Shown: one piece after another, positions 1 through 64,000 of the stretch | How positions within the stretch are numbered: position 1 is the first letter of the stretch | How the letters are laid out: each line of letters starts with the position of its first letter | From: Nitrospina sp. | GTDB taxonomy: Bacteria > Nitrospinota > Nitrospinia > Nitrospinales > JACRGP01 | Length of the DNA: 64,000 bases | NCBI GenBank assembly: GCA_024648695.1 | Contig: JACAVV010000005.1 | Coordinates: 310,001-374,000 of the forward strand | Direction of reading: 5' to 3' | Program-made: the position numbers and the translations under genes | The notes under the pieces: generated by a model | What the model saw: only the letters and a program-made list of their open reading frames with translations | The model's database searches: none | What the model was told of the DNA's origin: nothing

Positions 1-62
1 GTTCTACAATTCAATAAATGACTTCTTGTCCGCTGTGCCGGGCGGACGGATTCTACTCGAAA

Positions 63-608
63 TCAATCTTTACTCGATTGCGTGATGGTCACGGTTTTAC
101 CGTCTTCTTTAATGACCACCGTTTCCATGTTGCCGCTACCGGTTTGTGAGTGCGTGACGGTATTGTCATCGCCTTCATGAATCGCGGTGGCGATGTTGTT
201 ATCGCCATGCTGGCTTTGAACAACTTCGTTGCCGCTTCCTTCCTGCTCCACAAGAGCCACGTTGTTTTCTCCGGTTTGGGTTTGAATGGCAACATTTCCA
301 CCCCCGCCGGATTGACGGATCACAGCCCGGTTGCCACTACCACGGGAGGCTCTTTCCTGCCTGCGTTTTTCACGCATTTCTTTCATTCGTTCTCTCATAG
401 CTTTTATCCTTTGACTCCGCCGTTCCTTGCGGTCCGAGGAATCGCTCTGGGTGATGACCGCCGAGTTGCCTGAACCGTTCTGGACGATCTCTGCCGAGCT
501 GTCACCTTCGCTTTTGATGACAGCCGAATTAACGGCAAAAGCCAACCCACCTGAAAACAGGGTGAGGCTGGCGATTGCGGTCATGGTTTTCATGACTGGA
601 TACTTCAT
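63..608 (-). CDS. Curlin-repeat (amyloid-like) secreted protein with a basic Arg/Lys/Glu-rich insert
   Basis: Signal-peptide-like N-terminus (MKTMTAIASLTLFSGGLAFA) and repeated GSGNxAxIxQSG / GxNNxAxxxQxG units. Confidence 0.8.
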   Translation of the reverse strand: MKYPVMKTMTAIASLTLFSGGLAFAVNSAVIKSEGDSSAEIVQNGSGNSAVITQSDSSDRKERRSQRIKAMRERMKEMREKRRQERASRGSGNRAVIRQSGGGGNVAIQTQTGENNVALVEQEGSGNEVVQSQHGDNNIATAIHEGDDNTVTHSQTGSGNMETVVIKEDGKTVTITQSSKD

Positions 609-628
609 AAAACTAAACTCCTTTTGGC

Positions 629-1735
629 TTAACAGTTACCTTGGCAGATGATGACGGATTCGCCACCGGGCTGGGTGACCGAGAAATTCAAGCCATTTCC
701 ATTTTGAGTGATATCAGCAATGTTGCCGGAACCGTGCTGAATGATGTTGGCGATATTGTCATTACCAATCTGCTCAACGAAGGCCTGGTTAAAATCACCC
801 TGCTGGGAAATAAATGCCTCGTTGCCTGTACCCTGCTGAAGGATGCCCGCTTCGTGGAACTGACCGTCCTGGGAGATATCGGCAATATTGAAATCGCCAT
901 CCTGGAATATGCCAGCGGTGTTGTCTTCACCAAACTGAATGATCGAAGCCAGATCGAAGTCGCCGTTCTGTTCGATTTCTGCAAAGTTGTTTTCGCCGGG
1001 ATCGACGAGTGCAAATTCGGAATGGCTGTCGGTGCCGTTGTGATCATGATCGTGACCGCGCCCGCGTCCAATGGTGTGACCGCGTCCGCGCTGGTTTCGG
1101 TGGCCGTCTTCGTTCAATGATGAAAAGTCATCAACAATCACATCGTCATCGCCACCTGCCTGGATGATGAGGGCTTCGTTGCTATTACCGGTTTGCGAGA
1201 TGGATGCAAAGTTCAAGTTGCCGGTCTGTTCGATGGCTGCCATATTGTCTGCCCCTTCCTGACCGATGAATGCTTCGTTCTCGGCACCAACCTGGGAAAT
1301 GCTGGCAAAATTGAAATCACCGGTCTGGCTGACTTCAGCTGTATTCAAATCTCCCAATTGGATGATGCTGGTGGGTTCGCCTTCGGGACCGATATTGGAG
1401 TCGCCGGTTTGATCAATAGATGCGAAGTTGTTGAGACCTTCCTGCTCAAGAAAACCTTCGTTCTCATCACCAACCTGGACAATCGACACTTCATTGTCGT
1501 CTCCCACCTGGAAGACCTGGACGATGTTGCTTTCTCCATCCTGATCGACACTGGCCAGGTTACCCACCTGAGCAATGAAAGACAGCACGTCAGCACTTTG
1601 GGATTCGTAAGTATCGTCAAATATGTCCAAAGCACCCCCGGAGGATTGAGTGCTGAAAGACACCAGCAACAACAAAATCAAACCCAATCCAAAACCTGCT
1701 TTTAGTTTTTTAAATCGCATTGAGACTCGCCTCAT
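629..1735 (-). CDS. Long curlin-repeat (CsgA/B-like) secreted protein
   Basis: Signal peptide plus about 20 units of 11 aa such as FASISQVGAEN / EAFIGQEGADN / MAAIEQTGNLN; lies just upstream of the 63..608 gene on the same strand. Confidence 0.85.
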   Translation of the reverse strand: MRRVSMRFKKLKAGFGLGLILLLLVSFSTQSSGGALDIFDDTYESQSADVLSFIAQVGNLASVDQDGESNIVQVFQVGDDNEVSIVQVGDENEGFLEQEGLNNFASIDQTGDSNIGPEGEPTSIIQLGDLNTAEVSQTGDFNFASISQVGAENEAFIGQEGADNMAAIEQTGNLNFASISQTGNSNEALIIQAGGDDDVIVDDFSSLNEDGHRNQRGRGHTIGRGRGHDHDHNGTDSHSEFALVDPGENNFAEIEQNGDFDLASIIQFGEDNTAGIFQDGDFNIADISQDGQFHEAGILQQGTGNEAFISQQGDFNQAFVEQIGNDNIANIIQHGSGNIADITQNGNGLNFSVTQPGGESVIICQGNC

Positions 1736-2487
1736 ATAAAGAAAGAACGTTCAAGTTTCTATTTAATTTCATTAGTGTCCGGGGAAAATCAAAATATTCT
1801 TTGAAAACGTGAGGCTTAATTGGGCTGTTTTTTAACCGGACAGCACGAATAAGCTCCTAAAATGGCTGTAAATGCCTGTTCCCACACTGATAAGGATTTT
1901 CAGCGATCTCAGAAAACTCTTTCAGGGGATGTAGATTCAGGTTTTCCCGGACAGCATGGATCGAAAACAGGTAACTCCTTAAAAAACAATGAAATATTTT
2001 TTAATACTGGACTATCAACCCAATGTTAAATATTTCCCCGGACAGTAGTGATTTAATTTAATAGATAAAACTTCCGAAAATCTATATTTTAAAAAAATAA
2101 ATCCTAATATTTAATAAAAAAATTTACAAGTCTTAAATTTTATTCATAAAAAGTGGTTTACTTTTTTTCAAGATACAAAATTATAAGAAAGTCTCAAACT
2201 ATTAGCAATACCCCAAATGGGTTATTTTTTAGGATTTTCAATAGATTTTTGATAAATTTCTTAAACCACTTGTTTTAATAGGTTTATTTTATTTTTTGAT
2301 GAAATTTGCATAACCTGAATACCACACTGCGGGTATTTTTCTAAAAAGGCCTAACCAGGCAAAAATCAATATTTTTCCGCCTACTTCAGGGTATTGGGGA
2401 ACACCCATTTTATGATCATTCAGCCTCTTGGTATCAAAAATGAAATCTTAGGGTGGGGAGGGTTTTTACTATTTAATAAGAAATTCT

Positions 2488-4323
2488 TTAATTCAAACCG
2501 CTAAATTGGGAGTTTTTTAAGGCTCTGGAATCTTGCAAATCGCCAATAAATTCCATTGCAAACCCTGTGCTGGAGGCCTCCAGCACCACGGCTCCCCAAA
2601 GTGTCAGGCCGGTGACATCAGGGTACGCTCCATCGGCTAGCACGGTATTCGGGCTTTCCGCCAGGGCTTCCACACGGAGTTGTCCCGCGCAGGCACCTTC
2701 GCTTCCCTGGATGAATTTTGCCGCGGGAAAGGTATCGGAGTTAATGAAAGGGTGGTTCACGGGATTGATAAACACTTGCCGGGATTCATTCGGTGTGATG
2801 GTAAATTCCAGGGCATCGCCATACAATCCGGTTCCATCGGCTAAAAGGGCGCTCACCACGACACCTATTCGGGAACTCATGCCTTCAGCCGAAGGATGGT
2901 TGATAGCCAGAAAGGAATAGACGCCGGTCCCGGACTGCCAATAGGGGGATATCACTTTTTGTGAAGTGGGGTCTGAAGGTGCCGGCTGGACGGTGGACGA
3001 GGGAAAACAGGGGTGCGGGCTGATGGCGGCGCGAAAGTTTTCTGCGAGTGGAATGGTTTCTCTCAAGACCCGGCTGTTGTCCGCGGGAAAATCTTCGCCT
3101 TCAGGAATTCCCGTAGGGTCGCTTCCAAAATTTATGTCCGGATTCGACCAGTGCAGGGCCAAAGGACAAGAGTTGCACGATTCCGCATCGGCCATCACGG
3201 TTCGGAAACGGCTTAGGGGTCCGATATAACCGTGATTATAAGTAAACGGTTCGCCATCTGTGGAATCGGATGCCCAATCGTGGCGGGCTCCCAGATTGTG
3301 CCCGATCGCATGAGCCAGGGTGAGATCCATGGAAACGCAAGACCGTTCCACAACCGAAAACGCATCGGTTGAAAAGCTGGCGTCGGCAACGGTCATTTGA
3401 TTGGCAATGGAACAGCGCGACATATCCCCTTCCACAACAAGCACAACCAGGTCGGCACCAAATTGATCCCGCAGAATACTGATTTCCCCGGACAGGGTGA
3501 GGTCTTCCTTGAAATCATTGAGAGCCTGCGCGAGGGTGTTGTTTTCGCTTTCGGTATAAGTCACCTGCCGGGAAGCAACCACGGACATGCGCGCATTCAA
3601 CTGGCTATTGACCAAAGCGCCATTGGCTTCCGCCAGAGCAACGTCGAGTTCGCTTTGCATCGCGGACGCGCCTCCGAAAGCATTGAATGCATCTGCTGTG
3701 TATACCACTAAAATATCCAGATACATTATGGTGTCTGCCTGGGCAGGTGGAGGATCTGCCAAAACCTGGGCTGAAGGGGAAGTGATTTCCCTGGGAGCCC
3801 ATTCTCCCGGAATGAATGCCGGGTCGAGTTCATCGATTTGATGTAAATGACCCTGAATGTTTCGGATTTGGTACTGTCGGCCATTATAATAGATGTTGCC
3901 GAAGACACGGTCTTTTTGAACATCGAGAAAAACATCACCACCTACAGTCGAGGGAATCCTGCCCACCCAAACGTACCCACCTGTCCGGTTTGGAATCAGC
4001 CGCACTTTTTCGGCGGTCAGCGTAACGTCATCAAACAAATTAAAGGTAATGTGTTTGGCAGAGGGCAATACGGCTCTTGAGGAAAGCTCTCCCGGTCTCA
4101 ACGCATGGATGTCCAAATAAGCTACCCTTTGACGGATCAACCAGGGCAATATCCTTGCTTTGGCCTGAATGGACCTATTGGATGCTGGCGGATTTTGAAA
4201 CAGGTTTAAAGGGAAATTGGGATTTTCACTTTCGGCGAAAACATTACCGGCCTGAGTAAAAAAGCAACAAACCAGAGCCAATAGTGTTCCTTGAATGGAC
4301 CCAAAACGTTTGTTATTAAACAT
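2488..4323 (-). CDS. Secreted metzincin/reprolysin-like protein with altered active site and shared C-terminal module
   Basis: Signal peptide; LAHAIGHNLGARHDW (HxxxHxxGxxHD zinc motif) and TVMADAESC Met-turn-like segment; C-terminal VISPYWQSG...STGFAMEFIGDLQDSRAL module. Confidence 0.8.
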   Translation of the reverse strand: MFNNKRFGSIQGTLLALVCCFFTQAGNVFAESENPNFPLNLFQNPPASNRSIQAKARILPWLIRQRVAYLDIHALRPGELSSRAVLPSAKHITFNLFDDVTLTAEKVRLIPNRTGGYVWVGRIPSTVGGDVFLDVQKDRVFGNIYYNGRQYQIRNIQGHLHQIDELDPAFIPGEWAPREITSPSAQVLADPPPAQADTIMYLDILVVYTADAFNAFGGASAMQSELDVALAEANGALVNSQLNARMSVVASRQVTYTESENNTLAQALNDFKEDLTLSGEISILRDQFGADLVVLVVEGDMSRCSIANQMTVADASFSTDAFSVVERSCVSMDLTLAHAIGHNLGARHDWASDSTDGEPFTYNHGYIGPLSRFRTVMADAESCNSCPLALHWSNPDINFGSDPTGIPEGEDFPADNSRVLRETIPLAENFRAAISPHPCFPSSTVQPAPSDPTSQKVISPYWQSGTGVYSFLAINHPSAEGMSSRIGVVVSALLADGTGLYGDALEFTITPNESRQVFINPVNHPFINSDTFPAAKFIQGSEGACAGQLRVEALAESPNTVLADGAYPDVTGLTLWGAVVLEASSTGFAMEFIGDLQDSRALKNSQFSGLN

Positions 4324-4367
4324 TCAGGTGTTCCTTTATAAAGGAATTAAACCGATTCTTTAACCCG

Positions 4368-6776
4368 TCAGTTCAAACCGCTTGAGGACAAGTCGCGGGA
4401 CCCACTTACAGAACTGGAATCCTGCAAATCCCCGATGAACTCCATGGCGAATCCGGTGCTGGTGCCAGCGATAACCACCACGCCCCAATACGACAAGGCA
4501 TTGATATCCGGATAACCACGACCTTGAGTTCCTTCGGCACCTGCCAACTGTTCGGGATGGCTGGACACCGGATGGAACAGGACCTGACCGTGAAAAGACT
4601 CGGCAGGCCCCGCGATGAATTCCGCTGAAGGCAGATTGCCGGCATTAATGGACTCATTGCTTTCCTCCACAATGAAAATTCTCCGTGTCGAGGATTTACT
4701 TATAGTGAATTCCAGCATGGGACCAAACAAACCTTTACCGGAATGGATCACAGCCTGCGCCCGAACACCGATCTGCGAGCTCATTGCCGAAAGCGAAGGG
4801 TGAGAGACTGTAATAAATGTATAGCTGGTCGCGTCGCTTTGCCAATAGGGCGCAATGACACGGCGGCCCTTGTCTTCTCCGAAATTCACAGGTGGACTTA
4901 CAATCAGCGCTAGTTGGCCGGAAACATTGAGTCCGCCGCCTTCAGAAACATCAACTGTGAGCAGACAGGTTTGAGGCTGGCCTGTGAGATTGATCGGAGC
5001 GGTCCAATCGGGGCTGGCCACATCCGTTGAGCTAAAACGGGCTCCCGACATATTGGGGCATGTGGCCGTCCAGGCGAATGCCAGTTCGTTTCCCTGGGCG
5101 GAACTGGCAGAAAAGGTGATGGGAACGGTTTCTCCAGACCCGACGAGAGTGCTTTCGATAGAAGGGCCCGTGATGCTCGGCAATGTCCCAAATTCATCTA
5201 TCGCTGAATCGATTTGAATGCGGGGGAAGGTTAAACCGTTGCGCGTGTCATTGACCGGCACCCCAGTTGTCTTGAGCAGATCCAGTAAAGTTCCAACCGC
5301 GAGATTCCCAGTATTGCTTGGCAGGTTAGTACCCGAGAGGTTTTCCTCCGCGTGGCGTAACAAGGAGAATGCTCCGGCAACCTGGGGAGAGGCCATAGAG
5401 GTGCCGTCAAAGGTTTCGAAATTATTTCCCGGAGTGGATGACAGAATGTTTGTCCCCGGAGCCAACAGGTCCAGAATGGGAGCGGCGTTGGAAAAACTGG
5501 ATACAGTGTCCGTTTTTGTGGTGGAACCGACGCTTATCACGTTGGACAAACAGGCGGGCGAAGAAATATTATTAGCCTGAGACTCGTTTCCTGAAGCCGC
5601 CACTGCCGCGACACCGTTATTGTTCAATAAATCGATGACGGCTTTGATGGATGGGTCGTCACTATCGCATACTGTATTGAACGCGCCACCTCCCAGACTC
5701 ATATTGACTGCGGCTATTTTCATTTGCGTCGACAAGGTCAATACCCTTTCCAAGGCCGATACCAAATCCGATGTACTTGCAGAGATACAGGGAGTACCCA
5801 AAAATCCGCAAAAAGAAGAGTCTGTAATTTTGGAAAACACCTGAATGGCGATCAGATCCGCTTCCTTACCCACGCCGCCAAACCCAGGTCCATGACCTAC
5901 AGCGATTCCGGCAACATGACTGCCATGGTCACATCCTGCATTGTTTAAAGATGGATCGTTGGCGTTGCAATGGAGTCCAGAGCCAGGAGCGGTTGAAAAT
6001 GGCTCAGCGTTCGGGCACACGCTAAACTGGCCAAAGGTCGGAAAGCTGGTGGAATAACATGCTTCCGATACCAGTTTGTTGCCGCTATCGAAAAATGAAT
6101 GCGTATAATCCACTCCTGTATCCAGCACCGCAACGGCCCAGCCATTACCGGTATGGTTTTGCTCCCACACCGTTGGCGCACCGATCAACGGGGAACTCTC
6201 TCCTAACGAAGGGCGGTACCAGCGTTCTTCCTGAATGTCCTGGATTTGATCGTTTTCCTGGAGAGCTTTGAAGGTAGACGCGTCCACACTCATGCCCAAA
6301 TAAGGAACATAAGAAAAATGTCGCAAATCGGAAATAGTGTGATCGGCTCCCCGAAACGATTCAAGAAAATCATTCTGGAGCTTTGAAATCCGGTCTTTTA
6401 AGGATTGTAAGTTTTCTGCGGATTGAGGGAGCGCATCGGTTTTCCGGTTTTCCTTTAACCGGACGATGACCCGTGCAGTTCCCGTTTCTTTGGACAGGGA
6501 AGACAATTGGTCCCAGGAAGCCCCCAAAGCAAAGGCTGAATTGCCGAAACAAAAAAAAGCCAGGCAAATCAAAAACAGCAATGAGATTCCAACCTGAATG
6601 GAATTTCGAATGGAGAGGCTCCTGTTAATTGAAAGGCTGAAAAGATTAAAGCAAAGAGCTAATAAACCCGAGCAATGGATAAAAAGGGGGACCCCAAAAA
6701 ATCGTTTAAATTGATCAAAGAACTTATTGAGGACTCTAAATTGTGGGCCTTCGGCCTCATTTATCCCCCTCACCAT
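4368..6776 (-). CDS. Secreted subtilisin-like serine protease (S8) with shared C-terminal module; true start may be internal
   Basis: Catalytic motifs AVLDTGVDYTH, CDHGSHVAGIAVG and DGTSMASPQVAGA; C-terminal VIAPYWQSD...STGFAMEFIGDLQDSSS module. The annotated N-terminus precedes a hydrophobic signal region and its first codons overlap a dispersed repeat. Confidence 0.9.
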   Translation of the reverse strand: MVRGINEAEGPQFRVLNKFFDQFKRFFGVPLFIHCSGLLALCFNLFSLSINRSLSIRNSIQVGISLLFLICLAFFCFGNSAFALGASWDQLSSLSKETGTARVIVRLKENRKTDALPQSAENLQSLKDRISKLQNDFLESFRGADHTISDLRHFSYVPYLGMSVDASTFKALQENDQIQDIQEERWYRPSLGESSPLIGAPTVWEQNHTGNGWAVAVLDTGVDYTHSFFDSGNKLVSEACYSTSFPTFGQFSVCPNAEPFSTAPGSGLHCNANDPSLNNAGCDHGSHVAGIAVGHGPGFGGVGKEADLIAIQVFSKITDSSFCGFLGTPCISASTSDLVSALERVLTLSTQMKIAAVNMSLGGGAFNTVCDSDDPSIKAVIDLLNNNGVAAVAASGNESQANNISSPACLSNVISVGSTTKTDTVSSFSNAAPILDLLAPGTNILSSTPGNNFETFDGTSMASPQVAGAFSLLRHAEENLSGTNLPSNTGNLAVGTLLDLLKTTGVPVNDTRNGLTFPRIQIDSAIDEFGTLPSITGPSIESTLVGSGETVPITFSASSAQGNELAFAWTATCPNMSGARFSSTDVASPDWTAPINLTGQPQTCLLTVDVSEGGGLNVSGQLALIVSPPVNFGEDKGRRVIAPYWQSDATSYTFITVSHPSLSAMSSQIGVRAQAVIHSGKGLFGPMLEFTISKSSTRRIFIVEESNESINAGNLPSAEFIAGPAESFHGQVLFHPVSSHPEQLAGAEGTQGRGYPDINALSYWGVVVIAGTSTGFAMEFIGDLQDSSSVSGSRDLSSSGLN

Positions 6777-6804
6777 AGTCCTCTCCCGCCAGGGGAAAGG
6801 GTGA
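6767..6804. repeat. Copy of a dispersed intergenic repeat (CCCTCACC...CTCTCCC type)
   Basis: ggccttcggcctcatttatccccctcaccatagtcctctcccgccaggggaaaggg; similar to sequences near 38494-38630 and 62160-62240. Confidence 0.5.
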
Positions 6805-6954
6805 CTTCTTATCCATAACTCGGGATAATAAACCTTGAAACCAATCCAAACTATTTTTCCACAATCACCACAGGCTGGGCAACAACAAACTTTTTGACCT
6901 TTTTAGGAGAAAGGCCTGGACAACACAGTACAGGGCGGACAGAACCTTATCCCT

Positions 6955-8958
6955 TTAATACTTTTTCAGGCAGGATTCCAGGTGGGAAGCAAAATTCATT
7001 AAGGGATTTCCCTGGTTTAAACCGGCAAATTCATTGATAAACCTTTTTCTTCCTTTTTCCATTTTTTCACGATCCGTTTCAGAGGTATAAATCCTTTCAA
7101 TCAATTGCTTCAATGCTTGCGGATCATCTTTTACCAGGCTCAAGTTGGCTTCGTATTTTCCCAGAGGAGGCAATTGGGTTCCGGAACTCTTCAACAAGGG
7201 TTCTTTTCCTTCCATGGAAAAAATAAACTGGATTCCCGGTTTATCCATCAAAAGTCCTTCCAAAGCCGCTGTGGAATATACGCAAAAAAACAAATCGCAT
7301 TCAATAAGCAAAGAATCGATTGGACTCATGATTATTTCCGCGTTGCTACAGTTGAATTCCGAAATCATCGCTTCATATACTCTAACCTGGACATCATGGA
7401 ATCGGGGTTTAATAATCAACTTTTTTTCAGGGAAATGGTGCATGATTTTTAAAACCGATCTCAACATCCTTTCATTATCGTCAAAGCTCAAGCGATTATC
7501 CACCCGGCCCTGCCCCCCCGAATGGCAAATGAACAGCCAGGTTCCGGGCGACTTCATGCTTGCCAATTCTGATTGACTGGATGGGATATTCGTGTGCAGG
7601 GGACACCCTGTGATTATTATTTGTGACGCCGGCACATTCCTTTTCATTCTAAAATCCTTGTTCACCTGCCCCCAAACAAAATGATACTCGGCAACACTGG
7701 GGTATCCGATTTTGGTATTTGCTACAGGGACTTCCAGTCCGTGCTGGAAACTGATGCCGGGGATTTCATGATTCCGGGCGACCCCAAAAGACATGCGTTC
7801 GAACATCGCATGGTCCGTATGGGCCAATAATAAATTAGCCCTGTTTTCCTTGAGCCAGTCATCCAGTGTTGTCGCGTGTTCGACCAGCGCCGGAAAATAG
7901 TCTGCGTACAGGGATTTAAAAAACTCCAGAAAAATGTTTGCAATGGAATAACCTTCAAAAACTGTGCTATTGGAAAGCGACTCTTTATCCTTTTCAAATT
8001 GAAGAAGGAGTCTTTTTCGCAAGGATTTTTTCCGAAAGAACTTTGCCAGATGCTTGAGGCTGAGGTCGGCGATTACATTGGTAACACCATGAACCCTCGA
8101 TTCACCATTCCAGACCTGGATTGAAAATTTGTCTGATTCGACCAAATACTTGAGCAAAGGTTGCCCCAAATAAGAAGCGGATGTAGCACTCGCCAGCAAT
8201 ACTTTGGGTTTTCCGGTATTGCAAAACAGGTTAGTCAATATATTTCTAAACAACAGATAACCCAGCTTCAATATCGAAAAAACAAACCGGGGAAAAACCA
8301 ACCGCATTCCTGCAATCATGACCGGAACCCCGGCACACCATTTCCTTAATCCTTTACCTTGATTACTCACTACCTTTAAGGGGCAATCTACTGCAATCGC
8401 ATTCACTTCCTTCTGATTCAAAATTTCTGGAACCAGCTTTTCGAACAAATTGAATTCCAGGCCCGGTTCCACGGAATCATTCGTACCCGGTCCCGAGTTA
8501 AAAAACACCACCGTTTCGGGAGCTTCCCTTTGCAGATATTCCTCCAGATCGGTTTTGATCCGCAACACCGCCTGAAAAAAATGGTAAACGAATAATTCCA
8601 GACAATAGCCCAACTTTAAACCCTTATACGTTACAAAGTCCGTTCCGTTTTCAGGATCCTTGTACCAGGTTTGAGCCAGCTGTTGCGCATCGTCATTTAA
8701 GTGCTCATAGGCCCGGCTCATTTTTTTGGCCGCCAGATTGTCGTGGGGGATCTGTTTCGACTCCAGGTGTTTGGATAAAAAATAATTCAGGGACAGGATT
8801 TTCAGATTTGAAAATTCCCTGCAAAATTTCTGAAGGATAGGTTCAAAGTGATTCCAGGTTTCGATTTCGGACAAAGCCAAAACGATCTTTGAGGAATCTT
8901 TACTTTCTCTCATCAAATCCTGAAGGCAGGATTCCAGGTTGTGTTCTTGGACAATCAA
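6955..8958 (-). CDS. GT-B-fold glycosyl/glycerophosphotransferase-like protein (surface polysaccharide)
   Basis: SFQHGLEVP..., KKLIIKPRFHD..., CDLFFCVYSTAALEGLLMDKPGIQF resemble CDP-glycerol glycerophosphotransferase/GT-B C-terminal motifs; next to GT2 genes. Confidence 0.55.
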   Translation of the reverse strand: MIVQEHNLESCLQDLMRESKDSSKIVLALSEIETWNHFEPILQKFCREFSNLKILSLNYFLSKHLESKQIPHDNLAAKKMSRAYEHLNDDAQQLAQTWYKDPENGTDFVTYKGLKLGYCLELFVYHFFQAVLRIKTDLEEYLQREAPETVVFFNSGPGTNDSVEPGLEFNLFEKLVPEILNQKEVNAIAVDCPLKVVSNQGKGLRKWCAGVPVMIAGMRLVFPRFVFSILKLGYLLFRNILTNLFCNTGKPKVLLASATSASYLGQPLLKYLVESDKFSIQVWNGESRVHGVTNVIADLSLKHLAKFFRKKSLRKRLLLQFEKDKESLSNSTVFEGYSIANIFLEFFKSLYADYFPALVEHATTLDDWLKENRANLLLAHTDHAMFERMSFGVARNHEIPGISFQHGLEVPVANTKIGYPSVAEYHFVWGQVNKDFRMKRNVPASQIIITGCPLHTNIPSSQSELASMKSPGTWLFICHSGGQGRVDNRLSFDDNERMLRSVLKIMHHFPEKKLIIKPRFHDVQVRVYEAMISEFNCSNAEIIMSPIDSLLIECDLFFCVYSTAALEGLLMDKPGIQFIFSMEGKEPLLKSSGTQLPPLGKYEANLSLVKDDPQALKQLIERIYTSETDREKMEKGRKRFINEFAGLNQGNPLMNFASHLESCLKKY

Positions 8959-8970
8959 GGGAGGGGGGTC

Positions 8971-9978
8971 TTAACGGATTTTTTCCAGATACCAGGACTT
9001 GTGTCTTTTGTACATTTTATTCTCCAGGGCATGTACAATCCCTCGCCAGCAGGCGGTCAACTCATTAAACCGGGTGAAGGGACGCAGTAAAAAATTTGCG
9101 GTCAACATCACGATTTTATAAATTCGGGGAGCCAGGGTATAAATGTTTTTATATGGGTAAACGTGCCACCAGAAGTACAAGGTGTTGCGCACAACGTAAT
9201 AGCACCGAATCGCGGGCAACTCTATCATTTTAAATTTGATGGGGCCCCATTTATAGGTGGTGAACGAAAAGCTCGAACCGGCTCCCACATTGTGATTGTT
9301 TCTGCTTTCCAGATTCATAATAGCTTTGTAGCCTTTTTGCTTACCCAGATACCCATAAACATACTCACCCCAATCGAGAAAGTAATCTGCTTCGGGTAAG
9401 CCGACGTCTTTAATGGCTTCCACCTTGTAAAGGCTCCCGGACCAAATGGTGCTGTCGAATTCATACCAGGTTTTGTCCGGATCGGGCTCCACTCGGGTAT
9501 AGCCTTTTTCATGAAAGTAGACGGCGTGACGCGGTTTGAATCCTTCCTTTTCCGCATTGGAAGTCAGGGTTACCGAGAAAGGAGTGACCACCGCTTCTTT
9601 TGGAACCTCCATCGGTATACTGGAAACCAGCCACACTTTTTTTTGTTCTTCCGGGTCGAGGCGCTCATACAACTCTACCAGTTTTTTCAATGCATCCGGC
9701 TCAGGCGCGCTATCATGATCCATCACCCAAATCCAGTCGAAGTCATTTTCGATGGCATATTTCATGCCGGTGATAATGCCCCCGCTGGTACCCCCATTGA
9801 TTTCATTATGGAGGACGGTCACGCAGTCAGGGAACTCCCGCTCCAGAGTGGTATCGGTAGAACCGTTATCCACCAAAACGATGTGATCGAGTTTTCGTTC
9901 CTGGTCCAGAAAAGCCTGCAGAGACCGGTCAATGACATTTTCACTATTGAAACAATGAATGTGACCCAGGATTTTCAT
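8971..9978 (-). CDS. Family 2 glycosyltransferase (rhamnosyl/galactofuranosyl-transferase-like)
   Basis: IVLVDNGSTDTTLEREFPD, NGGTSGGIITGMKYAIENDFDWIWVMDHDSAPEPDAL. Confidence 0.85.
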   Translation of the reverse strand: MKILGHIHCFNSENVIDRSLQAFLDQERKLDHIVLVDNGSTDTTLEREFPDCVTVLHNEINGGTSGGIITGMKYAIENDFDWIWVMDHDSAPEPDALKKLVELYERLDPEEQKKVWLVSSIPMEVPKEAVVTPFSVTLTSNAEKEGFKPRHAVYFHEKGYTRVEPDPDKTWYEFDSTIWSGSLYKVEAIKDVGLPEADYFLDWGEYVYGYLGKQKGYKAIMNLESRNNHNVGAGSSFSFTTYKWGPIKFKMIELPAIRCYYVVRNTLYFWWHVYPYKNIYTLAPRIYKIVMLTANFLLRPFTRFNELTACWRGIVHALENKMYKRHKSWYLEKIR

Positions 9979-9980
9979 TT

Positions 9981-10949
9981 TTAATAACGCCTTTCCATTT
10001 TTTTGAAAACGCCATCACGAATTCCACGCAAACAGGCCATGAGATCGCGGTCGCGGTGGGTGGACATCAAAAGAACCCGAACCACAAACTTGGAAAGTTG
10101 AATCCAGTTCATCGACCTGGAAGTTTGCCGCAAATACCTTAGCAGACTGCCTTCAAAATAGACATAAAACCAGAAATATATGTTATTGCGAAAAATGTAA
10201 TAAAGCCGAATTGCTGGAACTTTATGCTGGCTGATTTTTACTTTAAAGGGACCGAACCCAATGCGTAAGGACGGAAGGTCTGTGTCGCCGACACTGTGGC
10301 GCATGATACTTCCCTGATGCAAAAACGCCAGATAGCCATGTTTCATTCCAAGGTAGCCATACTGGTATTCGGCAACGTCCAGAACATAATCCTTCGAAGG
10401 CAGGCCCACTTCCTTCACCGCCGAAAGTTTATACAGGCATCCTGACCAGATTGTAGCATGAAACGGATAAATCTCCTGATCCGGTGCCGGATCGACCATT
10501 TGCAGTCCTTCAGGAATGTACACTACCCCATGCCTCTTCTCGCCATGGGGATCTTCGACAGGAATACTGGACAACATCCAGGTTTTGGATTGGGTATCGG
10601 GAGGCAAACTCTGATAATAGTTTACCAGAACCTCCAAAGCGTTTTTTTCCGGAAGGCTATCGGCATCGAACAGCCAGACCCAGTCATAGCCCTGTTCGAT
10701 GGCATATTTCATCCCCGTGTGAACGGCTCCACTGGTCCCTTCATTGATTTTGTGCCGAATCAAAGTGACTTCTTTGGGGAAATCCCTGTCCAGAGTGGAA
10801 TCGGTGGAGGCGTTATCCACCAATAAAATTTCCTGTATCGGCCAGGTTTGATTCAAAATAGATTCCAGGGTCTGGTCAATGATCTCTTCATCATTGAAGG
10901 AATGAACATGCGCCAATATTTTCATAGCATCCTTGGGAAATTCATTCAA
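9981..10949 (-). CDS. Family 2 glycosyltransferase, tandem paralogue of the 8971..9978 gene
   Basis: ILLVDNASTDSTLDRDFPKEV, NEGTSGAVHTGMKYAIEQGYDWVWLFDADSLPEKNAL; start probably at the internal MKILAHVHSF. Confidence 0.85.
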   Translation of the reverse strand: MNEFPKDAMKILAHVHSFNDEEIIDQTLESILNQTWPIQEILLVDNASTDSTLDRDFPKEVTLIRHKINEGTSGAVHTGMKYAIEQGYDWVWLFDADSLPEKNALEVLVNYYQSLPPDTQSKTWMLSSIPVEDPHGEKRHGVVYIPEGLQMVDPAPDQEIYPFHATIWSGCLYKLSAVKEVGLPSKDYVLDVAEYQYGYLGMKHGYLAFLHQGSIMRHSVGDTDLPSLRIGFGPFKVKISQHKVPAIRLYYIFRNNIYFWFYVYFEGSLLRYLRQTSRSMNWIQLSKFVVRVLLMSTHRDRDLMACLRGIRDGVFKKMERRY

Positions 10950-11087
10950 AAATCAAATTAGAAGTTCAGGAATCTGTAGATAATGGTTTGAGTTTTATTA
11001 ATCTAAAGTAAGGCGGGAATATTTTTTTGCGAAAAGACCCTTAATAAAAGAAATTAGTGACTTTAACCAAAACTGTCTAAGCCGGAA

Positions 11088-11279
11088 TCAGGTGTCTATT
11101 TCAACCACTTCATATTTCTTTTTAAACTGGGCCATATCAGCTTCACATTCCGGACATGTCCAATCGTCCGGCAAGTATTCAAAAGCGGTATTGGGTTCGC
11201 CTTTACCACCCCCTTTTCGGGGATCATAAATATAACCGCATTTGGTGCATAAGAATTTATGGACTTGCTTGGTTCCCAT
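11088..11279 (-). CDS. Rubredoxin
   Basis: KFLCTKCGYIYDPRKGG...YLPDDWTCPECEADMAQF, two CxxC knuckles; start trimmed from the ORF-track start 11318 to MGTKQ. Confidence 0.9.
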   Translation of the reverse strand: MGTKQVHKFLCTKCGYIYDPRKGGGKGEPNTAFEYLPDDWTCPECEADMAQFKKKYEVVEIDT

Positions 11280-11576
11280 AGTTACATTCCTTAAAAATGG
11301 TTCCTGAAATAAGTTCAAAAAATCAAAGAGTCTCCCAGATATCCAGTGAAAAAACCTGACGGGGGGAGACAGCTTTCAATGAATTAAAATGCAACTTTCA
11401 ATATTTATAACACAATTAAAACAGAGAGGTAAAGCATTTAAAATCAACCTGCAAAGCCTTTAACGCAGGATTTTAAAAATGCGGAAAATGGCTAAAAGAT
11501 CAATTTGCATTATTAATCCCAATACCCTATCCTCATCCTTTACTGTTAACTTTCAACCTGTCCTGATTATCACAAA

Positions 11577-12497
11577 ATGGAAAAGAATAAAGATTCTGAA
11601 ATCAAACTCTCCATCATAATCGCCAACTACAATGCGCGTGAACTCCTGCGCGATTGCCTGAAATCGATTTATGAAAACCCACCCCGATGCACCTATGAGA
11701 TATTTGTGGTCGATGATTTTTCTCATGACCAAAGTTATGAAATGGTGCGCGATAATTTTCCCGAAGTTCACGTTTCACGGAACGAGCGCAACCTGCACTA
11801 TGCACGGTCCAACAACAGAATATTTGATAAGGCCCGGGGACAGTATATCTTTCTTCTAAACAGCGATACCCTCATGCGGCCGGAAGCTCTGGACAAAATG
11901 ATCGATTTCCTCGAAGTCCACAGGGAAGTCGGAGCGGTGGGTAGTAAACTGTTAAACGAAGATGGATCCATTCAATGGTCTGTCAAAACACTCCCCAATT
12001 TGTGGTCGGGACTGTTCGGTGCACGTTCGATAATCACAAGGTTGTTTCCAAACAACCCCTTGTCGCGCAGGGAATTGCTCCATATGAGCAAAAATATGGA
12101 AAAACCTTTTGCGGCGGGCTATGTTTCGAGCGCTTCCACCATGTTCCCGAAAGAAGTGATCAAAAAAGTGGGCTACCTGGATTGGCGGCTTTCCTATCAC
12201 GTCGACGCCGATTATTGCGCCCGGGTTTGGGAAGCGGGATGGGAGGTTTACTATTTACCGGATGCGGAAATAGTCCATTTGGACCACAAGGGAGGAACCC
12301 TTGTGAATCCAATGAGACGGTTTAAATCGGTTCTGGAATTTCATTTCGGGTCGTTCATTTATTACCAGAAACACCAGATGAAATCCTGGATCCACCCCAT
12401 GACCTTTCTGGTCGTCGGTGGATTGGCCTGCCGGTTTGTCTTTTCCCTGGCCCTGCAACAAAGCAGGGAGTTGATGAAAAAATTAAAATCGAATTAA
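11577..12497 (+). CDS. Family 2 glycosyltransferase
   Basis: LSIIIANYNARELLRDCLKSIYEN, LLNSDTLMRPEALDKMIDFL, DADYCARVWEAGW. Confidence 0.88.
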   Translation: MEKNKDSEIKLSIIIANYNARELLRDCLKSIYENPPRCTYEIFVVDDFSHDQSYEMVRDNFPEVHVSRNERNLHYARSNNRIFDKARGQYIFLLNSDTLMRPEALDKMIDFLEVHREVGAVGSKLLNEDGSIQWSVKTLPNLWSGLFGARSIITRLFPNNPLSRRELLHMSKNMEKPFAAGYVSSASTMFPKEVIKKVGYLDWRLSYHVDADYCARVWEAGWEVYYLPDAEIVHLDHKGGTLVNPMRRFKSVLEFHFGSFIYYQKHQMKSWIHPMTFLVVGGLACRFVFSLALQQSRELMKKLKSN

Positions 12498-13393
12498 TAA
12501 TAAAACACAAAATCCAGAGTGGTGCGCCAATCCAGCAAATCTTCTCGGTTCGTTAGAGGCGCTTCATAGGTAAAACCCATCTGGACATGATCAATGATGT
12601 GGTACCGGAAACCGCCCGCAATGGTCAACACCGTTCCGGAATCTATCGTGCCCAGATTGACAAGATCAGAGCCTTCCAGATCTACAGGGGTCCTTTCTGC
12701 ATTGCCAATGGTACGATACATATTGAACTCCAACAGTGGAAAGAATTTTTTGCACAGTTCATAGTCCAGATGACCGGACATATAAAACATGGAACTGTCA
12801 TGGTCCTGGTCCAGAGCAACGTTGAACCCGAAACTCGATTGCATGGCCAGTTTTTTATACATGGTGGCCCCGGAAACAAACCAACGCAAGAACCCGTCTC
12901 CGTTACCCTGCAAACGGATGCCTCCACTCCTCAGACTTCCACTGGGTGCTTCATAGGTCAAACCGGTGGTGAGAATCGATTCGTTTTTTGGATCGTTGTA
13001 AATAGCATATTTTAGCCCTAAAGCAATGTTTGCGAATCCGTCATCGTCCGGCAATACCGAATCAAAATCGATATCTGCATACCCATCCTTGTTGGCGATG
13101 ATTCCCAGTCGGTCGTTAATAGCAACCCTTAACTGCAGGGCCAATAAATCGATTGAGCCACCCTGGGTTAAAAACTCGAAGGGAATATTCTGATGTAAAT
13201 ACATCGGACGGACTTCGGTAGTTATGTAGGGCGTTTCATTGAGAACAGGATTTGAAACAGGAGGAACATACCGCTTGAATTTGTTTTCTCCCTCACCCAA
13301 TGATCCGTGCAAGTCAAAATCAAAGGCATAAACTGAAGAACTGAAAATTAATGCAACCAGAACAAAACCTACCAGAAAAAAATCTCTCCTCAT
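12494..13393 (-). CDS. Putative outer-membrane beta-barrel protein
   Basis: Signal peptide (FFLVGFVLVALIFSSSVYA), alternating beta-strand pattern, terminal aromatic residues LDFVFYY. Confidence 0.6.
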   Translation of the reverse strand: MRRDFFLVGFVLVALIFSSSVYAFDFDLHGSLGEGENKFKRYVPPVSNPVLNETPYITTEVRPMYLHQNIPFEFLTQGGSIDLLALQLRVAINDRLGIIANKDGYADIDFDSVLPDDDGFANIALGLKYAIYNDPKNESILTTGLTYEAPSGSLRSGGIRLQGNGDGFLRWFVSGATMYKKLAMQSSFGFNVALDQDHDSSMFYMSGHLDYELCKKFFPLLEFNMYRTIGNAERTPVDLEGSDLVNLGTIDSGTVLTIAGGFRYHIIDHVQMGFTYEAPLTNREDLLDWRTTLDFVFYY

Positions 13394-13653
13394 CCTTCTC
13401 TCCTTTTTAGAGTTTTCCCCTTCTTTAACTTCTTCAATAAAAGCAAATAGATATCCTTAATAATTAAGATAGGATAAACGGGTATTTATTCCCCAAAACA
13501 CGAAAAAAAGAAATGACTCAATTTAACCATTATATTCAATTATTTTTTGGAAAATTATTCCTGTTTGGGCAATTATAAAAATAATCCCCAAAATCAGGAA
13601 TTTGAACCCTGGAAAGGGATTGACACTCTCTCAGTTGCCTGTAATGCCAACGC

Positions 13654-14619
13654 TCAGGGATGGCTTGGGATCAGGTTGATCATTTTTTTCAACAGATTGT
13701 AAATTTGCTTCTGGATTCCCAGCAGGAAAAAATCTACAGCAATGGCAATTCGTGAGGGATAAAAGCGCGAAAAAGTACCCACGCGCCGGTTTACCTTTTT
13801 GAAATATTCGATGAAGTTGTTATTGTGATTGATATCGATGTTCCATTTTTCATAAAAAAGGTCGATGCTTTTTTGCATCGCATCTATTTCCCATTTCCAT
13901 TGAAAAATACCTATGTCCTGAACCTCGTCAATCAACTCAGGGTAATGCAGATAAACACGTGACCTCGGCTCACACATCTGAATACACCCCGCTTCCTTTA
14001 AAACCAGACCCGCATCCATTTCCTGATGCTCGCGCAGGCGGTTATCGAAGGCTTTTACCTTGCGGGCCGTTTCCACCACCGCTAGCTGGCAATGGATTTC
14101 ACCAAAATCCGTTTGCCGGCGGGGAATATTGCTAGTGTCTCCTATGAAATGGTTGGCGTAACGTAATTCCATGGTGCCAATTTTTTTTCCATTTTCCTCG
14201 GTAATAAAGAAGTCGTTTCCGGCCGTATGGATCAAATTTTTACGATCAATAATGATTGGGGACACCATACTTGCATCGGTTTCCTTCTGGCATTCGATGA
14301 GAGGGGCCAACCATCCGGGCTGGACGAAAACTTCGGAGTCGACAAACACGATCAACCGCGTTTTAGCAAGCTCCAGCGCCTTATTACGTAATTCGCATCC
14401 ATTCAGGAATTCGGGCTCGAAGACCAGGGTCGCCCGCGATCCATATTTTTCTTGCAGGCGTTTTTTAAGGTCCTCCGGCGCACCCCCCAAAAGCACCATC
14501 AACTCAAAAGGTTCTGGAGTGTTCTTATAAAGAATCTCAATACACTGTTCGGTTGTTGAAAATCGGTCCCGCGGCATCACCGCAATCGTACAGGTTTCTA
14601 TTTCTTGTTTCGTATTCAT
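13654..14619 (-). CDS. Family 2 glycosyltransferase-like protein
   Basis: TIAVMPRDRFSTTEQCIEILYKNTPEPFELMVLLGGAPEDL, ELAKTRLIVFVDSEVFVQPGWLAPLI. Confidence 0.7.
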   Translation of the reverse strand: MNTKQEIETCTIAVMPRDRFSTTEQCIEILYKNTPEPFELMVLLGGAPEDLKKRLQEKYGSRATLVFEPEFLNGCELRNKALELAKTRLIVFVDSEVFVQPGWLAPLIECQKETDASMVSPIIIDRKNLIHTAGNDFFITEENGKKIGTMELRYANHFIGDTSNIPRRQTDFGEIHCQLAVVETARKVKAFDNRLREHQEMDAGLVLKEAGCIQMCEPRSRVYLHYPELIDEVQDIGIFQWKWEIDAMQKSIDLFYEKWNIDINHNNNFIEYFKKVNRRVGTFSRFYPSRIAIAVDFFLLGIQKQIYNLLKKMINLIPSHP

Positions 14620-14811
14620 CAGAAAACTTTATCGATAATTAGGATTAATATATATTTACACTATGGTGTAATTGTAACATACTGAATCCTGGATTTCTAT
14701 TTGAATTTTTCGCATCCTTATTCGATGTCGTGCCGGTTGAAGACTCCTTTTTAAAACGTTATAATCGTATTTAAGGGTTTAATTTTTTTTACTAATGGAG
14801 GTAATTTATAA

Positions 14812-15219
14812 ATGAAAAGATTTGTTTTATTTTCAGCTTTGATCGGATTTCTTTTTCTCGGAAGTATGACTGCATTTGCCCAAACGGCCGTAACAATTTC
14901 TTCGCCTTCCGATGGAGCAACTGTGAGTGGTCCGGTTGAAGTGTGCCTGCAAGCCTGGGGAGTTCAGTTTGAGCCTGCCAAAAAGGGCGTTAACGAAGGG
15001 AAAGGCCACAACCACCTTTTGATCGATACGCCTTTGCCTTCCAATCTGGGCAATCCGATCGCCAAGGACGCACAACATGTCCATATGGGCGATGGCTCCA
15101 GTTGTAAAACCTTAAAGTTATCACCGGGCAAGCACACGATTCGTAGCCTGTTCGCAAAAGGCAACCATGTGCCTTACAATCCACCGATGTCTGATATGAT
15201 CACGATCACGGTGAAATAG
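14812..15219 (+). CDS. Periplasmic/secreted DUF4399-like protein
   Basis: Signal peptide then VTISSPSDGATVSGPVEV...GKGHNHLLIDTPLP...HVHMGDGSSCKTLKLSPGKHTIRSLFAKGNHVPYNPPMSDMITITVK. Confidence 0.75.
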   Translation: MKRFVLFSALIGFLFLGSMTAFAQTAVTISSPSDGATVSGPVEVCLQAWGVQFEPAKKGVNEGKGHNHLLIDTPLPSNLGNPIAKDAQHVHMGDGSSCKTLKLSPGKHTIRSLFAKGNHVPYNPPMSDMITITVK

Positions 15220-15270
15220 TTTTTAATGATGTGATTGAATTGCTGGTGAGTTTAACTGGCAAAAAAATTT

Positions 15271-15304
15271 GGGGTTGGAAGTCAAACTTCCAACCCCATT
15301 TTTA
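15271..15304 (+). terminator. Rho-independent terminator, possibly bidirectional
   Basis: Perfect 12-bp stem GGGGTTGGAAGT-CAA-ACTTCCAACCCC followed by ATTTTTATTTT and preceded by AAAAAAATTT. Confidence 0.9.
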
Positions 15305-15345
15305 TTTTGTGATTGAGCGGTGCGAAAATAACCCGATTCGAATTT

Positions 15346-16845
15346 TTAAAATCGTAATTCTTCCAGAGACCTAAACGATTCCAGATCAGTAAGTAAAAGC
15401 AGATCTTCATCGTCCAAAGGATTTCTCCTCAAATCGAGTTTTTTAAGAGACGTGAATTTGCCGAGTTGCGTTAAGGCGATGATGGCAGGTTTGCCGACCC
15501 GGTTCCCGCCAAGACGAAGTTCCTGTAATTGATCCATCAAGCCGGATTGAACTAATGCAACTCCACCTGTGTTGCCAATTTGGGCATTCGACAGAAATAG
15601 AATATTCAATCCATTCAGGCTTTTTGAGCGCAATAAATACTGTATACCCTTGTCCCCAATGACATTGTCACTCAGGTTCAAACTTTCCAGAGATAAGGAA
15701 GATTTCGCTTGAGTAAGCGCTAAAACCCCCAATGCATTGATACCGGTTTTTTCCAGGTTCAACCGGGTCAACTGGCTCAATACCGGGGACTGCGACAAGA
15801 TGAACGCGCCTTTATTTCCAATCCTGTTATCCATCAGGTTGAGGGACCGCAGATTTTTTAAATGCGGTGAACCCAGCAAGGTTTCCAGGCCTTTATGATC
15901 GAAATGATTATTGCGTAGCGACAAATGTTCAACATTTGCCAGAAATTCAGCACAGGCCAAAGCCTGCAACCCTTTATTTTTGAGACGCTGGCCATTCAGA
16001 TTGAGGCCTTTTCCATTATCATACAGGCCTTTTTGGGCTAATTGCTTGATTTGCAAACCTTGCAGGGCCACTTCGCCATCACGCCGAAAAGGATTGTCGA
16101 ACAAGTACAATTCCCGCAAACGTTTCAAGTGGCTGGTCTGACCCAGCGCCAGAGCTCCAGCATTTCCGATTTCATTGGAATCGAGCAGTAATTGCTCAAT
16201 TTGATCCAGGCTATCCGATGAAGCAAGCGCCTTGGCTCCCGCGCTACCAACCTGGTTCCAACCCAAATTGAGGTGGCTGACCGTAGAAAACAATCCCGCC
16301 GAGATCCATTTGCCCAGCAAATCGTCCCCAATTGAATTGCTTCTTAAATTGAGAATTTTAAGGTTTCCACTAACAGGAGCCAGAGAGTCCGATGAAAGCT
16401 CCTGAACACCAATTTGATTCTTTTCTAAAATCAGCGTATGGAGTTTGGGAAACTGTTTTGATTGGATCAACTGAGCCGCGCCACGCTCTCCGATTTGATT
16501 ATTGAGCAACGTCAAATGGACCAATTCTGATAAAGCTTTGGATTCTGCCAAAGCCTGGGCTCCCGCACAAGTGATCTGGTTCGAATCCAAAATCAAGGTT
16601 CTCAGGTTTCCCAGCGTGCCACATTGGGCTAAAGCTTTCAGGCCTGTATCGCCGATTTCGTTCCAACTCAAATTCAAGCCCCGAACATGCGAAAGGTCCC
16701 GCGTGCGCGCCAGCAGGATCACCCCTTCATCGCCCATGCGCTCATAGCTGAAATCGAGATGGTCCGTCCCGGAACCCACCGCGTCGCGGATCACGTTGAT
16801 GATTTTCATTTCCTGTTTTTTGGTTTCCATAGACCTATCAATCAT
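15346..16845 (-). CDS. Leucine-rich-repeat (RNI-like) protein, no signal peptide
   Basis: Repeated units of about 24-28 aa: LNLSWNEIGDTGLKALAQ, LILDSNQITCAGAQALAES, LTLLNNQIGERGAAQLIQS. Confidence 0.85.
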   Translation of the reverse strand: MIDRSMETKKQEMKIINVIRDAVGSGTDHLDFSYERMGDEGVILLARTRDLSHVRGLNLSWNEIGDTGLKALAQCGTLGNLRTLILDSNQITCAGAQALAESKALSELVHLTLLNNQIGERGAAQLIQSKQFPKLHTLILEKNQIGVQELSSDSLAPVSGNLKILNLRSNSIGDDLLGKWISAGLFSTVSHLNLGWNQVGSAGAKALASSDSLDQIEQLLLDSNEIGNAGALALGQTSHLKRLRELYLFDNPFRRDGEVALQGLQIKQLAQKGLYDNGKGLNLNGQRLKNKGLQALACAEFLANVEHLSLRNNHFDHKGLETLLGSPHLKNLRSLNLMDNRIGNKGAFILSQSPVLSQLTRLNLEKTGINALGVLALTQAKSSLSLESLNLSDNVIGDKGIQYLLRSKSLNGLNILFLSNAQIGNTGGVALVQSGLMDQLQELRLGGNRVGKPAIIALTQLGKFTSLKKLDLRRNPLDDEDLLLLTDLESFRSLEELRF

Positions 16846-17512
16846 AAATACCGATTTCAGGATAGAGATCGATTTTCATGAATTCCAATCCGGCGAGGAA
16901 CTCCGAATCGCGCATCAACTCGAGTCCTTCAATATCCAGCCGGTTGTACATCATTTGGAGGTTATTCAAACTTTTGAGGGATTTGGACTCGGCCAAAGCT
17001 TTCATGCCCCGGTAGCCGATCCCATTCGCATCCAGATGCAGGGTATGCAGTTTACGCAGGTTGGGTGATTTCGCGATCGCTTCAGCACCTTCATCGCCAA
17101 TCCGGTTGAACGACAAATCCAGAGTTTCCAGGCGCTGAACGTTGGGGGAGTCTACCAAAGCGGCGATCCCCTCGCCATCGATCTTGTTGCTGTATAAACT
17201 CAGATAGCGCAGGTTGGACAAGCGGTCGCAATCAGCAATAGCTTGCAGTCCTTCCCCGCGTAATTTATTGGTGTAGAGCCAAAGGTTTTCCAGAGTGTCC
17301 GGGAAAAATTCCGACCCGGCCAGTTCCTCCAGGCCCAAATCTTTAAGTTGCGTTTCGTAAAGATAAATGGTTTCCAAACCTTCAACGCTTACATTTTCGG
17401 CGATATCCATTGCCATCTGAACATCTATTTTGCGCTGAGAAAAATCCAGGGTCTTGCTATCTTTGCTTAACCCACGTTTGATCCAACGGCGAAAATTGAT
17501 TTCCTTCGCCAT
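16838..17512 (-). CDS. Leucine-rich-repeat (RNI-like) protein, shorter paralogue
   Basis: LYLYSNKIDGEGIAALVDS-type repeats; overlaps the start of the following LRR ORF by 8 nt. Confidence 0.85.
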   Translation of the reverse strand: MAKEINFRRWIKRGLSKDSKTLDFSQRKIDVQMAMDIAENVSVEGLETIYLYETQLKDLGLEELAGSEFFPDTLENLWLYTNKLRGEGLQAIADCDRLSNLRYLSLYSNKIDGEGIAALVDSPNVQRLETLDLSFNRIGDEGAEAIAKSPNLRKLHTLHLDANGIGYRGMKALAESKSLKSLNNLQMMYNRLDIEGLELMRDSEFLAGLEFMKIDLYPEIGIYD

Positions 17513-18013
17513 GCAGTCCTTTCCTGATTACCGTTCCATAGGTACGGTTAGCAATCGGTTTCAAATGCCAGTGAGAATAAAACCTTCATTGTATCGATGC
17601 AGATAAAAAAGTAAAGCTCTAAAATTATTTACTGCACAAGAATCGGGGAGGGGAACCGCCTTTTTTCAAAACAGGATTTTCAAGAGGAGAGCCGTCTCAA
17701 ACTGCATATTTAATGAGAATATCTTTTCAGATTATCGCGTGAGCATAGCAATGATAAATGTTCTGCCGATTAAACCCCAGAGTTTCATCATGAAGGTAAA
17801 GAAGAATCTCTGATAAGCCACAAATGGGAAGGAATTTATTTAAAAACTGTGACCCAAATCATAGTAATTATTTATTCAGGCGCTTAAAATGAATTTTTCA
17901 AAGATCAATCCTGGATTTTCATATCTACAAAAGAGGATTAAATCTGACGAAATTTTTTACTAATCAAAAGGAAGCTCTTGGCTTCCCGGTCGATGGCAGG
18001 AAAGTATGAGTAA

Positions 18014-18064
18014 GGTTTAAACCTTGAGGGAAGGCTATTACGACCTTCCCCCAGAGGTTTAACC
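18014..18064 (+). other. Inverted repeat / stem-loop in the leader of the 18105 gene
   Basis: AAACCTTGAGGGAAGG ... CCTTCCCCCAGAGGTTT. Confidence 0.5.
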
Positions 18065-18104
18065 AAGAGAAGAAGTAGGGTAGTTCAAACAATTAAATTT
18101 TATC

Positions 18105-19622
18105 ATGGAAACCAGGAATAGCAATATTTTAAATTCCCAATTTTCAAGGATTTTTCCAATGAATCATAATTCTGTCCGCAATATCCTGTTCTTCAGAAAA
18201 TGTGTAAATTTCTTCTTCGGGTTCCTGGTTTACTTTCTGCTCCATTTACCTTCAATCTACGCCGGAAATTTATTCGTGGTCGATTCTTCGTCGCAGGAGG
18301 TCAAACAATTCGACGCGGACACCGGAAACTTTCTGGGGGTTGTGACGGGAACGACAGGCAATCTCGAAACTCCGTTAGGGATTGCGTTTCATCCAGGAAC
18401 CGGAAACATATTCATTGCCAATGGAGGAAACAATGATGACATCCGGCAGTTCGATCCCGATTCGGGAACATCTTCAGGTAGCTTTGGAGAAACCTCCAAT
18501 TTTCTGCTTGATCCACTCAGGCCCACCTTTCATCCCTTGACACATAATTTATTCGTTAGCGACTCCTCCTCGGGTCATGGAGACGTGCGGGAGTTCGATA
18601 ACAAAACAGGTGATTTTATTAGCTCCTTTGGGGAAACCGCGGAACGGCTGGAGGGTATCCGTGGCTTGACTTTTAACCCAATCGATTTCCATTTGCTTGT
18701 GTCCAACTCAACATCGATTATGGAGTTCGAGGGCTTCACCGGGAAATTTATTCGATCCTTTGGAAGTCCCAGCCTCGCTCTTGGACTGGGTTTGGTCGTG
18801 CATCCCGTCACAGGGAACATCCTTGTGGCCGATTTTAATAATCAGGATGTGCGGGAGTTTGAAAAAGACACGGGTGTGTTCCTGGGAACGTTTGGAGAAA
18901 CCGGGACTCATTTGATCAGTCCCGAGGACGTAATGTTTCATCCTGAAACAGGAAACTTGCTGGTAACGGATTTTGCAAACGGCGATGTTCGTGAATTCGA
19001 GGGTACGACAGGTGCGTTTTTAGGTGTCTTTGGCGAAACGGGTGACCACTTGACCCATCCCGACGGTTTGATGTTTCGACCCGATTTTTTAAACCTGCCT
19101 TTGCTTTCTTTACCTTCCGATTTCCCAGATTCCCCCAATTCGCAAAGGGTGGTCTCCCCTTACTGGCAATCCGATTCGGCGACCTACACCTTTGTGTCGG
19201 TGTCGCACCCTTCGCTTTCCGGGATGAGTTCCCAAATAGGTCTGCAAGTGAACGCCCTGGTTCGTGGCGAAAAGTTATTATTCGGAACCGCCGAGTTCAC
19301 CATTCAACGCAACAACACGCAAAAAGTTTTTATCGTGGGCACTAATCACCCCGTATTGAATCCGGCCGCTTTTCCCAATGACACAATCCTTGCAGGCAAC
19401 GACATGCCCATGCATGGGCAATTGATATTTCAGCCGCTCGCAGAAAAGCCCGAAACCCGGATTGGCAATGCTGACGGAAGCGGCTTTCCCGACATCACAC
19501 ATTTGAATATATGGGGCGCCGTGGTTGTGCAAGCCACCAGCACCGGCTTCGCTATGGAATTCATCGGCGACGCCAGCGATTCCCGCGCCGTGACATCAGG
19601 CCGATTCAGTGGGGTGAATTAA
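18105..19622 (+). CDS. Secreted repeat (NHL/propeller-like) protein with shared C-terminal module
   Basis: Repeats such as FHPETGNLLVTDFANGDVREFEGTTGAFLGVFGETG; C-terminal VVSPYWQSDSATYTF...STGFAMEFIGDASDSRAVTSGRFSGVN; a likely start is MNHNSVRN at 18159. Confidence 0.8.
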   Translation: METRNSNILNSQFSRIFPMNHNSVRNILFFRKCVNFFFGFLVYFLLHLPSIYAGNLFVVDSSSQEVKQFDADTGNFLGVVTGTTGNLETPLGIAFHPGTGNIFIANGGNNDDIRQFDPDSGTSSGSFGETSNFLLDPLRPTFHPLTHNLFVSDSSSGHGDVREFDNKTGDFISSFGETAERLEGIRGLTFNPIDFHLLVSNSTSIMEFEGFTGKFIRSFGSPSLALGLGLVVHPVTGNILVADFNNQDVREFEKDTGVFLGTFGETGTHLISPEDVMFHPETGNLLVTDFANGDVREFEGTTGAFLGVFGETGDHLTHPDGLMFRPDFLNLPLLSLPSDFPDSPNSQRVVSPYWQSDSATYTFVSVSHPSLSGMSSQIGLQVNALVRGEKLLFGTAEFTIQRNNTQKVFIVGTNHPVLNPAAFPNDTILAGNDMPMHGQLIFQPLAEKPETRIGNADGSGFPDITHLNIWGAVVVQATSTGFAMEFIGDASDSRAVTSGRFSGVN

Positions 19623-19652
19623 ATGGATTTCCTGATCAAGTGAATGAGTGGT

Positions 19653-20252
19653 TTATCGACCAAGTATTTCTTCAACCCTTAATTTCAATACAGGCAACAC
19701 TTCCTTGGCAAACCAGGGGTTTTTCTTAAGCCATATATTATTTCGAGGGCTGGGATGAGGGAGGGGCAGTATTCCTTCAGGAAGATACTGCCCCCAGGAT
19801 TTTACTGTTTTGGTAAGCGTCTTTTTTTGAGAAGCACCTAAATGATATTGATGTGCATACTTACCAATGGTCAGGATGAGCACAATCTCGTTAAGCCGTT
19901 CTAAAAGTTTTTCCCTCCAGGTTTCAGCACATTCCGGGATAGGCGGCTGGTCGCCAGACTTTCCGGGCCCCGGATAACAAAAGCCCATTGGTATTATGGC
20001 GACTTTGGATGCGTCATAAAAAACTTCCTTACCGATTCCCATCCAGTCTCTCAGCCGATCCCCACTGGGGTCGTCAAAAGGGACTCCCGTTTCATGGACC
20101 TTGCGCCCCGGCGCCTGCCCTGCTATCAAAATTCTGGCTTTCAAGCTTGATTGCAAAACAGGTCTTGGCCCTAATGGCAATCGGTCCGAACATAAGTCAC
20201 ACCGTCTGATTTCCTGTAAAAAACTTAAAAACCCTGGTTTCATTAATGCCAT
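19653..20252 (-). CDS. Uracil-DNA glycosylase family protein
   Basis: ILIAGQAPGRKVHETGVPFDDPSGDRLRDWMGI, LPLPHPSPRNNIWLKKNPWF. Confidence 0.8.
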   Translation of the reverse strand: MALMKPGFLSFLQEIRRCDLCSDRLPLGPRPVLQSSLKARILIAGQAPGRKVHETGVPFDDPSGDRLRDWMGIGKEVFYDASKVAIIPMGFCYPGPGKSGDQPPIPECAETWREKLLERLNEIVLILTIGKYAHQYHLGASQKKTLTKTVKSWGQYLPEGILPLPHPSPRNNIWLKKNPWFAKEVLPVLKLRVEEILGR

Positions 20253-20265
20253 AAAGGATTACCTG

Positions 20266-20868
20266 CTATTTTTTCTGAAGCACCGGGTAACCCAGGGTAT
20301 AGGTCCATTTATCAGCCTCTACCGCATGTTCCGGAGCAAGGTCTCTTGCGGGCAAGTGACATGCAATGCAATCTTTCTGATAATCCGTGGAACTGGTTTT
20401 GAACCTGTCACCCGCTTCAAAAAAAGACCAACCCCAACCATCTCCCCATAAAGGCGAATCCTGAAAACGCCCCTGGGTGTCCCGCACCAACACGAACCAA
20501 CCCTTAATATCCGTTGCGTGACTGACAGCAGGTCCCGTTGTCATCGGCATCGTTTTTGTGTGAATGAGTTCTTTTACCAATACCGCGCCATCCGGGAATT
20601 GACGATGTTTTTTATAATAGACTATGGTTTCAGGTTGAGTATAAACAATATGATACTCCTTGGAGCCTGGTTTTCCTTCAGTGTTTGCATGAGCCCATGT
20701 TCCCAGGGTTGACCAACGCCTATAGTTTTTTGGAACATGAATATCCCCGGTTTCCGGATCTACATTGGAAGCAAAGCCAGTTTCGGCATGACTCAAATTC
20801 CAACCAACTAAAGTGAAGTTAACCCCAACCCATAATAAACAAATAATAAAAATGACCGTTTTTTTCAT
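20266..20868 (-). CDS. Cytochrome P460 family protein
   Basis: Signal peptide, YRRWSTLGTWAHANTEGKPGSKEYHIVYTQPE, heme motif KDCIACHLPARD. Confidence 0.75.
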   Translation of the reverse strand: MKKTVIFIICLLWVGVNFTLVGWNLSHAETGFASNVDPETGDIHVPKNYRRWSTLGTWAHANTEGKPGSKEYHIVYTQPETIVYYKKHRQFPDGAVLVKELIHTKTMPMTTGPAVSHATDIKGWFVLVRDTQGRFQDSPLWGDGWGWSFFEAGDRFKTSSTDYQKDCIACHLPARDLAPEHAVEADKWTYTLGYPVLQKK

Positions 20869-20983
20869 AAAAATTCCTGTGAAATAAGAGAATAAAAACC
20901 TCTGGATTGTATGAAATAAGTCAAGTTGAAGACCTCAATCTATAAGGCCCTCAAATGACTTTTTTAAAAATGATAAATAGTAT

Positions 20984-21400
20984 TTAATTAGGAGAAACGC
21001 TTATCGATTTTTTATCAAACTCGAAAGCATTGCTGGCAATCACTCCAGATCCAAAAATAATCGCACCCAAACCCAAATGGAGAAAATTATCCAGGGCATT
21101 GATGTGAATCACGCCTAAAAGCATCCCCTCGGAACTTGCCCCAGTGACAAAAATCCCCATCAAACCGACTATTAAGTAAACCACTCCAAATCCTTTCATA
21201 AAATTTATTGAGGCCGTGTTTCCCAATAAGGCAACAGTTAAAAAACCGATTGCTGTTAGTAAATGAACTAAATTATGTGCTGTATTGGTGACAAACAAAG
21301 CATTCTTGCCAACAATCGGATTGGGTATGAATCCCAGGATGGTGGCGGATAAAAAGGCGGCTGAAAAAATCCAGGCAAGTTTTACTGCAAGCTTTTCCAT
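20984..21400 (-). CDS. Small membrane protein, DUF4383-like
   Basis: Four hydrophobic segments; VTNTAHNLVHLLTAIGFL, HINALDNFLHLGLGAIIF. Confidence 0.65.
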   Translation of the reverse strand: MEKLAVKLAWIFSAAFLSATILGFIPNPIVGKNALFVTNTAHNLVHLLTAIGFLTVALLGNTASINFMKGFGVVYLIVGLMGIFVTGASSEGMLLGVIHINALDNFLHLGLGAIIFGSGVIASNAFEFDKKSISVSPN

Positions 21401-21528
21401 TTTTTTGTTCTCCTAAAAATTTGCGAATTCTGTTTTCTTTTTAAAAGGAAACTCTGTATCTCAAAATATTGCTTCTTTTTAAAATCGAGCACACTGATCA
21501 AACTCTCCTCAAACCAAAAGAAACAAAG

Positions 21529-21544
21529 TATACCGGTTGGTATA
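21529..21544. promoter_or_regulatory. Dyad TATACC-GGTT-GGTATA, possible operator
   Basis: 6-bp inverted repeat with 4-nt spacer upstream of the 20984..21400 gene. Confidence 0.45.
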
Positions 21545-21626
21545 TTTAAAATGCAGATCATTACAGAAATTTTCAAAAAAATTGGAATTGCTCTATTTAT
21601 GGAAAAGGAATTTTAAGAATAGAGTC

Positions 21627-21642
21627 TAAACCAATTGGTTTA
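21627..21642. promoter_or_regulatory. Perfect 16-nt palindrome TAAACCAATTGGTTTA, possible operator
   Basis: Perfect palindrome sharing the ACC-N4-GGT core with the 21529 dyad. Confidence 0.45.
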
Positions 21643-21810
21643 TTTTTAACCTTTTTGGTTAAGTTTTTTTTTAAGAGGGTTTAATACAGTCTGGGAAGAT
21701 TTTTGAGGGGAGAAAAGATAGAAACCCAATGTTATCTTGAAGAAAAAGTAACCTGCTCACGAAACAAGGGTCAGGAAATTCCTTTTCCCATGAATTTCCT
21801 TTAAGCTTTC

Positions 21811-23385
21811 TTAAATCACATTGATATTGTATTTTTCCTGATGCAGTTTGGTGTTCACGCGGACGGAAATTTCGATATCGAAATCAGATTCCATTTCTTC
21901 CAGGTGGGAACTTTCGATTTCTACCAGCAAATCGTAAATATTGGGATGAACTTCGACGGTAATGGTCTTTTTTTGGTAGGTGTTGCTGGCGATACGGTGG
22001 ATTGAGCGAAAAATATCATAACAAATGGTGGTGGGCGATTTGATAAACCCGCTTCCTTCACAGTAATAACATGCGTCGCACAAGGTTTGACTCAAGCTTT
22101 CGCGGACTCGTTTTCGGGTCATCTCCACCAGGCCCAACTCGGAAATTTTGAGAATATTGGTGCGCGAACGGTCGGACTTCAGGGCCTGGTTCAATGCGTT
22201 CCATATGATCTCTTTACTCACCTCCTTGGACATATCGATGAAATCCACGATGATGAGTCCTCCAATATTTCTTAAGCGCAATTGATACACGATTTCCTTG
22301 ACTGCTTCCAGATTGGTTTTCAGAATGGTCTCTTCCGGATCGGTATGGCCAACAAACTTCCCCGTATTCACATCTATGGCCACCAGGGCTTCGGTCTGGT
22401 CAATCGAAATATAACCTCCCGATTTCAGCCAGACTTTTCGGTCGAGAGCGCGGTTGATTTCGATCTCGATTCCAAAATGATCGAAGATAGGGGTGGCACC
22501 CTCATACAGTTGTATCTTGTCGACAAGATGCGGTAAAAATGTGGAACAGAATTCGATGCATTTTTCGTAGTCGTCCCGGGAATCGATCACCAGTTCGTCC
22601 ACATCGTGATTGAACAGGTCGCGGATGGACCGGAAGATCAGGTTCAGGTCCTCGTACAGCAGGCAGGGGGCTCCTGCGGAATCGGATTTGTTCTTTAAAT
22701 TGTTCCACACCCGGTCGAGGAAATTGATATCGGAAATAAAATCCTTTTCTTCCCGGTTTTGACCGGCGGTCCGGACGATATAACCTCCGCAGGGTTTATC
22801 CAGTTCCGAAACCAAGTTTTTGAGGCGTTCTTTTTCATTCTCCTCCTCGATCCGCCTCGAAACTGAAATCTGGCTGGCCGTGGGCATATATACAAGATAG
22901 CGCCCCGGCAAGGTGATGTAGGAGGTGATCCTTGCTCCCTTGGTTCCCAGGGGATTTTTAGCGACCTGAACGATGACTTCCTGGCCTTCTTCCAGAATAT
23001 CCTGAATGGGAATGGAATGGTTATCTCGCCGAAAAGGTTTATCTTCGGACTCAGAATCCAGGTCCGTATTGAGATCCATAGCCTTGTTGGAGACATTCGC
23101 ATTTAACTGGTCACTGATACTCAGGGGATCTGGCTTGGATTCATTGTCCAGACGATCGCCCACATCAATATCGCCCACATACAGGAACCCTGCTTTTTCC
23201 AGACCCGCATTGACAAATGCCACCTGCATTCCAGGCAGAATTTTGGTCACCAGGCCTTTATAAACATTGCCCACAATTCCCTTATTGGCCTTGTGTTCGA
23301 TGAACAACTCCACCAGAAGGTTGTTTTCCACTAAAGCCACACGGATTTCCCGCGAATTTGAATTAATTATTATTTGCGATCCCAT
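21811..23385 (-). CDS. rng: Ribonuclease G/E family (RNase G)
   Basis: IIINSNSREIRVALVENNLLVELFIE, GNVYKGLVTKILPGMQVAFVNAGLEKAGFL, LVAIDVNTGKFVG, GLIIVDFIDM. Confidence 0.92.
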   Translation of the reverse strand: MGSQIIINSNSREIRVALVENNLLVELFIEHKANKGIVGNVYKGLVTKILPGMQVAFVNAGLEKAGFLYVGDIDVGDRLDNESKPDPLSISDQLNANVSNKAMDLNTDLDSESEDKPFRRDNHSIPIQDILEEGQEVIVQVAKNPLGTKGARITSYITLPGRYLVYMPTASQISVSRRIEEENEKERLKNLVSELDKPCGGYIVRTAGQNREEKDFISDINFLDRVWNNLKNKSDSAGAPCLLYEDLNLIFRSIRDLFNHDVDELVIDSRDDYEKCIEFCSTFLPHLVDKIQLYEGATPIFDHFGIEIEINRALDRKVWLKSGGYISIDQTEALVAIDVNTGKFVGHTDPEETILKTNLEAVKEIVYQLRLRNIGGLIIVDFIDMSKEVSKEIIWNALNQALKSDRSRTNILKISELGLVEMTRKRVRESLSQTLCDACYYCEGSGFIKSPTTICYDIFRSIHRIASNTYQKKTITVEVHPNIYDLLVEIESSHLEEMESDFDIEISVRVNTKLHQEKYNINVI

Positions 23386-23499
23386 ATGGTAATCACCCCA
23401 GGGAGGGGCATTCCTTCCTCAATCAAATATTTAAAGGGAATTTCAATGTTTGATTATACATGACCGGGGAAAGGCTTGGCAATTCTCTTTAAGCGAGAA

Positions 23500-24600
23500 T
23501 CACCGAACATTTCTCCTCATCTCGATATTTAGAAGAATTCCGAGCGCAAAAAAGTTGGTGATCAGGGACGAACCGCCGTAGCTGAGCAAGGGTAAGGGGA
23601 TGCCGGTGATTGGGAACAGGCCCATGGCCATGCCAATGTTGTAAATGGTGTAAAACGAAATGGAAGCGGTAATTCCAAGGGCCAAAAACATGCCGAAGCG
23701 GTCTTTGGAACGAAAGGCGATGTTGAGTCCTTTAAAAATAACGATCAGGTAAAGGGACAGTAAAACGACCACACCGAGAAAACCAGTTTCCTCAGCGAAT
23801 ACCGCGAAAATGAAATCGGTGTGTTTTTCCGGCAGAAAATTGAGACGGCTTTGAGTGCCGGCCAGTAATCCCTTTCCCCAGAACCCCCCGGAACCAATGG
23901 CAATCTTGGATTGAATGGTGTGGTAGCCTGCGCCCAGGGGATCGAGCTCCGGGTTGATCAGGGTCAGAATGCGTTCCCTTTGATAACCTCTTAAAAAGAA
24001 CCACATCAATGGAGCCAGGCAGATTCCCGTAACTATCAACCGGATTAATGTGATGTGGTGGATCTCTATGGAAAAGACAAAGACCAGAAACAGGAAAAAC
24101 ACCATCATCGCCGTTCCGAGATCGGGTTGAATAGCAATCAAATAAGAAATGATGCCTGTGAAAATGCAGGGCAGAATCAGATCCTTCAGGGAATAACTGC
24201 CGTTGGTTTTGCCGTTCTCGAAGTATTTGGCCAGGATAATGATCAATGTGAATTTTGCAAATTCGGAAACCTGAATACTCATCGGTCCCAAATGGATCCA
24301 GCGCCGGGTTCCGGAGGTGACGGTTCCGAACAAATTCAAATACACCAGAACCAGCACGGTGAGCAAGTAGATTAAATAGGCGTACCGGCTGAGCAGATTG
24401 TAATCGATGACCAGGGCCAGGATCAATGCAACCAGCCCATAACCGATCCACCAGATCTGTTTAAGGTACAATTCCTGAAAAAAGGTTTCCGGGCGACCAT
24501 GATTGGCGCTATAAATAATAATGACCCCTATTGAGGAGAGAGCGATGATGGTGAGAAAATACCACCAATTGAAATTCGATACCAATCTGCGATCAATCAT
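23500..24600 (-). CDS. rodA: Rod-shape-determining protein RodA (SEDS family)
   Basis: QPDLGTAMMVFFLF, GSGGFWGKGLLAGTQSRLNFLPEKHTDFIFAVFAEETGFLG, GIPLPLLSYGGSSLI. Confidence 0.95.
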   Translation of the reverse strand: MIDRRLVSNFNWWYFLTIIALSSIGVIIIYSANHGRPETFFQELYLKQIWWIGYGLVALILALVIDYNLLSRYAYLIYLLTVLVLVYLNLFGTVTSGTRRWIHLGPMSIQVSEFAKFTLIIILAKYFENGKTNGSYSLKDLILPCIFTGIISYLIAIQPDLGTAMMVFFLFLVFVFSIEIHHITLIRLIVTGICLAPLMWFFLRGYQRERILTLINPELDPLGAGYHTIQSKIAIGSGGFWGKGLLAGTQSRLNFLPEKHTDFIFAVFAEETGFLGVVVLLSLYLIVIFKGLNIAFRSKDRFGMFLALGITASISFYTIYNIGMAMGLFPITGIPLPLLSYGGSSLITNFFALGILLNIEMRRNVR

Positions 24601-25257
24601 GAATTAACAGAATCTCTTTCTACAATTTATTTTCCGGAACATATCACTGGCACGGTTGGCATAAACCTGCTCTAATTCATTAACAAATTTACATATTACA
24701 TTTACGTTCTAGTCAGGCAGTGATTTTGACTAAATTTCTGAAATTGAAAAAACCTTTATAAAACAATCAGGGCCTAAACAGAATACAACCACAAAAAACC
24801 AAATAAGACATTGAAAAAGCTTGAGTTACAATCCCAATATCAGCTTTGATCACAAATTTCTAACATCTCCAGAAAAAAAAATAAAATTTGCAATGATACC
24901 CTCGATTCACCGCTACTTTAAGGTCGAAGACTATGCATAGGACTCTATCCCCCTGCCCACATAGGTGAATTTCTTAGATAAGCCCCCAAACCTTGATAAA
25001 TATTAAGCTTATTGAATCCGGAAGATCGATTTCCGGGTTTTATCCCATGAATTAAGGCCTAAATATGCGTCAAAATTATAACGGCCTTGAAAAGGGCCAT
25101 TTTTCAATGAATTTCCCTATTATCAAAAGTTAATCAAACGAAACCCTAACAATTCCCCTTATATAAAGGCCTCATTAGTATGACAATATTTCAGGGACTG
25201 GTTTCCCCCTGATTTTGAGGGTTTTTACGCCCTTAATCCAAGAGCCCTGCCGCTCCT

Positions 25258-25452
25258 TGTGGATAACCCATATTTGTCAAGGGGAAATGTATGCAGAAAT
25301 TTAAAAATTTTCGAAAACCATTATAAACTATTGATTTAAAAGGGCAAATAAAAATTTTTCGAGTTTTCCAGGGAAGTACCATTATGACGGTATTTAAATG
25401 AAATTTTGGTTTTTTACAGTTCTTCACAAGTTATCCACAGTTTTTATCTACA
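25258..25452. other. DnaA-box cluster (candidate oriC element)
   Basis: TGTGGATAA at 25258-25266 (reverse TTATCCACA), TTATCCACA at 25431-25439, TTATCTACA at 25444-25452, with AT-rich sequence between, in a 0.94-kb non-coding gap. Confidence 0.5.
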
Positions 25453-25539
25453 AATTCGGTAATAGATTTCTCTATAGAAAAGACACTTAAAACCTGGCTG
25501 TTTTTGCTATAAATTAGGGCCAAAAGGCATTTGGGATAG

Positions 25540-26502
25540 CTATGGATGAAAATTTGTCGTTTTGGTCAATTTTTCCATATCCGAGGGAAGCTTTGCCATA
25601 AATTGTAGCAGTTTTCCCGTTTCAGGATGGGTCAAAGTCAATCGGCTGGCGTGTAAGGCTTGTCTGGATATTGTATTTGACAAAGAACGCGGTAGCCCCC
25701 TTCCATATAAGGGATCTCCAAGAATGGCGTGACCCAAATTTGAAAAATGGACCCGGATCTGGTGGGTGCGCCCGGTTTTAGGAAACGCCTGGACCAATGA
25801 GTAATTTTCGAATTCCTTCAGCACCTGATACCGTGTTTCCGCCGACCGTCCCTGTGCAATGGCGGCCATTTTTTTACGATGCACACGGTGGCGTCCGATA
25901 GGGAAATCCATGACGCCGGATTTTTCTTTTAAGTGCCCGTGCACGATAGCGAGGTATTCTTTTTTTATTTCCCTTGATTTAAACTGATGACTCAGGCCCT
26001 GGAATGCCGAATCGGTTTTCGCCACCACGATCAGTCCGGAGGTGTCTTTGTCCAATCGGTGGACGATTCCAGGTCGTTCCACTCCGCCAATGGCCAATTG
26101 CTCCCCACAATGGTGAAGGAGCGCGTTCACCAGGGTGCCCTGGCTATGCCCCGGAGAAGGATGGACAACCATTCCCGCCGGTTTGTCGATAACTAACAGA
26201 TGCGCATCTTCATATATAATGTTTAAAGGGATGTCCTCCGGTTCCAGTTCCAAAGGAACGGGATCTGGAATTTCAAAATGTATATGGTCTCCAACCTTTA
26301 ACTTATATCCAGCCTTGCCGGGAATCCCGTTCACCTGAACACGTTTGGAATCAATCAATTTTCTGATAAAGGAACGGCTGATCTCCTCCTGCACTTCGGC
26401 GAGATACACATCCAGGCGAAGTTTTTGACAGGCGGGTTCGATCTCGTATTCAAAGGTTTGCATGGGGTTTGCAACCGCCTGAGCATAGGGCGGTTCACTC
26501 AA
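25540..26502 (-). CDS. rluD: RluD-type 23S rRNA pseudouridine synthase
   Basis: S4-like N-terminus, HRLDKDTSGLIVVAKTDSA, QAFPKTGRTHQIRVHFSNLGHAILGDPLYG. Confidence 0.93.
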   Translation of the reverse strand: MSEPPYAQAVANPMQTFEYEIEPACQKLRLDVYLAEVQEEISRSFIRKLIDSKRVQVNGIPGKAGYKLKVGDHIHFEIPDPVPLELEPEDIPLNIIYEDAHLLVIDKPAGMVVHPSPGHSQGTLVNALLHHCGEQLAIGGVERPGIVHRLDKDTSGLIVVAKTDSAFQGLSHQFKSREIKKEYLAIVHGHLKEKSGVMDFPIGRHRVHRKKMAAIAQGRSAETRYQVLKEFENYSLVQAFPKTGRTHQIRVHFSNLGHAILGDPLYGRGLPRSLSNTISRQALHASRLTLTHPETGKLLQFMAKLPSDMEKLTKTTNFHP

Positions 26503-26515
26503 GGGAACTTAACTT

Positions 26516-27037
26516 CTATTTTTCCATAAGACGAGGCATCAGGGAAACCAGATTGCAGGGTTTGTGGGTGCTGTCCAACTGGTGCACGAGGATGTCGTCC
26601 CAGGCATCTTTACAAGCGCCCGTAGACCCGGGAAGCGCAAAAAGAAAGGTGCCTTGAGCCACACCGCCTGTTGCCCGCGATTGCATGGTGGAGGTTTTGA
26701 TATTCTGATAACTCAACATCCGGAACAATTCTCCGAAACCTGGAATATGCTTGTCAAACAAGGCTTCGAAAGCCTCAGGGGTCACGTCCCTGCCCGTCAC
26801 ACCGGTGCCACCGGTGGCAATCACCACATCCACATCCGGGGAGGCGATCCATTCTTTCAGCGCTTTTTGTATTTCTTCAATTTCGTCAACAACGATGCGC
26901 TTTTCGACGACATGGTGTCCCGCCCCTTTCACCCTTTCGACAAGGGTGTTGCCCGATTTGTCATCGACTTCGTTGCGGGTGTCGGAAATGGTCATGATCG
27001 CAACGTTAACAACTTGTTTTTCTGCTTTTGAATCCAT
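26516..27037 (-). CDS. moaB: Molybdenum cofactor biosynthesis protein MoaB
   Basis: IMTISDTRNEVDDKSGNTLVE, VVIATGGTGVTGRDVTPEAFE, LFALPGSTGACKDAWDDIL. Confidence 0.93.
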   Translation of the reverse strand: MDSKAEKQVVNVAIMTISDTRNEVDDKSGNTLVERVKGAGHHVVEKRIVVDEIEEIQKALKEWIASPDVDVVIATGGTGVTGRDVTPEAFEALFDKHIPGFGELFRMLSYQNIKTSTMQSRATGGVAQGTFLFALPGSTGACKDAWDDILVHQLDSTHKPCNLVSLMPRLMEK

Positions 27038-27341
27038 AAAAACGAGGTCTCCAGATAAAATTTGATCCTAATAGTATCAATTGCCCTCCCGGGATGCAAC
27101 TGGTCTCATGAGGTCAAACTGGATATTTATTTTGTTTCAGGAAAATTCGAATATTCTACATGAATGCGGAGAAGGATTAGCAGGATTTCATAAAACCTTA
27201 AACGGACACTAAAAAAACTCACTGAACAATACTTCATTCAGGAAACCATGTTTTTTTTTAATGATTTCTGATATCATCGCCCCTGTGCCTTATTTCAAAT
27301 ACGATACCTCGTTAAACTCCCCACCTTTTCCCATCTAAAAT

Positions 27342-28865
27342 ATGAACAAAATCCTAATCGTTTCCCACGAACCCATAACGCCCAATATGGCGGGTCCGCC
27401 TATCCGTTCCCTCGAACTGGCGCGGGGCCTGGGTCTGGATTTTGAGGTGACTCTGGCTGTACCGAATGATATTTCCTTGCCCGAAGAACCATTCAAAACG
27501 TCGCGCTACGATCCAAATTCTTTAAAAGTTCTGTCTGAAGAAAGCAATGTGGTGATTCTTGCGGGTTTTCTTCTGCCTTCGTACCCATTTTTGAAGAAAT
27601 GTTCCGCTTCCCTGGTACTGGATATTTACGATCCGGTTCTGTTCGAACTGCTGGAGATCCGCGCAAACCAAAGCCCATGGGAACAAAAGGAGGAGTTCTA
27701 CCGTTTTCTTTCATCCTTTGACGAACAGATGCGTGAAGGCGATTTTTTTATCTGCGCCAGCGAGGCTCAACGCGGTCTCTGGATGGGCATGTTGCTGGCC
27801 GCCGGACGCGTGAACGCGGTGACTTATCAGCATGACCGTGCTCTGCGCTCATTAGTGGACCTGGTGCCTTTCGGCTTACCGGGAGACCCTCCCAAAAAGA
27901 AGAAACGGGTTATGAAGGGTGTCCACCCGCTCATTGCCAAAGACGACAAGGTGATTCTGTGGGGCGGCGGCATTTACGATTGGCTGGATCCGCTCACGGC
28001 AGTGCGTGCTATGGAAATTGTTTACAAAAAACGCCAGGATGTAAAACTGTTTTTCATGGGATGCAAATATCCTAATCCGGCAGTGCATATGCGCCTCATT
28101 CCCGAAACGTTTCAATTGAGTGACGAGTTGGGACTCACCGACAAGGCGGTGATCTTTAATGACTGGGTAGCTTACGAGGACCGCGGTGATTATCTGCTTG
28201 AGTCAGATATCGGCCTCAGCTTGCACCCGGATTCCATCGAAACGGATTTTTCCTATCGCACAAGAATCCTCGACTATATCTGGGCCGGACTCCCCATCAT
28301 CACCACCCGGGGCGGTGCGTTAAGTGATGAGGTGCGGGATAAGGAAATGGGGATCGTGGTAGATTATTACGATCATGAAAACCTTGCCCGGACCCTGCTC
28401 GATATTCTGGACGGAAATCTCGATTTGGAATCGTATAAACAAAACCAGGAACGGCATCGAAAAGACTATTCGTGGCAATCAGCAATCGAACCGTTAAAAC
28501 GGTTTTGCGAGAACCCGTGCAGATGGATGGACAAACAGTTCCTGGTCGAACGATGGTCCATTGTCAGCCCGGAATATTATTTGAAACGCGTCAAAAGTAT
28601 TCAGGAGACGGAGGGGGCGGGTTCTATTTTCAAACGCAGTCTACTTTTTATGCTGAGGCTTTCGTTGAAAGGGACTATGGAGTTACAAAGTTATATGGAC
28701 AGGGCCGCATTGAAACTCCTTCCCAATCCACAAAAGCCCGCGCCGATTCGAATGTTAAAAGTCGTTTTATCCTGGATATTACGGCCATCACAAAGTGTCA
28801 ACAGATCCCTGCAAACCTTTTTACATCGTTTTGGGGAAAAACTATTGCCTCCACCCAGGTCATGA
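27342..28865 (+). CDS. Glycosyltransferase family 4-like protein
   Basis: ILIVSHEPITPNMAGPPIRSLELARGL, VILWGGGIYDWLDPLTAVRAMEIV, YIWAGLPIITTRGGALSDEV. Confidence 0.85.
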   Translation: MNKILIVSHEPITPNMAGPPIRSLELARGLGLDFEVTLAVPNDISLPEEPFKTSRYDPNSLKVLSEESNVVILAGFLLPSYPFLKKCSASLVLDIYDPVLFELLEIRANQSPWEQKEEFYRFLSSFDEQMREGDFFICASEAQRGLWMGMLLAAGRVNAVTYQHDRALRSLVDLVPFGLPGDPPKKKKRVMKGVHPLIAKDDKVILWGGGIYDWLDPLTAVRAMEIVYKKRQDVKLFFMGCKYPNPAVHMRLIPETFQLSDELGLTDKAVIFNDWVAYEDRGDYLLESDIGLSLHPDSIETDFSYRTRILDYIWAGLPIITTRGGALSDEVRDKEMGIVVDYYDHENLARTLLDILDGNLDLESYKQNQERHRKDYSWQSAIEPLKRFCENPCRWMDKQFLVERWSIVSPEYYLKRVKSIQETEGAGSIFKRSLLFMLRLSLKGTMELQSYMDRAALKLLPNPQKPAPIRMLKVVLSWILRPSQSVNRSLQTFLHRFGEKLLPPPRS

Positions 28866-29881
28866 ATCCGGAAGCCACATCCCATCCTGAAGTCAGCGTC
28901 ATTATTCCCACATTCAATGGCCGGCACTTGCTGGAGTCCTGCCTTCCTTCATTGTTTCGGCAAAATTACACGGGATTCGAAGTGATCGTTGTCGACAACG
29001 GTTCTTCTGATGGAACTGAGGATTATTTAAAAAAAGAATTTCCCCAGGTTCGGGGTTTTTATTTTAAAGAACAATTGTATTTTGCCAAAGCCGCCAATGC
29101 CGGGATCCGTTCTGCGCGCGGCGATTACATCGTGATGCTGAACAACGATACGGAAGTCGATCCAGACTGGTTGCAGGAGTTGAAGGCGGTAATGGACCGG
29201 GAACCCGATCTGGGATCAGTGGCCTCCAAAATGCTCGATTTTGACAAGCGCGACATTCTGGATGGAGCGGGAGACCTTTATGTAAAAACCGGGATGGCTT
29301 ACCGCTTCGGCTGGTCTTTGCCGGACTCTCCGGCATTTCAAAAGCCGATGCGATTGTTCGGAGCCTGTGGCGGGGCGGCCATGTACCGGAAAAGTTTGTT
29401 AGAAACCATTGGTCTGTTCGATGAAGATTTTAAAATGTACTACGAGGATGTAGACCTGAATTTTCGCGCCCAACTCTACGGATACCCTTGCCAGTTTGTT
29501 CCCACTGCCCGCTTGTACCATAAAGGTTCTGCGCCAAAAGAAGGTGAGAAAAGCCAGAACGATGCGGATATCCTTTATCTCATTTCCCGAAACAGCTTAT
29601 GGACGGTTTTGAAAAATTATCCACTGGCCCTTTTGACCCGAAACTTCCGATCCATTTTGCGTTCCCGTTACCAGCATGCCCGGGCTTATTACCAGCAAAG
29701 CCGGGAATTGGGCTGGGCGTATACCAAAGGCATTCTGCATGCCATTCTTAAATGCGGACCTATTTTGAAAAAGCGTTGGCTCTTGCAAAGCCAAACCCGT
29801 CCGGGATCCAGTTATTTTCGCCACCTGTTTCAGCAATCGGATGAATTGATGAAGATTGATGAACATTACCAACCGCAATAG
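28862..29881 (+). CDS. Family 2 glycosyltransferase
   Basis: VSVIIPTFNGRHLLESCLPSL, VVDNGSSDGTEDYL, NNDTEVDPDWLQEL; ATG overlaps the previous stop (ATGA), so the ORF-track start at 28472 is over-extended. Confidence 0.9.
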   Translation: MNPEATSHPEVSVIIPTFNGRHLLESCLPSLFRQNYTGFEVIVVDNGSSDGTEDYLKKEFPQVRGFYFKEQLYFAKAANAGIRSARGDYIVMLNNDTEVDPDWLQELKAVMDREPDLGSVASKMLDFDKRDILDGAGDLYVKTGMAYRFGWSLPDSPAFQKPMRLFGACGGAAMYRKSLLETIGLFDEDFKMYYEDVDLNFRAQLYGYPCQFVPTARLYHKGSAPKEGEKSQNDADILYLISRNSLWTVLKNYPLALLTRNFRSILRSRYQHARAYYQQSRELGWAYTKGILHAILKCGPILKKRWLLQSQTRPGSSYFRHLFQQSDELMKIDEHYQPQ

Positions 29882-29996
29882 AACACATGCTACAAAACCC
29901 AATTCGTTTAGAGTGGGGTCCGATATTCATTCCATTTTTTGTTAAAATATACCTTTGAATTTCCGGCAATCCGAGTTTCCCAGGAACAAAATATCC

Positions 29997-31730
29997 ATGT
30001 TATTACCCGACCCCTTTATTAAAGCCGTTGAAGCTTATGCAAAACCTGTTGAAGACGAGGCGGCGCGAAAAAATATCCTGGATCATCATCTGAATTCCAC
30101 GCCCCTCTTTTCATATGCGTCTGCGATTGAACACTACCAGACTATAAAGGGGAAGGAAATCCTTAGCTCTGGATGTTCCTCCGGGGGATTCGTTTCGATG
30201 TTTCTCGAAAAGGGAGCGACCCGTGCCTATGGAGTGGAAACCGATCCTGCACTGGTGAATCTAGCACGCCTGCGTTTTGCTGGAACGGAATGGGAATCTC
30301 AGGTACAAATCGATTCCTGTTCCGGGGAGGTTTTGCCCTATCCAGACGATACCTTCGATATCATATCCAGTTTGCACGTTATGGAGCACACCCAGGATAA
30401 CGGCCTGTATCTCTCCGAAATTTTCAGGGTATTGAAACCGGGAGGCATTTTGTTTCTGGAAATTCCCAACCGGTATTTCAGGAAGGAACAACATACTCAA
30501 ATCCCATACATTCATTACCTGCCAATGCGATTCAGAAAATGGGTGACCGGATGCATCACGAAAACCTTTCTGGCCCAAAAGGTCACTCCCGGTTTCCTGC
30601 ATAGATTGAACCTGATGACGAACTTGCATTTTCCATCGCCGGCCCAGTTGATGGATATGGTTTCTGCCCTGAGTTCCCACTACGATCTGAAAATGGAGGA
30701 TGCGTTTTATCATATTCCGGGCAAGGCAAACTTTCGTCAGGAAATCACGCCCTACCTGATAGGACCTCACAAAAAAATGAACAGTTTCAGAATGGTGGTC
30801 AGAAAACTTGAGAACAAAGCCATCAAGCCTGTTAAAACCGGCGAAGATACCCACGCGCAATGGCAGAAACTAACCGGCTACAACTCTTATCAGGAAGCAC
30901 TCGACAGCTGTCCTTCCGAAGTTTTAAAGCAAGCGGTCAGAAAACACCTCAAACCGATGGAAGGCCAAAGGGAATACGACAACACCCTGTTTTCTTACAT
31001 CGACTATTCCCGCTTTGTTCAATGGAGTAAGGAAATCGAACCCTATTTTTCTTTTCCCGGCAAACGAATACTGAGTTCCGGTTGCGGCACAGGGGGGTGC
31101 TTGTACGCGTTTCTGGAAAAAGGGGCGGAACATGCTTCCGGTATCGAGGTGGAATCGCATTTGGTGGATTTCGCCAAATTGCGGTTTGAGGATTCCGAAT
31201 TTGCGAACCAGGTGGATATCCGGCTTTATTCCGGCGGCACCCTGCCTTATGACAACGAATCCTTTGACCTTGTCTACAGCATGCATGTATTGGAGCATAC
31301 CGAGGATAATGAGGAATATTTACGGGAACATTTACGCGTGCTGAAACCCGGAGGCCTCCTGTTTCTGGAAGTTCCCAACCGCTACTTTGTATTGGAACAG
31401 CATGTCCACTTGCGTTATATCCATTGGCTTTCGAAACAGTGGCGCAACCGGCTCATCCCTGTATTCCTGTCACCTCCCTTCACCTGGCTCCTTTCCGAAG
31501 ACCGTCGCAACAGGATGAGAGGAATGATCGATTTCAACTTACCATCACCAGCGCAATTGATGGACCTTATGGAAGAACTCAAGGAGGATTACCCCCTGGA
31601 ACGGGAAGATGCTTTTTTTCACAACCCCAGCAAATTAAAATTCAAACCCACCCGGTTTCCCTATTTGGTGGGAAAACAAAGAAAACAATTAAGCTTTCGT
31701 ATCATTTTTAAAAAAAGGCCTGGCGATTAA
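29997..31730 (+). CDS. Protein with two tandem SAM-dependent methyltransferase domains
   Basis: Two copies of the motif I/post-I pattern: GKEILSSGCSSGGFVSMFLEKGATRAYGVETDPALVNLARLRF and GKRILSSGCGTGGCLYAFLEKGAEHASGIEVESHLVDFAKLRF, each followed by SMHVLEHTxDNxxYLxExxRVLKPGGxLFLExPNRYF. Confidence 0.9.
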   Translation: MLLPDPFIKAVEAYAKPVEDEAARKNILDHHLNSTPLFSYASAIEHYQTIKGKEILSSGCSSGGFVSMFLEKGATRAYGVETDPALVNLARLRFAGTEWESQVQIDSCSGEVLPYPDDTFDIISSLHVMEHTQDNGLYLSEIFRVLKPGGILFLEIPNRYFRKEQHTQIPYIHYLPMRFRKWVTGCITKTFLAQKVTPGFLHRLNLMTNLHFPSPAQLMDMVSALSSHYDLKMEDAFYHIPGKANFRQEITPYLIGPHKKMNSFRMVVRKLENKAIKPVKTGEDTHAQWQKLTGYNSYQEALDSCPSEVLKQAVRKHLKPMEGQREYDNTLFSYIDYSRFVQWSKEIEPYFSFPGKRILSSGCGTGGCLYAFLEKGAEHASGIEVESHLVDFAKLRFEDSEFANQVDIRLYSGGTLPYDNESFDLVYSMHVLEHTEDNEEYLREHLRVLKPGGLLFLEVPNRYFVLEQHVHLRYIHWLSKQWRNRLIPVFLSPPFTWLLSEDRRNRMRGMIDFNLPSPAQLMDLMEELKEDYPLEREDAFFHNPSKLKFKPTRFPYLVGKQRKQLSFRIIFKKRPGD

Positions 31731-31786
31731 ATTCGTCGGAACCTGATTTCTATAGTTTTTTCTTCACAAACCATCCAGGTCCCACA

Positions 31787-32785
31787 ATGGCCGCCCAGTC
31801 CAAAAACTCAATGCCCGAGCCTGTTCCTGACCCGCTTGTTTCCGTTGTCATCATCAATTGGAACGGCGAACGCCTCCTGCCCGCTTGTTTGACCTCACTT
31901 AAAAAGCAGACCTATACGAATCTGGAAACGATACTCATTGATAACGCCTCACGGGACCGTTCATTGGAGATTGTGGAAGAACAAATGCCTGAGGTGCAGG
32001 TGATCCGCAATTCTGAAAATTGCGGATTCTCCAAAGCCGCGAATCAGGGCATTGAAAGGTCCCTAGGGGAATACGCTTTGCTATTGAATATCGATGTGGA
32101 GCTGGATCCGGATTACATTCTGGAGCTTGTAAAAGACGCCTGCACTCATCCCGAAGCCGGATCGTTTGGAGGGAAATTACTGCGTTCCGATTCCAGAGAC
32201 CATGATATAGAGATTATCGATTCCACGGGTTTGATCCTGTTAAAAAACAAGCGCCGTCCCTGGGACCGTGGGGCCGGTCAACCCGACCAAGGACAATACG
32301 CCGAAGCCGAAAATGTATTAGGAGTCAATGCGGCCGCGGCCCTGTATCGCAAATCCATGCTGGAGGCTATTGCCCAAAACGGCCAGATTTTTGACGAAGA
32401 TTTTTTTATCTATTTCGAAGATGTAGACCTTGCCCTTCGGGCCTGCCTGCAAGGCTGGGAAAGCCGTTACGTACCCACAGCCTTTGCCTACCACCTGCGC
32501 GAGGGTACAGAAGGCGTGCGACAGGGTGAGATTCGAGCCTGCTCTTCCCGCAATCGGTATCTAGTTTATTTGAAAAACGAACCCTGGCAGGTTTTCCTGA
32601 GCGGCCTCATCCAAATCCTGTGGATTGAATCCCTTAGAGTCCTGTCTTATGCGGTGAAAGATCCCTGGGCCCTGCTGGGATTTTTCAAGTTTCTCTACAG
32701 CTTTCCCCGAATGCTCAAAAAACGGAAACGCATTCAGTCACAAGCAAAAATCAGCGCCAGGGAATTTCAACGCTGGTACGAATAA
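31787..32785 (+). CDS. Family 2 glycosyltransferase (rhamnosyltransferase-like)
   Basis: VSVVIINWNGERLLPACLTSLKKQTY, LIDNASRDRSLEIVEE, EDFFIYFEDVDLALRACLQGW. Confidence 0.9.
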   Translation: MAAQSKNSMPEPVPDPLVSVVIINWNGERLLPACLTSLKKQTYTNLETILIDNASRDRSLEIVEEQMPEVQVIRNSENCGFSKAANQGIERSLGEYALLLNIDVELDPDYILELVKDACTHPEAGSFGGKLLRSDSRDHDIEIIDSTGLILLKNKRRPWDRGAGQPDQGQYAEAENVLGVNAAAALYRKSMLEAIAQNGQIFDEDFFIYFEDVDLALRACLQGWESRYVPTAFAYHLREGTEGVRQGEIRACSSRNRYLVYLKNEPWQVFLSGLIQILWIESLRVLSYAVKDPWALLGFFKFLYSFPRMLKKRKRIQSQAKISAREFQRWYE

Positions 32786-32880
32786 ATGCGGGCTATCAGA
32801 ACCCCAATACGGTTTCCAAATTCTACTAGCTCAAAAGGGCTTAATTCGGATAATTCATCAGCCTATCAGGAACAGGCAGA

Positions 32881-34674
32881 CTAACTTTTAGGGGGAGGGC
32901 AATAACTGATGAGAGTGTCTCCAGGTTTGATTTTTAATTCCGTTTTACCGGTAACCAGGGTCAGGTCCTTGTTTTCCCGGATCAGGACCAAAGGCAGAAG
33001 ATCGGGTGGGTTGGTCTCGAAATACGTTTCCAGCCCAAACTCTTCGGTGAATTGCGTTTTTTTCAATCCCCAGCCAATATAATACATTCCCAAAAGCGAT
33101 TCGAACCGGACGTCTTCCTTAAAAGCGATTTGGCCACGTGCGGAATTGCGCAACCCCTTGGCTTCATCCTGGTCCCGGGTGTGCATTGCCAGTTGATACA
33201 CATTGTTGGGTCCCAGGTGCGTCAGATAGGCGCTACAGACCAGGGCATTGTAGGCATCATTTCCTGTAGCCGCAAGCAGTTTTCCCATCGCCGATAAGTC
33301 GAGTTTCTGCTCGCTGTTTTCTGACAAGATTTCGCCAAAATAAACCGGCAAGCCTTGCAAACGGGCTGGACGCAGACTGTGCCAGGAGTTGTCTACAATC
33401 AGGACGGGCACTCCGGAATCCTTAATTTCACTTGCCAGATCTATGTTGAATGGTGAGGCGCCGATTATAAGGAGGCCTTTGCCCGTATCATCCGCAAGAC
33501 CCAGTTTACGGGCGACCCACCCAAATGAGAAGCCATGAACGACAACTGTAGTGAATACCGCCGCAAATACCAAAGGCACCAGGTACGTCGCATCCTCATA
33601 TCCAACCGCAATCAGGCGGGGTGCAAAAAGACCGGCCATGGACGCCGCAACCACACCTCGGGGCGCAATCCAGCCAACCAGCAAGCGTTCGTTCCAGGCC
33701 AGATTGGATCGCCATGTTGCCAGCAGGATTGAAGCGGGTCTCACCAGAAATAGCAGGCAAATCAAAAAAATCACCGCCCGCCAATCCAGTCTTGCAAAGA
33801 TTTCCAAATTCAAACCGGACGTTAAAAGAATGAAAACGGTGGAGACGAGAAAAATCGAGATGTTTTCCTTGAACCGCCTGAGTTCGTGAATGATGACTAG
33901 ACCGGTGTTGCCCACCATGATCCCGAACAGCGTGACCGCCAGAAGTCCGGCCTCGTGCTGAAACATGTTCGCGACGCCAAAAATGATGAAGACGAGAGAG
34001 AGAATTGCAGGAACCTTTAAAAACTCCGGAATATAATCCTTGTCGATCGCTTTCTTTAACAGATAGCCACCACCTAAACCCAACAAGGCCGAAGCAGAAA
34101 AAGCGATGCCCAGGCTTAACAAAATGTGCATGGACGTGTCGGCCTGGGAAACAAAATATTCAAACACCAGAACGGCCAACAATGCGCCAAGCGGATCGTT
34201 GACGATGCCTTCCCATTTCAGAAGAGACGTGGTGTGTGTATCGATGCGGGTTTGCCGAATAAGGGGAAGGATGACTGTGGGCCCGGTGACCACTAAAATG
34301 GCGGACAGCACCCAGGAGACTTCGGCGGACAAGCCAACGAAATAGTGAATAGGAATAAACCCAATGATCCAGGCCAGAGGCAGACCAAGGATCACCAGAC
34401 GCCTCACTGCCAGACCAGCTTGCTTCAGTTCGTGCAGACGCAAACTCAATCCGCCCTCAAACAGAATCAAGGCAATCGCCAGCTTGATCAAAACCGGGAC
34501 CAACTCTCCAAAATCGCGGGCAGGATTCACCCATCCAAAAATCGGTCCCGCCAACACACCCGATAAAGTCAACAAAACAATGGAAGGCACCTTGAATTTC
34601 CATCCCATCCATTGTGATAAGATACCCAGGGCGATTACCAAAACCAGTTTTTCCAGGACAATGTCTTGAGTCAT
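32881..34674 (-). CDS. Cation:proton antiporter (CPA family) with C-terminal TrkA-like domains
   Basis: LTLSGVLAGPIFGWVNPARDFGELVPVLIKLAIALILFEGGL, WIAPRGVVAASMAGLFA, then cytosolic nucleotide-binding and TrkA-C-like region. Confidence 0.85.
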   Translation of the reverse strand: MTQDIVLEKLVLVIALGILSQWMGWKFKVPSIVLLTLSGVLAGPIFGWVNPARDFGELVPVLIKLAIALILFEGGLSLRLHELKQAGLAVRRLVILGLPLAWIIGFIPIHYFVGLSAEVSWVLSAILVVTGPTVILPLIRQTRIDTHTTSLLKWEGIVNDPLGALLAVLVFEYFVSQADTSMHILLSLGIAFSASALLGLGGGYLLKKAIDKDYIPEFLKVPAILSLVFIIFGVANMFQHEAGLLAVTLFGIMVGNTGLVIIHELRRFKENISIFLVSTVFILLTSGLNLEIFARLDWRAVIFLICLLFLVRPASILLATWRSNLAWNERLLVGWIAPRGVVAASMAGLFAPRLIAVGYEDATYLVPLVFAAVFTTVVVHGFSFGWVARKLGLADDTGKGLLIIGASPFNIDLASEIKDSGVPVLIVDNSWHSLRPARLQGLPVYFGEILSENSEQKLDLSAMGKLLAATGNDAYNALVCSAYLTHLGPNNVYQLAMHTRDQDEAKGLRNSARGQIAFKEDVRFESLLGMYYIGWGLKKTQFTEEFGLETYFETNPPDLLPLVLIRENKDLTLVTGKTELKIKPGDTLISYCPPPKS

Positions 34675-34987
34675 AAGCGGCGCAGGTTTAATTTAAAGCC
34701 CGGTTTCAAAATGGAATTCAGGGAAAAATATATTCTTATCTATAATGCGGGCATTTAATTCAGTTAAAAATCAATCGGGAGAGTCGTATTTTAAAGACAA
34801 GAATCAACAATATCCTCTTAAAAAAACATTAAATACGGATTGTGTCAACAAAACCCCGCAAATTTTTACGGTTGGAGTCTTGTTAAATATAAAAAATAAC
34901 GAATTAAAGGTTGGAAAAGGCAAACGGCATGGCAACCTGTTGCCTGAATGGTCGTGGGAATTTAATGAATTGTTTACTGGAAACTCA

Positions 34988-35995
34988 TTAATTCTGGTTC
35001 ACCGTGGCAGTGTGGGAGGAACCTTGTTGCAGGATCGTGCTTGTATTTGCAGAGGAGTCTTGCGTGACCTCGGCCTGATTCAAATCGCCGAATTGTGAAA
35101 TGGACCCCATATTGCCTTCAGCGTTTTGAGTGATTTCCGCGTTGTTTTCGAATCCTGAATCCCCTACCTGCCCCTGGTAAATCTCCGCAAAGTTGTCGTC
35201 GGCTACCTGGGTTATTGTGGATTCATTGAGATCACCGATTTGTTCGATGATGGCTTCGTTCGAATTCAATACCTGGAACACGGAACTGGTATTGTTATCC
35301 CCTTCTTGCAGGACGTCTGCAAAGTTGCCGTCACCAAATCCGATCTGATCGATATCGGCATCATTGGAGTTGCCAAATTGTGTGATGAAGGAAGTACTGG
35401 TGTTGGTGGACAAACCGATATCGGCATCGTTGTTATCACCATTCTGCTCGATGATGCTCAGATTATCATTGCCGCCAAAAATAATGCGGCTCTGGGCTTT
35501 GTTCTCATTCCCGTCCTGGACAATGATGGCTGAATTGGCTTCGCCGTCTTGCAGGATGTTTGCATCGTTCGAATCGCCGGTCTGTTCTACCAAAGCGGAA
35601 TTGCCGCCGCTGGTGAGGTTATTGAACTGTTCCACCCGGGCTTTATTCTGGTTTCCTTCCTGAACAACTTCAGAATCACTGTTGGTGGACGCATCGAACA
35701 GGTTTTCACCTTGTTTGATTATCGTTTCATTCAAATCCCCCGTTTGGCTCACACTGGAAACGTTATTTTCCCCTTCCTGAAGCAACTCCGCAAAATCGTT
35801 ATTCCCATTTTGAATAATGAGAGAGTCGTTCAACTCGCCGTTCTGTGAAACTTCCGCCTGGTTGCCCACGCCATCTTGTTGATTCTCCGCCGTATTGGTT
35901 CCAGCGAGGCCCGTACCAAAAAATAATAGCGAGAAAATTAAATTGCCAGACACAAAGCCTAAAATTCTTCGAACCATAACGGACTCTCCAATCAT
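34988..35995 (-). CDS. Curlin-repeat (amyloid-like) secreted protein
   Basis: Signal peptide and degenerate 11-aa units such as QAEVSQNGELN / DSLIIQNGNND / FAELLQEGENN / VSSVSQTGDLN. Confidence 0.8.
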   Translation of the reverse strand: MIGESVMVRRILGFVSGNLIFSLLFFGTGLAGTNTAENQQDGVGNQAEVSQNGELNDSLIIQNGNNDFAELLQEGENNVSSVSQTGDLNETIIKQGENLFDASTNSDSEVVQEGNQNKARVEQFNNLTSGGNSALVEQTGDSNDANILQDGEANSAIIVQDGNENKAQSRIIFGGNDNLSIIEQNGDNNDADIGLSTNTSTSFITQFGNSNDADIDQIGFGDGNFADVLQEGDNNTSSVFQVLNSNEAIIEQIGDLNESTITQVADDNFAEIYQGQVGDSGFENNAEITQNAEGNMGSISQFGDLNQAEVTQDSSANTSTILQQGSSHTATVNQN

Positions 35996-36267
35996 GAAAG
36001 ATCACAGATTTTTTATGCATTAAAATGAAAATCTGTCAAAAATGGCATAAGTTGTTACAAAACAAAATCAAGCCTGAAAATTATAGACGAATTAAAAACA
36101 GGTTTCAATACTCCTTTTGAGGTATTTTTTGATTTGTTCACCGAAAAAGCCCTAACGGGTTTTGGAACAAGAATAGTTATGGTTTTTGCCTAAACTATAT
36201 TACAGCAACCTTCGATTTTATATTTTAATCAAGCAGGAAGGGGAACAGCAGTCCGTGGGCAGAAAAT

Positions 36268-37284
36268 TCAGGTGGAAATTACGCCGCCGGGAAAATTGAG
36301 GGTGAAACAGGTGCCTTTGCGAACTTCGCTTTTCACTTCGATTCGACCACCCATCAATTCCGTTAAATGCTTGGTGATCGACAGACCCACACCTGTTCCC
36401 TCGGCACACTGATAACTGTTTTCACCTCTGAAAAATGGCTGAAACAATTGTTCCATGTCGGATTTAGAAATTCCCAATCCGGAGTCTTCAATATGAATGG
36501 AAACACTGTTGGGTGGAACCAGATGGGATTTCAAGATAACCGATCCACCGGAAACGTTGTACTTGGTTGCGTTGGATAATAAATTGAGGAGGATCTGTTT
36601 TAGGCGGATACGGTCGGCATAAACGAAAACGTTGTCTTCCAGTTCCTTTTGACCATTGGAGACAATAAGGTTTTTTTCCATTGCCATTGGCCGGATCATG
36701 GAAAGCACCTCTTTTAATAAAGGAGCTAACACGATGTTTTCGTTTTCCAGGTCAATGTTGCCGGAATCGATTTTGGACAACTCCAGAACCTCGTTAATGA
36801 GGTCCAAAAGATGGTCCCCTGCCTTGTGGATTTGATGCAGATTGGATATTTGCAGTTCGTCCAGATTTCCTTTTAAATTTTGTTCCAGTAATTGCGTGAA
36901 ACCCAGGATGGCATTCATCGGAGTCCGCAACTCATGGCTCATGCGGGACAAAAACTCGGTTTTTGCAAGATTGGCACGGTCGGCTTCTTCCATAGCCCGG
37001 GTCAAATCACGGGTTCTTTCGCGAACACGGTTTTCCAGATAGCGATGAGCTTCTTTCAGGGCTTCTTCCGCTTTTTTTCTATCCAGGATTTCCTGTTGCA
37101 GGGACTCGTTTTTGGCCATCAATTCGTCGGATGCCAGATCCATCGCCCGTTCCATAAGCTCATAATCCATGTCCATTTTTTCATAGGCTTCATCCACCTC
37201 TGAAAGAAACGCCTGCATTTCAGGACTCTGGATATCCTGGGCTTTGAGATGCCTTTTTAATTGTCGAGCCAATAAACGATGCAC
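36268..37284 (-). CDS. Cytoplasmic sensor histidine kinase
   Basis: FLSRMSHELRTPMNAILGFTQLLEQN (HisKA), LLNLLSNATKYN, IEDSGLGISKSDMEQLFQPFFRGENSYQCAEGTGVGLSITKHLTELMGG. Confidence 0.93.
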   Translation of the reverse strand: MHRLLARQLKRHLKAQDIQSPEMQAFLSEVDEAYEKMDMDYELMERAMDLASDELMAKNESLQQEILDRKKAEEALKEAHRYLENRVRERTRDLTRAMEEADRANLAKTEFLSRMSHELRTPMNAILGFTQLLEQNLKGNLDELQISNLHQIHKAGDHLLDLINEVLELSKIDSGNIDLENENIVLAPLLKEVLSMIRPMAMEKNLIVSNGQKELEDNVFVYADRIRLKQILLNLLSNATKYNVSGGSVILKSHLVPPNSVSIHIEDSGLGISKSDMEQLFQPFFRGENSYQCAEGTGVGLSITKHLTELMGGRIEVKSEVRKGTCFTLNFPGGVIST

Positions 37285-37287
37285 AAT

Positions 37288-38430
37288 CTAATCTTCCCTG
37301 AAAGCTGTTATGGTCATGGTTTGATTGTGTAAATTGCAGGGTTCGAGAGGACTGAAATGGGCGATTTCTCCATAGGAATAAAATCCCGCCAAAACGGTTT
37401 TTTCTCCAAAAATATCGCGAATCACTTCAGTTTCTTCCTCAATACGCTGCTTCATAATAATTTTTCTGCCCATACAACTGATAAGGATTGCCAAGTCGGG
37501 CGTTTGTTCCGCCATGTTGTCAAAAGAGGTTTGCGCGGCTTGCAATGCACCGTCTACCAGTTTATTGATATTGGTCTTCATCAAACGGGCGTACCCTCCT
37601 TCAAACATATCACCCGCAAAGGTCATGGAATTTTCCTGTTCATTGATCGATAAAATCGTTCGCACAACAGGGGACTCCGATCCGTCGGTCCGGAAACTCA
37701 GAGGAAATAAAAACAGGTTGGTGGCAAGGTCCCGGGACAGTTCTTCGCCCAAATATTCTTTGTACAGATCCAATGCGGAACGACCATCGAGTTCGTAAAG
37801 GATATTGCCGTCGGCACGAGTGATTTTTCTTTCGGGACCAAATGGAGAGAATCCACCCATAGAACCAAAGCTGATTTTTAAATGAGAGCCATAAAACCCT
37901 ACTACGGAAATAAGCTCTTTTTTCGGAATGTCCCCAGAACAGATCAAGGTTTCTTCAAAACGATCCGCGTCTCCTGCAAGCCCCCCTGTAATTCCGACAT
38001 TTTTATCGAGATGACGCGACAACCCTTCAACCAATCTACTGCCATTGACTTTCAATCCGTCCGACAAAACAAAAACGTGTTGTAACTCATTCGGAATCAA
38101 AGCCTGCGCCAACTCTTTTCCTGCTGTAAAGCTGTCTTTACCTCCGGCTAAATCGACGGAAGCCATTTTAATAAAGGTTTTATCAAAGTAAACAGCGGTG
38201 GCAACGAGGGATTCGTCCAGGACATGGGTGTCGCAAATTTCTCCAGAGGTGGAGCACCCGATTTTATAGGCGGAAGGGTAACGCTTGGACAAAAAATCAA
38301 ACAGATCCTTGTAGCCCATAACAAACCGGTTGGCAAAGATAAAAATTAATTGCGCCTGTTCATTTGGAAAATCGTCAGATAAGGAGGACCAACCGTTTTC
38401 TTTGGACCATATGACTTGTTCTACTTTCAT
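37288..38430 (-). CDS. FIST-domain (FIST_N + FIST_C) sensory protein
   Basis: YPSAYKIGCSTSGEICDTHVLDESLVATAVYF, HVFVLSDGLKVNGSRLVEGL, GITGGLAGDADRFEETLI, TPDLAILISCMGRKIIMKQRIEEE...GFYSYGEIAHFSPLEPCNLHNQTMTITAF. Confidence 0.9.
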   Translation of the reverse strand: MKVEQVIWSKENGWSSLSDDFPNEQAQLIFIFANRFVMGYKDLFDFLSKRYPSAYKIGCSTSGEICDTHVLDESLVATAVYFDKTFIKMASVDLAGGKDSFTAGKELAQALIPNELQHVFVLSDGLKVNGSRLVEGLSRHLDKNVGITGGLAGDADRFEETLICSGDIPKKELISVVGFYGSHLKISFGSMGGFSPFGPERKITRADGNILYELDGRSALDLYKEYLGEELSRDLATNLFLFPLSFRTDGSESPVVRTILSINEQENSMTFAGDMFEGGYARLMKTNINKLVDGALQAAQTSFDNMAEQTPDLAILISCMGRKIIMKQRIEEETEVIRDIFGEKTVLAGFYSYGEIAHFSPLEPCNLHNQTMTITAFRED

Positions 38431-38493
38431 AACTTAAAATCCAACCTTGAATTTAGCCTTTTATTAACCCCGACATGGAAAAGATTCACTCTA

Positions 38494-38630
38494 CTCTCCG
38501 GAGGGAGAGGGTTAAGGTGAGGGCGCCTTTAAAAGGACTTCTAAAACCCCCTTTTCTCCACCGCGAAAGAAGGTTTAGATGAGAGGGAGGATCCTTTTCC
38601 TTATTCAATGCCAAAGGCCTGCCTTTAAGA
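38494..38630. repeat. Copy of the dispersed CCCTCACC/CTCTCCC repeat family, inverted relative to the 62.2-kb copy
   Basis: ctccggagggagagggttaaggtgaggg...tctaaaaccccc...ccgcgaaagaagg...ccaaaggcctgcc; reverse complement resembles 62150-62250. Confidence 0.5.
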
Positions 38631-39149
38631 GTCTAATAGGTTATCTTTTTTGAAGTTAAAATCTTTCCTGCGTAAACACTCTTATCCATAACTCCATGCT
38701 GTTTATTTATGGAATCAGAAAACCTTAACTTTGGTAAAGTAAAATCATTAATCAGCCGACCATGAAACCTGAAAAAGGTAAAATGCAAAACAAAAGGCAA
38801 TCTCATTTGATCCCGGTATATGGGGAATTTTCCTTTTACATTCCAGAAGGACAAACGGAATCAGAGGTATTATTGCCCTATAGGTCTTTCTCTTAATTTT
38901 GAGTTTTTCAGGTTTTGGACGGATGGATCAATAAGAAATAACATCCTCCATTAAACGAGCCACTCACAAACTCTGAAAAAAGGTGGACCTATACTTTTTC
39001 AAGGCGGGTTCACTAGTTGAAAAGTTGTGGTTTCAAACATTTCAACCTAAGAACCCGCCTGAAATCTTAAAAATGTGTTTTTCTTATTATAAATCCAAAT
39101 AAAAAAAAGGCAATCGGCTAAATAAATACCCCTTCGGGTTTTGCCAAAA

Positions 39150-41737
<2,588 letters not shown>

Positions 41738-41802
41738 TTATTATCCAATACCCGTGGGTTTTCAACTTTTGAAAACAAGGTGGATTCAGATTCCTGTTGG
41801 AA

Positions 41803-42579
41803 TCACAAATCAATCAAGCCCTCCAAAGGACTGCTGGCGGTTGCGTATAATTTTTTAGGGATGCGACCCGCTTCGTATCCGAGCCGACCCGATTCCACGG
41901 CCATCTTCATAGCTTGTGCCATTTTAATGGGATCTTTAGCGCAGGCGATAGCGGTGTTCATTAAAATTCCGTCGACACCCATTTCCATTGCACGGCTGGC
42001 GTCGGAAGGCGTTCCTACACCTGCATCGATGATCACAGGCACCGTCACCGCCTCCTGGATGAGCCGAATGTTGTAAGGATTGCGAATGCCCAGTCCGGAC
42101 CCAATAGGCGCGGCCAAAGGCATCACCGCGGCACACCCGACTTGTTCGAGTTTTTTGCAAAGCACCACGTCGTCTGTGCAGTAGGGTAAAACCGTGAATC
42201 CATCCTTCACCAAAATGTCCGAAGCTTCCAGGGTGGCTTCGTTGTCGGGAAACAAAGTTTTCTCGTCGCCGATCACTTCCACCTTGACCAAATCGCCCAG
42301 ACCCGCTTCCCGTGCCAGTTGACAGGTCATCACAGCTTCCTTAACGCTGTAGCATCCTGCTGTATTGGGCAAGAAGGTGTATTTATCCGGATCGATAAAG
42401 TTGAGAATCGATTCCTTGGTTTTATCCAGTTCGATTCTGCGGACCGCCACCGTCACCACTTCGGCTCCGGATACAGCAATGGCTTCTCTGGTTTCTTCAA
42501 ATGATTTGTATTTTCCCGTACCTACGATGAGACGGGACTTAAAAGACCGGTTTCCAACTTTTAAATAACTGCCTTCCAT
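41803..42579 (-). CDS. thiG: Thiazole synthase ThiG
   Basis: [87 protein letters not shown]. Confidence 0.97.
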
Positions 42580-42655
42580 GCTAATATGACACCCTGTAAG
42601 AGGTTGAACGAAATTGATTTTCTATAGTGAACCTGAAAGATTTACCTGAAACGGC

Positions 42656-42862
42656 TTACCCGGAGCCCCCTCCTACGGCGTGAACGATTTCTATCGTATC
42701 GCCATCCTTTATGGATGTGGTTGCGAACTGGGTTCTGGGAACGATCTCAGAGTTCAGGGCAATTGCAATATGCGATTCCGAAATATCCAACTCCTTGAGT
42801 AATTCGATCAGGTTCTGGCTTGTGGCGATTTCTTTTTCTTTGCCATTTATTGTTAATTTCAA
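42656..42862 (-). CDS. thiS: Sulfur carrier protein ThiS (TTG start proposed)
   Basis: KLTINGKEKEIATSQNLIELLKELDI...IEIVHAVGGGSG with terminal GG; AGGAGG at 42867-42872 precedes TTG at 42862, so the ORF-track start at 42982 lies in the leader. Confidence 0.9.
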   Translation of the reverse strand: MKLTINGKEKEIATSQNLIELLKELDISESHIAIALNSEIVPRTQFATTSIKDGDTIEIVHAVGGGSG

Positions 42863-42958
42863 AAAACCTCCTGCTCCTGGTTGCTGAATATTGGGTCCCG
42901 TAAAAAAGTTACGGGGGCACCAAAAACAAACACGATTAACGGCGGCAAGCTCGCCTGT

Positions 42959-43003
42959 TAAAAAAAGCAAAAAAAAAGCCACATTCCATTAGGAGATGCG
43001 GCA
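42959..43003 (-). terminator. Intrinsic terminator in the thi leader (riboswitch expression platform)
   Basis: On the minus strand GCCGCATCTCCTAATGGAATGTGGC hairpin followed by TTTTTTTTTGCTTTTTT, directly between aptamer and thiS. Confidence 0.75.
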
Positions 43004-43010
43004 ATAGAGT

Positions 43011-43098
43011 CATCGCTCGCTTCCCTGCGCTGGTATTAGCCAGATCAGGTTCAAAGGGTTGTCCAATGGACTCTCAGTTTGGTAACACCCCCAGCGGA
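43011..43098 (-). promoter_or_regulatory. TPP (THI-box) riboswitch aptamer
   Basis: Minus strand: CCGCTGGGGGTGTTACCAAACTGAGAGTCC...ACCCTTTGAACCTGATCTGGCTAATACCAGCGCAGGGAAGCG, containing the conserved CTGAGA and CCTGATCTGG...GCAGGGAAG cores. Confidence 0.95.
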
Positions 43099-43169
43099 AT
43101 AAGTTTTAGGTTACATCAAATTTAAAACCAGTCAAGTAGAAGTTCAACTTTAATAAAAGGAACCATCGA

Positions 43170-44360
43170 ATGAAGCAATCGATTCCTTGGAAAAGCCGAT
43201 TAGGCCTTGTATTAATGGTGGTATTGGCCGCATGCGCCACCACCGAAAGCCCCTATTTTGAAACACCCCCCGGTCAGATTTTACAGGCCGAAAGTAAATT
43301 ATTTAAGGATGCTGTGGAACAGCAAAACAGTGGCCAGACCCAATCGGCGATTGGGTTGTGGAAGCAGTTTCTGGCAAAACATCCGAATTCATTTGAGGCG
43401 CATAACAACCTCGGCATGTCCTACTACCATGACGACCAGCTGAATGCGTCCATTGAAGAGTTTGAAAAGGCTCTGGAACTGGAACCCAGCGATTTAAAGG
43501 TTAGAGGAAACCTGACCCGTGCCTTAAAATTCCAGACTACTCTGTTGAAAGAAAACAAGGAGTATGAAAGGGCCATTGCCAATCTCCAGATGATTGCAGA
43601 ATTATCCGCCACCCCGCAAGAGGAGTTTCGTGTTAAAAACGAAATTGATGAATTGCAGGGCAAGATTTTTAAACAAACCGAGCGGATCAATACAATCAAC
43701 GCTTATAAATCTTTCATTAAAGAGTATCCCAATAGCAAGTATCGGGACAGGGCCATGAAGAAAATCGAGGAATTGAGCCGGTCACCCATCATTCATTCGC
43801 CACGACCGCAGAAAATGTTTCCTTATAAAGGCACCACCATCCGTCCTTCACCTTCCACAATGCGGCCTTCTCCCTCATCCAGCACCATGATGGAAGAGGA
43901 AAACATAGCCACATTAAAGATTCCCCGGATTGACGAAGAAGATATGGTTTCAGCCAACCAGAGCCTGAAAAATAAAGAGGAAGTGAAACCAGCGGATAGA
44001 GAACCTGCTATGGAAAAAAAAGGCATGAGCCAACCTCCCCCCTCGGATTCAATGGGGGAGTTGATGTCTTCAGGCGACATGGAGGAATCCAGTCCGCCCG
44101 CGGCCTCGCCATCGACTCCCCAAAAAGTGACTGCCACCAAAAAAAAGCCCGCAGTGAAAAAGTGGGTTGTGGTATCCACCCGCAAATCCCGTCTCAGAGT
44201 CCGCCAAAATCCTTCCCTCAATGCAAAAGTTTTGTTCCATCTTAACAAAGGCGCTGTCCTTCCCCTCCTGGAAAGCAAACCCCATTGGTTTAAAGTCTCC
44301 TACGCCAAAGGAAAATCCGGATGGATCAGCCGAAAATGGTCCAAACTGAGCAGTAAATAA
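43170..44360 (+). CDS. TPR-repeat lipoprotein with C-terminal SH3-like domain
   Basis: Lipobox-like VVLAACATT; TPR segment HNNLGMSYYHDDQLNASIEEFEKALELEPSDLKVRGNL; SH3-like SRLRVRQNPSLNAKVLFHLNKGAVLPLLESKPHWFKVSYAKGKSGWISRKW. Confidence 0.8.
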   Translation: MKQSIPWKSRLGLVLMVVLAACATTESPYFETPPGQILQAESKLFKDAVEQQNSGQTQSAIGLWKQFLAKHPNSFEAHNNLGMSYYHDDQLNASIEEFEKALELEPSDLKVRGNLTRALKFQTTLLKENKEYERAIANLQMIAELSATPQEEFRVKNEIDELQGKIFKQTERINTINAYKSFIKEYPNSKYRDRAMKKIEELSRSPIIHSPRPQKMFPYKGTTIRPSPSTMRPSPSSSTMMEEENIATLKIPRIDEEDMVSANQSLKNKEEVKPADREPAMEKKGMSQPPPSDSMGELMSSGDMEESSPPAASPSTPQKVTATKKKPAVKKWVVVSTRKSRLRVRQNPSLNAKVLFHLNKGAVLPLLESKPHWFKVSYAKGKSGWISRKWSKLSSK

Positions 44361-44643
44361 GTATCCCGGCACACTCACCCCAAATTTTGAGATTGACCTG
44401 AATTTGCCAATCATTTTATAATTCATTGCCTGAATCTCTTATCTGCAATTTCCTGATTGATTTGTCGTAGGCCAGCAGAAATAGAACATGCGGACCCTCG
44501 GCCGGCAGAAACATGTGGCGAGAATGGTTTGGGAACGAACGCAAATTAAGTGATGCTCAATGAGTTCATACGCGTGGCCAATTTTATCTGCCGCAGACCC
44601 CTCAATATCCCCATTAACTTTTTATTTTCCTAAGGAAACCCGA

Positions 44644-45612
44644 ATGATGATTACCGCCATCGAAAACCTGGATCACGTGATAGAACACGAATGGAACTAT
44701 CTTGATTCGCAAAAGAATGAATGGAGCCTGTTGACGGGCGATCAGGATATGGAAGTTTTGGAGCATGTACTCCGTTGCATTCTTCACATGGGGATTACCG
44801 ACAAAATGCCGCAGGAATTCCAGGAATGCCTGAAGGTTCAAAATCCTGATGGCGGATGGTCAAAAATATCGAACACCAATCAGACATCAATCTGGATCAC
44901 CACCTTCGTGGGTCTGAAATTGAGCCGTGGAAACCTTATTATTAAAGACCCTGCTATTTCAGCCGCTGTGGACAAAACGCTGGAGTATATTCTCAATTCG
45001 CAGGAGGAAGACGGGCATTGGACCGATCCGGAATGGTCGCATCTCGACACCACCTGTTCGGTGACATGTTTTCTCACGATCTACCAGGTAACACGAGACA
45101 AACAGGATGATGAGCGCATCAATAAAGCCCGTCGACGTGGCTTCGATTATATTATGTCCTGGCACCGCGAGTCCGGCTTGTGGAAAGACAACGGGTTCCA
45201 TCCCTCGGGTATCGAAACCACTGCGCACTTGATGCAATACACTCTGGTACCGGCCTACTTTATGGATAAAATCGAATTTGCCGAAAAAGCCTGTTTGGAT
45301 GCGGCCGAAAGTCTGGTCGACGAGCAAGCGGAAAACGGGTCCTGGGATAATGAAAACATGGACCACACAATGGACGCGTGCAGAAACCTGATGCTGGTCT
45401 CGGATATTTTCAATCAGAAAGAAAAATACATGCCGGTGATAGAGAAGGGCGTGCAATGGCTCACCAAAAACAAAAATGAGAGCGGGTGGGGAGATTTTAT
45501 CGACGAGCCCAGCAATGTCGAACGCACCGCCGACGGACTGGACACATTGTTGAAATTCCGCCGGTATTGTTCCAACCAACCGATGTCCGATTTCTGGGCT
45601 TATACGAAATGA
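44644..45612 (+). CDS. Prenyltransferase/terpenoid-cyclase-like (alpha/alpha toroid) protein
   Basis: Repeated QxxDGxW/ENGSW motifs: QNPDGGWSKISNT, QEEDGHWTDPEWSHLDTTCSVTCFL, ENGSWDNENMDHTMDACRNL; in-frame ATG at 44644 preceded by TAAGGA. Confidence 0.65.
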   Translation: MMITAIENLDHVIEHEWNYLDSQKNEWSLLTGDQDMEVLEHVLRCILHMGITDKMPQEFQECLKVQNPDGGWSKISNTNQTSIWITTFVGLKLSRGNLIIKDPAISAAVDKTLEYILNSQEEDGHWTDPEWSHLDTTCSVTCFLTIYQVTRDKQDDERINKARRRGFDYIMSWHRESGLWKDNGFHPSGIETTAHLMQYTLVPAYFMDKIEFAEKACLDAAESLVDEQAENGSWDNENMDHTMDACRNLMLVSDIFNQKEKYMPVIEKGVQWLTKNKNESGWGDFIDEPSNVERTADGLDTLLKFRRYCSNQPMSDFWAYTK

Positions 45613-45673
45613 CCCAATACACTATGAACAGCTGTTCGCCCCTTTTTAATGAGGTTTTTACCATTCAGGATTT

Positions 45674-46420
45674 ATGCAGGCAATAATACTGCTCGCCGGC
45701 TATGGTTCCCGGCTCGACCGCGACGACTTGCCGCATAAAGCCCTGCTCCCTTTCGGCGAAGAAACATTGCTTTCGCGTCACCTCACCTGCATGCAGGAAA
45801 TGGGGATCAAAAAGACCCACCTTGTGGTCGGCCACAATAAAGAACATGTCAAAAATTATGTGGAAGGCTTGAACCCGGATCAACCTGTCGCGTTCATCGA
45901 CAACGATCTTTATCTCACCACCGGCAATACCCTGTCGCTGGTCATGGGACTGGAAAAAATTCAGGACGACGTGTTGATCATGGATGGCGATGTATTGTAT
46001 CCCAAATCCGTTCTGGCCGAATTCGTCCGAAAAGGAAAGCCGTCTTCGTTTGCGGTGGTGGGTGCGGATATCAATGATGAAGAATGCTCGAAAATGCTGT
46101 TGAATCCAGACGGCACCATTGGAAGTTTTGTCACCAAGCGCCTGATGACGGAAGAGGAACTGGAGCGATACCAGTTTGCAGGCGAGGCGATTGGTTTCAT
46201 CAAGCTCACACAGGATCACGTGCGGAAGTTTGAGGAGTTGTACTACCGCAACGAGCCGGAATACAGCAAGACCCTCTGGGAAATCCCCTTCACCGAGTTC
46301 GTGCAATCCTTCGCACTCCACCCCTGGACCATAAGCACGCCCCATTGCTTCGAAATCGACACCCCGGAAGATTACCAGGATGCTCTGTCACATTTTGAGA
46401 GGAATAAAGCTCTGTATTGA
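45674..46420 (+). CDS. Sugar/alcohol-phosphate nucleotidyltransferase (NTP_transferase family)
   Basis: QAIILLAGYGSRLDRDDLPHKALLPFGEETLLSRHL, DDVLIMDGDVLYP, HCFEIDTPEDYQDA. Confidence 0.85.
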   Translation: MQAIILLAGYGSRLDRDDLPHKALLPFGEETLLSRHLTCMQEMGIKKTHLVVGHNKEHVKNYVEGLNPDQPVAFIDNDLYLTTGNTLSLVMGLEKIQDDVLIMDGDVLYPKSVLAEFVRKGKPSSFAVVGADINDEECSKMLLNPDGTIGSFVTKRLMTEEELERYQFAGEAIGFIKLTQDHVRKFEELYYRNEPEYSKTLWEIPFTEFVQSFALHPWTISTPHCFEIDTPEDYQDALSHFERNKALY

Positions 46421-46497
46421 AAAACCAGCGGAAAAATCCCTTGCCCGTCGGTAGAAAGGCCGTAGGTAAAAATAACCTTGAACAATCGCTCCTGGAG

Positions 46498-47568
46498 TTA
46501 TTTTCCTGCCTTCAATGACCGCATATCGATGACAAAGCGATATTTCACATCCCCTTTCAGCATCCTCTCGTACGCTTCGTTGATTTTCTGTATGGGTATC
46601 AATTCAATATCCGATACTATTCCCCGCTCGGAGCAAAAATCAAGCATCTCCTGTGTCTCCGCAATTCCGCCAATGGCAGAGCCTGCCAGAGAGCCTCTTC
46701 TTAATATCAAATTGAAAACCGTTGGCGAGGGATGCGGATGTTCTGGAGCGCCGACCAGCACAAGAGTTCCATCCCGGTTTAAAAGGGAAATATAAGGATC
46801 GAGATTGTGGGAGTTGGCTACCGTGCTGATAATCAAGTCGAAGCTCCGTGAGTGGGTTTGCATCTCGTCCTCGTTTCCGGAGACCACAACCGCATCGGCT
46901 CCAAGACGCATTCCATCCTCCTTTTTGGAGTCGGACCTTGTGAATAGCACGGTTTCTGCCCCCAAAGCATGAGATAATTTGACTCCCATATGTCCCAGGC
47001 CGCCTAAACCCACAATGCCGACTTTCTTTCCGGGACCCGCCTGCCAATGCCGAAGGGGAGAATACAGTGTGATACCCGCGCATAACAGGGGCGCGGCTGA
47101 AGCAAGATCGAGATCTTTGGGAACGCGCAAGACAAAACGCTCATTCACCACAATTTTTTCCGAATACCCCCCATAGGTAACGGGAGCCGTGTTGTGGGGA
47201 TCTGGAGAATTGTAAGTGAAAACCGTGGTTCCGGCATCGCAATACTGTTCCAGACTCTCCTGGCAACTGGCGCACTCCCCGCACGAATCGACCATACAAC
47301 CCACCGCAACGAGATCCCCTTCTCTGAAAGAACTCACCTGATTACCTACTTTACCGACTTGTCCTGCAATTTCATGCCCCGGCACACAGGGATAAACCGT
47401 AGGCCAAACCTCCCACTCGTTTCTTGCCGTATGCAAATCTGAATGGCAAACCCCACAGAATTGAATTTCTATTTCGATATCATGGGGACCGACTTCGCGG
47501 CGTTGGATATGAGTTTCAATCAGGCCTTCTTTTGCAGAAGGCGCGGCAAAGGCTCGAGCGGATGTCAT
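46498..47568 (-). CDS. Zinc-dependent NAD(P) alcohol dehydrogenase (YahK/CAD-like)
   Basis: CGVCHSDLHTARNEW, PCVPGHEIAGQVGKVG, GCMVDSCGECASCQESLEQYC, GIVGLGGLGHMGVKLSHALG. Confidence 0.95.
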   Translation of the reverse strand: MTSARAFAAPSAKEGLIETHIQRREVGPHDIEIEIQFCGVCHSDLHTARNEWEVWPTVYPCVPGHEIAGQVGKVGNQVSSFREGDLVAVGCMVDSCGECASCQESLEQYCDAGTTVFTYNSPDPHNTAPVTYGGYSEKIVVNERFVLRVPKDLDLASAAPLLCAGITLYSPLRHWQAGPGKKVGIVGLGGLGHMGVKLSHALGAETVLFTRSDSKKEDGMRLGADAVVVSGNEDEMQTHSRSFDLIISTVANSHNLDPYISLLNRDGTLVLVGAPEHPHPSPTVFNLILRRGSLAGSAIGGIAETQEMLDFCSERGIVSDIELIPIQKINEAYERMLKGDVKYRFVIDMRSLKAGK

Positions 47569-47754
47569 TACAAGTCTCCAGAAAATGGGAAGGCAATCGG
47601 CCTCAATACACCGTAGGTTCCTGAGGCATGAATGTTTATCAACCTTACATCAGTTATTATACAAAAAGAACCTCTTGTTCTCATGGGCTCCATTAAAATG
47701 TTAAGGGGAAAATGCTTCAAGTGTTTTAAGGTGAGAATATCCGGTTACCGGGCG

Positions 47755-47782
47755 AAAAAAAACGGGACCCCTCAGGGTCCCG
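47755..47782 (-). terminator. Rho-independent terminator
   Basis: Perfect 8-bp stem CGGGACCC-CTCA-GGGTCCCG; poly-A on + strand gives a T-tract on the minus strand, downstream of 47865..48074. Confidence 0.8.
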
Positions 47783-47864
47783 TGGTCACACGCTCAATCC
47801 GACTGCGGTGTAGGAGATCGAATCGTGATCTTGAGTTTTGGTTAATCTTTACATTAGGACGCTT

Positions 47865-48074
47865 TTAACCCCAATCGTTGTAGGATTCCAGTCGTTCGTC
47901 GTCGAGCAAATCCTTTCGGGAAGACTTGCGGCCTTTCTTTTTAAATAGACCGGTCGTGGCCTGGCCTTTCAACTGGTTTTGAAAATCGTCCCAGTATTTC
48001 TTACTGAGTTGTTTGCCGGAGAGCACCTTTTTCATCTGGCCTTTAGGATCAAACACTCGAACTTCATAGAACAT
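47865..48074 (-). CDS. Small basic conserved-type hypothetical protein
   Basis: 69-aa ORF with RBS-like ggaggta upstream of ATG and a terminator downstream; no recognised family. Confidence 0.6.
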   Translation of the reverse strand: MFYEVRVFDPKGQMKKVLSGKQLSKKYWDDFQNQLKGQATTGLFKKKGRKSSRKDLLDDERLESYNDWG

Positions 48075-48310
48075 GTAATACCTCCGTTGTCGACTCTAAG
48101 AAAGTTTTTTGCAGGGAATGAAAGCTTACGCTATGATAGAGGAGCCTAACGCCTTCAAACATGCTGGGTGCAATTTTCCCTCACTCTTCAGAAACCCGAG
48201 TTTCGGAGGATGATTCGAGGGACATTCTCCTGTTGTTTTACTAGTATGATGTATGTTGGGGTGCAAAGTTTCTTAAAATGCTTTAATGAAAGCCTAAAAC
48301 GACGTAACTT

Positions 48311-49147
48311 ATGAAAATACAAAAACTTTTGATTTTAATTTTAATGTTTCCCTCACTTATTTCTTGCGAAAAAGAGCTAAAAGAACACCCGCTTCCGCCT
48401 CAAATGAAGCGCCAGATCGAAATGAAAAACGATCCCAAAGTGCAGGCACAGGTGATTTCGGGAACCCTTAAACTGGATGCCAGCCTCAAAGATAAAACGC
48501 CCAAAGGGGCAACTTTATTCATTTACGCAAGACCCAAAGGTGTTTCAGGCGGCCCGCCACTTGCGGTCAAGAAAACGCGCCGCTATGACTTGCCTTACGA
48601 CTTCGAAATCGGGCCAATGGATGTGATGATCCCGGACACTCCCTTCGAAGGGGAGATCACATTAAGCGCTCGTCTGGACAAAGATGGAATGGCCGGAGGC
48701 GGTCCCGGTGATCTGGAAGGCCAACTGGACACCAAAGCCGGCGAGAAAAACGTGGAGTTGATATTAAATAATCAGGTGCCCATGCCAGCAATCGATGCAT
48801 CCAAATCCATTTCCGGCACCATCGAAATCGATCCCGCCCTTGCAGAGTACGTATCAAAAGAATCAGTACTGTTCCTGTTCACCCGTCCCGAAGGCGTTGA
48901 AAGCGGACCCCCTTTGGCGGTCACTCTGGCCAAGGAAGTGAAATTTCCTTATCCCTTCGAATTAGGGCAAGCGCAAGTGATGATTCCCGGCAACGTCTTT
49001 GAAGGACCAATGAGCATCCACGCCCGCCTGGACCACGACGGCAATGCTAAAGCCAATAAAGGTGACCTCCGCGGCTCTATCAAAGCCAACGCTGGAGACC
49101 AGGGAGTGAAGATTATATTGGATGGACTGGTGGAAGGCGAAGGTTAA
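48311..49147 (+). CDS. Lipoprotein with two tandem CcmI/CycH C-terminal-like domains
   Basis: Lipobox PSLISCEK; duplicated ISGTxxxDxxLxxxxxKxxxLFxxxRPxGVxxGPPLAVxxxxxxxxPYxFExGxxxVMIPxxxFEGxxxxxARLDxDGxAxxxxGDLxG. Confidence 0.7.
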   Translation: MKIQKLLILILMFPSLISCEKELKEHPLPPQMKRQIEMKNDPKVQAQVISGTLKLDASLKDKTPKGATLFIYARPKGVSGGPPLAVKKTRRYDLPYDFEIGPMDVMIPDTPFEGEITLSARLDKDGMAGGGPGDLEGQLDTKAGEKNVELILNNQVPMPAIDASKSISGTIEIDPALAEYVSKESVLFLFTRPEGVESGPPLAVTLAKEVKFPYPFELGQAQVMIPGNVFEGPMSIHARLDHDGNAKANKGDLRGSIKANAGDQGVKIILDGLVEGEG

Positions 49148-49223
49148 AGCTCTTCTTTATATCCGGATTCTTCACTAATATGCCAGCTTGGAAAGTTTGA
49201 GGAAGACTGTCCTTTCAGCACTT

Positions 49224-49574
49224 CTAATCCAGATCCATAAACTGGTTTCGAATATGGGACACGACGCTTTGGATTTCTTTTTCTGACAGGCGGCTTTTCC
49301 AGGGCATCATGGCAGTGCCTTTTCTACCTTCTGTCACGGACTCGACCATGCGCTCGCGGGTGAGTTCTTTTTTCGAAGCCGAGGATGTAAAGTTTTTGGG
49401 CGGGGGGTTTAATGCATTGGCGACAAAGGTTTTGCCGTCACCTTTATCGCCATGACACACTTTGCAATGTTTTTTGTAGACCGCTGATCCGAGTTTCAAG
49501 TCAGGGTCCGCGGTAACATTCAAAAATGAGGACAGGGTTATCGCAACCAAAAAGCTGATCGGGCTGATATTCAT
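49224..49574 (-). CDS. Periplasmic monoheme cytochrome c
   Basis: Signal peptide; YKKHCKVCHGDKGDGKTFVANALNPPPKNFT, distal Met in TAMMPWKSRLSEKEIQSVVSHIR. Confidence 0.88.
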   Translation of the reverse strand: MNISPISFLVAITLSSFLNVTADPDLKLGSAVYKKHCKVCHGDKGDGKTFVANALNPPPKNFTSSASKKELTRERMVESVTEGRKGTAMMPWKSRLSEKEIQSVVSHIRNQFMDLD

Positions 49575-49606
49575 GGAAACTTTTTAAAGGAAGGGAAAGG
49601 TTTGAT

Positions 49607-52375
49607 TCAATGAATATCTTCCAGCTTTTCTATATTCAGGGTATTGAGCAAATCTTCTTTTAATTCGCGGATGATGGCTTCATTGAGCACGCGATTCTCG
49701 CCGTGGGACACGTAAAACACGTCGGTTCCGATTTCTCCGGTGCAGGAAATTTTGGCACGGGATATATGAACGTTGTGGTCGGCAAACACTTTGGCTATCT
49801 TGTACAACATACCCAAATGGTCATTGGCTTCAATACGCACCACGGAATAATGTGAAGCGGTGGTGTTATCGATCTGAATATGAGGTTCCATCACCGTTGA
49901 CGCATTCTTATCCGACATGAACCGGGTCCGGTTATTCAGTAATTCTGAAAAGTCCAGGCGATTTTCCATCAGGTCGCTGAATACGGTCTCTATCTGCTCC
50001 CAGGTGGAATCGGATTCAACGTTTAAATGCTCGGGAGGATCGACCTGTAAGGTTACAATCACAGGTCCATCTTTTCTGCGATAAATCTGGGCGCCCAGAA
50101 TATTGAAGTTTTTTGCGGTCAGCGTTCCTACGATTTTCTTGAAAGCCTGCCGTCGCGACGGACAACTTACCGTAAGGGTGTGGAACCCCACCGACTCATT
50201 AAATTCGTGCCTGAAGATAAAAGGTTTATCGGCCAGATCGTGGATCAGGCGCAAATGCGATGCGATCTCTTCCGCATAAACGGTGAATAAATAGTCTTCA
50301 GGCATCATCTCCAGATGGTGCTCTATCACATCGGGAGCAAATTCCCGCTCAAGGATCCTGAACACTTCAGCACGCGTATCCTGGAATTGGGCCTTCACCG
50401 ATTCCGGGTCCTCCAGGTAATCACGGGTCCGGTTGTACAGCTCGATGAGGAGGCTTTTCTTCCAGGCCGTCCATGTATCCGGGGCCACGGCCCTGAGTTC
50501 TGCATAAGAAATAACAAACAACATTTGCAGGCGTTCAATCGAGTCCACCACCCGCACGAAACCTTCAATAATGGTGAGCTGATGCATGTCCTGATGAAAG
50601 GCTGTTTCCATCATTTCGTAAAGATGGTTGATGAGAAAATTGAGGGTTTCCACTTCTTCCAGACCCAGATGTAAGCGTTGGGCAACGGGAAGCAAGGCTT
50701 CCCAGGTATTGGGAGCATCGGGATTTCCTGCGTTTTCGCTATTGCCTCGAAGCGAATGGAGCAGGCAAGCCAGTTTGATCAATCTTTTTTCGGTAATCAA
50801 TCCATACACTTCGGCTAATTCCTCGTGACCGCCTTCTATATGAGTTGAAAGTTCCTCCAAAAATCGCACCATGCGCAGGGAGTGTTCGTCGGTGGTGTAA
50901 CGATGATAAAAATCGTAATTCACTTGACAGTGGGTCTGACAAAATTCCGGCAGAATGACCCCCAAAAGACCCACTTCATGCATCAGGCGCAACACCCGGG
51001 CGCTCTGGCCGTGGTCCAAAACATGGTAAAGGAATGCACGATTCGGTTCCTCGCTCAAAAACTCTTCCGTAACCGAATCCTGACCCAACCGACACCGCCT
51101 CTTTAACTGGGCACCGAGTTCCAGGTTGTATTCGAAACACAATTTAAAAGCCTCAAGAATCAGTTGAGGATTGGTTTCGAACGCGGTGTCTTCAGTACCT
51201 TCCCATTTAAGACAGGACTCCTCGGCATAGAAACCGTTGCGCAAATCCCTACGGGAGAATGAAGATATGATCTTTTTGATCGTGTGTTTGGTTTCCAGGC
51301 ATCGCTCGAACAGGGTCTCGGAAATATGGTAAATGTTGGTCGCATGCAGAAAATATTCCTGCATGAACCGTTCAACCGGCTTATTGTTATCCCCGCCGTT
51401 GTACCCAAGGTTATGTGCCAGGTCTTTTTGAATGTCCAGTGTCAGAATATCGCTTTTTTTATTGGTCAGATAATGCAATTCATTACGCACCCTCAGGGAA
51501 TGGTCCAGGGATTCTTCAAGCAGATCCAGTTCCCGGTCCGAAATCACATCGTCACGGCCGATTTCGCGAAACGAGAGCACTCCGAAGCGGACCGCCACCG
51601 CCCAGCGCGCTACATGGTAATCGCGCAGGCCACCGGGTCCATTCTTGATATCCGGTTCCGAATGGCAAGCCACCCCTTCCTTCAAGCCGAAACGCGAGTA
51701 TTTTTCGTTGGTACTGGTTTCGAAAAACTCATTCACGTTGGTTTTCAGGACTTTTCTGGTAACCGAACCCACCAGCTTTTCGAACAATTCGATATTGCCA
51801 GTGAGGAAGCGTGTCTCGATCATCGACGTCTTGATAGTAAGATCGCCCTTGGCCAGCTTGATACAATCCTTGATAGTCCGGCAACTTTGGCCGATTTCGA
51901 GTCCAATCCCCCAAAGTACAGATACCACTTCCTGTATGAACTGATCGGTGACAGGATCAATGTTATCCTGCACCAAAAAGAGCAAATCGACGTCGGAACA
52001 GGGGTTCAATTCACCGCGGCCATAGCCACCAACAGCGACCAGTGCGAATTGCTCCATGTGGTTGGAGTCTTTATAAGCCTCCAGATTATTAACATCGTCC
52101 ACAATTTCGCGGAGCATTTCATCCATCAAACCCGTGTGGGCCTGGATGACTTCGCGTCCACCGGCGCCGGCGCGGTGCCAGTTTTTAATTTTTTCGCGTT
52201 CCCGGCTCAACAGGGCCTTTAAGCTGGTAAAATAATCGAGACGTACCCTGGGGTCTTCAGGAAGCGAACCGGCTTCCTTCCAATCGACCTCGAACTGGTA
52301 ATGCGTGAGTTTATCGTGGCTCTCGTGAGCCTGGGCAAAATTTATCATGTATCGGGAATATACCTTAAGAGCCAT
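49607..52375 (-). CDS. glnD: PII uridylyltransferase / uridylyl-removing enzyme GlnD
   Basis: VAVGGYGRGELNPCSDVDLLFLV, DIKNGPGGLRDYHVARWA, two C-terminal ACT-like segments; HD-type region partly divergent. Confidence 0.92.
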   Translation of the reverse strand: MALKVYSRYMINFAQAHESHDKLTHYQFEVDWKEAGSLPEDPRVRLDYFTSLKALLSREREKIKNWHRAGAGGREVIQAHTGLMDEMLREIVDDVNNLEAYKDSNHMEQFALVAVGGYGRGELNPCSDVDLLFLVQDNIDPVTDQFIQEVVSVLWGIGLEIGQSCRTIKDCIKLAKGDLTIKTSMIETRFLTGNIELFEKLVGSVTRKVLKTNVNEFFETSTNEKYSRFGLKEGVACHSEPDIKNGPGGLRDYHVARWAVAVRFGVLSFREIGRDDVISDRELDLLEESLDHSLRVRNELHYLTNKKSDILTLDIQKDLAHNLGYNGGDNNKPVERFMQEYFLHATNIYHISETLFERCLETKHTIKKIISSFSRRDLRNGFYAEESCLKWEGTEDTAFETNPQLILEAFKLCFEYNLELGAQLKRRCRLGQDSVTEEFLSEEPNRAFLYHVLDHGQSARVLRLMHEVGLLGVILPEFCQTHCQVNYDFYHRYTTDEHSLRMVRFLEELSTHIEGGHEELAEVYGLITEKRLIKLACLLHSLRGNSENAGNPDAPNTWEALLPVAQRLHLGLEEVETLNFLINHLYEMMETAFHQDMHQLTIIEGFVRVVDSIERLQMLFVISYAELRAVAPDTWTAWKKSLLIELYNRTRDYLEDPESVKAQFQDTRAEVFRILEREFAPDVIEHHLEMMPEDYLFTVYAEEIASHLRLIHDLADKPFIFRHEFNESVGFHTLTVSCPSRRQAFKKIVGTLTAKNFNILGAQIYRRKDGPVIVTLQVDPPEHLNVESDSTWEQIETVFSDLMENRLDFSELLNNRTRFMSDKNASTVMEPHIQIDNTTASHYSVVRIEANDHLGMLYKIAKVFADHNVHISRAKISCTGEIGTDVFYVSHGENRVLNEAIIRELKEDLLNTLNIEKLEDIH

Positions 52376-52931
52376 CCGGATTCAGAGGTCGCAAAAAGGA
52401 AGCCGCCGGGTCCGAACGGACGAAAGAAAGTTACATCAGGACTGCTCTGGCTCACACCCCCGTGTCCCTGAGAGCTTTAACAGTCAATAAATCATAACAT
52501 ATTGATCCAAAACCACAAAGTCAGTTATCATCAGGATTCCATGAGCGAAAACCCCGCCGCCGATTTGCTCCCGGGAAGTCTAATAAGCCTTGACATTGAA
52601 AACATATTATTTTAGGTTACCAGCTTATCCCTAAGCATTTATAACTCATAAAATCGGACTTTAAATTGATATCACATTTGAAGGGTATTTCTTTGTACTC
52701 CCTACTCATACTGGCGTATGACCTGATCACGCAAATTGATCTGCGGAATAAGTTGCCCATCTCCCCTGGTAGACTGGAAAACGCCGGAAAAATGCGAATC
52801 AACGCTACTTCATTTAAGGATATAATCTCATTTTATGTGGTTCCGGTTGGCAATGGTGACAAGCTTTATTATGGGTTCGCCAACGAGAAAAGCCGATTGA
52901 CCGTAAAATTTGGCTACTGATGATACATAAC

Positions 52932-52966
52932 TGCCTGTCCCTTTTGGGGGCAGGCATTTTTTTTTG
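52932..52966 (+). terminator. Rho-independent terminator immediately upstream of mdh
   Basis: TGCCTGTCCCTTTTGGGGGCAGGCA followed by TTTTTTTTT. Confidence 0.75.
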
Positions 52967-52971
52967 AAACA

Positions 52972-53925
52972 TTGAGGAAAATGCACATGCGCAATAAAAT
53001 CACTGTGGTAGGAGCGGGACAGGTTGGAACAACTGTAGCTCAATTGACTGCTTACAAAAACCTGGGGAATGTGGTCATCACCGATATCGTCGAAGGCCTT
53101 CCGCAGGGAAAAGCCCTGGATCTCCAGGAGTCCGGATGTTTGCAGGTATTCGACGGAATCATCACCGGAACTAACGATTATAAGGATACAGCAGATTCAG
53201 ATATCGTCGTCATTACCGCCGGGATTCCCCGAAAACCGGGTCAGGACCGAAGCGACTTGATTGCTACCAATGCAAAAATTGTGAAATCGGTTACCGAACA
53301 AGTGATGGAACACTCCAAAAACCCGCTCATCATCGTTGTGTCGAATCCTCTGGACGCGATGGTGTATGTGGCCAAACGAGTTTCCGGGTTACCCAGCGAG
53401 CGAATTATGGGAATGGCAGGCGTGCTGGACGCGGCCCGGTTCCGTTCGTTTGTATCATTGGAACTCGACTGCTCACTGGTGGATGTTGACGCTATGGTGT
53501 TAGGCGGACATGGTGACTCGATGGTACCCATGCCACGTTACACCACAGTGTCCGGAGTCCCCATCACAGACCTCATGAATAAGGAGCAAATCGACCGTCT
53601 GGTGGACCGAACCCGCAAAGGCGGCGCCGAAATCGTCGGACTGCTGAAAACCGGAAGCGCGTTTCTGGCACCGGGAGCCTCTGTGGTCAAGATGATCGAA
53701 GCGATCCTGCAGGACAAAAAACGAATCCTGCCTTGTACCGTTCACCTTAGCGGCGAATACGGTTGGAAAGACATCTTTTTCGGCGTGCCGGTGAAGCTGG
53801 GTCATGCAGGTATTGAGGAAATCATAGAACTCAAACTGTTGCCGGAAGAGATGGAGCAACTCAACCGCTCCGCAACCGATGTCCAATCCCAGATCAAGGA
53901 TGTCGATAACTTGCTGGATGGGTAG
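52972..53925 (+). CDS. mdh: Malate dehydrogenase (LDH-like family)
   Basis: ITVVGAGQVGTTVAQLTAYKNLGNVVITDIVEGLPQGKALDL, GMAGVLDAARFRSFV, VLGGHGDSMVPMPRYTTVSGVPI; start most likely at the internal MRNKITVVGAG. Confidence 0.95.
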   Translation: MRKMHMRNKITVVGAGQVGTTVAQLTAYKNLGNVVITDIVEGLPQGKALDLQESGCLQVFDGIITGTNDYKDTADSDIVVITAGIPRKPGQDRSDLIATNAKIVKSVTEQVMEHSKNPLIIVVSNPLDAMVYVAKRVSGLPSERIMGMAGVLDAARFRSFVSLELDCSLVDVDAMVLGGHGDSMVPMPRYTTVSGVPITDLMNKEQIDRLVDRTRKGGAEIVGLLKTGSAFLAPGASVVKMIEAILQDKKRILPCTVHLSGEYGWKDIFFGVPVKLGHAGIEEIIELKLLPEEMEQLNRSATDVQSQIKDVDNLLDG

Positions 53926-53960
53926 ACTCTTCGAAAAAACCGCTGGTATTGAATTTATGC

Positions 53961-53995
53961 AAAGGGCCTGGTTGACTTCAGGCCCTTTTTTTTCA
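53961..53995 (+). terminator. Rho-independent terminator of mdh
   Basis: AAAGGGCCTG-GTTGACTT-CAGGCCCTTTTTTTT. Confidence 0.9.
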
Positions 53996-54116
53996 TAATT
54001 ACAATCTGGAATTGAGATCAATCCAAACTCACAGGAACGGCATTAGTCGTTTTGTCCAGGGGCAATAGGACCGACAAAAGTTGTTTCGATAAATTTAATA
54101 CTCTAATATCCCTACT

Positions 54117-55232
54117 CTATTCTCTCACAATTGAAAACTCCTCGAACAGGGTGATTCCCGGTTCTTTGCCATCGCATTCCAATGTGACGTTCTGCCATTT
54201 TGGGTCTTTAGACCTCCAGCGCGGATTTTCACTTATTCCCGGTTCATCTTGCGGGCAAACGCGATGTGTTTCTACTTTTAACTGCTTCTTTTCCACTCGC
54301 AAAACCAGGAAATGATTCATCAGCGCCCGGCTCGCAAGAGCATCAAACACCGGTTTTGGAGCGGTTCGTTTTTTGACACCGGCCCAATCGGCAAACATCT
54401 TGAAAGTAGCTCCCCCACCTCCGCTGATAATATGAATTGTCCCCTGACCTTTCCTGTATTGACCTTTCGTTGGCCTGGTAAAAGGAATGCCTGAATCCTC
54501 GCTCGGAATTCCCAATGCATGAAATCGCTCATAAGAATGCTGATTGCCCGATAATACCAGATCCGGTTGCAGACTGTTGATTTGCTTGAGAACGGTGTCT
54601 CGCTTGTCCCGAAACCAGGCAGTGGTCAGTGCCGGATCATGAAGGCCGACGATTACCCATAATCCCTCTTTACGGGCTTCTTCTATGCGCGGAGCCAGCC
54701 AGGGAGCCGGGTCTTCCCAAGGATAGGCATTGAGCACAACGAATAAAACGGGTCCTGCTTGCAATGTGCCTTCATGGGATCTTGGCGAAAATGCCCCTGT
54801 TTCCTTTTGGTCAAATGGATTATCCAATGGATCAATCTGGTCCCAGCACCCCGATGCTTTGGGTTTCCATTTATGCGGGGGAAAATCATTATCTCCCGGC
54901 ACAAACACGCGTTGCGGGAAGGGATCTGCCAACTCCGATTTCACAATCTTGAGAAAGTTTTTATTACAGGTGCCAGGCATAAATTGTGACTGATAAATGA
55001 AATCGCCCAGATGCATCAAGACATCCGGTTTCTGGGACCGGATCCCCTGCATCACTTTATTAAACCCGGGATGAAACACCCTATCGCCAATACCCGTATC
55101 CCCCACCACAGCCACTTTCAGTTGTTGCATACCCTGGGCAGACAACACGCTTGCCCCAATTATAATAATTGCCAGGCTTAAGAAATAAACCTTACCCCAT
55201 AAAACGCAAAGATGTTTATTACGGTAAATCAC
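54117..55232 (-). CDS. Secreted calcineurin-like metallophosphoesterase
   Basis: VAVVGDTGIGDRVFHPGFNKV, DVLMHLGDFIYQSQF, VFVPGDNDFPPHKW, VIVGLHDPALTTAWFRDK, LVLSGNQHSYERF. Confidence 0.88.
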   Translation of the reverse strand: MIYRNKHLCVLWGKVYFLSLAIIIIGASVLSAQGMQQLKVAVVGDTGIGDRVFHPGFNKVMQGIRSQKPDVLMHLGDFIYQSQFMPGTCNKNFLKIVKSELADPFPQRVFVPGDNDFPPHKWKPKASGCWDQIDPLDNPFDQKETGAFSPRSHEGTLQAGPVLFVVLNAYPWEDPAPWLAPRIEEARKEGLWVIVGLHDPALTTAWFRDKRDTVLKQINSLQPDLVLSGNQHSYERFHALGIPSEDSGIPFTRPTKGQYRKGQGTIHIISGGGGATFKMFADWAGVKKRTAPKPVFDALASRALMNHFLVLRVEKKQLKVETHRVCPQDEPGISENPRWRSKDPKWQNVTLECDGKEPGITLFEEFSIVRE

Positions 55233-55461
55233 ATCACGTCCTCCAGTTGCAAAATAATTAACATTAAAAATAAATATTTATAAAAATAGATACAAAAAAC
55301 CACGATCCGCTCATTTCAAAGAAAGCGTATATCCCAAAAAACAAAAAAAAACCCTTTAATTTCAATGGCGTGCAGTTTTATTTTATTTGATGTGAGGTTT
55401 GGCATATTTTATGCTGTTTATTTAGTATAACTATATTAAACCCAGCCTCAGGAGGATTGCT

Positions 55462-55773
55462 ATGAAAATGAATACAAGAATTATTATAGGTGGCGTTTTA
55501 CTGGTTGGCCATTTGTTAGCGGCGCCAATTGCCTGGGCGGGAGAACCTGTGAAAAACCTATCTAATGATACCAAAGGTCATAAGATTGCGGTCCCGGAAA
55601 AAGGCATGCCTGCCCATGCACCGACCGCCAAACGAAACCACAGAGCGAGAGTTGTCAGAGACCGGGTTTATGAAGAAACCCAATATGACCATAAAGCTAA
55701 GTTTAAAGCAGATACCAAAGAGGTGGTTCAGGAAGAAATTGTTCTGGGAAATATTCATTCCCAGGATCGATAA
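55462..55773 (+). CDS. Small secreted hypothetical protein
   Basis: Signal peptide IIIGGVLLVGHLLAAPIAWAGE; AGGAGG upstream of ATG; terminator downstream. Confidence 0.6.
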   Translation: MKMNTRIIIGGVLLVGHLLAAPIAWAGEPVKNLSNDTKGHKIAVPEKGMPAHAPTAKRNHRARVVRDRVYEETQYDHKAKFKADTKEVVQEEIVLGNIHSQDR

Positions 55774-55877
55774 TATTCAATTATTGTAACCTTGAAAAAT
55801 TTCAAATGTATTGATTGAAACCCATAAGGAGTTGTAACCCATCCCCTTCATTCCCCTTTGAGATGGGCTCCCTTGTT

Positions 55878-55911
55878 AAAAAGCATCGGCTGGACGCCGG
55901 TGCTTTTTAGT
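55878..55911 (+). terminator. Rho-independent terminator
   Basis: AAAAGCATCGGC-TGGAC-GCCGGTGCTTTTTAGTTT. Confidence 0.75.
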
Positions 55912-56184
55912 TTATAGCCTTCCTTTACAATACTTCCCTGCACTTTTCCTAATAAATAAGTTTATCAAACCCTATTTCGTAAAACCCCTACCCAATTGGT
56001 CCGGTTTTCGTACGCCTACAGTAAAGCACTATTGAAGAAACGCATAACCTGTTGATATTAAACGAGTAAATATTAATTTTTTACATTTCGAAACTTGGCC
56101 TCAAAATTGCATTTTCTATTTATTTCACACAACTAATATTTCCAACGCGGGTTAAATCCCGCACCATATATTTCTGGCAAGAAG

Positions 56185-58602
56185 ATGAAACCGTTTTACC
56201 CAAAAGATAAGATAATTATCTCTTTGTCCTTTTTATGGACTGGGCTGGTATTTTCAGGAGATGTCATTACCCCTTTGGGAAAAGCTTTGGGTGTGCTCTA
56301 TAGTTTAAGTGTTTTGCTCAGTTTATGGGTGCCTCGGCAGTGGTTTATTTATTGTATCAGTGGACTTTGCATTACCTTGACCCTCTTTGGATATTTCCTT
56401 TCGCCCCCTGGCGGCGTGCCATCTGATGCGCTGGTTAACAGGGGCCTTTCCCTGTTTGTCCTGGTTTGCACGATAATTGGATGTCTGGTTCACAAATCTC
56501 TTCGGGAAAAACTTGAAATTTTCAGCAAACGCTATCCACTGATTTTAACCTCTGCCGGCGAGGGCATCTATGGCTTGGACCAGGAGGGTAAAGCCACGTT
56601 TGTCAATCCGGCGGCTGAAAAAATGCTGGGCTATCAGGAGAAGGAATTGCTTGGGAAATGCCTGCATGATTTGATTCACCATTCTAGAAAAGACGGTTCA
56701 AAATACCCGAAATATCTTTGCCCTGTTTACTCAGTTTTCCAGGATAAAAAGGTACACCAGGTAAATGATGAAGTCTTTTGGAAAAAGGATGGTTCCAACT
56801 TCCCTGTAGAATATATGTCTACACCCATTCAGGAAAACGGTGAGGTTACGGGTGCCGTCGTTTCTTTCTGGGACATATCCCATCGCAAAACCCTGGAACG
56901 GCAGATTGTTCTGGAACGGGACTATCATAAAATGATGAACGAGGTCTATCTCGCTGTAAACGATGTGGATGAGGAAAAGGAAGCGCTCAGAAAATGCCTG
57001 AAAACGGTTTGCATTCACCTGGGCTGGACGGCATCCCATTTATATTTTGTTTCAAACAACGGCGACAAACTGGTGCCCAGTAATATCTGGTATTTGTCCG
57101 AATGGAAAATGTTTGATGATTTGAGGCGCTTGACGGTCAAGACCACTTTTTCTCCCGATCAGGGTCTACCGGGAAAAGTATTCGCCAGTGCAAAGCCCCA
57201 ATGGGTCGCTGATATTTTAAATGAGTCCGATTCTAAGAGGCTCGAGGACCCCTGCCAACTTAATGCTAGAGCGACTTTTGCTTTTCCAGTGTTTGTTAAA
57301 AACAAGGTTTGGGGGGTTATGGAATTTTTTTCCATGCATCCAAAACAACCGGATCCACTTCTGTTGGACATGATGAAAAACATCGGGATTCATTTGGGCC
57401 TTTTCCTTGAACGGGTGGAATTCACTGAAGAACTGAAAACTTCCAAGGAAATCGCTGATGAGGCCAATCGGGCAAAATCTAATTTTTTGGCCCGGATGAG
57501 CCATGAATTGCGGACGCCAATGAATGCCATTCTCGGGTTCACGCAATTGATAAAATACCGCCTGGATACCCTTTCAAAAACCGAGACAGAAAAATATCTC
57601 GATTATGTTGAAAATTCCGGGAATCACCTTCTGGACCTGATCAACAAATTGCTGGACCTTTCAAATATTGAATCGAAAGCTTTTAACATTAAACTGAAAC
57701 CGGTGCCGTTAAACAAGACATTGAACCACATTCTTAATGAATTCGAACCTTTATTAAAAGAAAAGTCATTGCAAATTATCAACGAACTGCCCAAAGATCA
57801 TGGACTGTATATATTGGCCGAACCATATCTTCTGGGCCAGTCTCTCAGTCACCTTGTCCACAACGCCATCAAATTCAATGTCCAGAATGGAAAAATCTAC
57901 CTGTCTTGTGATATTACCAATCCGCAAATGGTGAAACTGTGTGTTACAGACACCGGATTGGGCATCCCCCCGGAAAAACAGGCAACCCTGTTTGAGCCCT
58001 TTGGTCATTTCGGGGAAAACTCTTTGGAACAAGAGGGTGCCGGGATTGGGCTTGCCATTGCAAAGGAATTCGTACTGATGATGGGCGGCCAATTGAAATT
58101 TGACTCCCGGGAAGGCCTGGGGTCTTCTTTTTGCCTCGAGTTACCCTTTGCTGAAAAACCTGAAAAACAGGATTCCGGTTCATCTGCTCCCCTTCTTACA
58201 CCCCTCCCTAAATCCTCTCCAAAAATAGCTACAAAATCTATCCTGTTGGTAGAAGATACTTTGGATAATGTCGAGTTGATACGGGAAATCCTTTTAGAAT
58301 ACAAAAATATCCAACTTAATATTCAAACGGATGGAATGTCAGGATTGAAAGCCGCAAAGGAAGATCCACCGGACCTGATACTAATGGACGTCAATCTGCC
58401 CAACATGAACGGTATAGAAGTGTGCCAACAGTTACAGACCCACGACGAAACAAAAGGCATTCCCGTGGTAGGGATCAGCGCCAAGGCTATGCAGAAAGAT
58501 ATTGAAACCGCTTATTCAAACGGATTTCAGGATTACCTGACCAAACCTCTGGATATCAACCGGTTTCGGGAAATGATAGAAAAGTGGCTGGATACTCCTT
58601 AA
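56185..58602 (+). CDS. Hybrid sensor histidine kinase (TM-PAS-GAF-HisKA-HATPase-REC)
   Basis: N-terminal hydrophobic helices; PAS-like ILTSAGEGIYGLDQEGKATFVNPAAEKMLGY; MSHELRTPMNAILGF; DTGLGIPPEKQATLFEPF; REC segment LLVEDTLDNVELIREIL...PDLILMDVNLPNMNGIEVC. Confidence 0.95.
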   Translation: MKPFYPKDKIIISLSFLWTGLVFSGDVITPLGKALGVLYSLSVLLSLWVPRQWFIYCISGLCITLTLFGYFLSPPGGVPSDALVNRGLSLFVLVCTIIGCLVHKSLREKLEIFSKRYPLILTSAGEGIYGLDQEGKATFVNPAAEKMLGYQEKELLGKCLHDLIHHSRKDGSKYPKYLCPVYSVFQDKKVHQVNDEVFWKKDGSNFPVEYMSTPIQENGEVTGAVVSFWDISHRKTLERQIVLERDYHKMMNEVYLAVNDVDEEKEALRKCLKTVCIHLGWTASHLYFVSNNGDKLVPSNIWYLSEWKMFDDLRRLTVKTTFSPDQGLPGKVFASAKPQWVADILNESDSKRLEDPCQLNARATFAFPVFVKNKVWGVMEFFSMHPKQPDPLLLDMMKNIGIHLGLFLERVEFTEELKTSKEIADEANRAKSNFLARMSHELRTPMNAILGFTQLIKYRLDTLSKTETEKYLDYVENSGNHLLDLINKLLDLSNIESKAFNIKLKPVPLNKTLNHILNEFEPLLKEKSLQIINELPKDHGLYILAEPYLLGQSLSHLVHNAIKFNVQNGKIYLSCDITNPQMVKLCVTDTGLGIPPEKQATLFEPFGHFGENSLEQEGAGIGLAIAKEFVLMMGGQLKFDSREGLGSSFCLELPFAEKPEKQDSGSSAPLLTPLPKSSPKIATKSILLVEDTLDNVELIREILLEYKNIQLNIQTDGMSGLKAAKEDPPDLILMDVNLPNMNGIEVCQQLQTHDETKGIPVVGISAKAMQKDIETAYSNGFQDYLTKPLDINRFREMIEKWLDTP

Positions 58603-58977
58603 CTCAGGATTTAAAGTGTTCTGCCTGCCTTCTAAGAAACCAGCTTTAAGGACCGGGTTTTAGCAAAATTACATGCAAAAACAAGAAAAATGACCGAACG
58701 TTATTCTGAACGAAGCGAAGAATCTCTGGTTGAGTATCGATCTTGCATTAAACCGGGTTACGCCCATAAAATGTTTTTTCTGGTAAAAGGAAGTTTGCAT
58801 TCAATTCGAAAGCGGACTGTCGAAGAAAAACCTTTTCTACGATTAATCTTTTACCAGAGATCCTTCATTTCATTCGGGACGACACACTGTGCTTTTTACA
58901 GTAGAAGATTTTTCAATTGTATGCTCGAAAAAGTTTATTCCTCAACAAGCATGGTAACTATCTCCTTGCTTTAAATA

Positions 58978-61900
58978 TCATACTCCCCGGCGAAAAGTTT
59001 TGTATAGGGCAGGCAATACCCACAGGGTGAGCGCCGTTGAAGAAATGATCCCTCCGATCACCACGCTGGCCAGAGGCCTCTGCACTTCTGCGCCCGTCCC
59101 GGTCGCCAGAGCCATCGGGAGAAATCCCAGCGATGCGACTAGTGCCGTCATCAATACCGGCCGTAACCGGGTGAGTGATCCCTTGATGATAGCTTCATCC
59201 AGGGCCATTCCACTTTGCCTTAAACTGGTGATATAAGAAATCATCACCAAACCGTTCAACACGGCAATTCCGGACAGGGCAATGAATCCAATAGCGGCAG
59301 AAATTGAAAAAGGAATGCTTCGAAGCCACAGGAAAAACACACCCCCTGTGAGCGCCAGAGGAATCCCGGTATAAACCAGAAGGGCGTCTTTGACATTGCC
59401 CAAAGTTGTGAACAGCAAAATAAAAATCAACAGCAAAACCAGGGGCACCACCACCCACAACCGGCGGCTTGCAGAGATCAGGTTCTCGAACTGCCCGCCC
59501 CAATCGATCCAATACCCGGCGGGCAATCGGACTTGCGCGTTGATCTTTCTTTGGGCTTCTTCAACAAAGCCACCCAGGTCCCGGCCTCGCACATTGGCGG
59601 TCACCACGATACGGCGCTTTCCATTTTCGCGGCTGATCTGGTTAGGTCCCCGTACCATGGAAAAATCGGTCACCAGTCCCAAAGGCAAATATTGCGGATG
59701 CCCTCCCTCTTGCACAATTGCAGAATATTTTGGTTCCTGAACATGTTTGGCCAATACAGGCATAGCCAGGGGAACCCGTTTCAGGGTATCGACATCCTGT
59801 CGCTCGGCTCCGGGAAGCCGCACCAATAATTCGAAACGCCGGTCCCCTTCAAACACCAGTCCAGCCGACTTGCCACCGATGGCGATCTCGATCACATCCT
59901 GCACATCCGATATGTTCAGGCCTAAACGGGCCATCTCGGTCCGGTCGAAGTCAATCGTCAATATGGGAAGTCCGGTCACAGGTTCCACACGCGCGTCGGT
60001 CGCACCCGGAACGGTTTTCAATACCTGCAAAACATTTTGGGCAGACTCCAGCATCAAGTCCAGGTCGTCGCCAAATACCTTGACGGCCACATCGCTTCGA
60101 ACTCCGGCAATCAGTTCGTTAAAACGCATTTGAATGGGCTGTGTGAACTCATACTTGTTGCCGGGAATGTTGGCCACGAGTGCTTCCAGTTCGGCAACCA
60201 CTTGATCTTTGGATTTTTGCGGATTGTCCCACTGTTTTCTCGGTTTCATAATTACAAACACATCGGCCACGCTTGGGGGCATGGGATCGGTGGCGATCTC
60301 CGCGGTCCCGATTTTGGAAAACACATAGTTCACTTCAGAAAAGGTACTGATTTTTTTCTCCAGCGTGTCCTGCATGTCTACTGCCTGAGTGAGGCTGGTG
60401 CCTGGAATACGCAGGGCGTGAACCGCGATGTCCTGCTCATCCAGCGTGGGAAGAAACTCGGTCCCCAGGCGATTGCCCACAAGCAGGGAAACCACAACCA
60501 GCAAGCCGGCAAACAACAAGGTCAAGTGACGATGATTCAACGCCCATTGCAATACAGGCGTGTACATTTTCTGAATACCAATTATCGCCCGATTAGGCTC
60601 CTCACTGATTTTCCCCGATGAAAACTGGGCGACCATTGCAGGAACAAAGGTGATGGAAAGCAACATGGCTCCCGTTAAGGCGGCGAGGACCGTGAACGCC
60701 ATCGGTTGGAACATTTTGCCTTCCACTCCAGAGAGAGTGAGGATAGGTAGATAAACCATCATGATTATGAGGACACCGAATATGCTCGGTCGGGCCACCT
60801 CCCGCGCCGCCTCCCGCACGATTTGATGACGCTCTTCCGCGATCAGCAGTCGACCCAAACGCTTCTGTTCCTCGCCCAATCGACGCATACAGTTTTCGAC
60901 AATGATAACCGCCCCGTCGACAATGATCCCGAAATCAATCGCCCCCAAACTCAGCAGATTGCCACTGACTTTGTTTTGCACCATACCGGTGACGGCAAAA
61001 AGCATGGAAAGCGGAATGACCATCGCTGTGATGAGAGCCGCCCGGAAATTTCCCAACAACAGGAAAAGCACCAGGATGACCAACAAGGCCCCTTCCTGCA
61101 AATTGTTGCGGACCGTACTCAATGTGGCCTCCACCAGATCTGTTCGATCATACAAGGTTTTAGCCACAACACCTTTGGGGAGGGTCCTGTTGATGCGTTC
61201 CATTTCTTTGGCGACCCGTTTCGATACCACGCGGCTGTTTTCGCCTTTCAACATGAACACCGTTCCGAGCACAATTTCCCGGCCATCCCGCGTCGCCGCA
61301 CCGGTTCGTAATTCTTTTCCCAATTGGACTTCCGCAACGTTTTTGATAAAGATGGGCACTCCATGATGAACCCCAACCAGCGTTTCCCCAATATCCTCCA
61401 ATGTGAGAAACTGGCCCGGTGCGCGGATTAGAAACTGGTTGCCACTGTGTTCGATATATGCTCCGGCGGCATTCGCATTATTGCGGGCCAAAGCGTCCAG
61501 AACATCACGAAACCCAATGCCGTAGGAAATCAACTTCTCGGTGTCCGGCATCACGTGAAATTGCTTGACGTAACCACCGATGCTGTTGACATCCGCCACT
61601 CCTTTCACATTGCGTAATTGCGGTTTCACCACCCAATCCTGAATGGTGCGCAAGTTGGTGAGCGTGAATGGTTCCTGGGAATTTTGAGCGTTATTTTTAT
61701 CAGGCTCGATAGACCACATAAATATTTCACCCAGGCCCGTGGCGATCGGACCCATAAGCGGTTCAACATTTACCGGTAGTTTTTGTTTCAGTCCCAGCAA
61801 GCGTTCACTGATTTGCTGGCGCGCGAAATAGATATCCGTACCGTCTTCAAAAACAACTGTCACCTGCGACAGACCGTAACGCGAAAGCGAACGTGTGTTT

Positions 61901-62139
61901 TGCAAAAAAGGAATGCCTGCAAAACCCGTTTCAATGGGATAAGTGATTCTTTGTTCCACTTCCAGCGGAGATAAACCCATCGCCTCCGTATTCACCTGCA
62001 CCTGGACATTGGTGATATCGGGAACCGCGTCTATGGGAAGACGTTGAAAACTGAATATTCCCAATGCCGCAAACAACACAACGCCAATAACCACAAACAG
62101 GCGTTGATGAATGGAATAATTAATGATGCGATCTAACAA
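58978..62139 (-). CDS. czcA: Heavy-metal efflux RND permease, CzcA family
   Basis: RLPIDAVPDITNVQVQVNTEAMGLSPLEVEQRITYPIE, GAIDFGIIVDGAVIIVENCMRR, GTEFLPTLDEQDIAVHALRIPGTSL. Confidence 0.95.
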   Translation of the reverse strand: MLDRIINYSIHQRLFVVIGVVLFAALGIFSFQRLPIDAVPDITNVQVQVNTEAMGLSPLEVEQRITYPIETGFAGIPFLQNTRSLSRYGLSQVTVVFEDGTDIYFARQQISERLLGLKQKLPVNVEPLMGPIATGLGEIFMWSIEPDKNNAQNSQEPFTLTNLRTIQDWVVKPQLRNVKGVADVNSIGGYVKQFHVMPDTEKLISYGIGFRDVLDALARNNANAAGAYIEHSGNQFLIRAPGQFLTLEDIGETLVGVHHGVPIFIKNVAEVQLGKELRTGAATRDGREIVLGTVFMLKGENSRVVSKRVAKEMERINRTLPKGVVAKTLYDRTDLVEATLSTVRNNLQEGALLVILVLFLLLGNFRAALITAMVIPLSMLFAVTGMVQNKVSGNLLSLGAIDFGIIVDGAVIIVENCMRRLGEEQKRLGRLLIAEERHQIVREAAREVARPSIFGVLIIMMVYLPILTLSGVEGKMFQPMAFTVLAALTGAMLLSITFVPAMVAQFSSGKISEEPNRAIIGIQKMYTPVLQWALNHRHLTLLFAGLLVVVSLLVGNRLGTEFLPTLDEQDIAVHALRIPGTSLTQAVDMQDTLEKKISTFSEVNYVFSKIGTAEIATDPMPPSVADVFVIMKPRKQWDNPQKSKDQVVAELEALVANIPGNKYEFTQPIQMRFNELIAGVRSDVAVKVFGDDLDLMLESAQNVLQVLKTVPGATDARVEPVTGLPILTIDFDRTEMARLGLNISDVQDVIEIAIGGKSAGLVFEGDRRFELLVRLPGAERQDVDTLKRVPLAMPVLAKHVQEPKYSAIVQEGGHPQYLPLGLVTDFSMVRGPNQISRENGKRRIVVTANVRGRDLGGFVEEAQRKINAQVRLPAGYWIDWGGQFENLISASRRLWVVVPLVLLLIFILLFTTLGNVKDALLVYTGIPLALTGGVFFLWLRSIPFSISAAIGFIALSGIAVLNGLVMISYITSLRQSGMALDEAIIKGSLTRLRPVLMTALVASLGFLPMALATGTGAEVQRPLASVVIGGIISSTALTLWVLPALYKTFRRGV

Positions 62140-62152
62140 AGGGTAATCCTTA

Positions 62153-62250
62153 AAAAATGTAGGCCATCGGCCTTATTATTTCCCTTCACCACCCCCTATC
62201 CCACCAAGGGAGAGGGGGAATTTTCTTCTAAAACCTTTCTTTCCCCGCGG
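62153..62250. repeat. Copy of the dispersed CCCTCACC/CTCTCCC repeat family
   Basis: gtaggccatcggccttattatttcccttcaccaccccctatcccaccaagggagagggggaattttcttctaaaacctttctttccccgcggtaaa. Confidence 0.5.
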
Positions 62251-62349
62251 TAAATTGATTTGGATGCGGGTATGACCTCATTGAACTTCATTTACCATTA
62301 TTCGCTACTAAACCGTTCTCGCCGCATACTTCCCCAGGCCGTCGGCCGG

Positions 62350-64000
62350 CTAGTGGGAGTGGACGGCACCGGATTTTTCGATGTCGGCTTTGACCGCGAA
62401 ACTGTTTTTGCTGACGTAGGTTTCGCCACGGCGCAATCCTGACAAGATTTCAACATGGGTGTCGTCACTTCGACCCAAAGTGACGGGACGCGCCTCAAAC
62501 CAGTCCCCGTATTTCACGAAAACCACAGTCCATTCACGCATACTTTGCAAAGCTTCTTTAGGCACCGCCAAGGGCAACTGCGCCGTCTCCTCAACCAGGC
62601 GGACATTGACAAAAAGTCCCGGCCGCCACTGTTCCTTCGGATTCGGGATGACCACTCGTCCCGTCACTGAGCGCGTCGCCTCGTTCATCGTGGAACCGAG
62701 ATAAGTCAAGCGTCCGGCCGCTTCCAGTTTAAGCATATCCGAATAAACCCGCGCTTTTTGTCCCTTGCGCACACGCGACAGCTCCTTTTCCGGAATCGTG
62801 ATATTCACTCGCACCTTGCGCAAATCCCCAATGAGGAACAAAGTGTCCTCCTTGCGCACCGCCTCCCCCTTATGAAAATGCTTTTCGATCACCACACCGT
62901 CAATAGGCGATTTCAGTTCATAGCGCGTGAGCGGCCGGTCCGGATCGGTGAACATTGATTCAATATCCGCGCGAGACAAGCCAATAGACAATAGCTTTTG
63001 CATCGTCGTTTGCACCTCAAGATCCGCCAGACTCAAGGCTTTCTGTTTTGCCAGCAGGTCCCTTTGAGAATCGAACGCAATCTCCTCGCGCAAACCCACA
63101 TAGTTCGCTTCCGCCGTTTTATAGCCCTCTTCCGCCAGCAGGTAATCCGATTGGGAAGCAATCTTTTTCTCAAACAAATGCTTTTCGCGGTTGAACACTG
63201 AACGCGCCAGATTCCACTTCGTGTAGGCCGGAAGCAGTAGGGAGCGGCTTGCACCGATTTCCAATCCGGAAATCCTGTCATACAAAGTGTCCACAGGTAG
63301 ATTCTGCTGAAGGAGGCCAAGGAGTTTGGAAGTGGATTCAGCGACCACCGTTGCCCTTTTTAAATCGACTTCCGCCATTTCCCGGTGCTTGACCGCTGTG
63401 AAATGCTGGTTTTTCGCATCGGCCAGACTTCTGCTTTCCAGAACACCGATCAATTGCCCCGCCCGAACGCGGTCGCCCTGATGCTTGATGACCTTTTTCA
63501 CGATCCCATCCAGCCCAGGCACAATATGGGCCACCCGTTTTTGTTCCAGAGCAATTTCACCTAACAGTTTGACCGTTTTCTGAAGAATCGCCGGTCCCGC
63601 CTTTTTAACTTCGATACCCGCGTTCTTTACTGAAAGAGGCGATAATCGAACACGCACCTCCACAGATGGATAGTTCCAGGTATACGTTTTTCCCTGCCAC
63701 TGGGCCTGCACCTCCACATCAAACGAGTGCGGTTCTTCGACAAAATGGTCGCCCAGTAAATAATCTCCGGCAGGCTTGAACAGAAATTCCTCCGTGCGAT
63801 CCAGACGCTTCAATCGAATCTTCAATTGAACCTCATTCAGAGGAATCGCTTCCCCAGAAGTACGGCTCGGATAAACGCGAAACTGTGGAGGCACTCCCGC
63901 CTCGTAAATGGCGACTTCCAATCGGAACCCCTCTTTTTCCAGCAAGCGGCCGCCATGCTCACCATGAGGATCTTCCTCATCCAAATGGTTTTCCGCATGC
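62350..64000 (-). CDS. czcB: RND efflux periplasmic adaptor (CzcB-like), N-terminus truncated by the window edge
   Basis: VPGLDGIVKKVIKHQGDRVRAGQLIGVLESRSLADAKN, YELKSPIDGVVIEKHFHKGEAVRKEDTLFLIGDLRKVRVNITIPEKEL; reading frame stays open to the right edge through a His/acid-rich HAENHLDEEDPHGEHG. Confidence 0.9.
   Translation of the reverse strand, partial: HAENHLDEEDPHGEHGGRLLEKEGFRLEVAIYEAGVPPQFRVYPSRTSGEAIPLNEVQLKIRLKRLDRTEEFLFKPAGDYLLGDHFVEEPHSFDVEVQAQWQGKTYTWNYPSVEVRVRLSPLSVKNAGIEVKKAGPAILQKTVKLLGEIALEQKRVAHIVPGLDGIVKKVIKHQGDRVRAGQLIGVLESRSLADAKNQHFTAVKHREMAEVDLKRATVVAESTSKLLGLLQQNLPVDTLYDRISGLEIGASRSLLLPAYTKWNLARSVFNREKHLFEKKIASQSDYLLAEEGYKTAEANYVGLREEIAFDSQRDLLAKQKALSLADLEVQTTMQKLLSIGLSRADIESMFTDPDRPLTRYELKSPIDGVVIEKHFHKGEAVRKEDTLFLIGDLRKVRVNITIPEKELSRVRKGQKARVYSDMLKLEAAGRLTYLGSTMNEATRSVTGRVVIPNPKEQWRPGLFVNVRLVEETAQLPLAVPKEALQSMREWTVVFVKYGDWFEARPVTLGRSDDTHVEILSGLRRGETYVSKNSFAVKADIEKSGAVHSH

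Follow-up and report, generated by a model that had tools for sequence, protein, structure and literature searches.

Three secreted proteins encoded in the window (the whole stretch of 64,000 nucleotides of Nitrospina DNA that was analysed) end in copies of one module, and this module is a previously undescribed family that belongs to exported proteins of Nitrospinota. There is, we judge, an even chance that it acts as a surface-docking or sorting tag whose ancestor was a small protein exported by the Sec route, for which we use the name ModA. This reading is proposed because of the terminal position of the module, its conserved disordered end, the repeated recruitment of ModA, and the linkage to a lipoprotein with TPR repeats. 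The features of the window that bear on it are as follows.

2488..4323, minus strand: metzincin-like (M12B/reprolysin) secreted protein, 611 aa, with signal peptide, head and module (ORF translation, domain search)
2491..2964, minus strand: module copy 1, 158 aa, C-terminus of the metzincin-like protein (alignment, own-genome search)
2491..2538, minus strand: C-terminal tail LQDSRALKNSQFSGLN of copy 1, last residue directly before the stop (translation, tail statistics)
3181..3714, minus strand: reprolysin-like domain, aa 204-381 of the metzincin-like protein (PF13583, E=1.4e-13)
3298..3312, minus strand: HAIGH at the HExxH site of the metzincin-like protein, with Ala (GCG) in place of the catalytic Glu (motif reading)
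4368..6776, minus strand: subtilase (S8) secreted protein, 802 aa (ORF translation, domain search)
4371..4871, minus strand: module copy 2, C-terminus of the subtilase (alignment, own-genome search)
4371..4427, minus strand: C-terminal tail LQDSSSVSGSRDLSSSGLN of copy 2 (translation, tail statistics)
5325..6149, minus strand: Peptidase_S8 domain, aa 210-484 of the subtilase (PF00082, E=3.1e-35)
18105..19622, plus strand: NHL-repeat (beta-propeller-type) secreted protein, 505 aa, with the module at its end (translation, domain search)
19143..19619, plus strand: module copy 3 at the C-terminus of the NHL-repeat protein, 159 aa (alignment, structure model)
19572..19619, plus strand: tail ASDSRAVTSGRFSGVN at the C-terminus of copy 3, with disorder predicted (translation, structure model, tail statistics)

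The original prediction held that the metzincin-like and subtilase proteins have unrelated heads and a common terminal block. Translation and alignment bear this out, and the third protein shares the block: it covers about 158 residues at the end of each frame, identity to copy 1 is 44% for copy 2 and 51% for copy 3, and 56 columns are invariant across the three, STGFAMEFIGD among them. The module spans first given (about 2491-2957, 4371-4866 and 19147-19619) lay in the right places, with boundaries now corrected to those listed. Domain searches identify the three heads as reprolysin M12B, Peptidase_S8 and NHL repeat (the last with E=9.1e-7), which are mutually unrelated. The description of the adjacent pair as protease-type is right at the level of family; the third head, with its NHL repeats, is not a protease. 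The window subtilase retains the catalytic motifs DTG, HGSH and GTSMASP. The metzincin is a protease by family, but its activity is doubtful, because HAIGH replaces the HExxH that is present in all 11 other M12 heads where the motif could be located; on this motif it is probably inactive.

The module is abundant in the source genome (4.2 Mb in 56 contigs). A search of the whole genome with a single copy found 46 matching places, most with E between 1e-30 and 1e-46, and the final profile found 47 copies, a recurrence far beyond chance. The open frames that carry it reach 5370 aa, and the longest protein measures 5,368 aa. Rather than being absent from the rest of the lineage, the module was found by the final profile in 40 of 77 Nitrospinota genomes, with usually 1-6 copies per carrier genome; two relatives from the source genome's own family carry 9 and 11. 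A scan of 84,980 named species gave 57 loci, almost exclusively in Nitrospinota. Three apparently proteobacterial carriers (L077, L078 and L114) are short MAG contigs and are probably misbinned, since the tree places their modules among Nitrospinaceae sequences, with short branches. No relatives of the module were found on plasmids or viral contigs, and a search for remote relatives in 12 module-free Nitrospinota genomes gave none at E<=10. The module had been thought to match no named family, and this holds: searches of Pfam and NCBIfam (with 10 modules) and of PDB sequences returned no family or sequence resembling it, and an open-access literature search found no description of it.

Of the 154 distinct copies, 84 make up an entire small secreted protein and 69 form the very C-terminus of a larger one; one is N-terminal and none is internal. 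The proposal that the module sits at the very end of exported proteins is thus upheld in 69 of the 70 fused copies, and signal-peptide-like N-termini are present in 33 of the 37 own-genome proteins with usable starts, as scored by a crude rule. The sole N-terminal copy is in an RHS/Calx-beta protein and has lost the tail motif. The stand-alone copies show that the module can do without cargo, and the N-terminal copy shows that in one case the C-terminal place is dispensable.

That different heads plug into the module was also predicted, and a listing of the partner domains across the family agrees. Peptidase heads are of the M12B and S8 types, and propellers are of the NHL/SGL type. Other heads are glucose/sorbosone dehydrogenase, SBBP with DUF7948, FG-GAP, Calx-beta and DUF5650, together with BACON/HYDIN-type Ig, He_PIG and HYR domains; the giant module proteins are of the FG-GAP/Calx-beta type.

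A tree of 103 copies provides clues as to how these fusions arose. A second small secreted protein, ModB, forms a single clade (SH-aLRT 99), and every fused copy in the tree nests with ModA, most fused copies of the source genome grouping with the ModA of that genome. At least five changes between the stand-alone and fused states are needed by parsimony. Outside the tree, there is one ModB-like fused copy, in G018, in an 878-aa frame with the tail end RGIN. The best explanation of these relationships is that the module descended from ModA, which in several lineages, and on a massive scale in the source genome, became attached to further exported proteins at their C-termini. The source genome has tandem arrays and close paralogues, as would be expected if the module had no sorting role at all and were a duplicable domain, spread by duplication of large secreted proteins. 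We regard this as the least probable of the readings considered, and a very improbable one: the heads are unrelated, there were several separate fusions of ModA, the position is strictly terminal, and the conservation of the tail would be hard to achieve by drift.

In the 39 own-genome copies compared, the tail segment after GFAMEFIGD approximates to D-S-R-A-x(5,6)-F-S-G-x-N, followed directly by the stop. S is conserved in 97% of the aligned rows and G and N in 100%, compared with 1.56 bits of entropy for the average column, and the G-x-N end is found in 37 of the 39 copies and in 36 of 37 ModB. Although the tail is predicted to be disordered, there is hardly any variation at its S, G and N, which sit exactly at the stop. 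Other lineages have other ends, such as GPAAP, PSGVR and TSQP, and within each lineage ModA and its cargo carry the same end or nearly so.

One genome, G010, is informative here. Its ModA and its fused protein both end in TSQP, encoded by different synonymous codons (ACG TCT CAA CCG and ACC AGC CAA CCT), whereas in G014, of the same genus, both end in DSTSGIN. The core identity is 55% between the ModA proteins of G010 and G014, and 53% between ModA and cargo within G010. The differing codons and the contrast with G014 argue, in this single case, for selection on the tail match rather than recent gene conversion. Matching of tails specific to each genome was suggestive over all pairs, but fails within genera with the exception of G010, and G032 has a cargo tail with no matching ModA. 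We claim tail matching only at the level of lineages, because within a genus the match of ModA and cargo from one genome is usually no better than that with its neighbours.

In most relatives the module makes up ModA, a small secreted protein; as a rule the ModB gene comes next, and after it that of the TPR lipoprotein. This lipoprotein is about 285 aa long with an invariant lipobox cysteine, and its orthologues form a clearly separate group (at least 182 bits, as against 126 bits for the next TPR protein). An orthologue lies directly downstream in 19 loci, among them those of a distant family in which ModA is only 35% identical and pilus genes are missing from the neighbourhood. Among the 77 genomes, 32 have both module and lipoprotein, 8 the module only, 3 the lipoprotein only and 34 neither; this gives an odds ratio of 45 and a Fisher p of 8e-11, a value that ignores kinship and is only descriptive, overstating independence, since relatedness links the genomes, and neighbouring genes are lost together. 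Two of the 8 genomes with module only are 92-94% complete. There is also a second type of cassette, ModA'-ModB', which usually adjoins a module-bearing M12 protein and, among the loci read, never has the TPR lipoprotein beside it.

The earlier picture of a carrier or attachment module is kept by these observations. It is incomplete, however, since the module is more than an add-on to catalytic heads: in most relatives it makes up a whole secreted ModA or ModB protein, often with the TPR lipoprotein. The stand-alone cassette, and the nesting of the fused copies with ModA, make a carrier or attachment function more likely than one as an export signal only.

In about 20 loci ModA-ModB is divergent from a PilS-PilC-PilZ-PilT-PilT cluster, which could be taken to mean that the module is a component or cargo of a type IV pilus system. 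However, across the 77 genomes the presence of the module shows no correlation with that of PilT (Fisher p=0.64), PilT is missing from six genomes that carry both module and TPR lipoprotein, and several have the pilus cluster with no ModA cassette. The link to the pilus appears non-functional, because co-occurrence tracks the lipoprotein and not PilT, and we consider a pilus role highly unlikely.

AlphaFold2 was used to predict structures for window copy 3 (pLDDT 81.8, pTM 0.77) and for ModB (pLDDT 70.2, pTM 0.69). Both models have nine strands and a low-confidence chain end, comprising the last 28 residues in ModB. The module is thus predicted to be a nine-strand beta-sandwich with a disordered C-terminal tail, and no strong match to a characterised domain emerged. 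The nearest solved fold, weakly, is the ASRAH-type protein TM1070 (1nc7), found by Foldseek for the ModA-type model (probability 0.99, TM to target 0.56, E 0.018, not significant) and for the ModB-type model (probability 0.91, TM to target 0.64, E 0.14, not significant). Other probable neighbours are the beta-sandwich parts of agarases.

The modelled beta-sandwich may be of the same kind as that of the ASRAH domain (Anabaena sensory rhodopsin transducer family, PF07100); the two are alike in size, in occurring alone or fused, and in a first-strand Trp that is at least 90% conserved in the module. ASRAH domains have this Trp at strand 1 and a near-invariant Asn ending strand 2 (PMC2739507); the corresponding residue in the module is His. 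A comparison by hhalign with a two-sequence ASRT profile, which is a shallow and weak test, gave a probability of 0.3 per cent and E=0.22, and PF07100 was absent from 60 Nitrospinota genomes searched. Membership of the ASRAH family is not claimed, because the ASRT profile is unmatched and the ASRAH Asn is His in the module.

These folds raise the question of whether the module is a carbohydrate-binding beta-sandwich, ASRAH- or CBM-like, that tethers exported proteins to a glycan, either polysaccharide made by the cell itself or one from outside, with no protein receptor. TM1070 and the agarase parts are the most probable folds for both models, sugar binding has been proposed for ASRAH domains (PMC2739507), and the heads are typical of extracellular proteins. 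We nevertheless think this unlikely: neither Foldseek E value is significant, the ASRT profile comparison is negative, and glycan binding would leave unexplained the conserved disordered tail, the lack of internal copies and the linkage to the TPR lipoprotein. Alternatively, ModA and ModB could be the subunits of a polymer, a filament or layer on the surface that might assemble by swapping C-terminal tails, with the fused proteins as built-in decorations. The stand-alone subunits are indeed paired, the fused copies come from one of the two, and the conserved tail adjoins the last strand; but the tail, rich in G, S, N and P, lacks the clear alternation of a donor strand, and we judge polymerisation distinctly unlikely.

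For the docking or sorting tag, there are precedents in logic, which are not taken to be relatives. Type IX CTDs of Bacteroidota (Por_Secre_tail PF18962, TIGR04183, TIGR04131) are likewise terminal domains on many unrelated exported proteins, with peptidases and giant adhesins among the carriers. The module differs in being about twice the size, in having stand-alone copies and in the lack of any sequence match: none of the 10 modules matched the type IX CTD models in Pfam or NCBIfam, and identity with a type IX CTD was rejected. PF18962 was absent from the source genome, and the Bacteroides control gave a weak match. The SprA model TIGR04189 had no match in the source genome, a search that is uninformative because no control genome matched either.

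The PEP-CTERM, GlyGly-CTERM and MYXO-CTERM tags combine a short motif with a transmembrane helix and finish in basic residues. They resemble the module in that one tag occurs on dozens of proteins per genome, is restricted to a lineage, and has a gene that tracks its presence; the respective partners are exosortase, rhombosortase and myxosortase (PMC1569441, PMC3237569, PMC11980579). The module, unlike these, is a folded domain with no NCBIfam match, and the C-terminal transmembrane helix with basic residues typical of sortase-like tags is missing, since none of the 154 copies has a TM-like stretch within 60 residues of its end.

Putting these features together, the module proteins are predicted to cross the inner membrane by means of their signal peptides. 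Passage over the outer membrane would follow a general route, and the carrier may be the type II secretin that the source genome encodes. The module, with its free C-terminal SG-x-N tail, would then be received where ModA and ModB reside, presumably by docking at the cell surface, and the strongest candidate for a receptor or adaptor is the TPR lipoprotein. The module would be retained rather than cleaved, because no transmembrane or processing signature follows it. Enzymes, propellers and giant adhesin-like proteins could in this way be displayed in one common surface layer or appendage. Weighing against this picture are the eight genomes that have the module but not the lipoprotein, the lipoprotein-free second cassette type, the mostly lineage-level matching of tails, the unmatched cargo tail of G032, the lineages that end in GPAAP or SGVR, and the stand-alone and N-terminal copies. 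We advance tentatively, as somewhat improbable in its full form, the broader proposal that Nitrospinota have a sorting system of their own, relying neither on type IX secretion nor on sortases, in which a folded tag with a free SG-x-N end is received by ModA-ModB and the TPR lipoprotein and up to about 45 proteins per genome are displayed on the surface.

Among the Nitrospinota are major nitrite oxidisers of the sea, and how these bacteria construct their surface is little understood. A single search with the module retrieves a large set of exported proteins and giant surface-type proteins in a genome, and the family supplies in the TPR lipoprotein a candidate receptor that makes the sorting hypothesis directly testable. 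If the hypothesis is true, a folded, transmembrane-free C-terminal tag would join the known bacterial surface-sorting signals.

The metzincin gene, which encodes an M12B/reprolysin-like head joined to the C-terminal module, has an altered active-site motif:

Window 3298-3312, minus strand: HAIGH motif of the metzincin, with the catalytic Glu absent

This Glu is present in the 11 other module-bearing M12 heads in which the motif was found, and given that the Ala codon of HAIGH (GCG) is one base from GAG, a sequence error is possible. The metzincin gene is closely followed downstream, in the same orientation, by genes for two curlin-repeat (CsgA/CsgB-type) proteins (window 63-608 and 629-1735, minus strand), with 4 and 11 repeat stretches respectively. 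The minus strand also encodes an adjacent pair of leucine-rich-repeat-like proteins (window 15346-16845 and 16838-17512), neither with an apparent signal peptide.

The sole N-terminal copy of the module is in an RHS-repeat protein (L160, G000:C34:182413-182901), where it directly follows the signal peptide and has lost the tail motif. At L224 (G018:C10:58720-59440), the stand-alone ModA adjoining the pilus cluster is interrupted by an in-frame TAG directly after GFAMEFIGDM, which removes the tail. Module-bearing genes are also found in tandem, as an array of five large FG-GAP/Calx-beta genes (L144 and L145, G000:C45:149992-179829) and as a triplet encoding proteins of 543-550 aa (L149, G000:C30:6001-18000).
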